A stretch of DNA of 38,899 nt from positions 1 through 38,899 of the IMG/VR virus record IMGVR_UViG_3300044511_000044. One strand, written 5' to 3'. This document shows positions 1 to 38,899 of this stretch, piece by piece; within the stretch, counting starts at the first letter, position 1, and every line of letters starts with the position of its first letter. The notes under the pieces were generated by a model. It did not search any database, was not told the DNA's origin, and was given only the letters and a program-made list of their open reading frames with translations. The stretch comes from a virus. Position numbers and translations under genes: made by a program.

Positions 1-1
1 C

Positions 2-3000
2 GGTTCCTTCTTGGGTGATTGCTGGGATGGCATCACTGGCTTCTTAGGAGGTATTGGTGATTGGTTCAGTGACGCGGCAGGGAGTGTTGGTGGTTGGATC
101 AGTGATGGTTTTGACGCTGTAACAGGATTCATCGGAGATGTAGCTGGCGGCATTGGTTCCTTCCTCGGCGATATGGCTAGCGGCATTGGCGACTTCTTCT
201 CCGATCCAATTGGCTCTATCGGCAGTGGCATTAGCAGTGTTGTTAGTGGTGCTGGCGAGGTCTTGGGCAATATCGGCAGTGGTGTTTCCGATGCGCTCTC
301 TTCGGTCGGCAATGCCATCGCTGAGTCTCCATTGAATCCGTTCAACTGGTTCCAAGAGGGTACACGCGAAATCACCGCAGGTGGTTTGGCTATGTTGCAC
401 CCCGGCGAAATGATTATCCCGGCCTCAGTCTGGGAACAGATTAAGGCAGTGGGTTCTGGTGCATTCGGCGGGGGTGGTGGAATCACAGATGCCTTTGGTA
501 GCATCTTCGGCAGTCTCGGCAGCATGTTCGGTGGAGGCGGTGGCTTCTTCGACTCGATTACAAGTGGCATTGGCGGCTTGTTCGGCATTACACCGGCACC
601 GGCACCGGCACCGACTGGTGGCTTGAGCGGAATGCTCAGTGACGCATGGGGTTGGTTGACTGGAGCCCCGCGTCAGACAGCAGAGCCAACCAATATGGGT
701 GCCTTCCAGAAGGGCGAAGCCGCTGAAGCAACACAACAGGGCTTCTGGAGCAAGATGTTCGGCGGTGGTCTACTCGGCGGTGTTGCCGACACTGTGGCAT
801 CCGCAGCAGGAGCCGTGGCTGGCGCAGTAACGGGCACAACAGGACAAGAACAACGCGACCGTGGTTTCTGGGGATCAATCATGGATTGGTTCACAGGGAC
901 CGCACAAGAGCAGCCAGTCTATGACGAATTGATTCCAGACTATGAGGACATGGCACTCGACACTGAAGACCTTGACCAAATCGAGGTTCATGATCCCATC
1001 TTAACCGACGTGCTGAAGAAGGCGTTTGGTCTGAAGACTGAGGACGACGTGCAGAATACGTCTGACGTGACGGCTAGCCTCGAAGGTGCGTTCGCGCAAG
1101 GCGAGGTCAAGGAAGCTCAGTACGACAGTTGGGACGGCGAACTTCGCCGCATGTTCGGCTGGTTCGATCAGACGAGAGAACCGAGAACTGCTTGGGACAC
1201 CATCTCAGATGTGATGTCTGGCAACTTCTCAAATCTATTCTCTGACCCAATCGGTGAGTTCACTACGCTTGGTAGCGGGATCTCATCCTTCTTCGAGAAC
1301 CCGTGGTCTGGCGCGGGCTTAAGCTCGTTGTTTAGCTGGGGTGATACGTTCTCAGACATGGGGACGCAAACTGATACTATGGTCGCCGCTGCGACCGATA
1401 CAGTTACAGCAACCACAGACAAAACAGTGCAAGCAATGGAACCTCTGGCCGAGGCTCCACAGGGTCTTGCCGTCTATGACAAAACAACAGCCGAGTTGCT
1501 CAAGCAATCTATGATTGGCCCGACGCGACAAAGAGAAGTCACTGGCACTATGCTCGGCGCTTTTGATTCTAAGGCCGGTCAGGAAGCGATGGTTTCGGCT
1601 GCCGATACAGACAACCGGCGCTGGGAGACAACTTTCAGCAGCATCGGGTCTAGTCTCGGAAGCTGGTTCGGTCCAATCGGCGAGAGCATCGGAGGATCGC
1701 TTGGTGGTCTCAGTGGTTCAATCTGGGATTCTGTAAGCAATTTCTTTAGTGGTGGTCGGCAGGAAGAGAAACGCCAAGAAAGGGGCGGTTCTTGGTGGGA
1801 CCGCGCCATTGGCAGCGTCACCAATTGGTTTGGAGGCGGTCGGCAAGAAAGACAAGAACGACAAGAACAACGCCAGCCAAGTTGGTTCGAGAGAATCACA
1901 AGCGGAATCAGCGACACTTTCAGGACTGTTGACCAGAGCCTTACAGGTGGCGCTGTTGGAGGCTTCTTCGAGAACGTGGGCAACATGTTCAGGTGGGCCG
2001 ACGACGTGACCACAGGTGGGGCTGTGGGCGACATGCTCAGTAGCGCCTATCAGGGTGTCACAGGTTGGCTTGGCGGCATCACTGGTGGACTCGGCATGGG
2101 TCTGTTCGCGCCGGATCAAGTGCAAGATGCTTCGATGATGGGCAACGCTGTTGCAGAAAAACAAATGACAGTTGCCCAACCTGAGTTCGTTGTGGCTAAG
2201 TTGGTTAATCCCGAGATGCTGCGTGCGACCCCCGGCCCGATGGACGCTGGTTTGTTCGCCCCAGACCAAATCACCGACGCCACGATGCTCGGCGGCGAAC
2301 AGCAGCAACGACTGTTGGAGGCCCAATACGGCGTGAGCGTGCAGGAGCTTGAACTTCTGCGCGCGGCCTTCGAGGGAGAAGGACCAGAAGAGATTGAACT
2401 GACAGGTCTGGACATGGGCCTCTTCGCCCCGGACCAGATCACCGACGCCACGATGTTGCTCGCACAGCAGCAACAGCAGATGCTCACGGCCCAGCAGACC
2501 GGCAACTTGGGTGAAACGGAGATGCTCACGGCGGCACTCGAAGGTGGCCCCGAGATGGGTGGCGTCGAGGGTGGCTTGAGCATGGGGTTGTTTGCCCCTG
2601 ATCAAATACAAGATGCGAATATCTTGACCGACAACATCGAGCAACAACTGTTGCAATCGAACTTCGCCATCGTGCGTCTGACTGACTTGGAGAGTTTGGG
2701 GCAGGCGGGCATTGGTGGCTCGAAAGCTATGGTTAGTCAGGCCGACACAGGTTTGTTCAACGCAGAGGAGAACATCGGCGAAGTCATGGGTCAATCCGTG
2801 ACGGATCTGATCAACAACCGACTAAATACAAGCAACCTCAATAACATCGTCAGCAGCGCGCTTGACACAAGACGGTCGAACGACCAATCACAGCAAATCT
2901 TTGCTGACCTTACAAGAGCCCTCGACTACGAGTTGTCTGGCTCTGAAGCAGCAGAAACTACTCAGGCAACTCAGTATACGCTTGGTGCCGACTTCGGTTC

Positions 3001-3472
3001 AACAGGGACCGTTGGTCCAAACAACTTGCTTGACTATGGCGATGAATTAAGAGGTCAAGTTAGCACCAACCCAATCGACTATGCCGATGAACTCCGTGGA
3101 GATGTCAGCACGCTTGGTGTAAGTCGAGCTAGTGTCGAACAGTCGCTCGAACAACAACGGGCTGGCAATATGACGGGCAGCACGATGATGCTTCCGAGCA
3201 TGGACTCCATCGCAGATTATCTGATGAGTGAACAAGCTCAGTCGTTGGACACAATGATCGAGTTGCTGACCGCGATTAAAGAAAATACAGACCAGAGTGG
3301 CGCATTCCTATCTAGCAGCATCGTCGGGGCCATCAGTGGCGGACTTCCGCCACCACAGAGGGTAGGCGTGAAGAACATTGCCCGTGACAACACCCGTGGC
3401 TATTGGGATCTCCAATTCGGCGACTCGGCTAATGGCGTGGTAACTACAGAAGGACGTGGAGGGTCCGCATGA
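2..3472 (+). CDS. Tape-measure-like tail protein, 5' partial
   Basis: The reading frame is open from base 2, so the gene starts before the window; the first in-frame TTG at 11 is probably not the true start. The visible 1150-odd residues are rich in Gly, Ser, Phe and Trp, with many short GxxGSxxxDxF-like segments. Residues about 120-145 contain AGGLAMLHPGEMIIP, which resembles the conserved GE-x-IIP segment near the C-terminus of many tape-measure proteins. Residues about 697-925 carry five copies of a roughly 55-residue repeat headed by GLFAPDQ. Tape-measure proteins set tail length and sit inside the tail tube. The position directly upstream of hub, spike and wedge genes fits that role. Identification is by motif and context; the long repeat-bearing extension beyond the GE-x-IIP segment is not typical. 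The stop overlaps the next start (ATGA). Confidence 0.72.
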   Translation, partial: GSFLGDCWDGITGFLGGIGDWFSDAAGSVGGWISDGFDAVTGFIGDVAGGIGSFLGDMASGIGDFFSDPIGSIGSGISSVVSGAGEVLGNIGSGVSDALSSVGNAIAESPLNPFNWFQEGTREITAGGLAMLHPGEMIIPASVWEQIKAVGSGAFGGGGGITDAFGSIFGSLGSMFGGGGGFFDSITSGIGGLFGITPAPAPAPTGGLSGMLSDAWGWLTGAPRQTAEPTNMGAFQKGEAAEATQQGFWSKMFGGGLLGGVADTVASAAGAVAGAVTGTTGQEQRDRGFWGSIMDWFTGTAQEQPVYDELIPDYEDMALDTEDLDQIEVHDPILTDVLKKAFGLKTEDDVQNTSDVTASLEGAFAQGEVKEAQYDSWDGELRRMFGWFDQTREPRTAWDTISDVMSGNFSNLFSDPIGEFTTLGSGISSFFENPWSGAGLSSLFSWGDTFSDMGTQTDTMVAAATDTVTATTDKTVQAMEPLAEAPQGLAVYDKTTAELLKQSMIGPTRQREVTGTMLGAFDSKAGQEAMVSAADTDNRRWETTFSSIGSSLGSWFGPIGESIGGSLGGLSGSIWDSVSNFFSGGRQEEKRQERGGSWWDRAIGSVTNWFGGGRQERQERQEQRQPSWFERITSGISDTFRTVDQSLTGGAVGGFFENVGNMFRWADDVTTGGAVGDMLSSAYQGVTGWLGGITGGLGMGLFAPDQVQDASMMGNAVAEKQMTVAQPEFVVAKLVNPEMLRATPGPMDAGLFAPDQITDATMLGGEQQQRLLEAQYGVSVQELELLRAAFEGEGPEEIELTGLDMGLFAPDQITDATMLLAQQQQQMLTAQQTGNLGETEMLTAALEGGPEMGGVEGGLSMGLFAPDQIQDANILTDNIEQQLLQSNFAIVRLTDLESLGQAGIGGSKAMVSQADTGLFNAEENIGEVMGQSVTDLINNRLNTSNLNNIVSSALDTRRSNDQSQQIFADLTRALDYELSGSEAAETTQATQYTLGADFGSTGTVGPNNLLDYGDELRGQVSTNPIDYADELRGDVSTLGVSRASVEQSLEQQRAGNMTGSTMMLPSMDSIADYLMSEQAQSLDTMIELLTAIKENTDQSGAFLSSSIVGAISGGLPPPQRVGVKNIARDNTRGYWDLQFGDSANGVVTTEGRGGSA
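2099..2800 (+). repeat. Five-copy, ~55-codon coding repeat (GLFAPDQ repeat)
   Basis: Within the tape-measure-like gene the peptide GLFAPDQ begins at residues 697, 747, 803 and 859 (bases 2099, 2249, 2417 and 2585). A decayed copy reading GLFNAEE begins at residue 914 (base 2750). Spacing is 50, 56, 56 and 55 residues. After the header each unit has a D-A-[TSN]-[MI] step, then a Gln-rich stretch and a hydrophobic helix-like stretch. Copies 2 and 3 are closest in DNA sequence. The even spacing and graded divergence point to tandem duplication followed by drift. Confidence 0.85.
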
Positions 3473-4017
3473 AAGCTACTACGAATGGCAGGCTAAATAA
3501 CGTACCTGATTGTTTCATCACGATCCCACAGGCTAGCAGTACCCATACTATTCAAATGCGGTCGCTGCCCGAGATCGGCGATAGTAAGCAGGCAACGTAC
3601 AACCAAGAGAATATCATCGGGCGTTCGTTCCCGATCTACACCTATTCTCACTCGGGCGACCGCTCAATTACGATGCAGGTCCACTTCTTCATTATTGAAG
3701 AACAGGACGCCGAGCGTAACCTTCAAGATCTAAGGGCAATCCAGAGCGCAGTTTATCCCAGACCGGGAGCAGACGGCGCGCCGTACATGCCACCAGTCAT
3801 TTGCCAGCTAAGATGTGGCGCATTATTGGCTAAGCAAGAAGTAGTTTGCGCCGTTCTACAGTCTTATAGTGTTAAGTTTCCCACCGAAGTCGCATGGTAC
3901 GAGGGAGGAGCGGGCAACTACTGTCCCTATCGGTTCGATGTGGATACGCAATGGCTGACCGTGTATACGTCTAGCGCCTTGCCATACCAAGATCGAATCT
4001 TCCAAATGGGGGTTTAA
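3469..4017 (+). CDS. Small tail/baseplate protein, putative
   Basis: A 182-residue protein whose ATG overlaps the stop of the tape-measure gene (ATGA). No signal peptide or membrane segment is visible. The middle contains SQ-free mixed strands followed by AVYPRPGADGAPYMPP, and the end has a Phe/Asp/Tyr-rich strand pattern (VKFPTEVAWYE, then FDVDTQWLTVY). I know this general pattern from small structural proteins placed between the tape measure and the hub in large contractile phages, where they help join the tail tube to the baseplate. That assignment is by position and by general pattern, not by a diagnostic motif. It could equally be a wedge component. Confidence 0.5.
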   Translation: MKATTNGRLNNVPDCFITIPQASSTHTIQMRSLPEIGDSKQATYNQENIIGRSFPIYTYSHSGDRSITMQVHFFIIEEQDAERNLQDLRAIQSAVYPRPGADGAPYMPPVICQLRCGALLAKQEVVCAVLQSYSVKFPTEVAWYEGGAGNYCPYRFDVDTQWLTVYTSSALPYQDRIFQMGV

Positions 4018-4018
4018 C

Positions 4019-4342
4019 ATGACTGTACCAGTATTCTATACACAAATCCCCACCAACAAGGTGATGACGCCGAGCAGTCGGTACAAGAAGCAGAACATCA
4101 TCTACTATGGGGAACAAAAGTTTATGACCTTCGACACGTACTTCAGAATCAACTACGTGCAGAAAGGAAATGAAAGAGTGATGGTCATCACGAAAGGCGT
4201 GGAGTATCGGCCAGACCTCGTGTCAAATGAGTTCTATGGCTTCCCCGATAACTGGTGGAAGATACTCGAAGCCAACAAGATGATGGACATCTGGGAATTT
4301 AAGACCGGCAAGACCATCATCCTCCCATCACTCACTTTGTAA
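4019..4342 (+). CDS. gp53/LysM-like baseplate protein
   Basis: A 107-residue protein that starts one base after the previous stop. The C-terminal half reads YRPDLVSNEFYGFPDNWWKI, followed by LEANKMMDIWEFKTGKTIIL. This resembles the segment shared by T4 gp53-type wedge proteins and LysM-like tail proteins (an aromatic xxWWxILxxNxhxD, then GxxIxIP). Proteins of this type bind near the hub-wedge interface, and this gene sits just before the hub gene, as expected. The stop is followed by a strong AAGGAGG ribosome site for the next gene. The exact family (gp53 or LysM/gpX) cannot be settled by eye. Confidence 0.65.
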   Translation: MTVPVFYTQIPTNKVMTPSSRYKKQNIIYYGEQKFMTFDTYFRINYVQKGNERVMVITKGVEYRPDLVSNEFYGFPDNWWKILEANKMMDIWEFKTGKTIILPSLTL

Positions 4343-4351
4343 GGAGGAAAT

Positions 4352-5986
4352 ATGCCAATAGCAGAACCGTCTACAGGCCCGACAGGGGTTCCTTGTGACC
4401 CGCAGAAAGTGCCGGGTGGCGAGCATGATCTTGAGGGGTGTCTGGCAAGTCCTTACGGAACTGGTGGTTGTGAATTAAGACTACCAGAAGAGGGACACAC
4501 ACTTGCCCCGTGGGTCGCCATTACCTTTGAAGGTAGTGGTTCGGTCATCACGGTCGGCAACCAATCATCCTCCGCAACCGATCCGCAGCACGTCGCTTGC
4601 ATCAAGAGTTTCGAGTTCGGATACTCTGACGGCCTCACGATGCGTTGCACTATTCACGACGAACAGGGCGGAAGCTTCGTTCAGTTCATGCACAACTTGT
4701 TGAAAGACTGGATTTGTATGCAGAACGGTGCCCCGGCTGCTGTAAGAATGAAGGTTCAGTTCGGCTGGGCTAAGGGAAGTTGCGGGGCTGCGATCCCAAC
4801 TGCGATGTTCCGTTGCTACTATTGCCTGAGTGACGCAGTGGAGACCAACTTCAACGAAGGTAAGTTCTCGTTTGAGATCACCGGCAAGGATCTATGTCAC
4901 CGTATGTTCGAGGGTGGCACGAACTTGATCTATGGCGGCGAAGGCCAGAACGCTATCCCGATCACAGATGCCATCCGAAGGTTCATGACTGTGGATTGCC
5001 CGCCCACTGTGGGGAACGTAAAGTTCTGTCGCATGGAAGGAGGTCACTGTGTTGATTGTCCGTTCAAATACTGTGGCACCATCTCGTCCTCGAACCGTAA
5101 CGGCTCAGGTGGCGGTGAATGTGATCCATTGAAGGGACCAAAGGGCAAGTGGATCGCCAACGGGCAGGATAAGCTAAGAGTTGTGATGCGCTGGCTGGAA
5201 GGCCACGTCACCGATAGAGATAAGGGCTGGATTCCACAGTACAACAGTGAGGTTCCTAACGGAGAGTTGATTTTTTGGGAGGATTCGAAGCCGAGAGAAC
5301 CACAAGGCGACGGTTATTGGGATGCCAACTGTATTGGCATCTACATCGTTAATGGCGGTCATAAAAGTCCGGTCATTGAGTTCAATCCTAAGATTCGATG
5401 GGACTTTGCCAGACTGACAAGTGCTGGTGGTAACTTGGGTGATGCAAGGCCGAACGCCTTGAACACACCCGGTTCGACTCAGCCCGGTTATACGATCCCC
5501 AACCTCGACGCACCAGCCCAGCCATGCGCCGGTCAGAACACACAGACAACGAATACTGAGACCCAACGTGACAACCACGGGGCAAATGCCCAACAAGTTC
5601 AACAGGAAGGAAACAATGCGGCATTTCGTGGTCTGAAGATCTTGACCGACAACATCGAAGCTGACTTAGTGATCGTAGGCGACCCGACTATCTTGCCGCC
5701 TTCAGAGGCGATGTGGGCTAAGAATGTGACGGTCATCCTAGTGAACCCATACTACATCCGTCACGATGAAATGTCAGATACGGGACTAGAATGGTTGTCC
5801 AAGCCGGTCTGCAATGAGGTTCTCAGCAGCAAAGCTTGGATCTGTAAGTCCATTCAACACAGAATTGAAGCAGGAAAGTACACGACTACGGTTGGCGTGT
5901 TCTTGACAACCCCCGGCGCTGATACGCCACCCAACACGCCAATTGGCGCTTGGACGGAAGGTTGGAGACCGACCAATCCATGTTAA
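4352..5986 (+). CDS. Baseplate hub protein (gp27/gpD-like), cysteine-rich
   Basis: A 544-residue protein with start ATG 9 bases after an AAGGAGG site. The N-terminal third has strands typical of hub proteins: LAPWVAITFEG, then SFEFGYSDGLTMRCTIHDEQ, then FSFEITGKDLCHRMFEGGTN. Family members form a trimeric ring that joins the tail tube to the spike. The order tape measure, small baseplate proteins, hub, spike, gp25, gp6 supports this. The protein contains about 25 cysteines, including the cluster CRMEGGHCVDCPFKYC near residues 226-241, which looks like a metal-binding knuckle or a disulfide knot and is not usual for hubs. Residues 365-425 are a Pro/Asn/Gln/Thr-rich linker, followed by a C-terminal domain that I do not recognise. 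In-frame ILTDNIE at residue 430 is shared, at DNA level, with the tape-measure gene. Confidence 0.68.
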   Translation: MPIAEPSTGPTGVPCDPQKVPGGEHDLEGCLASPYGTGGCELRLPEEGHTLAPWVAITFEGSGSVITVGNQSSSATDPQHVACIKSFEFGYSDGLTMRCTIHDEQGGSFVQFMHNLLKDWICMQNGAPAAVRMKVQFGWAKGSCGAAIPTAMFRCYYCLSDAVETNFNEGKFSFEITGKDLCHRMFEGGTNLIYGGEGQNAIPITDAIRRFMTVDCPPTVGNVKFCRMEGGHCVDCPFKYCGTISSSNRNGSGGGECDPLKGPKGKWIANGQDKLRVVMRWLEGHVTDRDKGWIPQYNSEVPNGELIFWEDSKPREPQGDGYWDANCIGIYIVNGGHKSPVIEFNPKIRWDFARLTSAGGNLGDARPNALNTPGSTQPGYTIPNLDAPAQPCAGQNTQTTNTETQRDNHGANAQQVQQEGNNAAFRGLKILTDNIEADLVIVGDPTILPPSEAMWAKNVTVILVNPYYIRHDEMSDTGLEWLSKPVCNEVLSSKAWICKSIQHRIEAGKYTTTVGVFLTTPGADTPPNTPIGAWTEGWRPTNPC

Positions 5987-5998
5987 GAAGGAGAAGAC

Positions 5999-8323
5999 AT
6001 GCCGCAAGGAGCACCAACACCTAATTTCGGGGATATGGCCCCGGATAAGGTATTGCCGAATATCCATGAAAGACTGCACCAACTAGAGGAAATTGTCACT
6101 GCTATTGGCTATGACGCGAAGGCATCCAAGAAGCGTCGTTTCCCCTCGAAGCGTCAGGAATCCGTACTGCACAGTCTCACCCGAGCCTTGTGTGTTGAAA
6201 CCATTGATCCGTGGAAGGAAAACCGGGTGCGATTCTATCACCCACTCCTTCACGACCCAGACACCAAGCTTCTTAGCTTGCCGTTCGCGCAACCGGTGTC
6301 CACTATGGGTGGCTTTGATGACAGCGGCCTCAATTGGGTTCCACCAGCCGGATGCTCCCTGATGCTATTCTTCGAGGGCGGCAGCCGTGATGCTCCGTTC
6401 TATATCGGCACGACATGGCACCGCGACCGTGGACCGGCAGGACAACAACTCAACACTATCTTCATCAGCCGTGAGTGGAATGCAGTGTACGCTCCTCATC
6501 GGGCTGGCAACTTCCTGCACGGCCCCGATGACGGTTCACAGTGCTTGCCGCCGTGGAACACCGAGAGTTATAACGCTGGCGACATCACTCAGACCAAACA
6601 ATTCACCGAAGACCCACTTGAACAGAAGCGGATCACCTACCCGAACATCTACGGTTTCAAGACGCCAGAAAAGCACATGCTTAAGATGGTGGACGGCGAT
6701 GCCAAATGCAACCGCCGCTGGAAGCGAATGGAGTTGATGTCGGGTTGCGGCAACTGGATGATCTTCAAGGACGATCACCTGCACTATGGAGGTCATTGGG
6801 CTCACCCGGACTGCCCACCAGAGAATCCTCTGGGCAGTAGCAAAAACACCGATGCTACAAACATCTGCGCCGAGACACAGGCTGAACTTCCCTACTTCTC
6901 CGACATCCACGGGAAACCGATTGAGAAGCAAAGTATGTGCGAGCCGAACTGTGAAGGCAGCAGTCCGGTGCAGTGTTCGTTGATTATGTCGGGGCACTCC
7001 AGCACCCCCTGCGATCCCGAGACGAAGTATTGCAAGACAAACAAGGGAGCCAACAGGTTCTTCAAGCAAAGAAACGAGTGCCGACCGTACCGTGGTCCGG
7101 GCACTCCGCAGAACAACCACTGTGACCTACCGCAGTCCGGTATCCAATTTCTGTCAATCTCTGGACATACGTGGGTCATGGATGATTCTGTCGAAGAGCC
7201 TCGCGGCAAGCCCGAATGGGAACGGTCGAAGCAAGACTTTGACTTCGGCTGCAACGACAAGTTCTTAGGTCGGATGTACATCAAGTCCACCACAGGACAT
7301 TCGTTGATGTTCAGTGATGTAGAAGAAGATACTGCCCTTCGCGGGCCTGACAACTTTATTCGTTTGCGCACGGCCACTGGCAACCGGATTGAGATGAACG
7401 ATCACACGGTCGGCGACAAAGATACACCGTGTCCGCCGAACTATGCCGGTGAGAAGCGTGGCATCACTATGCAAAGCACCAGCAATCACGTCATCAGGAT
7501 GATCGACCACATGAACTTGCAGTGCTCGCCGAAACGTAAGGAGGGTGGCATCCCGAAGCCGAAGGCTACAAAGGCATTCATTCAGATTCGATCTGGCTAT
7601 GGTTTGGAGATGCGTTACAACGATGACTTCTCTCAAGAACTCACCCAGCGTCAGTTCATCCAAATCTTACACCCGCAGTGCGTAAACCCGGACACGGACC
7701 CATACTGCAACGCCTGTGAATCTGCGGAATGCCGTGGACCTCACGTTTTAAGATTCCACGGTCGCCCGAAGGGTCAGCCCGGCATTGTAATGCTTCGCGC
7801 CGGTGGGCATCACCTGCGTCAAACTTATGACATGGACATCGTAATCGTGGGCGACAAGGAGAAGAATCCTTCGGATAAGTTCACCTATGTATCGAGGAAA
7901 CATATTCGGGCCGTAGAAGACATTGATTTCCGGTATTCTGGAGAACTACATATCTTCTTCGCGGAGAAGCAGATTTTGCTGATGGCGGGGCGGGACTGTC
8001 CGCCGCCTCCGGGCAAGAAGTGTTGGGGGCCGTGCCTCTATCCTGTAATCATTGGACGTTGCCCTGTATTTTGTCCACTTACAGGCATTCTCCACTGGAC
8101 GGAGAACGCTATGAGCGAACGTGTCTTCGCATCTGGCTGGCGTGCGCCACCGTGCCCGCCGAAGCCGGGTCCGAGCGGTAAATGCACGGAAGACGAGCCG
8201 CCACCAAATGACGTGGACTTGGACTGGTCTGACGACGATCAGGCTGGAAACCAGAACTTCGGTCGGCAGACTCAGCAATCGTCAAGTAGCTCTGATCCTA
8301 ACGCATCGTCTCAAGGAGATTAA
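5999..8323 (+). CDS. Baseplate central spike protein (gp5/VgrG-like OB fold), cysteine-rich
   Basis: A 774-residue protein behind an AAGGAGAAG site. Residues about 75-145 have the OB-fold pattern of gp5/VgrG/gpV spike proteins: VRFYHPLLHDPDT, then LPFAQPVS, GLNWVPPAGCSLMLFFEGG and APFYIGTTWHRDRG. That domain sits under the hub, and the C-terminal part normally forms the membrane-piercing needle. Here the remainder is long and strand-rich, with repeated short turns such as SGHTWVMDDS, TGHSLMFSD and TGNRIEMNDHT, consistent with a beta-helix of related rungs. It carries roughly 30 cysteines, many paired (CEPNCEGSSPVQC, CDPETKYC, CNACESAEC, and CPPPPGKKCWGPC). No lysozyme domain is visible. The C-terminus is a Ser/Gln/Asp-rich tail. 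Confidence 0.72.
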   Translation: MPQGAPTPNFGDMAPDKVLPNIHERLHQLEEIVTAIGYDAKASKKRRFPSKRQESVLHSLTRALCVETIDPWKENRVRFYHPLLHDPDTKLLSLPFAQPVSTMGGFDDSGLNWVPPAGCSLMLFFEGGSRDAPFYIGTTWHRDRGPAGQQLNTIFISREWNAVYAPHRAGNFLHGPDDGSQCLPPWNTESYNAGDITQTKQFTEDPLEQKRITYPNIYGFKTPEKHMLKMVDGDAKCNRRWKRMELMSGCGNWMIFKDDHLHYGGHWAHPDCPPENPLGSSKNTDATNICAETQAELPYFSDIHGKPIEKQSMCEPNCEGSSPVQCSLIMSGHSSTPCDPETKYCKTNKGANRFFKQRNECRPYRGPGTPQNNHCDLPQSGIQFLSISGHTWVMDDSVEEPRGKPEWERSKQDFDFGCNDKFLGRMYIKSTTGHSLMFSDVEEDTALRGPDNFIRLRTATGNRIEMNDHTVGDKDTPCPPNYAGEKRGITMQSTSNHVIRMIDHMNLQCSPKRKEGGIPKPKATKAFIQIRSGYGLEMRYNDDFSQELTQRQFIQILHPQCVNPDTDPYCNACESAECRGPHVLRFHGRPKGQPGIVMLRAGGHHLRQTYDMDIVIVGDKEKNPSDKFTYVSRKHIRAVEDIDFRYSGELHIFFAEKQILLMAGRDCPPPPGKKCWGPCLYPVIIGRCPVFCPLTGILHWTENAMSERVFASGWRAPPCPPKPGPSGKCTEDEPPPNDVDLDWSDDDQAGNQNFGRQTQQSSSSSDPNASSQGD

Positions 8324-8326
8324 CGT

Positions 8327-8752
8327 ATGGCTAAGAAGAAGTTTCTAGGGTGCCAGTACCCAATCATTAAGACATCACACGGTCTTCTGGCTCAGAAGAG
8401 CGGCGTGGATCAGATCAAGGCAGATCTACTACAACTCCTCCTAACTAATCCGGGGGAACGGGTGATGCTGCCGATGTATGGCACGCCCCTTCGGAAGCTT
8501 TTCTTCGAGCCAAACGATCCAACCTTGACGTTCCGAGCGGAACAAATGATTGCCAACGCTATCTTAAATTGGGAGCCCCGCATCGTGATTACTCAGATCA
8601 AGGTGACGAACAGCTTCGACAAAAACGACTTACATCCAGATGACACTAAGGAGGAGTTGGACACCATCTTGGGTATCAAGATTCAGTTTGTCGATCCCCA
8701 GAACATCAGTGAAGTAGAGCAGTTGGAGATCCAACTGCCAATTGGAGATTGA
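8327..8752 (+). CDS. Baseplate wedge protein, GPW/gp25 family
   Basis: A 141-residue protein, the usual size for T4 gp25 and P2 gpW. The core GVDQIKADLLQLLLTNPGER, followed by VMLPMYGTPLRKLFFEP, and then a helix and strand ending EPRIVITQIKV match the family's conserved layout (an I-xx-xxxLLxTxxGERxhxPxfG signature). These proteins nucleate wedge assembly and sheath attachment. The ribosome site AAGGAG lies just upstream, partly inside the end of the spike gene. The stop is followed after one base by the ATG of the gp6-like gene. Confidence 0.9.
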   Translation: MAKKKFLGCQYPIIKTSHGLLAQKSGVDQIKADLLQLLLTNPGERVMLPMYGTPLRKLFFEPNDPTLTFRAEQMIANAILNWEPRIVITQIKVTNSFDKNDLHPDDTKEELDTILGIKIQFVDPQNISEVEQLEIQLPIGD

Positions 8753-8753
8753 T

Positions 8754-10310
8754 ATGGCTTTGGAGAATTGCCCGTTCGACGTTACACCATACGATAAGTC
8801 AAGCATTATCAAGACGCCGAACTTAGTGAACATGAACTACACCAACCAAGACTTTTGGTCGATGAAGGTGCGCCTAATTGACTTCATTAAACAAAAGTTT
8901 GCAGACACTTTCAATGATTTCGTTGAATCTGACTTGGCTATCATGTTGATCGAGAATTGGGCGTTCATTGCCGATACCCTGTCCTTCAAGATTGACCAAA
9001 TCGCCAACGAAATCTTCATTGACACAGTGAGTCAGGTGGATAATGCCTTCCGGTTGGCGACTCTTGTTGGTTTCAGGCCCCAGCCGCCCATTGGCGCAAG
9101 TTCGATGTGGTCCGCAACCATCAGTAATTTGTTGGATACAGACTTGTTCGTGGATACGCCGGTGCTGATCACCATCAATGCCGAGGGTGGACAGAGAACC
9201 ATTGAACTGTATGCAGCAGATGTGAACAACAACCCCCTCTTCAATGACCCAATCATCATCACGGCTGGCTCCTTCTTGAACACAAGTGTTGTTGGCATCG
9301 AAGGCAGGACATTCACACAAACGGCTCGTGGCGATGGACAGATCAATCAGTTCATCCGTCTTAGCTCTGGCCCGGTGATCTGGAATTCGATCCGCGTGAA
9401 AGTGGACGGAACGGAATGGAAGCAGGTGGATTACTTCACTGACAGTCAGCCTCGCAAGGAGTTCCGAGTTGAGTACGATCCAGCCTACAATGCGTTCGTC
9501 TTGTTCGGCAATAATCGAGCAGGCTTGATCCCGTCTCCATCCTCGGAGATCCAGATTAGCTTCAGGGTGGGCGGCGGCTTTGCAGGAAATATCGTCACCG
9601 GGTCTGTAGAGTTCCAGCGTAACTATGAAGTAAGAGGGTTCGATTTCAGGGTGCCTGTGAACTTCAGGAACTACACAAAAGGAGAATTCGGGTACGCTGG
9701 CGACACCATCGAAGACATCAAACGCAAGATGCCCGGCTGGTTACGGTCACAAAACCGCGTAGTCTCTGGGGATGACATTGAGACTTATTCCAACCAGTAT
9801 GCCACCGAGTTCAACGGACAGGTGGGTAAGGCGAAGGCCGTCTTGAGGAATTACGGGTGCGCCGCGAATGTGATCGACCTGTACGTTCTGACAAGAGACG
9901 GTCTTGACAACCTGATTGAATCAAACAACGGCTTGAAAGTAGCCCTACAAGAGAGTCTTGAAAGCATCAAGATGATGACCGACTTCATCTGCATCAAGGA
10001 TGGGGTGGTAGTGGCTACCGACGTTCACATCGACATAACGATGGACAAGTTCTATCGTAAGTTCGAGGACGAGTTCAGAGAGAAGATGCAACGACGGATT
10101 GACACCTTCTTCTCGCTGAACAATTGGGAGTATGGCAAGACCTTGAAGAATGTAGATCTGATCAAGGCACTCTCTGATATTCATGAAATCAGAAACATCG
10201 ACATCCACTTCCAGACTGATAATGAAGACAACTCAGGTGAAGTGGTTACAACCCGGTTCTTCGAAATTGTAAGACCGGCCCTGATCGAGATTAGCTTCGT
10301 ATACGAGTAA
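8754..10310 (+). CDS. Baseplate wedge protein, gp6/baseplate J-like
   Basis: I place the start at ATG 8754 (518 residues), one base after the gp25 stop and 6 bases after TTGGAG; a TTG at 8742 would extend it by four codons and is less likely. The N-terminal helices (FADTFNDFVESDLAIMLIEN) and the later segment GYAGDTIEDIKRKMPGWLRSQ, followed by RVVSGDDIETYSNQYATEFNGQ, are characteristic of gp6/gpJ wedge proteins, where a conserved R-x-V-xxxDY/E-E step follows the ring-forming domain. These proteins form the baseplate ring that triggers sheath contraction. The gene lies between gp25-like and gpI-like genes, the canonical order. Confidence 0.85.
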   Translation: MALENCPFDVTPYDKSSIIKTPNLVNMNYTNQDFWSMKVRLIDFIKQKFADTFNDFVESDLAIMLIENWAFIADTLSFKIDQIANEIFIDTVSQVDNAFRLATLVGFRPQPPIGASSMWSATISNLLDTDLFVDTPVLITINAEGGQRTIELYAADVNNNPLFNDPIIITAGSFLNTSVVGIEGRTFTQTARGDGQINQFIRLSSGPVIWNSIRVKVDGTEWKQVDYFTDSQPRKEFRVEYDPAYNAFVLFGNNRAGLIPSPSSEIQISFRVGGGFAGNIVTGSVEFQRNYEVRGFDFRVPVNFRNYTKGEFGYAGDTIEDIKRKMPGWLRSQNRVVSGDDIETYSNQYATEFNGQVGKAKAVLRNYGCAANVIDLYVLTRDGLDNLIESNNGLKVALQESLESIKMMTDFICIKDGVVVATDVHIDITMDKFYRKFEDEFREKMQRRIDTFFSLNNWEYGKTLKNVDLIKALSDIHEIRNIDIHFQTDNEDNSGEVVTTRFFEIVRPALIEISFVYE

Positions 10311-10311
10311 C

Positions 10312-13300
10312 ATGGCACTTAGGAAGACCAACGAAAGTCCGAGGATTACGGACACGGTACTGCTGGAAATCGTGACGCCCGACGCATACGGGTGCTACCC
10401 GAGCAATCCATACAAGGTTGACCGTGTGGTGATCTACTACGTCGAGCGCGACTTCTTGGGCACCAACTTTGGTGAATATGAGAAGGTTACGATCCCCGAT
10501 GCGCTCATTGCGGAATATACAGCGGCCCAGAAAGCCCTATGCGCATCCCCAACGCAAGACAATTATAACAATCTGATTCGCATACAAGGCGAGATCGAAT
10601 CTGCATCCCAGCGTAACCTGTTCTATTACAAGGACCGGAGCGCCGTGGCTGTGATCGGCAGCGAAGGTTTCCCAGCATGGTTGTCTACAGATCCCACAGA
10701 GTCGAAGCTGACTCTGGTATCTGAGGACGAGAACGGCGACCCGCAGTATGGGCATTTCACGTATGAGTGGAATCCGAACGGTGCCGTCCGCGAAGGAGAC
10801 TATTTCGTCTGCTGGACTTGGACGCCTCTTCCGGCTGGCAACAAGCTGTCGGCCCACATTCAGTTTAGCTTGGCCGGTGATCCAAACGCGGTCATGAGCA
10901 TCCCAACGCATGTGACGCCCGAGGATAAGTACGACACCTTGTTAGAGCGCTATCTGCCTGAGATGTACAAGTACACGTTGGCAGATGGCGACGAGACACC
11001 CCAGACGCTAGACACGTTCAACCAAGCCATTGCTCAAGGTTTTACTTTCATCGAGGACATGGCGAACCAAATTATCGACTTGTTCGACGCCAACGCATTG
11101 CACGAGTCCTTGTTGGTCTACCTTTCCAACCTTTTCAACATCAAGTTGAAGTCGAATGACCCGACGCTTTGGCGTCGGCAGATTAAGGAAGCGATCCCAT
11201 TATTCAAGAAGAAGGGAACTCTGGAGGGTCTCGAAGAAGCATTTGCTCAAGCGGGGATGGTCCTGAACAAGTTCACACAGTTCTGGCAGATCGTTTCGCC
11301 TTATACATGGCAGGAGTCGTTCTTGGTTAAAACCAGTCCGACCTTCACACTCGCCAAACCAGCCGTCATCACACCAATTGATCCAGCGAACTTCGGCCTT
11401 TGGCTGAAGAGAGAAGGAACGCACACCTATCAGTCGATTCCGCCAGATTATGTCGTGTTCGATGTGGGAGATGACTCGGTGGTGCGCATGACGTGGATCG
11501 GGGACGAATTGTCCGCCAACCCTATTGAATTGATGCAAGGCGACCATCTTAGGGTTCTGTACCAATACAACGAGATTCCGAGGCCGACCGAGCAGCAACT
11601 AGAGAACTACATTCGGTCCCTTCCTCTGGCAGACCAGCGAGATGAGGATGATCAACAGTATCCATTGAAAAACTGGAATGTCAGATTGATTGCGGAAGAA
11701 GACCCCTTGTTCGACGTGCTGATACCCGTGCGGCACCCGTTCGCCGACCCATTGGTGTTCGGGTTCTATCGTACCGAGTTTGCGTACTCCGAGAACATCT
11801 ACAATATGGAAGAATACAACGGTTCAACGCGACCATCCTTCGACCCGTGTAGAATCGACAAGGACTTTCTCGACCCGTGTGGTGCGTGCCTCAGTAGTAA
11901 GTTTGCCGTGGACATCGGAGTCGAAGAACTGTCGAATGACCGAATGTTGGAGGCCCAAGATATTCTCAGGGAGTACACTCCCTTTCATGCTCAGGTACAC
12001 TCTCTTAACTTCATCGGAGAGGTCAACGAGTTCGTGCAACCAGCGGTTGAGACCATCGAAACGCTGATCACCATCGACTACTCTCAATTCATTCTGTCGG
12101 GACAATCCAACCCGTTCTTCAATCGCTTCATAGAAGGCGGCTTGCAGAACTGGATTGTGACCCGAGACGACCTGACGAATCAATTGACAGTATTGTCTGG
12201 CAAGATCGGCACTGCCTATAATGACCATGTGCGGTTGGTCACACCCGACATAATTCTACAAGACTTGGGTGTTGTCCCAGATTACCACATCTTGGAAGTC
12301 TTAGCGCCATCGGCAAATGCTGGAACATATTTGATCAAAGACATCCACGAGAACACAGCTAAGCTGGCATCCACGGTAATCGAAGGTGTGGGTGGTGTCG
12401 ATCAGAGTGCCTTCACCTTCAACATCTCGAACATCTTGTACAGTACATCTGTTGCCGAAATCGCGCAGGACAACCTGTGCATTCTGTCAGATGAGAACAC
12501 TGACTTCGACCTGTTGAGTGTGAAGACCTTGTGGGATGTCGAGCACACGCCCGACTACACGGGTGGTACTTGGAAAGTCTTGATCCCAGCTTACTCGCCA
12601 ACCCCTTACGAAATCCGCAAGATTGAGGGCGGTGCCTTGTATTTGAAGGATGACGGCACCTTGCCCACAGTTGACACGACTGGCATTGCATTTACTCTGC
12701 TTAATGATTTGGATGAAGAGATTGCCTCCAGTGTTACAAGCTCATTGGATGTGACATTCCGAGGCTATGTGAACCTGAACGATAGTGGCTTCAACCCGAC
12801 CACTATCCAACAATACATTCACGTCTACGATCTGCTTTTCTACAGCGGCACCGAATACCTAATAGTGGAGTTCGACGGCAAGAACTTCTGGATTGAGGGT
12901 TACTCGGGCGGCGATGTGGCTGGTGTAAATGTACAGACTCGCCGCAGACTTGCCACTCAAGAGATTGGTTACTTCGGTTACAAGGGCCTAAGACTGACGA
13001 CCTTCGCAGATCACGAAGCCGAGTTTGAGATGATTAACGGGTCTAACCCTACTCCGGTCAATGATCAGAAGGATGGGAGTAACTTCAAGGAGAACTATCT
13101 CTTCTTGATTAACGGGGACTATTACAAGATTGTCGAGATCGACGAAAAGGAAGTCATCTTAGCGGGCCGCGAGAACAATTGGAAAACTCTTGTGGCCGGT
13201 GGAACAACAGTCGCCTACTCGATGGTTCACCTTAACAAAAAAGAAGTGAACGTCGGGTTTGTGGTGTTCGATTTCCTCGACCACAACTGTAAAGACCCGA

Positions 13301-13458
13301 TTATCCGAGAAATAGAGGACACGGTAACGGACACGGTAGCCATCGTAGCTCTGTCGGCTTCGAGCGGCACGGGAATCCAAGAACACGTAGCACAGGACGA
13401 AGGAATCTCTTTCATCATCGAACGAAGGAGTGGTGATACTCAGGAAGGTGAACTATGA
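10312..13458 (+). CDS. Long tail protein with gpI-like domain
   Basis: A 1048-residue protein starting one base after the gp6-like stop. Residues about 205-320 match the tail protein I pattern: DTLLERYLPEMYKYTL, FIEDMANQIIDLFDANALHE, then WRRQIKEAIPLFKKKGTLEG. P2 gpI and its relatives link the wedge to the tail fibres. Family members are usually far shorter (about 180-250 residues); here the domain is flanked by an N-terminal strand-rich domain of about 200 residues and a C-terminal extension of some 700 residues rich in strand-turn segments. The extension may be a fibre-attachment or adhesin part; this is inference. A DPCGAC motif occurs near residue 522. The stop overlaps the next ATG (ATGA). 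Confidence 0.75.
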   Translation: MALRKTNESPRITDTVLLEIVTPDAYGCYPSNPYKVDRVVIYYVERDFLGTNFGEYEKVTIPDALIAEYTAAQKALCASPTQDNYNNLIRIQGEIESASQRNLFYYKDRSAVAVIGSEGFPAWLSTDPTESKLTLVSEDENGDPQYGHFTYEWNPNGAVREGDYFVCWTWTPLPAGNKLSAHIQFSLAGDPNAVMSIPTHVTPEDKYDTLLERYLPEMYKYTLADGDETPQTLDTFNQAIAQGFTFIEDMANQIIDLFDANALHESLLVYLSNLFNIKLKSNDPTLWRRQIKEAIPLFKKKGTLEGLEEAFAQAGMVLNKFTQFWQIVSPYTWQESFLVKTSPTFTLAKPAVITPIDPANFGLWLKREGTHTYQSIPPDYVVFDVGDDSVVRMTWIGDELSANPIELMQGDHLRVLYQYNEIPRPTEQQLENYIRSLPLADQRDEDDQQYPLKNWNVRLIAEEDPLFDVLIPVRHPFADPLVFGFYRTEFAYSENIYNMEEYNGSTRPSFDPCRIDKDFLDPCGACLSSKFAVDIGVEELSNDRMLEAQDILREYTPFHAQVHSLNFIGEVNEFVQPAVETIETLITIDYSQFILSGQSNPFFNRFIEGGLQNWIVTRDDLTNQLTVLSGKIGTAYNDHVRLVTPDIILQDLGVVPDYHILEVLAPSANAGTYLIKDIHENTAKLASTVIEGVGGVDQSAFTFNISNILYSTSVAEIAQDNLCILSDENTDFDLLSVKTLWDVEHTPDYTGGTWKVLIPAYSPTPYEIRKIEGGALYLKDDGTLPTVDTTGIAFTLLNDLDEEIASSVTSSLDVTFRGYVNLNDSGFNPTTIQQYIHVYDLLFYSGTEYLIVEFDGKNFWIEGYSGGDVAGVNVQTRRRLATQEIGYFGYKGLRLTTFADHEAEFEMINGSNPTPVNDQKDGSNFKENYLFLINGDYYKIVEIDEKEVILAGRENNWKTLVAGGTTVAYSMVHLNKKEVNVGFVVFDFLDHNCKDPIIREIEDTVTDTVAIVALSASSGTGIQEHVAQDEGISFIIERRSGDTQEGEL

Positions 13459-13928
13459 ACTTAGAACAACTCCTCTCCAAAGGAGACGTAGAGATAATCA
13501 AAGAATGGAAGGACGGCAGGAGGGAGTTGGCCGATGTGCGAAATACGATCCTTCTTGGAGGCCGACGTGCGCTCTCGATGGGCTTGGCGAATGCCATTGG
13601 TGGCAGTTTCCAGTTCTACATCACACACATGATCTTTGGCGACGGCGGCACCACAGACGGCGTTAAGAAGTTCGTGAACTCGAACCGCAACGGCTTGTTC
13701 GGTGTGACCCGAGTATCGAAACCAGTCATTGCCAATCTGGACAACACAGTGCCCGCGCAGGTGATCTTCACTTCGACAATTCGTTTTGACGAGGCCGTGG
13801 GCGTTACGCTGAATGAAATGGCTCTGCAAATGGCGACCGGAGACCTGTACAGCATGACGACATTCCCCGATCTGAACAAGACCGAAGACATGCAGATCAC
13901 GTTCAACTGGAGACTGAACTTTATCTAA
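13455..13928 (+). CDS. Tail/baseplate-associated protein, unknown
   Basis: A 157-residue protein whose ATG overlaps the gpI-like stop, so translation is probably coupled. The sequence THMIFGDGGTTDGVKKFVN, then GLFGVTRVSK, QVIFTSTIRFDEAVGVTLNE and a final hydrophobic strand NWRLNFI resembles small fibre- or baseplate-associated proteins in large phages that carry an F-GDG and a LNE-xAL signature. No catalytic motif is seen. The position directly after the gpI-like gene suggests it attaches fibres or completes the wedge; this is inference from order. Confidence 0.5.
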   Translation: MNLEQLLSKGDVEIIKEWKDGRRELADVRNTILLGGRRALSMGLANAIGGSFQFYITHMIFGDGGTTDGVKKFVNSNRNGLFGVTRVSKPVIANLDNTVPAQVIFTSTIRFDEAVGVTLNEMALQMATGDLYSMTTFPDLNKTEDMQITFNWRLNFI

Positions 13929-13957
13929 GAGGCCGTACATAGAAAGAAAGGAAAGTG

Positions 13958-14248
13958 ATGTACATATCGGAAATCCGACTGACGTTCGACACACTGGAGA
14001 AGGCGATGAACTTACCGCCTGATGCGAAGGTGGTTGCCATTCAAGAAGAAGACATCCGAGGAGTCTTTAAGATTCGGGTCGTTTCTGAGAGGGAACCACC
14101 AGAGGAATTCCGGTTCGATGCAATAACTAATGTAGGTGAAGCCTACACAAACCCTGAGAAATACAAGGCCAAACCGCCAGCGATAATGGGGGTGACTGCT
14201 CCACCTGTCACGACCATTCCGTCGAAGGCAAAGGGCCGAGGAAAATAA
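13958..14248 (+). CDS. Small unknown protein in tail module
   Basis: A 96-residue protein. I prefer ATG 13958, which follows AAAGGAAAG by about 4 bases, over the GTG one codon upstream. The first 50 residues alternate strands and charged turns (SEIRLTFDTLEKAMNLPPDA, then VVAIQEEDIRG). The last 30 residues are Pro/Lys-rich and end PSKAKGRGK, a basic disordered tail. I do not recognise it. It is in line with the structural operon. Confidence 0.55.
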   Translation: MYISEIRLTFDTLEKAMNLPPDAKVVAIQEEDIRGVFKIRVVSEREPPEEFRFDAITNVGEAYTNPEKYKAKPPAIMGVTAPPVTTIPSKAKGRGK

Positions 14249-14251
14249 CAG

Positions 14252-15031
14252 ATGCCACGCATTGAACTTATCCCCGATGTCTTCTACGGCCCAAATGATC
14301 CGATTCATTGGGAGGTAGACAATCTGCCGCTTAAGGCCATCATTACGCGGCAGAACTTAATCAACTTGGCGCTGGATAACGTCATCGAAGAGCTTCGAGA
14401 CGCTGTTGGCACACAGGGCTCGGTAGCAAACCGACTCAACCAGTTCGTGGACGGCGACGGCAACCTAAGAGTGGATGCCATCGACGAGGCCATGCACACG
14501 ATGGATGCCCATACGGACACCGATTACTATGTCAGGATGAGAAAAGAGCAATCGGACAAGCTCGACCTGATCGACGACGAGGCGACCAACCTCAAGTTGC
14601 AAGTTTTCACAGACGATACTACTTTTATAGAGTTCAACAACGGGACGGTTCTATTGAAGCCGTCAGCCACGGTGATTCCGAGCGTCGAAGCGCCCGACAT
14701 CGTTAGGCTGAACCTAGCGTTCCCCGTGGAAGCGGCACACAGGCATTACTATGGTCTTGCGCCGGTCCATGATAATCTGATCACCCCGGATTTTGTGAAC
14801 TTTAAGGTGAACTCCATTGCCTCACCCTTCATCGAAGGTTCATTGAGGGTCTATATCAATGGTTTCAGAATTTTCACAGATGCCGAAGTATATGTTCCCG
14901 GTGCTCTAGTAGACGACCCGTGGACCTTGATGTCATTCACAGAAGATAACCTGAACGGTAAGTTCGATCTGTCTTCTGCTATTACCGAGGACGACGTAAT
15001 TCGTATAGACTTCGACATCGCATTGGTGTAA
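14252..15031 (+). CDS. Tail-associated structural protein, unknown
   Basis: A 259-residue acidic protein starting three bases after the previous stop, with CGAGGAAAA as a plausible ribosome site. The N-terminus PIHWEVDNLPLKAIITRQNL looks like the start of proteins attached to tail fibres or necks in large phages (HW-x-x-DNLPL). It is followed by a helical segment and a strand-rich C-terminal half ending AITEDDVIRIDFDIALV. The second half (YINGFRIFTDAEVYVPG) resembles a fibre-type beta domain. The function is not established; a fibre connector is the best guess from context. Confidence 0.5.
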   Translation: MPRIELIPDVFYGPNDPIHWEVDNLPLKAIITRQNLINLALDNVIEELRDAVGTQGSVANRLNQFVDGDGNLRVDAIDEAMHTMDAHTDTDYYVRMRKEQSDKLDLIDDEATNLKLQVFTDDTTFIEFNNGTVLLKPSATVIPSVEAPDIVRLNLAFPVEAAHRHYYGLAPVHDNLITPDFVNFKVNSIASPFIEGSLRVYINGFRIFTDAEVYVPGALVDDPWTLMSFTEDNLNGKFDLSSAITEDDVIRIDFDIALV

Positions 15032-15049
15032 GATAGAAAGTCTTATCGC

Positions 15050-15583
15050 ATGGATGTTGGATTTGTCATACTCTGTCCCGACAGAAACGTCGGAGGCTTA
15101 AGGAATACTCTTGGTTCTGTTACACATCACAGTTATAACCGAGAGTCCATTTGTGTTGTCGGCGAAGACGCAACCGCCGCAGAACTGAAAGAACTGAAGC
15201 AGCACTGTGAGACACACAAAGGGGCAAACACGATCACCAGCCTGATCAACGTCGGGATGAAGAAGATCAAGCACGAGTGGGCCTTTATTGTTTTCTCAGG
15301 GAGCCGCATCCAGCCCTATCTCGAACGAAAGATCGAGACATTCGCCAAGAACGACACAGATGTCTTATTTCCTGTGGTGGACCGGAAGTGCAACTTCATA
15401 GATGGTTCCTTCAACGGGGTCTTGTTCAACAAGAAGTTCTTTGCCAAAGTCGGGGAATTCGTTACCGCAGACATGCAGAAACAAGGCTTGAACGACTTCG
15501 AACTGGCAAAGATGTTCTGGGCCGTAGACGCTATCGGACACGGGTGTACTTTCAAGGCCATCGTAGGCATGAGGGTGATTTGA
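15050..15583 (+). CDS. Putative GT-A-like glycosyltransferase
   Basis: A 177-residue protein. The start ILCPDRNVGGLRNTLGSV and the middle INVGMKKIKHEWAFIVFSGS, followed by FNGVLFNKKFFAKVGEF, follow the layout of family-2-type GT-A enzymes (N-x-LxxTLxS near the start, a N-x-G helix, a core W-x-hhxxSG strand and a G-hhhxxxhhxxhGxF acceptor-side segment). The usual DxD metal motif is not obvious: SGSR sits at the expected place. It is also shorter than typical enzymes, so it may be a degenerate or non-catalytic relative. Its stop overlaps the next start (TGATG). Confidence 0.4.
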   Translation: MDVGFVILCPDRNVGGLRNTLGSVTHHSYNRESICVVGEDATAAELKELKQHCETHKGANTITSLINVGMKKIKHEWAFIVFSGSRIQPYLERKIETFAKNDTDVLFPVVDRKCNFIDGSFNGVLFNKKFFAKVGEFVTADMQKQGLNDFELAKMFWAVDAIGHGCTFKAIVGMRVI

Positions 15584-16167
15584 TGGTTACAATAGGAGAT
15601 CTTCGATTGTTCATCGAGATCAAAGACGAAAATGGAAATGACGTAGTACCGCCAATCACTTTGTCTAAGCTGGAGATCACACGCGACAGCGACGACTACT
15701 TCGACCCACTATCTGAGAACCCGGAGAACCGGTTGATCCAGATGGGGCGCACTGGCGGCAGACTCAACATGAAGTTCTTCGGCGATTCCAGCGGGCTCGT
15801 CGATCTGTTGCCAACAGATATGGAAGACCACATAGTTTCCCGCCGCTACAATATCCACGTCAAGCAAGGATTCGAGCGGGATGCTTCCAGCTACAACATC
15901 TTCAAGAACTGCTTCATTGCTTACTTCACTTGGGAGCCCATCGAAATAGACACCGATGGCGACATCATAGAAATCAGCATAGGTTGGCGATTCTCGGATT
16001 CTGAAATTATCCTGAGTCTCCCGCATGAACTAGAAGAAACTGAAGATGACACGGTTACGCTGGTTGGTAACAACCTGATGTGGGAACGAAACTGGCTCCC
16101 CTCCTTCTACCAAGAGAAGTCAGAGAGCCTGATTCAGAGTTTGGACTGGCGACAAATCGGGTTCTAG
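15583..16167 (+). CDS. Structural protein in tail module, unknown
   Basis: I place the start at ATG 15583, which overlaps the previous stop as TGATG, giving 194 residues; a much longer version from 15277 would overlap the preceding gene by 300 bases and reads as arginine-rich nonsense there. The protein is acidic and strand-rich (LRLFIEIKDENGNDV, YNIHVKQGFERDASS, IEISIGWRFSDSEIIL). No known motif was found. The stop TAG overlaps the stop of the converging minus-strand gene in a shared CTAG. Confidence 0.6.
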   Translation: MVTIGDLRLFIEIKDENGNDVVPPITLSKLEITRDSDDYFDPLSENPENRLIQMGRTGGRLNMKFFGDSSGLVDLLPTDMEDHIVSRRYNIHVKQGFERDASSYNIFKNCFIAYFTWEPIEIDTDGDIIEISIGWRFSDSEIILSLPHELEETEDDTVTLVGNNLMWERNWLPSFYQEKSESLIQSLDWRQIGF

Positions 16168-16763
16168 CCATCCATGCGAGCCCGTTCGATGTGTTTGCGG
16201 ACCAGCACCCACTCATTGGTCATGGGTAGCGAACCTGTGTCAAGTTCGACCAGTTCGCTGATGACGGCTTCGACGGAATCGAAGACGTTGCAACGTGTGC
16301 TGAGAATCTCGTTGTCGAGATCCACGACGCCGAACAACCAGCGTGGTAGTTTTGCCAGCCCGCCCTCGATGATAAAGAACGTCGGCTTGTGTTGGGTCTC
16401 GGCCACGTAGATTTCGTTGCTGGTGCCCCACTGTGGGATTGTGGGGTCGATCACCGCGACCAAGAAGTCCGACAGGTCCACGAACCGAAGGTCGTAGCGA
16501 CGGTAGGACTGGACGTAGTTCTTGAGCATGTGCCACTTCCCCTCGCGCTGAAGAGTGGCCTGATACTCCTTGTTTTCGCCGATCTTCACATCCTGACCAC
16601 CCGGCTTGTTCGTCGGGTCGATGTAGTCGATCTTGAGACCGGCCTCTTTGCTAAGACGGATGAACTTCCGACGCCATTCGACGCCGTGATCCGCCACAAA
16701 TTCCATTGGGCCTGAAAGGTAGCAGCAGGCCCCTTCCAGCTTCCCCTTGTGTACGCCTGCCAT
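16164..16763 (-). CDS. Nucleoside 2-deoxyribosyltransferase-like enzyme
   Basis: A 199-residue minus-strand protein. Residues 15-30 read YLSGPMEFVADHGVEWR, like the N-terminal nucleotide-binding loop of the family (YLSGP followed by W-R). Residues about 96-120 read VDLSDFLVAVIDPTIPQWGT, then SNEIYVAETQHKPTFFI. This matches the family's D-x-x-DhhhAxhD segment and the G-T-x-x-E-hxxA segment that carries the catalytic glutamate. The family cleaves or transfers the N-glycosidic bond of (deoxy)nucleosides or nucleotides. In phages such enzymes can serve nucleotide salvage or act on signalling nucleotides; which applies here is unknown. The upstream ribosome site is AAGGGGA. Its opposite orientation inside plus-strand tail genes suggests a separately acquired gene. 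Confidence 0.7.
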   Translation of the reverse strand: MAGVHKGKLEGACCYLSGPMEFVADHGVEWRRKFIRLSKEAGLKIDYIDPTNKPGGQDVKIGENKEYQATLQREGKWHMLKNYVQSYRRYDLRFVDLSDFLVAVIDPTIPQWGTSNEIYVAETQHKPTFFIIEGGLAKLPRWLFGVVDLDNEILSTRCNVFDSVEAVISELVELDTGSLPMTNEWVLVRKHIERARMDG

Positions 16764-16820
16764 TGTGTGTCCCCTTGTACTGTAATAAAGGCACAGTCAA
16801 CATGCCAAATTGGAGGAGTT
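16764..16820. promoter_or_regulatory. Divergent intergenic region, probable promoters
   Basis: The 57 bases separate divergent starts at 16763 (minus) and 16821 (plus). They hold AAGGGGA on the minus strand and GGAGGAG on the plus strand as ribosome sites. An AT-rich core TGTAATAAAGG lies between them and could serve as a -10 or phage late-type element. Two transcripts must begin in or near here by geometry; the exact promoter motif is a guess. Confidence 0.4.
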
Positions 16821-17525
16821 ATGTCAACTGAGCTTATTGAAAAAGTGGACGGAATCTTAAAGAATGCCGAGATGCCCGACCGACACACTTTCTTTCAGAT
16901 CGAAAAGTTCATCATCGGCAAAGAGCCTACGGCCCAAGCTCAATTATGGGCAATTGTTCGGGAATTGCAAGCCCGAAGAGAAACAGTTGAGGTTTTCCAG
17001 AAGGATTTGGCCGATGCCGAGGACAATCTCGAACTGCTGGACCTTAAGATCGAACGGGTCAACAGATTGATTAAGACGGAGGCCGAGAAGAATGAGCCGT
17101 TTACCGACCTAAATATCCAAGAACACGAGATAAATATCAGGAAGCTACAGCGTGAGAAAGAGTCGCTCGTCAAATCGGCCCGGAAAGCTAACAAGAAGCT
17201 CAGGGCCATATTGGAAGAGATGGCTTATCTTGCCGCTGGGTTCGAGAAGATCGTCTCCCATATCGGGGAGATGAGACCCATTGACGATGAGCAGGCTCAG
17301 AAGGAGATGTGGAACGAGAAGCTTCTTGAAGAGTTCAACCTTCGGGTCATCCTGCAACGACCTCTCGACCCAGAATTCATTAAGACAGTCATGTGCCTTC
17401 ACGACGACGCTCAAGTCAAGAAGCATGTGGTCGCCTTGATCGGGCAGATTCAAGAGAAGATGCTCGCAGACAGGAAACAGGCACAAAAGCCACAGATCGA
17501 AGCAAAAGCTAAGATGAGTAAATGA
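16821..17525 (+). CDS. Coiled-coil protein, unknown
   Basis: The start ATG 16821 follows GGAGGAG by 3 bases; a version starting at 16749 would overlap the divergent gene. The 234-residue protein is strongly helical and charged. Residues about 40-130 form a continuous coiled coil (VRELQARRETVEVFQKDLAD, then heptads of Leu/Ile with Glu/Lys/Arg). A second helical block covers residues 160-225, and the C-terminus is basic (KPQIEAKAKMSK). It has no Cys-based or catalytic motif. It precedes the PKD protein genes by one base, so it is likely co-transcribed and may be a scaffold or connector. I do not recognise the family. Confidence 0.6.
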   Translation: MSTELIEKVDGILKNAEMPDRHTFFQIEKFIIGKEPTAQAQLWAIVRELQARRETVEVFQKDLADAEDNLELLDLKIERVNRLIKTEAEKNEPFTDLNIQEHEINIRKLQREKESLVKSARKANKKLRAILEEMAYLAAGFEKIVSHIGEMRPIDDEQAQKEMWNEKLLEEFNLRVILQRPLDPEFIKTVMCLHDDAQVKKHVVALIGQIQEKMLADRKQAQKPQIEAKAKMSK

Positions 17526-17526
17526 T

Positions 17527-18552
17527 ATGGCAGAACATATTTCAACCCTAGATGACGGATACCAAACAGGTATGCTCTCCGTGTTCCCGCAAGCACTGGA
17601 CGACAAGGAGACTCTGTACGAAGCGACGAACAACTCGAAGGTAGTGCTGAAACACACCCTCGGTTACAACGCCAAACGAATCATCGTAGAAGATGCTTCT
17701 GGCTTTCCGCCGAACGGAATCATCAGACTTGGACCAGACATTGGCATCTCCGGTGAGTTCGAGATGATCTACTACGCCAAGCGCACAGCAAATACCTTTG
17801 AAGACGTGATTCGCGGGTTTGCTGGGTCACGCCAGAACTTCTGGCCTGCTGGCAAGACTTATGTGTCCAACGCCGTCTTCGCAGAACACCACAATGCGAT
17901 CAAGGACGCCTTGTTGAACATGGAGGTTGACTGCGGGGTGCGAGACTTTCCTGACCCAGAATCACTCAATGGTATTCTCAAGGCACAGGAGATCAGGTTC
18001 TTGGCCCCGAAGCCGTTGTTTCGTGCGTTCCCGATCAAAGGCCAACCACCATTGAAAGTCAGGTTCCAGAATTTCGCCACGGGTCACATTGTTCGTTTCT
18101 TGTGGGACTTTGGCGATGGTGGCTCATCACTGGAACGAAGTCCAATACACACTTACGTCTCAGAGGGTTTCTATACCGTTAAGTTGAACGTGGTGACTTC
18201 CACCGGCGCACAAGGCGTTGCGACAAAGGTGGCCTACATTGAAGTAAACTCCGACGAGGCACTACCGTTCTTCTATGTGGACTCGATCAACGATCCGTAC
18301 TCAATGAAGACTGCAACACTGCTGTCCGTAAACCCGAAGGAGTTCATTTTTGTGGACCAGTCGGACGGAGACATTGTGCAGCGCAACTGGATCTTTGGTG
18401 ACGGCCAGACATTCACCCAAGAAGACCCAGACAAACATGATATAACCCACATCTATGCCGAGCCGGGCGAGTACGTGGTCAGCGAACTGATTCAGTTCAC
18501 CAATGGCCGCTTGAAGCGTGTGGAGCTTCCAGAACCCCTGATCGTGTTGTAA
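17527..18552 (+). CDS. PKD-domain structural protein, paralog 1
   Basis: A 341-residue protein. It has an N-terminal domain of about 150 residues shared with two later genes (a LYE-x opening, an EHHNAIKDALLNMEVDCGVR helix). Two PKD-like beta-sandwich domains follow, each marked by the W-x-FGDG core: LWDFGDGG at residues 192-199 and WIFGDGQ at residues 288-294, with the usual H-x-Y-x-x-x-G-x-Y-x-V ending (HTYVSEGFYTVKLNV; HIYAEPGEYVVSEL). PKD domains are extracellular or virion-surface binding modules. The gene starts one base after the coiled-coil gene and leads a run of three paralogs. A fibre, collar or head-decoration role is plausible; which one cannot be told from sequence. Confidence 0.72.
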   Translation: MAEHISTLDDGYQTGMLSVFPQALDDKETLYEATNNSKVVLKHTLGYNAKRIIVEDASGFPPNGIIRLGPDIGISGEFEMIYYAKRTANTFEDVIRGFAGSRQNFWPAGKTYVSNAVFAEHHNAIKDALLNMEVDCGVRDFPDPESLNGILKAQEIRFLAPKPLFRAFPIKGQPPLKVRFQNFATGHIVRFLWDFGDGGSSLERSPIHTYVSEGFYTVKLNVVTSTGAQGVATKVAYIEVNSDEALPFFYVDSINDPYSMKTATLLSVNPKEFIFVDQSDGDIVQRNWIFGDGQTFTQEDPDKHDITHIYAEPGEYVVSELIQFTNGRLKRVELPEPLIVL

Positions 18553-18561
18553 GGAGATCGA

Positions 18562-20847
18562 ATGACCATACCCACCAGTTCCAGCTACCCAGACGTTTTC
18601 GACAGCGACGAGAACTTGTATGAAGTTCATGATTCGTTACGGATGCGTCTCGCGGAAGACTACCTGCCGGGCGATACGTCGATCACCGTGGAGGGGGATT
18701 TCCTGAATGTGGCCCGCTGGCCTGACAACGGACTTATCACGCTTACCGAGCAGTGCAGCGACCTCGAAGAACGGGCAATATCCTTTCACTATACAGCCAT
18801 TGACCGCACTAGACTGATCATCTCGGGCCTAGAACTGTTGCCGGGCTTCCCAGACGTAAAGAAACCGAAACGAATCACCCACGTCACCGTCAACGTCATG
18901 GCCGAGAGCCACAATAACCTCAAGAACGCACTGGTTGCTATTCAAGAGTTCTGCGGTGTCAAAGGGACTCTTGACAAGGAGCCGTTCGGCCCCACGCTCG
19001 AAGGACGCATTAACTTCCTGCGGAAGCTGGTGCTCCAACCGAAGGCATGGTTCACATCAGACAAGCGCACGGGAAATGTCCCGTTGGAAATCGAGTTCCG
19101 CGACATGAGCTTCAGGCTTGGTACAGATGGTACATCCCAATCTGTGCAAATCACATGGGACTTTGGGGATCACACTGATTCGACGATCTCAATCACGAGC
19201 GTCATCAGCGCCGATTCAGTTGTGCCCGATACTCCCATTGACGTGCTGGTCAGGGATAAGGATGGCGGCAAGATCAAGAAGATCTACCACCAACCGGGCT
19301 TGTATGACGTAAAGCTAACTGTCGAGAATGACTTCGGCAAGGACACAGTTGTTTTGCCGAACTATGTGAATGCGCGGGTAAAGGCCCCAGACTTAGCCAT
19401 CGTCAGGTTCATCGAGAATACATCGAATCAACAGGCCATCTCTGGCGTGCCGCCAAACGGACCTTTTGAGGTCAACCCTAAGATTCGTTCCCCGATTAAC
19501 ACACTGATTCAGATCGAAGTAGAGACCGGAGAAAATCCGTCTACGCCGGGTATCAGTTTTGCCGGGGAGCATCTGAATGAACTTGGGCAACCCATCGACC
19601 CTGTAACAAACTTCACTTGGGCCTTGAGTGATGATTTGTCGCATCCGAACTCCAGAGAGACAAAGGCGTCCTACAGTGTCGGCGGCATTTATGATATGAA
19701 GCTGCGCGTAGACACCAAGTTCGGGGCCTTCAGGATTACGACCTACGAAAATTCCATCGACATCGTTGAGAACCAGAACCTCTGGCACTGGATCTTCAAT
19801 GACAGCACGAACGCCCGTGCCTATGAATACGGGTTGATCAGTGAAACCTTTAAGTTGACCACGGCACCAACCGTCGCCGTCACAAGAAACGATTCGTTTC
19901 TCAACGCAGAACCGAACAACACACAGCAGAAGCGAGAATTCAAAAGGAATACCGGCTTCGCCGCCAGAAGCAACATTGCCTCTGGTCAAGGTGGTGCCGC
20001 CCTGTTGTTTTGGGCCAGCGGCAGGGGTGCTTCCGACCCAACGACTTCTGAACAGATTAAGGTGGTCGAGTTCGATGGTTTCTTGGGGACATACATCAAC
20101 CGAACGCCAGTTACCCGACAGTGGAATTGGGCAAACCTCAATTCTCCTCAGACGGCCTTCTTTGTGTTTGGGACAGTCCCGACATCCCCGCCCAACCTAT
20201 CGCCAACAAACGTCACAAAGCAGATACTTGACTTCAATACGTTGACAGTATCAAGTAACGTGCTCACAAATGACAATTACCTCAATGGCGCTCAGGAACT
20301 TACAGAAAACGTGGCGGTGTATGGTTCGTTGGGCGAGAGTTTGTTCGGCAACTTCAGCGTCTATCGAACAGCTTGGAAGGATAACACGGGTTACATCCTA
20401 AGAAATGACGGTGTTGGCCCATTCTTCAGAATCAAGAGCTTCTATCGAACAGAAGGAACGGTAGGCATACCGTTCGTCAATATCCGTAAGTTGCAGGACA
20501 TTCAGGGTCCAACCAAGCTGGAAGGCCAACTTGTCGAGATGAGTACGGCGGTCTTCTTCCTAAATAACTCAGGGTCAGTGTCCAAGTTCACCCCCGAGGA
20601 GAACATCTGGCGTTCCGGTGGACCGGGCGTCAACTCACTTCTCTACCGTGGCTTACAAGATACGACGGTCATCGGTTTCGACGATCCCGCCAACACTCTA
20701 TTGGCCGCGTCAGACCATGACAAGCGTGCCTATTTGAGCTTTGACTATAGCCCTGATGCCTTCTTGAGATTCAACGAGATTGACCTTACGTTTGTCAACT
20801 TGGGGTCAAGACCAGAAGGCGAACAATGGATGATGGGAGTGTTTTAG
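18562..20847 (+). CDS. PKD-domain structural protein, paralog 2
   Basis: A 761-residue protein behind AAGGAG. It has the same N-terminal module as its neighbour (LYEVHDSLRMRLAEDY; a VMAESHNNLKNALVAIQEFC helix near residues 112-131). A PKD domain with TWDFGDH at residues 198-204 ends in a GLYDVKLTVEN strand. A second, degenerate copy around residues 351-390 (FTWALSDDLS and GGIYDMKLRVD) has lost the FGDG turn. The C-terminal 350 residues (NLWHWIFNDS onward) are strand-rich, Asn/Thr/Phe-rich and look like a fibre or receptor-binding domain. I do not recognise that part. Paralogy with the genes before it and after the HNH gene is clear from the shared helix. Confidence 0.7.
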   Translation: MTIPTSSSYPDVFDSDENLYEVHDSLRMRLAEDYLPGDTSITVEGDFLNVARWPDNGLITLTEQCSDLEERAISFHYTAIDRTRLIISGLELLPGFPDVKKPKRITHVTVNVMAESHNNLKNALVAIQEFCGVKGTLDKEPFGPTLEGRINFLRKLVLQPKAWFTSDKRTGNVPLEIEFRDMSFRLGTDGTSQSVQITWDFGDHTDSTISITSVISADSVVPDTPIDVLVRDKDGGKIKKIYHQPGLYDVKLTVENDFGKDTVVLPNYVNARVKAPDLAIVRFIENTSNQQAISGVPPNGPFEVNPKIRSPINTLIQIEVETGENPSTPGISFAGEHLNELGQPIDPVTNFTWALSDDLSHPNSRETKASYSVGGIYDMKLRVDTKFGAFRITTYENSIDIVENQNLWHWIFNDSTNARAYEYGLISETFKLTTAPTVAVTRNDSFLNAEPNNTQQKREFKRNTGFAARSNIASGQGGAALLFWASGRGASDPTTSEQIKVVEFDGFLGTYINRTPVTRQWNWANLNSPQTAFFVFGTVPTSPPNLSPTNVTKQILDFNTLTVSSNVLTNDNYLNGAQELTENVAVYGSLGESLFGNFSVYRTAWKDNTGYILRNDGVGPFFRIKSFYRTEGTVGIPFVNIRKLQDIQGPTKLEGQLVEMSTAVFFLNNSGSVSKFTPEENIWRSGGPGVNSLLYRGLQDTTVIGFDDPANTLLAASDHDKRAYLSFDYSPDAFLRFNEIDLTFVNLGSRPEGEQWMMGVF

Positions 20848-20871
20848 CCGACCCGTGGATGATGGAGAATT

Positions 20872-21579
20872 GTGGATGACTTACTATATAATGGCATGGA
20901 TAAGAAGACATTACAAAACTTGGTCTCTCGTCATCTAACATGGAGTGCGGTTGTAAGAGAATTAGGCTTGCCGCTTCATGGAGGAAACATAGCCAATGTC
21001 AAAAAGAAAGTTAAGCAATTCGACATTGATACATCTCACTTCGTTGGCAAGAATCATCCGCGCAAGTACACAAAGGAAGTTCTCGAAGAAGCGATTCGAA
21101 AAAGTGTGTCATATTCGGAAATGTGCAAGTGGTTGGGCGTGAAGTGGACAGGAGGACTTCACGCTTATCTTAAGAAGAGAATAAGTGATTACGGCATTGA
21201 CATCGGCCACTTCTTAGGAAAAAAGGCCAACTCTGGGAAACGTCACAAGAATGGGACGAGGAAGAAAACCCCAGCCGAAGTTCTCTGCAAAAGAACAGAA
21301 GGACGAAGAAATTTGGCATACCTACTAAGACGTGCTCTCATTGAGAGTGGCAGATCCTATGTGTGCGAGTCGTGTGGACTTGGAGCCGAGTGGAACGGCA
21401 AGGAATTAGTTCTACAGGTTCACCATAAGAACGGCGACTGGCTTGATGATCGAGCGGATAACTTACGATTCGAGTGTCCTAATTGTCATAGTCAAACCAA
21501 TGGATGGTGCAACTCGAAAGGACTAACCGAGACCACCACAAAACGACTGAACACAGCTAAGTTTAAGAGGTCGAAGTAA
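20872..21579 (+). CDS. HNH endonuclease, probable homing type
   Basis: A 235-residue basic protein starting at GTG 20872, with GGAG five bases upstream. Residues about 15-55 and 70-115 are two related DNA-binding-like repeats, each ending in an I-D-x-x-HF-[VL]-GK step (FDIDTSHFVGK; YGIDIGHFLGK). An intact HNH nuclease domain follows: CESCG at residues 165-169, VHHKNGDWLDDRADNLRFEC from residue 183, then CPNCHSQT. HNH homing enzymes nick or cut specific DNA and spread into gene junctions. The gene lies between two members of the PKD paralog run, and its stop abuts the ATG of the next member. Its codons look more adenine-rich than those of its neighbours, as is common for such elements. Confidence 0.88.
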   Translation: MDDLLYNGMDKKTLQNLVSRHLTWSAVVRELGLPLHGGNIANVKKKVKQFDIDTSHFVGKNHPRKYTKEVLEEAIRKSVSYSEMCKWLGVKWTGGLHAYLKKRISDYGIDIGHFLGKKANSGKRHKNGTRKKTPAEVLCKRTEGRRNLAYLLRRALIESGRSYVCESCGLGAEWNGKELVLQVHHKNGDWLDDRADNLRFECPNCHSQTNGWCNSKGLTETTTKRLNTAKFKRSK

Positions 21580-23430
21580 ATGGCTTTTCCTCCTGTACCT
21601 GTATACCCGAAGGCTATTGACAGCAACTACACCTTGTACTTGGTCTACAACACTACCGAGACCAAGTTGGCTGCTGACAATTCCCCGTGGGCGCAGGAGA
21701 TTGAGATCGTTCCTGTGGCCCAAGACAGACCTGAGATCTGGGCCGACAACGGCTTCGGCAACGTCGAGGGCGAACTGTTCTACTATGACAGCGTAGAGAA
21801 GAACGTCCACGGAAAAGTCAAGAAGCTGAAGGGTTGCGCTCGCAACATCGGCGGTGAACGGACTCAGTTCAACAAGAAAGGCACATGGATTCGGAGTTAC
21901 GTGGTTGCCGAACACCACAACCAGATGGTTGAGGCGATCCTACAAACGCAGGACTTCATTGGTTACAACTTCACCCCAGACAAAGCCACTCTCGACTGGC
22001 GAATTAGGAATCTGCGGGCCTTGAAGGTTATCTTTGACGACTATTCCTGCCCAGATGTGGACTTCACCTTCAACGTGGTGGAGAACGACCCCGTGTTGGG
22101 CGTGTTGGCGAGCTATCTGGTTCAGATTACTCCACCCGGAACCATCAGTAACTTTCGGTTGGACTTCGGCGACGGCGACTTTACGACAACGGACCTAGAA
22201 GGAGAGCACAGATATGCTCTCAACGCCCGTATTGACCCTATTGTTCGCGTATCGAACGACAAATGCCAGATCATCCAAACGCCTATCGAGCGGTCGAACC
22301 CAGCCGAGCCACCGCCAGAGATCGTCGAAGTCTTCGAGATCCCGATCCCCGAGGTTCCAGATGTGCCAGACTTTACCTTCGTACCATGCGAAGTGCCAGA
22401 GCCCGAAATCAACATCCCGGCTCTCGTGGTGCCGTGCATCTCGATTGAGGGGCAGATCGGCCCGATTCCATCTGTAATCACAGGCCCGAACATTCAGTTG
22501 GTCAGTCAGGTAACGATTACAGCCAACCAACCGGTCAACATCACACAAAGCGTGGTGCAGATCATTGGTGGCGATAACATCCCGAACCTGATCATCATTG
22601 ACCCGCCGATTCCGCCGACGATCATCATTGATCCGCCGATTCCGCCAACCATCGTGATTGTGCCGCCACAGTCGAACATTACCTTAGAATTCGACTTGGC
22701 AGAGCTACCGAGGCTGGAAGTCGATTGGGGTGTACCTCCAGATATGGAGGTCGCTATGACGTTCGCGCGTGAGGTCAAAACGCCACAGAAGTTCGCCACC
22801 GATCCGGGCCTTGTGTCCGAGTTCGGAGAGGAGTTCGCCGACTTGTTCGAGGTCTCGCAGACCATGCAGGTTCAATACGAACCGGTAGGCATTCCCAGCG
22901 AGATCAGGGTCATCTTCCCAGAAGTCCAAGACCTGAAGATCGACTACGGCGAGTTGTTCAGTAGGAAGATTCAGATCGACGCTACGTCAGTCAATATCCC
23001 TACAGACATTCACATCCACGGCCCAGAAAGTCCGATTCCAAACTCTATTAAGTTGGATGGATCGGACCTGCCAGACGAGATTGATCTCGTCTACCGTGGA
23101 AAAGCTATCCCGGTCGATGTGACCGTCAGGGTGGAGATGGAAGAAGAGATTCCACATACCATCTTGGTTGAGATGCCCAAGCCGATCCCAGAGAAGATCA
23201 TTGTCGAGAGCAACATCCCGAACGAGATCGTTCTCGTTGGCCCGAAGTCCATCCCAATCAGCATTCCTGAAGGTATCGGTCTCCCGGTCATCTTCCCAGA
23301 GAAGATGCCCGAGGTTGAAATGGTATTCCGTGGACCGCCGATTGAAGTAAAGGTGGTAATGGAAGAGGTTGCGCCGAAGGACGCGGACGGGCGGAACTGT
23401 GTTATGATTGTGCCGTGCCCCGTAAAGTAA
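21580..23430 (+). CDS. PKD-like structural protein, paralog 3, with Ile/Pro repeat region
   Basis: A 616-residue protein beginning directly after the HNH stop. The N-terminal 170 residues match the other two paralogs in layout (LYLVYNTTETKLAADN; VVAEHHNQMVEAILQTQDFI). A PKD-like core RLDFGDGD sits at residues 193-200. From residue 235 onward the protein changes to a highly unusual Pro/Ile/Val/Glu-rich chain with phrases such as EIPIPEVPDVPDF, DPPIPPTIII and PKPIPEKIIVESNIPNEIVL, which recur every 10-20 residues. This suggests an extended beta-rich fibre or spacer. The end has PCPVK. The ribosome site is weak (AAGAGG about 10 bases upstream), as might be expected if the HNH insertion separated it from its original leader. 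Confidence 0.68.
   Translation: MAFPPVPVYPKAIDSNYTLYLVYNTTETKLAADNSPWAQEIEIVPVAQDRPEIWADNGFGNVEGELFYYDSVEKNVHGKVKKLKGCARNIGGERTQFNKKGTWIRSYVVAEHHNQMVEAILQTQDFIGYNFTPDKATLDWRIRNLRALKVIFDDYSCPDVDFTFNVVENDPVLGVLASYLVQITPPGTISNFRLDFGDGDFTTTDLEGEHRYALNARIDPIVRVSNDKCQIIQTPIERSNPAEPPPEIVEVFEIPIPEVPDVPDFTFVPCEVPEPEINIPALVVPCISIEGQIGPIPSVITGPNIQLVSQVTITANQPVNITQSVVQIIGGDNIPNLIIIDPPIPPTIIIDPPIPPTIVIVPPQSNITLEFDLAELPRLEVDWGVPPDMEVAMTFAREVKTPQKFATDPGLVSEFGEEFADLFEVSQTMQVQYEPVGIPSEIRVIFPEVQDLKIDYGELFSRKIQIDATSVNIPTDIHIHGPESPIPNSIKLDGSDLPDEIDLVYRGKAIPVDVTVRVEMEEEIPHTILVEMPKPIPEKIIVESNIPNEIVLVGPKSIPISIPEGIGLPVIFPEKMPEVEMVFRGPPIEVKVVMEEVAPKDADGRNCVMIVPCPVK
22591..22668 (+). repeat. 30-base tandem coding repeat (DPPIPPTIII)
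   Basis: Two full 30-base units (22591-22620 and 22621-22650) differ at only three positions, and a partial third unit runs to 22668. They encode the Ile/Pro decapeptide twice plus a degenerate copy, inside the third PKD paralog. Confidence 0.85.
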
Positions 23431-23431
23431 G

Positions 23432-24319
23432 ATGATCATCAGAAAACATCAATCAGGCAATGAGTACATCCGCGCAGGTAATGTGTGGGTGAGGAACTTC
23501 GCCAAAGAGAACGTATCGGCTCTTCAACTGAGTCGCATGTTTGAGCTTACGGACTTCGCCGCTGCATTGAAGAACGAGGAACTGAACAAGAACTTCCCCA
23601 AAATCAGCAACGAAGTCTTGCGTTTCCGACAAGTCGTTATCGTTTCCGATGGCTATGACTTCGAGAAGAAGCACCAATTCGTCAACAAGCTGGCAAAGGA
23701 TGTCTGCATCCTTGCCGTCAACAAAGCCTTGTTGAAGTGGAAGCTGGTGACACCAAAGATTCCCGCCCCCGAGCGCAGAACGATAAATGCCTTCATCTTG
23801 AACAATCCGTATAAGGAGTGCATGTCTTACATGCCCACTCCAGACACCAAATACTTCCCCACCTGCATTGCGTCCACGAGGACGAATCACCGGTTCCTGA
23901 AGCAATACTTGGGCGATGTCTACACATACACCCCGGCATCTGAGGAACGAATGGGGGTCGAGAGTGCTGAGAAGTATTACATCGACGACTATCGTGATCC
24001 CGTGTGTGCCGCGATTGGCCTTGCCCATCAGTTCCGAGCAGAGAAGGTACTTTTGTTGTGCTGCGATGATTCGTTTGAAGAAGACCGGGAATATGCCGTG
24101 CCGCTCAAGAACGGTCTCTGGACATATCCTCAGTTGGTTAGAAGCCAAGAAATCATAGATGCGAACTTGTACTGGCTGACCCATCAAGAGAATCGAAAGG
24201 TCGAGGTCGCAGACTACTCAAGCGGCCCAGAATACAAAAATGCTGCGTATATAAGCAATGAAGAGGAGGCACTTGCATTCTTAAAGAATCAAGAGGAGGG
24301 AACCCCTAATGTCAGCTAA
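23432..24319 (+). CDS. Unknown protein, possible DUF115/MptE-like fold
   Basis: A 295-residue protein starting one base after the previous stop. The central part looks like a Rossmann-type chain: FRQVVIVSDGYDFEKKHQF, then DVCILAVNKALLKWKLV, then YFPTCIASTRTNHRFLKQYL, then AAIGLAHQFRAEKVLLLCCD. This resembles DUF115/6-hydroxymethylpterin pyrophosphokinase-like proteins, in which a strand names a hidden object and a later strand ends in a D. The family includes proteins linked to glycan transfer in bacteria and phages. The match is weak: there is no G-x-GPS loop. If right, it would join the other sugar-related genes in the window. Confidence 0.35.
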   Translation: MIIRKHQSGNEYIRAGNVWVRNFAKENVSALQLSRMFELTDFAAALKNEELNKNFPKISNEVLRFRQVVIVSDGYDFEKKHQFVNKLAKDVCILAVNKALLKWKLVTPKIPAPERRTINAFILNNPYKECMSYMPTPDTKYFPTCIASTRTNHRFLKQYLGDVYTYTPASEERMGVESAEKYYIDDYRDPVCAAIGLAHQFRAEKVLLLCCDDSFEEDREYAVPLKNGLWTYPQLVRSQEIIDANLYWLTHQENRKVEVADYSSGPEYKNAAYISNEEEALAFLKNQEEGTPNVS

Positions 24320-24650
24320 ACGATTGTCTGTTCATGACTTCAAAAATTGGTTGTCTGAACAGAAAGACTTAAGTGAGTTCTTCAACATAGGATTGGACAA
24401 AGAAAATCCCTATGACAAGTATATCGGCAATGAGGTCTACTCGAAGGTATCGGAGCAAAAGCTTCTTGATCGAATCGAAACCGAAGAAGATGCCGAAACT
24501 CTAGTCCGAGAATTCCTTGAGGACGGTGGCACCGTCCTCGGAATCGAAGGGAAGAAAATTCAGATCGAAGTGGAATCGGGTTCTTTCGAAATCCCGAGAT
24601 TCTGCGTTAAGATCCGCAAAGAAGAGGATCAACCACCGCCCGCCCTTTAA
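24309..24650 (+). CDS. Small acidic protein, unknown
   Basis: A 113-residue protein whose start overlaps the previous gene by 11 bases, with GAGGAGGG as a strong ribosome site. It is helical and acidic (FKNWLSEQKDLSEFFNIGLD; IETEEDAETLVREFLEDGG), with a strand-rich C-terminal half ending in Pro residues. Its last 44 bases overlap the 3' end of the converging minus-strand dehydrogenase gene. I do not recognise it. Confidence 0.5.
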   Translation: MSAKRLSVHDFKNWLSEQKDLSEFFNIGLDKENPYDKYIGNEVYSKVSEQKLLDRIETEEDAETLVREFLEDGGTVLGIEGKKIQIEVESGSFEIPRFCVKIRKEEDQPPPAL

Positions 24651-25539
24651 GTTGTTCCCAATCCTTGTCCGGCCTCACATGCAGATTAGTTGACCACGCC
24701 CCATTCATTGTGGGGCACTCAACATTCAGGTTCTCGGCCATCTTCATGATAGCGTTCAAGTCCTTCGGGAAACAAGAACCAGAAAAGCCCTTCTTCCCAT
24801 CTGGTCCCGGCACCGCCCAATGTGACATCCCCAATCTCTTGTCCTTCGTCGCATACTCGATCACCTTGTCATAATCGACATCCATCTTGTCGCATATCTC
24901 TGCGAACTCATTGGCAAACGAGACCTTCACTGCGAGAAAGCAGTTCGTCATATACTTGACCATCTCGGCGATCTCAGAACTTGTCTTGGTGACAGGAATA
25001 CTAGGATAGGCCGTCTCATACATTTGCTTGAGCACGGCGGTCCCCTCGTGAGGGCCTCCGACAATGATTCTATCTTGGTTCTTGAAGTCTTGCACGAAGT
25101 TTCGCTCGGTGAGGAACTCCGGGTTGAAGCAGACGTGGATGTTACTGTGTCTACGGTTTAACTTGAGCGTGGTCCCCGGAATGACCGTGGACTTGATGAC
25201 TACCACGACTCCGTGGCATTGAAGGCGGTCGGCTGCTTCGGCGATCTTGCCGACGACATCTTCGACAATGCTGGTGTTGCAGGAGCCGTCTGGATTCATC
25301 GGCGTAGGGACGCAGACGAAGATCGGACCATCCACCCGAAGCATCATGACGGCATAAGGGTCAATATCCCCGGATTCTGTTACGGGGACAGGAGTGTGTG
25401 TTTGTATGTAGGGTTGATTGGGTCTCTGGACCACCCATCCAGTGGCCTTGTCCCAGCTATAGACTTCGAAGGCATGTCTCATGCCTTCCATGACGGCGGT
25501 TCCGACGAACCCCCGACCAATGATACCAATACTCTTCAT
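24607..25539 (-). CDS. UDP-glucose/GDP-mannose dehydrogenase family protein, short form
   Basis: A 310-residue protein. It has a Rossmann NAD loop GIIGRGFVG (residues 5-13), the FVCVPTPMNPDGS segment, a STVIPGTT strand, the PEFLTERN segment, a central helix EMVKYMTNCFLAVKVSFANE and the catalytic cysteine in GFSGSCFPKD (Cys256). These match nucleotide-sugar dehydrogenases that oxidise UDP-glucose to UDP-glucuronate. Cellular enzymes usually run to 390-450 residues because a C-terminal UDP-binding domain follows; here only 54 residues follow the cysteine, so that domain is missing or very small. The start overlaps the stop of the preceding minus-strand gene (TAATG), so it is the last gene of a coupled cluster. 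The substrate is uncertain because of the missing domain. Confidence 0.85.
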   Translation of the reverse strand: MKSIGIIGRGFVGTAVMEGMRHAFEVYSWDKATGWVVQRPNQPYIQTHTPVPVTESGDIDPYAVMMLRVDGPIFVCVPTPMNPDGSCNTSIVEDVVGKIAEAADRLQCHGVVVVIKSTVIPGTTLKLNRRHSNIHVCFNPEFLTERNFVQDFKNQDRIIVGGPHEGTAVLKQMYETAYPSIPVTKTSSEIAEMVKYMTNCFLAVKVSFANEFAEICDKMDVDYDKVIEYATKDKRLGMSHWAVPGPDGKKGFSGSCFPKDLNAIMKMAENLNVECPTMNGAWSTNLHVRPDKDWEQLKGRAVVDPLLCGS

Positions 25540-25820
25540 TAGAAACCCTCTTTCAGCCAGTTCACTCTGGCCCGCGTGTGTTCAAACATATTGCCGTGCC
25601 CCTGATACATGGGTTCGGCCCATTCCTCATCCAAGTCATAGAAATTAGGATCTGGCTCCATCGGAATGTCTTCTATGTCAATTTCGACTGATTGCCCAAA
25701 TTCTCTGTTCCTAAGAGGTTCGATGATCTGGCGAAAGATCTGATCTTGCAATTCGTGCTCTTTGGCACGAATTGCATTCAGAAAAATAACGTCAGCTATG
25801 CTAGGCATGACGATTGACAC
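25539..25820 (-). CDS. Small protein with VNW-EGF C-terminus, unknown
   Basis: A 93-residue protein. Either GTG 25820, which overlaps the previous stop as TAGTG, or ATG 25808 could be the start. The N-terminal half is helical (FLNAIRAKEHELQDQIFRQI); the middle is acidic (EDIPMEPDPNFYDLDEEW). It ends RARVNWLKEGF, very like the end of the upstream neighbour (ETVNWINEGF). No function is recognised. Its place inside the coupled dehydrogenase cluster suggests that it serves the same process. Confidence 0.6.
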   Translation of the reverse strand: MSIVMPSIADVIFLNAIRAKEHELQDQIFRQIIEPLRNREFGQSVEIDIEDIPMEPDPNFYDLDEEWAEPMYQGHGNMFEHTRARVNWLKEGF

Positions 25821-26209
25821 TAGAATCCCTCGTTGATCCAGTTGACGGTTTCGCCGGGCTCAAGCCCACCCAAGTCTTCCGCCATCTGTGCGGCTAAAGC
25901 ACGCGCGGCCTCCTCGTTCAACATGGCCCGAATGTCCTGTTGACTCTCCATCGTCCACTGCGCTCGAAGCCGTCTTATCTCTGGCAAGTTCATACGTGTT
26001 GCAAACTCCCTGATCTCTTTCCTTAGCAATTCAAGGACTTCTTCCTTCTCCTCGGGACTGGTCTGCATCCTGCGATACTGATCCTCACTCACCAGCACCT
26101 TCGTCCCGAGGCGGTGGCCTCTGTGTTGGGCTGTGATGGCGATGATGTGCTGGAGGGTATCTGTGCAGAAGTAGTCGTGTACCCTTTCGTTGATGAACTC
26201 GTCGGTCAT
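25820..26209 (-). CDS. Small protein with VNW-EGF C-terminus, unknown
   Basis: I start it at ATG 26209, which overlaps the aldehyde dehydrogenase stop as ATGA, giving 129 residues; a longer reading from 26395 lies in another frame of the ALDH gene. It begins MTDEFINERVHDYFCTDTLQ, has a mostly helical charged body (EEKEEVLELLRKEIREFATR) and ends ETVNWINEGF. The same ending is on the next gene. No catalytic motif is visible. Coupling to ALDH suggests a partner or regulator, but this is inference. Confidence 0.6.
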   Translation of the reverse strand: MTDEFINERVHDYFCTDTLQHIIAITAQHRGHRLGTKVLVSEDQYRRMQTSPEEKEEVLELLRKEIREFATRMNLPEIRRLRAQWTMESQQDIRAMLNEEAARALAAQMAEDLGGLEPGETVNWINEGF

Positions 26210-27675
26210 TTCATACCCTGCGCCCAAGTAACCTTGCCGCGCTCGTAGTTGACGGTCACTGCCGTCGTGTGCGTCACGGCCTTCCATGTCGCAGCAGCAC
26301 TGGAGCCGTAGCCGCTCTTCTTCCAACTGGAGAACGGCATGTGTGATTCGGCGGCAATTGAGCCACCGTTGATGTAGATCATGCCAGCCGTGCAACGGTT
26401 GACGATCTCACGGTGTTTCCTGAAGTCGTCCGTAATAACACCGAGGGCCAGCCCATAGTCCGTGTCGTTGTACTTGGCGATCACATCGTCAAGATCGTCG
26501 AACGGAATCAGAGCGACGTGAGGCCCAAAGACCTCTTCCTTAAGGAATCGCTTGTCGCTCCATTCGCACTGATAGACATGCGGCGTTAGGTAGAAGCCCT
26601 TGCGGTTGACGGGCAAGCCTTCAATGAGCACTTTCACATCGGGGTCTGTCTGAGTCAAGATGTTGTACTCGCGGACCCGCTGCATGTGTTCTGCGGAAAT
26701 CAACGGGCCATAGAAGGCGTCGTCATCGGCCATTGGATCGCCGGGATGCACCTTGTCTCGGACACGCTGCACGAAGTCTTCTTTGAACCCCTCGAATACG
26801 TCTCGTTGGACGAAGATGCGACCAGAGGAAACGCACCGCTGACCACTCAGCTTGAACGCTGAAGCGACACACACGTCAAGGGCCAAATCGTGGCTGCCAT
26901 CATTGAACAGAATCGTGGAAGACTTCGAACCACACTCGATGCTGGCAGTCTTGCCGAAGCAGTCGGCACAATGGCGGCGGATGTCTTGGGCAACCTCGGC
27001 GCTTCCGGTGAAGAGGATCACATCTACGCTGCTACGGACCAGTGCGGCTCCTGTGCTGCCATCTCCATGTACGAGATTGAAGACACCGGGAGGGAAGCCC
27101 GCCTCAAGATAGAGTTGCCACGCCATGTCGTTGACCATTGGAGTGAGTTCTGAGGGTTTGTGGACAACAGTATTTCCTTCAAGCAGAGCAGGACCAGCGC
27201 TCCAAAAGCTCCCGATGGCGAAAGGAAAATTCCACGGGCTAATGATAGCCACCACACCACGCGGTTTGCGAATAACATAAGCATCCTTTGTTTCAAGTTC
27301 AGAGGAATAGACCTCGCCAAAGGGCTGACGCCCCATTGCAGCGACGGTCTGGCACATGTGAAGGGCCTCGATGACTTCGGCGTGTGATTCGTTAAGATTC
27401 TTCCCTGTCTCAATCGAGATTACATCCCGAAGGTTCTCATGGTCTCGCTTGATTAGCTGAGCGAGATTGTCGAACAAGTCAGCCCGCTTGATTCGGCTCA
27501 TTCTGGCCCATTCCGGTTGGGCGGCACGGGCGGCGGACACGGCATTGCACACGGTCTCGTTATCAGAGATCGGGAATTGACCGTAGACTTCTTCGTTTGC
27601 TGGGTTGATTGCGTCGAAATGTGGCACTGATTGGTTAATCATCATGCCGTTTATGAAATTCCATCCTGTGTACAT
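26206..27675 (-). CDS. NAD(P)-dependent aldehyde dehydrogenase
   Basis: A 489-residue protein, full length for the superfamily. Visible hallmarks are the SPWNFPFAIG cofactor segment, KPSELTP, the FTGSAEV turn, the general-base glutamate Glu247 in SIECGSKSS (the usual ELGGKS with three changes), the catalytic cysteine Cys281 in SGQRCVSSGR, and EEVFGPHVALIPF with a C-terminal PFSSWKKSGYG. All key residues are present, so it is probably active. It oxidises an aldehyde to an acid with NAD(P)+; the spacing resembles succinate-semialdehyde/betaine-type members, but the substrate cannot be read. AGGAGGG lies 5 bases before the ATG. It heads the part of the minus-strand cluster in which stops and starts overlap. 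ALDH genes are very rare in phages. Confidence 0.92.
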   Translation of the reverse strand: MYTGWNFINGMMINQSVPHFDAINPANEEVYGQFPISDNETVCNAVSAARAAQPEWARMSRIKRADLFDNLAQLIKRDHENLRDVISIETGKNLNESHAEVIEALHMCQTVAAMGRQPFGEVYSSELETKDAYVIRKPRGVVAIISPWNFPFAIGSFWSAGPALLEGNTVVHKPSELTPMVNDMAWQLYLEAGFPPGVFNLVHGDGSTGAALVRSSVDVILFTGSAEVAQDIRRHCADCFGKTASIECGSKSSTILFNDGSHDLALDVCVASAFKLSGQRCVSSGRIFVQRDVFEGFKEDFVQRVRDKVHPGDPMADDDAFYGPLISAEHMQRVREYNILTQTDPDVKVLIEGLPVNRKGFYLTPHVYQCEWSDKRFLKEEVFGPHVALIPFDDLDDVIAKYNDTDYGLALGVITDDFRKHREIVNRCTAGMIYINGGSIAAESHMPFSSWKKSGYGSSAAATWKAVTHTTAVTVNYERGKVTWAQGMK

Positions 27676-27746
27676 GAAACCCTCCTAGATCTGGCATTTT
27701 AGCTACAGAAATGCTTGCTTGCAAGCCTTCTTAACTAAGAGAGTGT

Positions 27747-28109
27747 TTATCCTTTGCCTTTTCTCAGCATGGTCTTCTTAACCTCGCAAGAACTGGTATT
27801 AGCAACCGGTGCTTTCGCATAAGCAGCCATGTGCAAAATTGGGCAGGCACCCATAGGTAAGTCAATGTAACCACGCCCTTTGAGGCGTTCGCGGAGTTCT
27901 TCGAAGTCTGAGGCGGTTTCTACCCACGGCTCGAAGAGCATTCTGTTTTCAAAGATGATTTGCTGGATATTACGCTCCCAGATCTGGGGCAACTTCAAGA
28001 TAGAGAGATCCGTCAGCTTCGACGTTACTATCGACTCGCTCTGAAGCACTGTGATCAGTTTGATCCCCTTCTTGCTCCTGCTCGCCAAATACAAATACAG
28101 CCTCTTCAT
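27747..28109 (-). CDS. Small basic protein, unknown
   Basis: A 120-residue protein. ATG 28109 has AAGGAG at the right distance, and two in-frame stops (TGATGA) stand directly before it, so this start is firm. Its start lies inside the end of the gene from 28230, in another frame, over about 140 bases. The sequence has a helical core (FEELRERLKGRGYIDLPMGA), then CPILHMAAYAKAP and a basic C-terminus (CEVKKTMLRKGKG). No known family is recognised. Confidence 0.6.
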   Translation of the reverse strand: MKRLYLYLASRSKKGIKLITVLQSESIVTSKLTDLSILKLPQIWERNIQQIIFENRMLFEPWVETASDFEELRERLKGRGYIDLPMGACPILHMAAYAKAPVANTSSCEVKKTMLRKGKG

Positions 28110-28230
28110 TCATCACTCCTTCAAGTAGGACTTCTAATAAGATCTGGGCATATACGTCGCCACCAAAGATGTCAAAAAGTGACCTGATGGTCGAGATGCC
28201 AAGTACAGTTTTCTCTCGGTCGGTGCTCAT
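27970..28230 (-). CDS. Small acidic protein, unknown, overlapping the next gene
   Basis: An 86-residue protein read from ATG 28230. The first 45 residues (STIRSLFDIFGGDVYAQILL) look like a real amphipathic helix region; the last 40 are Glu/Asp-rich. It shares about 140 bases with the gene starting at 28109 in a different frame. No ribosome site precedes the ATG, only 11 bases from the divergent gene. It may be a short genuine gene whose translation feeds the downstream start, or a partial artefact. Confidence 0.4.
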   Translation of the reverse strand: MSTDREKTVLGISTIRSLFDIFGGDVYAQILLEVLLEGVMNEEAVFVFGEQEQEGDQTDHSASERVDSNVEADGSLYLEVAPDLGA

Positions 28231-28241
28231 ATACGATAGTT

Positions 28242-28853
28242 ATGATGGAGTTCAGCAAATACGCAAAGATCAAGGACCATTACTGCCTCTGTTACTTCGG
28301 GGCCTGTAGTGAGCACCTACTTCAGTTGCGGCTTCTTAAACCAGTAGTGGAAGCACATTTTCCCGGCCTGAAGTTACACTTCGGGTGCCGCGATGATCGA
28401 GCCCATATCTTGGAAGGCTGCGAAGGTGTCCTCAAAATATCAGAACTTAAGGTGAGGCGATATGATTTTGCCCACATCAAAGAAGTCAGGTTCAACGGAA
28501 CAACGCACCCTGTCGAGGACTTTCTCAAGGAATGCGGCATCACACAATTCGTAGTACGCTGGGATGTGGAAGAATCGCACACAGCCAAGTGTGTGATCAT
28601 CACTCATGCGGAATACCCAACTAAGTCTCTCGAACGGCATCAGGTAGACAGTCTCAAGCGGCTCGCTAAGGAACAAGGTTTCGAACCACAGGTTGATGTT
28701 GACACCACCGGGGCGGGTCTTGTAATGGGCGTGGAAAGCTATGGCTTATTCGATGCTGCGGCAAAAGGAATTCGCACAAGGTTACTCCCAACTGGACTTG
28801 GTACACGACTCTACAAGGGCATGTTTCCCAAAGGCGAAGTAATGAGTTTATGA
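28242..28853 (+). CDS. GT9-like glycosyltransferase, short
   Basis: A 203-residue protein. The opening YCLCYFGACSEHLLQLRLLK, then VVEAHFPGLKLHFGCRDD, resembles the N-terminal domain of heptosyltransferase-type (GT9) enzymes. The end GLVMGVESYGLFDAAAKGIR, then LLPTGLGTRLYKGMFPKG, resembles their C-terminal substrate loop. It is much shorter than the usual 330-350 residues, so part of the donor domain seems lost. A second, full-length relative lies at 30064. No ribosome site precedes either ATG (28242 or 28245), so the start is uncertain. Confidence 0.5.
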   Translation: MMEFSKYAKIKDHYCLCYFGACSEHLLQLRLLKPVVEAHFPGLKLHFGCRDDRAHILEGCEGVLKISELKVRRYDFAHIKEVRFNGTTHPVEDFLKECGITQFVVRWDVEESHTAKCVIITHAEYPTKSLERHQVDSLKRLAKEQGFEPQVDVDTTGAGLVMGVESYGLFDAAAKGIRTRLLPTGLGTRLYKGMFPKGEVMSL

Positions 28854-28881
28854 AAAGGAGAAGTTCATACTATGTTACAGC

Positions 28882-29334
28882 ATGGCAAGAAGATTTACAG
28901 ACGCAGTAGAAAACAGAATAGCTAAGCACTATCAACAAGGATTTAGCCTCCAACAACTAGCTGAGCGGTTCAAGTGCAATAACCGAACAGTGAAGAATGC
29001 GCTCATCAGGCAGAATGTCCAAGTCAGAAGAATGGGCGCACCGTCGAAGGGCGGCAAGCTTCATCTGGCAGGATACATCTACATCAGGCCAGATTCAGAC
29101 GATCCGTTTCACTGTATGGTCAATAGTTCTGGGTATGTTGCACAGCACCGATACGTTCTAGCCAAACATCTGAACCGAGCGTTAGAAAAACATGAGACGG
29201 TTCATCATATCGACGGCGACAGAAAGAACAACGCCATTTCTAACCTTCAACTCCGCTCTTCTTCTCTTGGCCCCGGAGTGGTACATGTTTGTCTAAACTG
29301 TGGGTCGCAGAATATCAAGGCGCTGCATATCTAA
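28882..29334 (+). CDS. HNH endonuclease with N-terminal HTH
   Basis: A 150-residue basic protein. Residues 1-45 form a helix-turn-helix-like segment (GFSLQQLAERFKCNNRTVKN). The HNH core follows: QHRYVLAKHLNRALEKHETV, then HHIDGDRKNN with the paired histidines at residues 108-109, then a zinc-type CLNCGSQNI ending. This is the HNH_3-like layout common in phage free-standing homing endonucleases. The AAAAGGAGAAG site at 28854-28864 is better spaced for a different ATG at 28872, which opens a 17-codon reading frame across the true start; the HNH start at 28882 may thus be reached by coupling. It lies between a glycosyltransferase and a probable virion gene. Confidence 0.85.
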   Translation: MARRFTDAVENRIAKHYQQGFSLQQLAERFKCNNRTVKNALIRQNVQVRRMGAPSKGGKLHLAGYIYIRPDSDDPFHCMVNSSGYVAQHRYVLAKHLNRALEKHETVHHIDGDRKNNAISNLQLRSSSLGPGVVHVCLNCGSQNIKALHI

Positions 29335-29378
29335 GTGTGACGAACGACACTAGACTCCAAACCTAAGACGAGGCACAC

Positions 29379-29987
29379 ATGTCCGTATTTCAGGTACAAC
29401 TCCAAAACGTGGATCAAGGTCTGCTTGACCTCGACCCATCATCCCACCCGTTGGCTTTGGGTCAGTCGGCGACTTACGGTAGACTAGGTTCGCCGTTCAC
29501 GACTTCCAAGCAACGTCAGATCTGGGTCGCTGGCCCAAATCGCCGCTACCGTCTGTTGAAGGACGGTGACTCGTTCACCGACTGCAACTACTGGAAGCAG
29601 TTCGCATACCCACAGGTTCCGCTCGACCGCGCCTTCATTAAGGTGACGACCGACGACGGTTCTGTTTACAGTGATAACCCAGAAGAGAACGTCTTCACAA
29701 AGGGTGCTACTGTCGTCCTGACGACCAACTACGCCAACACCGTCATCGACTTTGTGACGACCTACGGTGGACCGGCTCGGTTCCTCAGCGTGCAGAACCT
29801 CGACGCCTCCATCGCCATCTTTGGCGAATTGAATGGCGACACCAACGTCACGTTCCGAGTGAACGCTGGCGAGACCATGATGTTCAATCAAGGCGACATG
29901 GTAATTACTCTGTTGAGACTTAAGGGTGCGTCCGGTACGCCTTCGGCAAGCTGGATCGCCGCCGTCAAGAGCACTTGCAACAGCTAA
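29379..29987 (+). CDS. Probable abundant virion protein, unknown
   Basis: A 202-residue protein with a beta-rich, Asn/Thr/Gly/Val-rich composition (VTTYGGPARFLSVQNLDASI, FRVNAGETMMFNQGDMVITL), which looks like a decoration, collar or fibre-tip domain. It is not a known enzyme. It is followed within 25 bases by a strong rho-independent terminator and preceded by a spacer of 44 bases, so it may be a monocistronic, highly transcribed gene. The codon choice appears more selective (repeated GAC, ACC, AAC, GTC) than in flanking genes. I could not match it to a family. The high-expression reading is inference. Confidence 0.5.
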   Translation: MSVFQVQLQNVDQGLLDLDPSSHPLALGQSATYGRLGSPFTTSKQRQIWVAGPNRRYRLLKDGDSFTDCNYWKQFAYPQVPLDRAFIKVTTDDGSVYSDNPEENVFTKGATVVLTTNYANTVIDFVTTYGGPARFLSVQNLDASIAIFGELNGDTNVTFRVNAGETMMFNQGDMVITLLRLKGASGTPSASWIAAVKSTCNS

Positions 29988-30010
29988 CCTACTGTAAAAC
30001 GACTTTCGTG

Positions 30011-30042
30011 GAAGCCGGGGCTTGCGTCCCGGCTTCTTTTTT
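30011..30042 (+). terminator. Rho-independent terminator
   Basis: A perfect 9-bp stem GAAGCCGGG (30011-30019) and CCCGGCTTC (30028-30036) with an 8-base loop, followed at once by six T. It ends the 202-residue gene and separates it from the GT9 gene. Confidence 0.93.
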
Positions 30043-30063
30043 GCGCCGACACTATCATAGGAC

Positions 30064-31068
30064 ATGCCAGTCATTCGATCTAAGGTCGTCAGTCGTAAAT
30101 TTCAAGAAGCCCGCCCGGAGAAGATTGTCCGCACAGTGGGCCTCAAAGACTTCTATCATAAACGGAACCGTATTCTCATTACCCGAGCCTGCGGCGGCTT
30201 GGGCGACATCCTGATGCACCGCATGATGTTCGAGGACTTCAAGCGGTTGATGCCAGATGCCGAGATCCACTTCTGTTGCCCAAAGTATTATCATGACGCC
30301 CTAAGAGACCACCCGTTCATCGACCGTTTGTTCGACGTGGATGAAGCCAACCGAGACGACTACATCATCTCCTACAACACCACAACGGCTTGTGGTCGTG
30401 CTGAGATGAAGCTAGCGCCATTCTCGGGGCCAAACCGAAGCGACATCTGGGCGGCTCACTGCGGCCTGATCTTAACCAAGCACAACATGCACATTCGCAT
30501 GACTGACGAGGAAAAAGTTGATGGTAAGCGGTTGTTGGAAGAACACCGCGAGCGACCGGGGCCAATCTGCCTAATTGCGCCGGTGTCTGCCATGCAGAAC
30601 AAGAACTTACTGGAACACCAGTTGGTCGGGCTGGTTCAAGGGGTCCGCGAGCGGGGCCTGTGCCCTGTGGCAATCCATAACACCCCGATCCCCATTGCCT
30701 TGAAGAATGATGTGCCAACGGTCGTAGAGAACAAGCTGCGGCGGTGGATGGGCGCAATTGACCAAGCGGACTATGTGGTCAGCGTAGACACATCTGTCTT
30801 CCACTGTGCGGGCGGGATGGGCAAACCATTGGTGGGCATCTTTACATTTGCAGACGGTATGGCCTATGGTGCCCACTATGACTTTTTCCTTGTCCAGAGG
30901 CATCGAAAGACCGACCCCACATGGACCTGTGGCCCTTGTTACAATTGGGGTGCGTGCCCCAAGACTAAGGACAACCCAAAACCCTGCCTCACTGAAATCA
31001 CCGCAGAAATGATACTAGCTGAGGTAGATAGGATGATGGCAAAATGGCCCATGCCTAACTCTACTTAA
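30064..31068 (+). CDS. Glycosyltransferase family 9 (heptosyltransferase-like)
   Basis: A 334-residue protein, the usual GT9 length. It has the N-terminal loop GGLGDILMHRMMFEDFKRLM, then EIHFCCPKYYHDALRDHPFI, and the donor-site segment DYVVSVDTSVFHCAGGMGKP, then LVGIFTFAD near residues 238-262. That matches the family's VGxDTGxxHlAaAhGxPxhxhF motif. The C-terminus is unusual: CGPCYNWGACPKTKDNPKPC has four cysteines that may bind a metal. Such enzymes transfer a sugar from a nucleotide donor to a glycan; the acceptor could be host LPS or a virion protein. The gene opens about 20 bases after a strong terminator, so it probably has its own promoter in that gap. Confidence 0.8.
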   Translation: MPVIRSKVVSRKFQEARPEKIVRTVGLKDFYHKRNRILITRACGGLGDILMHRMMFEDFKRLMPDAEIHFCCPKYYHDALRDHPFIDRLFDVDEANRDDYIISYNTTTACGRAEMKLAPFSGPNRSDIWAAHCGLILTKHNMHIRMTDEEKVDGKRLLEEHRERPGPICLIAPVSAMQNKNLLEHQLVGLVQGVRERGLCPVAIHNTPIPIALKNDVPTVVENKLRRWMGAIDQADYVVSVDTSVFHCAGGMGKPLVGIFTFADGMAYGAHYDFFLVQRHRKTDPTWTCGPCYNWGACPKTKDNPKPCLTEITAEMILAEVDRMMAKWPMPNST

Positions 31069-31077
31069 GGATAGACA

Positions 31078-31302
31078 ATGCCGCAACTGATCAAGCCAAC
31101 AGCTAAGGTTCTTCTGGTTCCCCGAGAGGGCGAACTTGAGATCACTGTGAACATCAACATTACCGTTGATGGCAAGGTCAGTGCCAGCGTAGAGAATGCA
31201 ACCATTTTAAGTGAGGAGCGAGAAATAGAAGAAAAGGCTCCCCACATCATCCCAGACTTCTCGTCTGGACTCAAGCTTAACTTTGGTAAGAAGGAGGGAT
31301 AA
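31078..31302 (+). CDS. Small protein upstream of actin-like gene, unknown
   Basis: A 74-residue protein (KVLLVPREGELEITVNINIT, then acidic and Pro-rich segments, then LKLNFGKKEG). It starts nine bases after the GT9 stop. Its last codons overlap the AAGGAGGG that serves the next gene, 4 bases from that ATG, so the two are probably co-translated. Many actin-like plasmid and phage filament genes have a small neighbouring DNA-binding partner; this one has no clear HTH, so the link is only positional. Confidence 0.55.
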   Translation: MPQLIKPTAKVLLVPREGELEITVNINITVDGKVSASVENATILSEEREIEEKAPHIIPDFSSGLKLNFGKKEG

Positions 31303-31306
31303 CATC

Positions 31307-32320
31307 ATGGCAATTGGATTTGACGTGGGAACCTACAATCTAGTGTGCTGCAAGAGGAATGACAAGGGTGACTTCTTGTACAAAAGGGAAGTCAACGCCT
31401 TCCTCGAAATGCCGCTGGACAACGACTTCGTGTTCAACATGATGAAGATGGCCGGTGTGCCCCTCATCCACCGCGAAGACGCCAACATCGCATACGCCCT
31501 CGGTGAAGCTGCTGTAAACATGGCCTACACCATGACTCAGCTTGACTTGAAGCGACCTATGAAAGACGGTTGCGTCAACCCGAAGGAACAAGACGCCTTC
31601 CAGATCATGAACATTATGGTTCACAGTATGCTGGACGATGTGTCGCATGACAAGCCTGTTTTGTGCTACAGCGTGCCCGCTAACGCCATCAACGCCGAGA
31701 CGGACGCCGACTATCACAGAAAGATCCTTGAGGCTATCTTCAAAGCATTCAAGTCGGACAAGGGCTTCACTGTAGATGCTCGCCCGATCAACGAAGGCAT
31801 GGCTCTGGTGTATGCCGAGCTTAAGGAAAAGATGTTCACGGGCATCGGAGTTAGCTGCGGCGCTGGCATGGTCAACGTCGCCTTCTCGATGTTCGGTGCT
31901 CCTGTCTTCACCTTCTCGCTGGTCAATTCTGGCGACTGGATCGACAAGCAGGCCGCAAAAGCCACAGGCGAAACAGTCACGTACATCAACAAGACAAAGC
32001 AGAAGATTGATCTGAACAAGGAGCCAACCACGCTGGTTGATCGAGCCATCCAGACTCAGTACGAGTTGATGATCGAGAAGACCGTTGGCGGCATCAAGAA
32101 GGGTCTGGAAGCCAATAAGGACAAGAACGCCAAGCTGGAAGCTCCGGTAGACTTCGTAGTCGCTGGTGGAACCGCTTCGCCTCCGGGCTTCGACAAGCTC
32201 TTCGAGAAGCTTCTTCGACAGGCTGGTCTCCCCGTCGAGATAGGCCGCGTTATCCGCCCAGCCGACCCGCTGTACAGCGTGGCCCGTGGGTGCCTCATCG
32301 CCGCCGAAAACGCCCGCTGA
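31307..32320 (+). CDS. Actin/ParM-like ATPase
   Basis: The start ATG 31307 lies 8 bases after AAGGAGGG and gives 337 residues. Actin-fold hallmarks are visible: phosphate-1 loop GFDVGTYN at residues 4-11, the connect segment PINEGMALVYAEL near residues 159-171, phosphate-2 region GIGVSCGAGMVNVAF at 179-193, and the adenosine motif VVAGGTASPPGF at 284-295. In actins and ParM the phosphate-2 loop normally starts with an Asp (D-x-G-x-x-x); here Ser183 takes that place. Such proteins polymerise with ATP and segregate DNA or position cargo. In a phage next to terminase genes it may organise the genome or virions in the cell. Whether it still hydrolyses ATP is open. Confidence 0.78.
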   Translation: MAIGFDVGTYNLVCCKRNDKGDFLYKREVNAFLEMPLDNDFVFNMMKMAGVPLIHREDANIAYALGEAAVNMAYTMTQLDLKRPMKDGCVNPKEQDAFQIMNIMVHSMLDDVSHDKPVLCYSVPANAINAETDADYHRKILEAIFKAFKSDKGFTVDARPINEGMALVYAELKEKMFTGIGVSCGAGMVNVAFSMFGAPVFTFSLVNSGDWIDKQAAKATGETVTYINKTKQKIDLNKEPTTLVDRAIQTQYELMIEKTVGGIKKGLEANKDKNAKLEAPVDFVVAGGTASPPGFDKLFEKLLRQAGLPVEIGRVIRPADPLYSVARGCLIAAENAR

Positions 32321-32335
32321 TCTGTTACGAACAAG

Positions 32336-32376
32336 AACGGCGACACTCCTTTAACACATGAAAGAGTGTCGCCGTT
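32336..32376 (+). promoter_or_regulatory. Hairpin that encloses the HNH start codon
   Basis: A perfect 13-bp inverted repeat, AACGGCGACACTC (32336-32348) with GAGTGTCGCCGTT (32364-32376), has a 15-base loop that holds ATG 32358. There is no ribosome site between the ParM-like stop and this ATG, and no T-run after the stem, so it is not a terminator. The arm continues into the coding sequence (codons 3-7). In a transcript from the upstream gene it would lock the start region. Confidence 0.8.
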
Positions 32377-32837
32377 GTCACAACATCTTGCCGACTAATC
32401 GGTTTGGGCCAAAGAAGGGAACCAAAGACGGCCTGAGACCTATTTGTAGGTCTTGTCATGTTAAAGACAGCATTGAGAGAAGTCGAAAAATACGTCAACT
32501 AACCTTAGAGCATTACGGAGGAAATCCTCCAAAGTGCGCTTGTTGCGGCGAGTCAAACACAGAATTTCTTGTGATTGATCACATCAATGGTAACGGCAAC
32601 AAGCATAGAGAAGAGATTAAGAATTGTCCAATCCATACCCACCTTAAGGCACGCGGTTTTCCAGACGGCTACCGAGTTCTATGTGCCAACTGCAACCATT
32701 CGCTGGGGATCTGGGGATATTGCCCACACCAACTAAATTCAGGTTCAGAAAAAGTATTAAGCTGCTTACATAATGACGAACAGTTAGAGGTAGCTGTTTG
32801 TATGCAATTCAGCGAACAATCGTGTGAATTCATTTAG
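32358..32837 (+). CDS. HNH endonuclease next to terminase
   Basis: A 159-residue protein. An N-terminal zinc ribbon (CRRC at residues 4-7, CRSC at 30-33) is followed by CACCG at 60-64, then FLVIDHINGNGNKHREEI with the D-H pair at residues 74-75, and YRVLCANCNHSLG near residues 105-117. This is the full beta-beta-alpha-metal set of an HNH domain. HNH proteins often flank terminase genes, where some assist packaging cuts, while others are homing elements. The AT-rich codons and the hairpin at the start favour a homing type here. The start codon sits in the hairpin described separately. Confidence 0.87.
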   Translation: MKECRRCHNILPTNRFGPKKGTKDGLRPICRSCHVKDSIERSRKIRQLTLEHYGGNPPKCACCGESNTEFLVIDHINGNGNKHREEIKNCPIHTHLKARGFPDGYRVLCANCNHSLGIWGYCPHQLNSGSEKVLSCLHNDEQLEVAVCMQFSEQSCEFI

Positions 32838-32855
32838 GTAACAGAAAGGGTAATC

Positions 32856-34544
32856 ATGGATAACAAAGAAACTACCCCAGAGGTAGAAATCAAGAATTGC
32901 GCGGGAGACTTCTTGTACTTCTGCGAAACATACGTCAAAGTCATCCACCCCATTCGGGGACTCGTCAATTTCAAGCTCTACGACTATCAGAAGCGGTACG
33001 TGAAGGCACTAGCCGATCACCGCTTTGTAATCGCTCCCAAATTCCGTCAAGGCGGCTTCACCACCCTAACCTGTGCGTGGCTGCTCTGGCGGTTTTTGTT
33101 TAAGCAGGACGAAGCCAACATGGTCATGACCAAGAGCGACCGCGAGGCGTGCTATACCAGCAGTACCGTCCGTAGAATGATCGACTACTTGCCAGAATTC
33201 CTCAAACCGAAAATGAGCAAGTGTAACGACCACTCATTGGTCTCAGAAGACACCAACTGCAAGATGTGGTTTCTCACCTGCGAGGCCGCTTGCGGTCGCG
33301 CCATCAACTATCTGTTCATCGACGAGCCAGCGTTCATCAAGGATATGGACAAGCACTGGAAGGCTATGTACCCCGTGCTGTCCACCGGTGGGCATTGCAT
33401 CGCTACGTCGAGTGTCAACGGGGCTGAGGGCTGGTTCTTTGAGACAGTCAAGGGCGCGTTCGAGAAGAAGAACGATTTCTTCTTGTTCACCGCTGAGTAC
33501 CACGAGCACCCCGACTACAACGACCCGAATTGGGTGGCCCAAACGCGGAGAAACCTCGGCGACCGTGGCTGGCGTCAGGAAGTGCTCTGCGAATTCCTCA
33601 AAAAGCAGTCGCTCAAGGATCGACTGAGGGAGGGCGTGGATTTCCTCTGTGAGATCACTGCCGTCGAGGAGGAGGACTTCATCAAGCGGAAAGAGGCCGA
33701 GTTCAAGGCGAAGTACGGTTCCACACAGGAGTTCCTCAACAAGCGCAAGGACGAACGCAAGAAGGAGGATTGGAAGATCAGGACGAATGCGGACAAGGCC
33801 AAGCTGGTCTTCGAAGACTGCGACTACAACTTCGAGCATGGCTATGACAGTGAAGAATGCGACATGAACTTCTGTGATTGGGTCTACAAAATGACGGACT
33901 TCATCGAGCCTGTCAAGGAAGGCGACACCATCACAGTCAAAGCCGATAGGCCCAAGCCACATGTCCACGAGTTCGCCAAGCTCAGCCACGATGAAATCAA
34001 GAGCATCTTTAAGAAGGATCATGAGGGGTACAAGGCTGATGAAGTCAAGCACCCCAAGTTCGCCGAGCAACGGTACGGAAATGCCGAGGAGATGGCTGAA
34101 TTGTTCTCTGATCTCGGGGATGATTCTTGGAAAAAACGGCTTCAGAAGCAGAAAAACTGGTGGCACCAACTCGAAGATCGGATCGAGTATTACTGTGATC
34201 CTGATATACTAGCGCTGTCTGGAATTATCACTAAGGCAGAGGCGGCGTCAATGGGGAATTGTCCCCTGCGACCAGACCTCGTGATTCTACATAAGTTGAC
34301 GGAGAGCGGCGATTTCCCAGAGAATATCGCCTTGAGCTTCTTAGGAGGCCATCTGTGCGTCAACGAAGTTCCCACTCGAATCAAGGAAGAAGACGTGAGG
34401 GATGCCTATAATGGCTTCTATGCGCTAACTTCTCACAAGGAGGCCGTAGATACGGTGGTTGGCTTATTGAAAGAGAAGCTGAAGCCACTGTTTGGAACGG
34501 AGGAGAAGGATGGCATTACAGGATCACTTACACAAAAGGAGTGA
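32856..34544 (+). CDS. Terminase large subunit, ATPase part
   Basis: A 562-residue protein. The adenine-binding N-terminus (FKLYDYQKRYVKAL) is followed by a divergent Walker A, FRQGGFTT at residues 63-70, where Phe68 takes the place of the lysine in RQ-x-GK-[ST]T. Walker B is YLFIDEPAF with Asp156 and Glu157; the coupling motif is CIATSSVNG. The ATPase module ends at WRQEVLCEFLKK near 249-260. A phage terminase usually continues with an RNase-H-like nuclease carrying a D-x-A-x-G strand and further Asp residues; I see none. Instead the remaining 300 residues are charged and helical (KRKEAEFKAKYGST, then KKRLQKQKNWWHQLEDRIEY). It packages DNA at the portal. The nuclease may be a separate gene elsewhere, or be lost. 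Confidence 0.82.
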   Translation: MDNKETTPEVEIKNCAGDFLYFCETYVKVIHPIRGLVNFKLYDYQKRYVKALADHRFVIAPKFRQGGFTTLTCAWLLWRFLFKQDEANMVMTKSDREACYTSSTVRRMIDYLPEFLKPKMSKCNDHSLVSEDTNCKMWFLTCEAACGRAINYLFIDEPAFIKDMDKHWKAMYPVLSTGGHCIATSSVNGAEGWFFETVKGAFEKKNDFFLFTAEYHEHPDYNDPNWVAQTRRNLGDRGWRQEVLCEFLKKQSLKDRLREGVDFLCEITAVEEEDFIKRKEAEFKAKYGSTQEFLNKRKDERKKEDWKIRTNADKAKLVFEDCDYNFEHGYDSEECDMNFCDWVYKMTDFIEPVKEGDTITVKADRPKPHVHEFAKLSHDEIKSIFKKDHEGYKADEVKHPKFAEQRYGNAEEMAELFSDLGDDSWKKRLQKQKNWWHQLEDRIEYYCDPDILALSGIITKAEAASMGNCPLRPDLVILHKLTESGDFPENIALSFLGGHLCVNEVPTRIKEEDVRDAYNGFYALTSHKEAVDTVVGLLKEKLKPLFGTEEKDGITGSLTQKE

Positions 34545-34752
34545 TAGTTCCTTACAGATAAGGGACAATTACGCCCCCATCGAATTGATGTGGGAAGACG
34601 AAGTGAGGGATGAGGTAATTGCACCCATGCCAATGCTTCGTAGGAATTACAAAGAACTAGAAGTTGAGTTTACGGCTTACATGACGCAGCTTGACATACT
34701 AGACAAAATAGAAAGGAACCTGAAATGGGAGAATGTATTCACAAGTTTGTGA
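34510..34752 (+). CDS. Small protein overlapping terminase end, unknown
   Basis: An 80-residue protein. ATG 34510 follows GGAGGAGAAGG and lies inside the last 35 bases of the terminase gene; a TTG at 34492 would be longer but is less likely. The chain is acidic and helical (LMWEDEVRDEVIAPMPML, EVEFTAYMTQLDILDKIERN). No family is recognised. Its end overlaps the next gene by 28 bases. Close coupling to the terminase suggests a packaging accessory role, which I infer only from position. Confidence 0.5.
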   Translation: MALQDHLHKRSDSSLQIRDNYAPIELMWEDEVRDEVIAPMPMLRRNYKELEVEFTAYMTQLDILDKIERNLKWENVFTSL

Positions 34753-35216
34753 ACGATCTCGGCGTGGCCGCGTATATCCTAATGCACGGCTACGCTGTCA
34801 TCGGCAAGAAGGCACGCTCGATCTACTTCGAGTGTGAAAATGAGGAGTCATCTAAGGAGTTCGACCGTCTGGTACTTGAGTATCAGCCGCCGAACGACTT
34901 CTACACGTTTGACTCCTGCCTGATGTTCTTGAAGAAGATCAACGAGACAGTCCCCGAAAACCTCAACCCAGAGATCCATAAGGTGGTTAATGACCTCGGC
35001 GTGGCAGCATATCTGATCATGCACGAGTATCGCCCTAAGAGTCTTGGTTGTAAGGTGATCGGCAAGAAGGGCAAATTCGTCTACTTCGAGCACCCCGAGG
35101 GCAAGGGAGAGGACTTCGAGAGGCTGTCTTATCAGTACCTACCGAGCCAGTTCCAGACCTACGATTCAAACCTAATGGCTCTGAAGAAAATTGGCGAGTA
35201 CATGCCGCGCAAATGA
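34725..35216 (+). CDS. Tandem-duplicated small-domain protein (DUF5659-like?)
   Basis: A 163-residue protein made of two copies of a domain of about 73 residues, at residues 6-78 and 85-158. Both begin H-K-x-V-NDLGVAAY-[IL]-[LI]-MH, carry VIGKK, a YFE strand and a Y-Q strand, and end in an F-x-TYDS/FDS and LKKI helix. The DNA repeats the phrase around CTCGGCGTGGC, so the duplication is fairly recent. The pattern recalls DUF5659-type small domains seen in phages, but I hold this lightly. No function is known. ATG 34725 overlaps the previous gene. Confidence 0.65.
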   Translation: MGECIHKFVNDLGVAAYILMHGYAVIGKKARSIYFECENEESSKEFDRLVLEYQPPNDFYTFDSCLMFLKKINETVPENLNPEIHKVVNDLGVAAYLIMHEYRPKSLGCKVIGKKGKFVYFEHPEGKGEDFERLSYQYLPSQFQTYDSNLMALKKIGEYMPRK

Positions 35217-35263
35217 AAACCCCTCCTGCTATATACCGTTATCAAGCTTGGAGAGGGTAAAAC
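35217..35263 (+). promoter_or_regulatory. Spacer with possible promoter and strong ribosome site
   Basis: The 47 bases hold CTATATACCGTTAT, an AT-rich element that could serve as a -10 or phage late-type promoter, then GGAGAGGG 6 bases before ATG 35264. The ribosome site is clear; the promoter is a guess from composition. Confidence 0.35.
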
Positions 35264-38200
35264 ATGATGCAGAGCTTTGCGAATTATCGGAAAAGAGAGC
35301 TTAAGAGCAAGATCTACACGTCACCTGTCAGTGAAGCCATTGACAGATTTATGGACGTATTAAGGATCGACTTGCTTGAGAAAGTACGACTGCCCGACCT
35401 CGTAGTCGAGGGAAACACGGTCCTGAATACTTCGTACAATGTCGTCCGCAAGGAAGACTACCAACAAGTCAAGACTCTGATTGAAGCTCTGATCCAGCAC
35501 TACAAGGCCAATCTATATCTCGGTCTATTGGAAGAGGCGGCAGCAGCCGCTTCTTCTTCGGCTGCCGCATCAAACCCCCACGCAGCATTCGAAGCCGAGC
35601 TTATCGACCAAGTGACGAAGATGTGTGATGAACTGAAGAATCAGGTCATGACCATCCTCGGTTCTACCCGCTCCTCCGCAGCAGCACCAGCAGATGACGA
35701 AGATAGCGAACTGGCATCATCTTCCAGTGGAACCCCAAGAAGGCCAGCACCTACGCCACGGTCCTCGCGGCCCGGCGCAGGACGTTCGGCACCTGTGGTT
35801 GACGACGAAGATGCTTACTCTGTCGGCGATGACGGCGATGACGGCTATGACGGAGACATGGCCCCAGCACCGGGGGGCAGACGATCTGCCCCGAGACCCG
35901 GTGGTGCTCCGGGCGGGCACGACTGGTCACGCGGCTCGCACGGCTGGGGTGGCGCAACACCGCACCCGACGCCTTATCCCGGCCAAGAGTTCAAACGTGA
36001 CCCGTGGAGCGGCTTCAAGCCAGCGAACTACGGCGACTTCCGACCGTCTGACGGTTATTGGGGAGGCTTCAAGCGTCTGCTCGGCGGAATGGTGCCGCAG
36101 TTCGTTAGAAGGCTCTGGCACGGCCACCCGTACCGCCCGATGGCTAAGGAACACTCCGAGCGCATCGAAACTCTGTTCTTAGAGAATGCTGATGCCGTCA
36201 TGCAGTTGATTGACGACTTCAAGGTCAGACTTATCACATACATCAGGGACCGCATCAGGGTGATCTCCTCTTCGGCCAGCGGCACCACACCCCTTACAGG
36301 TGGCGGCGGTGGCCCCGGCTCGCTCCCCGGAGTATCCAAGCCGCGTGTTGTCACCGGCCCAGAAGACGCCGCAAGTGGAACACTGCCGGTCACAGGCCGC
36401 GAAGAAGGCGGCGTTGGCGGCGGCGGTAGCGCAGCAAGATCGGCAAAAGCCGTAAACCCAGATGTCATCGACCCGAGCAAGACAACCGCCTTAGAAAAGG
36501 CGGCTCTCGGTGGAAACCCAGAAGCCAAAGAGGAAATCAACGAACACTTGACGAACCTGCGTGTAGCTTGCGAGGCCCTCGGCCTCGAAGTGAGCTACAC
36601 TGATCGCTGGGGCGGCAAACAACTGTCAATGGCTAAGCTACTCATCAACGGCAAGCCAGTCAGCGAGTCGCACAATAAGCCAGCGTTCATGAAGCACATC
36701 ATCAACAAGATCTACACCGATCCACACTTGATGGGGCAGACACTCACAAACACACAAGCTGGTTCAAAAACAGATCGTGTCAGCGGACGAGTCTTCCAGC
36801 GTGTCGTCACTTGGCTTGGCGGTATTACCGGCAAGGGCAACCGACTTGGAACCATGTTAGAGATCCTGTTGAAGTTGGGTGCCAAGCTACGCGGGGGCAA
36901 AGCTGCCGCATCACCAGCAATCACTCAATCACCAGCAGTCCTTCCGGGCGCGGGTGGAGGCGCAGCGTCGTCGCCAGCCGATGCTGGACTGGCAACAAGT
37001 GCTCCTGTGGGCACAGCGAAGGGGCGCAAGCCTCGCGCCACCGGGTTAGGAACGGACACAGTGCCGGTGAACGCAGAAGCACCCCCATCTGATAAGGCAA
37101 CTCTCCCTGTAACCCCACGAGAAGGCGAACCAAAACCTGCCACCGCAGGCGTGATGGACCCACAGGCGTTTGTCAAGGAGTTGCAGACGAAACACACGAA
37201 TACTTGGAATAAACTCGTCAAAGCTCTTGGCGAAGATAAGGTTCTTGAAGCAATTTCGGCGGCTCTTCGTGAAATGGAGCCTGAGAAAGTTATGCGAGGC
37301 TTGGTGGCGAAAGCCGCAGAAATGCCAGACGTAGTACCGGATCAGCCTGTTGTTGAGAAACCTGCCAGTCCTGTTGTTAAGAAGCCTGCTGCTACCACTA
37401 CAGGCGCAGTCTCGCCTCCTGTTGAAGAACCGGCGAGTTCTGCCAGTTCTGTCACCCCTCTGTCTAGCCCCCCAACTGCGGCACCACCAGTTGATAAACT
37501 TGGCGGCTTGAGAAAGAGACTGGATGCCGAAGCTGAAGGAAGCCCAGAACTTAAGGAACTCCTCACGCATCTTGACAAGCACCTGACACCCGAAGAGCTA
37601 ACCGCTCTGATCGGCGACCGTGCGCATGACGATGATGCTGTGCTCGGCGATCTGCTTGATGCCCTCGATAAGAAAATCACAGGCGCAGCCGCCGCTCAAG
37701 GCGAAGCTGACGGAGCGGCTACGAAGTCCTCTCCATTACCAGTGCCCACCGGCAAGGTGGATGTTCCGGTGAAAGACAAGGTGGATGCTCCGGTAGCAAG
37801 TAAGGTGGATGCTCCTGCCGCAGAAGTAGATCCCGAGATCGAAGACATCAAGGCTCGACTGGCAAAGCTGGGAGGCAGTGATCCGAATCTTGCCACCTTC
37901 CGAGCAGCCCTTGAAAATCCGAAGAGCGCCGCAGCTTTGAAGGCACTCGTCCACTCAGACGATCCACAAGCAGCAACGCTCAGAAAGTTGTTGGGTATGG
38001 AAGACAAGAAGCCAGCAGCAGAACTAGGCGGCAAGAAAAAAGCACCAAAGCTTAAGACGCCAGATGTTGTAGCACCGCCAGATGTCGTAGCACCGCCAGC
38101 AGCAAAGCTAAAGACACCAGATGTCGTAGCACCGCCAGCAGCGGAACCAGAAGTTCCAGAGGATCTGGACGCGAAGGGCGATGAAGCCTACTTGAACTCG

Positions 38201-38533
38201 AAGGCTGTACTAGCCAAGAGACGCGACCTGTTCGATGCTCTCGGCAAGATGTATGACGATGATGAGATTAAGCCGATGAAAAAGGCCCTCATGAAGAAGG
38301 CCAACGACATCATCGCTCAAGGAGGTTCGGTTCGTGACGTGCTTTCAATGTTCGACGACGTGATCAACGCGGCTGCCGAAGTACCTGAGCTTACAAGAGG
38401 TAGCTCGAACAAGGCGGGCGGTCTGAATATGGACCACTTCCAGCCTCGGGTAGATGCCTTCATGAAGCAACTCAACGAAGCGAGACGCAACGGTAAGAAG
38501 TTCAGCGTGAAGAACCTACTTATGTTTTCCTAA
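35264..38533 (+). CDS. Large Ala/Pro/Gly-rich protein, unknown
   Basis: A 1089-residue protein. Residues 1-85 are a helical head (YRKRELKSKIYTSPVSEAID and IDLLEKVRLPDLVVEGN). Residues 90-275 are low-complexity Ala/Ser/Pro/Gly/Asp with repeated Arg-Pro runs. A helical block at about 275-330 (AKEHSERIETLFLENADAVM, then QLIDDFKVRLITYIRDRIRV) follows. The rest alternates helices (ALGLEVSYTDRWGGKQLSMA) with Pro/Ala/Lys/Val linkers. Two tandem repeats are noted separately. No catalytic motif was found. It is likely a structural, scaffold or prohead-core protein of the virion, judged by its place after the terminase; a portal-like fold is not evident. The ribosome site is GGAGAGGG. Confidence 0.55.
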   Translation: MMQSFANYRKRELKSKIYTSPVSEAIDRFMDVLRIDLLEKVRLPDLVVEGNTVLNTSYNVVRKEDYQQVKTLIEALIQHYKANLYLGLLEEAAAAASSSAAASNPHAAFEAELIDQVTKMCDELKNQVMTILGSTRSSAAAPADDEDSELASSSSGTPRRPAPTPRSSRPGAGRSAPVVDDEDAYSVGDDGDDGYDGDMAPAPGGRRSAPRPGGAPGGHDWSRGSHGWGGATPHPTPYPGQEFKRDPWSGFKPANYGDFRPSDGYWGGFKRLLGGMVPQFVRRLWHGHPYRPMAKEHSERIETLFLENADAVMQLIDDFKVRLITYIRDRIRVISSSASGTTPLTGGGGGPGSLPGVSKPRVVTGPEDAASGTLPVTGREEGGVGGGGSAARSAKAVNPDVIDPSKTTALEKAALGGNPEAKEEINEHLTNLRVACEALGLEVSYTDRWGGKQLSMAKLLINGKPVSESHNKPAFMKHIINKIYTDPHLMGQTLTNTQAGSKTDRVSGRVFQRVVTWLGGITGKGNRLGTMLEILLKLGAKLRGGKAAASPAITQSPAVLPGAGGGAASSPADAGLATSAPVGTAKGRKPRATGLGTDTVPVNAEAPPSDKATLPVTPREGEPKPATAGVMDPQAFVKELQTKHTNTWNKLVKALGEDKVLEAISAALREMEPEKVMRGLVAKAAEMPDVVPDQPVVEKPASPVVKKPAATTTGAVSPPVEEPASSASSVTPLSSPPTAAPPVDKLGGLRKRLDAEAEGSPELKELLTHLDKHLTPEELTALIGDRAHDDDAVLGDLLDALDKKITGAAAAQGEADGAATKSSPLPVPTGKVDVPVKDKVDAPVASKVDAPAAEVDPEIEDIKARLAKLGGSDPNLATFRAALENPKSAAALKALVHSDDPQAATLRKLLGMEDKKPAAELGGKKKAPKLKTPDVVAPPDVVAPPAAKLKTPDVVAPPAAEPEVPEDLDAKGDEAYLNSKAVLAKRRDLFDALGKMYDDDEIKPMKKALMKKANDIIAQGGSVRDVLSMFDDVINAAAEVPELTRGSSNKAGGLNMDHFQPRVDAFMKQLNEARRNGKKFSVKNLLMFS
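37754..37819 (+). repeat. 24-base tandem coding repeat
   Basis: Units start at 37754, 37778 and 37802 and encode KVDVPVKD, KVDAPVAS and KVDAPA, the last being partial. They form a Lys/Val/Pro linker in the large Ala-rich protein. Confidence 0.8.
38048..38143 (+). repeat. Coding repeat KLKTPDVVAPP
   Basis: The peptide KLKTPDVVAPP occurs twice, at 38048 and again near 38105, with an extra DVVAPP between them and AA after two of the copies. The DNA units differ by only a few synonymous bases, so expansion is recent. Confidence 0.8.
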
Positions 38534-38899
38534 GAGGTCGTAGGCATCGAAAGTGCGCTTGGTCTTTTCGGCCAGACGTTCGAGACTTTCGATGTCAACA
38601 AACGTGGCGTCGCCAGTATCGAGAGACTGATCAACATCGAAAACTGGCGACTCATCTAAGACCGGGAGTAACTCCCCGGTCTTTTTCTTTTCCGGGGGTT
38701 TTACTTCTGGTCTCATCAGATCGGTCTTGACCTTTGCCCCGGTCTGCTTCTCATACTCCGCAATCATGGCCGCGTGCTCAGGATTATTCGGGTCGAGTTC
38801 CATCTCCTCGTGGACAGAGATAATATGGGGCATGGCAAAAAAGCTGATCATATCGTTGTATGGGTGAGTGCCCCAGATACCATCTATGTTGACCTCCTC
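38516..38899 (-). CDS. Converging protein, 5' partial at window end, unknown
   Basis: The minus-strand frame is open from 38899, so the gene begins outside the window; the visible part is 127 residues. The read-out is protein-like (MPHIISVHEEMELDPNNPEH, then AAMIAEYEKQTGAKV, a Lys/Pro-rich hinge PEVKPPEKKKTGE, and SLERLAEKTKRTFDAYDLLG). Its stop lies 18 bases inside the end of the large Ala-rich gene. No family is recognised. Neither in-frame ATG (38851 or 38833) has a ribosome site, which supports an upstream start. Confidence 0.6.
   Translation of the reverse strand, partial: EEVNIDGIWGTHPYNDMISFFAMPHIISVHEEMELDPNNPEHAAMIAEYEKQTGAKVKTDLMRPEVKPPEKKKTGELLPVLDESPVFDVDQSLDTGDATFVDIESLERLAEKTKRTFDAYDLLGKHK
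38658..38691 (+). terminator. Rho-independent terminator for the large Ala-rich gene, inside the converging gene
   Basis: The stem AAGACCGGG (38658-38666) and CCCGGTCTT (38675-38683) has an 8-base loop and is followed by TTTTTCTTTT. The T-run is on the plus strand only, so it stops rightward transcription. It lies about 125 bases past the stop at 38533 and within the coding part of the minus-strand gene. Confidence 0.75.

Follow-up and report, generated by a model that had tools for sequence, protein, structure and literature searches.

Why a tailed phage carries a full-length aldehyde dehydrogenase (ALDH) in one gene cluster with a UDP-glucose dehydrogenase (UGD)-like protein, and whether the two enzymes serve a common pathway, is the question raised by this locus. 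The window, i.e. the whole 38.9 kb virus record IMGVR_UViG_3300044511_000044, encodes tape-measure, baseplate-wedge and terminase proteins, which point to a tailed, myovirus-like phage. A minus-strand run at 24607-27675 comprises, in this order, the complete ALDH gene (26206-27675; 489 aa, assigned by gene call, Pfam and the motif GQRC), gene 2 (25820-26209; 129 aa), gene 3 (25539-25820; 93 aa, no family) and the gene of a UGD-like NAD-dependent dehydrogenase (24607-25539; 310 aa).

Both the gene calls and the junction sequences confirmed that the four genes overlap as had been described. On the minus strand, the ALDH/gene 2 junction reads GGTATGAAATGACC, with the ALDH stop codon TGA lying within ATGA. 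At the gene 2/gene 3 junction, GGATTCTAGTGTC, the GTG start codon of gene 3 overlaps the gene 2 stop codon (TAGTG), and the gene 3/UGD junction, GGTTTCTAATGAAG, contains TAATG. A Shine-Dalgarno-like GAGGG directly precedes three of the four starts (ALDH, gene 3 and UGD), as judged by consensus match only; the putative ribosome-binding site of ALDH, AGGAGGGTTTC (27676-27690, minus strand), likewise a consensus match only, adjoins its start directly on the 5' side. The location on one strand and the overlapping stop and start codons are those expected of a translationally coupled operon, and the genes are probably cotranscribed. Upstream of ALDH, a small conserved minus-strand gene (27747-28109; cluster c29) belongs to the syntenic flank and does not overlap ALDH. 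At the other end, the UGD-like gene runs with its 3' end into a convergent plus-strand gene (24309-24650).

The ALDH is intact. The statement that all key residues are present held true: N149 (in PWNFP), E247, C281 (in GQRC) and E381/F383 (in EEVFGP) were all found. Pfam Aldedh (PF00171) covers residues 18-470 (3.6e-121; 405 bits, cut-off 23), and this score above the cut-off together with the catalytic Cys, Glu and Asn places the protein in the ALDH superfamily. The reading frame has no internal stops. Since dN/dS was 0.06-0.10 for ALDH and 0.05-0.10 for UGD in the closest pairs of relatives (for the window itself, synonymous sites are saturated), both genes are under purifying selection, and strongly so in the case of ALDH.

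In the preliminary description, an ALDH in a phage was considered very rare. This proved wrong for uncultivated large phages. The initial protein query returned two phage ALDHs with 52% identity, and a GenBank match of 50.5% was found to the ALDH of the 595 kb huge phage LR756511. With a profile built from the first phage relatives, relatives of the ALDH were detected in at least 114 viral stretches of IMG/VR. Many of the other ALDH matches in GenBank entries labelled as phages appear to stem from draft records that contain host DNA. A scan of 84,980 cellular genomes, in which two peptide patterns only were used and a single match is thus weak evidence of absence, gave one match of the phage ALDH profile, on a contig labelled SAR202; searches of Chloroflexota and plasmids support this result only in part. 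The best other match of the profile in 121 Chloroflexota genomes scored 405 bits, and nine of ten ALDHs from phage contigs scored 693-1023 bits. For the ALDH, the phylogeny proposed earlier as a check was carried out by maximum likelihood, with a cellular reference set limited to genes from plasmids and from Chloroflexota, and the phage proteins formed one virus-only clade (support 100/100). When astD and putA were included as long branches, the grouping of phage and haloarchaeal proteins had a support of 82/29; without them, phage and haloarchaeal proteins were separated from the rest with 100/100. The ALDH lineage is best explained as virus-specific, widespread and long resident in large tailed phages.

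These data also bear on whether host DNA could have been joined to the phage by misassembly. Nothing in favour of this was found beyond the cellular character of the ALDH. The genes flanking the cluster in the window (c16 and c29 upstream; c22, c23 and c30 downstream) recur in about 12 other contigs, the clade is virus-only, and the SAR202-labelled contig that holds the sole match in the genome collection has the gene order of the viral contig L072. The region is a genuine phage region, as had been assumed, and misassembly is ruled out by the conserved synteny.

The nearest cellular relatives among those found are haloarchaeal ALDHs with 39-41% identity over the full length, e.g. those of Natrinema versiforme (WP_138247256.1) and Halorussus vallis (WP_253520663.1), which share the GQRC motif and are the neighbours of the phage clade in the tree. 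They differ from the phage proteins in being cellular and located beside proline dehydrogenase and regulator genes, and they are annotated only as ALDH family. Proline dehydrogenase was found near the haloarchaeal ALDH gene in four of the five loci inspected; among these four, a sodium/proline symporter gene lies near two and a proline racemase gene near two. Similarly, a proline dehydrogenase gene lies directly upstream of the best Chloroflexota match.

The window protein scored below the cut-offs of the curated models of three ALDH families. The scores were 230 bits (cut-off 659.65) with TIGR01237 and 252 bits (648) with NF002852 for P5C dehydrogenase, 219.5 bits (730) with NF050084 for P6C/aminoadipate semialdehyde dehydrogenase, and 310.5 bits (668.6) with TIGR01804 for betaine aldehyde dehydrogenase (BADH). 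The name betaine aldehyde dehydrogenase, suggested by the best match, was ruled out because the score is far below the cut-off and BADH has GQVC in place of GQRC. The protein also matched phrog_15577 over nearly the full length (1.2e-79), an entry of unknown function.

In amino-acid semialdehyde dehydrogenases, a basic residue at the position preceding the catalytic Cys would serve the substrate. Arg was found there in 84 of 84 phage loci, which agrees with the GQRC/GQKC motif of P5C/GSA dehydrogenases, and it is common to the phage ALDHs, PutA and AstD, whereas five references (BADH, HMSD, FeaB, PuuC and GabD) have Val, Ala or Thr. The motif marks a broad group, since most Chloroflexota relatives of the phage ALDH have GQRC too. 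The P5C/GSA dehydrogenases of the PutA C-terminal domain/RocA type and AstD have the same ALDH fold, and the reaction proposed here is of the same type; PutA and AstD share the Arg, although they are only 27-29% identical to the phage protein. The ALDH7-type P6C/aminoadipate-semialdehyde dehydrogenase has the Arg as well, and its product would fit some of the neighbouring genes described below, but in the huge phage LR756504 an ALDH7-like protein with 27% identity is encoded by a gene of its own.

When the neighbours of 85 ALDH loci (genes called with a simple script) were clustered, three arrangements were distinguished. Arrangement A, the largest group, located near replication genes, consists of VOC-ALDH with ArgZ-LAT-UGD and/or LysDH. 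Arrangement B, decarboxylase-IF3-c27-HesB-ALDH-UGD-GroES-DnaJ, occurs on contigs of up to 381 kb and is present in part in LR756511. Arrangement C, that of the window clade, is c16-c29-(GT9)-ALDH-small genes-UGD-c22-c23-c30. In 31 of the 85 loci, ALDH is followed within 2.6 kb by a UGD gene on its own strand, and 51 have no UGD gene nearby. The two proteins diverge jointly (Mantel r 0.74, 0 of 2000 permutations), and their pairing exceeds chance. Owing to this linkage and joint divergence, ALDH and UGD can be considered the conserved core of the cluster. The four-gene order thus recurs in other phages as far as these two neighbours are concerned, whereas the small genes between them are not fixed.

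The small genes vary between loci but have in common the C-terminal W-x-x-E-G-F, which in the window reads WINEGF in gene 2 and WLKEGF in gene 3. We considered the tail as merely an embedded Shine-Dalgarno sequence; its codons vary, and in loci L008 and L011 a separate Shine-Dalgarno sequence follows. The middle of gene 2 resembles about 40 aa of the T4 gp23 capsid protein.

Enzymes of amino-acid degradation recur near the phage ALDHs. A LysDH-like gene of the saccharopine-dehydrogenase family, whose closest PDB entry is 3abi, an L-lysine dehydrogenase, lies near ALDH in 43 of the 85 loci. The neighbouring aminotransferase reached 484 bits with the model of L-lysine 6-transaminase, whose cut-off is 521, and matched M. 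tuberculosis LAT with 2e-110; this LAT gene adjoins an arginine-dihydrolase-like (ArgZ-like) gene in 14 of the 85 loci. Proline dehydrogenase was encoded by 12 of 50 ALDH contigs, whereas the 50 phage contigs used for comparison, some 42 of them devoid of ALDH, encode none (Fisher p ~0.001, uncorrected for kinship). The partners need not be adjacent: on the 245 kb contig of L014, the ALDH gene and the genes of the LysDH-like, ArgZ-like and proline dehydrogenase type occupy separate sites, and LAT is distant from ALDH in LR756511 and in the contigs of L003 and L022. Outside the window clade, 59 of 71 contigs, near-copies included, have at least one gene of the LysDH-like, LAT-like, ArgZ-like or proline dehydrogenase type. 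The products of these enzymes all fall into one class, the omega-semialdehydes of amino acids. The case for LAT being a specific partner was weakened by about 35 phage contigs that have LAT without this ALDH, so that LAT alone is weak evidence. No such feeder enzyme was found by our search of the window clade, including a contig of 234 kb, and the function proposed for the ALDH there is thus derived from homology.

The UGD-like protein comprises the N-terminal and central domains of the family, with the profile aligned to position 294 of 413; the C-terminal UDP-binding domain of the canonical three-domain UGD is absent. Its score with the nucleotide-sugar dehydrogenase model TIGR03026 is above the cut-off (193.1 vs 189.8 bits), and the catalytic residues C256, K195, N199, D260, T118, E141 and E145 are invariant in the 18 aligned phage sequences. 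The predicted structure is confident (pLDDT 88), and its neighbours in fold are GDP-mannose and UDP-glucose dehydrogenases. The protein is a member of a phage family of short forms (about 280-320 aa), which lack the C-terminal domain and share a conserved tail around VRPEKDWEQLKGRAV. The annotated UGDs of Bacillus phage SP-15, Synechococcus phage Bellamy and Vibrio phage Kuja share the N-terminal and central domains but are full-length (412-436 aa), whereas the UGD of phage C48C1 is similarly short. In ALDH-free contexts, the short form often lies beside or after genes for a nucleotide-sugar epimerase and glycosyltransferases, which makes a sugar role plausible for the UGD-like protein alone.

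Taken together, the most probable explanation, to which we assign a probability of about 0.6, is a phage metabolic operon whose ALDH would depend on NAD(P) and oxidise an amino-acid semialdehyde and whose coupled UGD-like gene probably serves a glycan. The tree position of the ALDH, the pre-catalytic Arg and the partner genes across phages point to such a semialdehyde; the substrate itself, the direction of the reaction and its benefit to the phage are inferred. The substrate would be an open-chain semialdehyde in equilibrium with its cyclic imine, either glutamate-gamma-semialdehyde/P5C, with proline or ornithine as its source, or else aminoadipate semialdehyde/P6C, derived from lysine, the latter fitting the LAT and LysDH-like neighbours. 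A thioester would be formed on C281, the hydride transferred to NAD(P), and glutamate or aminoadipate then released. In related phages, the substrate may be supplied by a phage proline dehydrogenase, by arginine dihydrolase together with a lysine/ornithine-type aminotransferase, or by a LysDH-like enzyme; in the window clade, its source would have to be the host or an unsequenced part of the phage genome. The UGD-like enzyme would share the transcript of the ALDH rather than its pathway.

The sugar-acid pathway suggested in the preliminary description, in which UGD and ALDH would jointly make a uronate or another sugar acid for a glycan with the nearby glycosyltransferases, fits the UGD gene following ALDH in 31 loci, the glycosyltransferase-9-like genes flanking ALDH in the window clade and the company of epimerases and glycosyltransferases kept by ALDH-free UGD relatives. 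However, UGD forms the uronate without any ALDH, the kin and partners of the ALDH are amino-acid enzymes, no UGD gene lies nearby in 51 loci and no sugar-ALDH family model fits. We therefore consider this pathway unlikely, and the proposed role plausible for the UGD-like protein only. Similarly unlikely is a general detoxification, i.e. a broad ALDH shielding the infected cell from reactive aldehydes without a fixed pathway: the window clade keeps its ALDH without a detected feeder enzyme, as this would predict, but specific partners recur elsewhere in the ALDH clade and the carboxylate-type motif is conserved. In nine loci and also in LR756511, ALDH is preceded at a distance of about 3.3 kb by a decarboxylase-like gene, which hints at a bypass in which an indolepyruvate/pyruvate-decarboxylase-like enzyme would turn a 2-keto acid into an aldehyde for oxidation to the acid and NADH. 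This gene was seen in arrangement B and not in A and C, IF3 and other genes intervene before ALDH, and GQRC fits amino-acid semialdehydes better, which renders the bypass unlikely as well. The ALDH thus probably finishes a route of amino-acid breakdown rather than contributing to sugar-acid synthesis.

Auxiliary metabolic genes have mostly been reported as scattered host captures. No report of this ALDH lineage was found in the open-licence literature searched, and nothing matching phage ALDH, saccharopine dehydrogenase or proline dehydrogenase as auxiliary metabolic genes. The main text of the huge-phage paper (PMC7162821) contains neither 'aldehyde' nor 'dehydrogenase', the ALDH ascribed to Vibrio phage vB_ValR_NF (PMC10196503) is only 231 nt long, and a soil viral ALDH has been reported (PMC9038774).

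The interest of the locus lies not in a lone phage ALDH but in a widespread virus-specific lineage that recurs with amino-acid-degrading enzymes: one deep virus-only enzyme lineage in more than 100 large-phage sequences, with different partners at one metabolic node. Tentatively, and with somewhat less than an even chance in our estimate, it may represent an old virus-specific module of amino-acid catabolism in large tailed phages, including huge ones of about 600 kb, in which interchangeable feeder enzymes would supply one semialdehyde dehydrogenase, so that amino acids of the host would be converted to glutamate or aminoadipate in the infected cell. Confirmation of the activity would give phrog_15577 a role and would mean that big phages fuel infection by an amino-acid breakdown of their own.

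The small proteins encoded between the aldehyde dehydrogenase (ALDH) and the UDP-glucose-dehydrogenase-like (UGD) genes share the C-terminal end W-x-x-E-G-F and are elsewhere dissimilar. These ends lie on the minus strand of the window at 25539-25559 and 25820-25840, and they were also found in the ALDH-UGD interval of the related loci L006, L007, L008, L010, L011 and L015. The DNA pattern of the motif did not occur outside the ALDH-UGD interval in the contigs searched. Part of this DNA would serve also as the Shine-Dalgarno sequence of the following gene, if not in every case. Approximately 40 residues of the gene 2 product (25820-26209, minus strand) and of its relatives, one of which is encoded at L007 6674-7117, resemble the T4 major capsid protein gp23 (E 2.6e-4). 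A capsid-like fragment is located inside a small gene of a metabolic operon.

The group B phages carry a conserved block of genes (L002 4907-6454, L004 4863-6509 and L019 4619-6241) encoding a 2-keto-acid decarboxylase-like enzyme, IF3, a HesB-like protein, GroES and DnaJ. Putative ABC transporter genes for a substrate-binding protein, a permease and an ATPase, as judged by eye, are placed between ALDH and GroES/DnaJ in the huge phage LR756511 (L004 19653-22462). Genes resembling L-lysine aminotransferase are present in about 35 large phage contigs (L204-L262) without a window-type ALDH, the largest of 532 kb. The window also contains, on the plus strand, a putative actin/ParM-like protein gene (31283-32320, assigned by eye; cluster c41), which is conserved across the window clade, and three possibly mobile HNH-type endonuclease genes (20872-21579, 28882-29334 and 32358-32837).

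In the 93.7-kb contig VFHP01000009.1 (L085), which was binned as a SAR202 bacterium, the genes follow the order seen in the viral contig L072, and this contig appears to be phage DNA within the SAR202 MAG. Among the GenBank "phage" records with an ALDH match, many appear to be pieces of host chromosome that were deposited as phage (e.g. CAKLQH020000010.1, OR846789.1 and AGRM01000002.1), by which naive AMG counts would be inflated.
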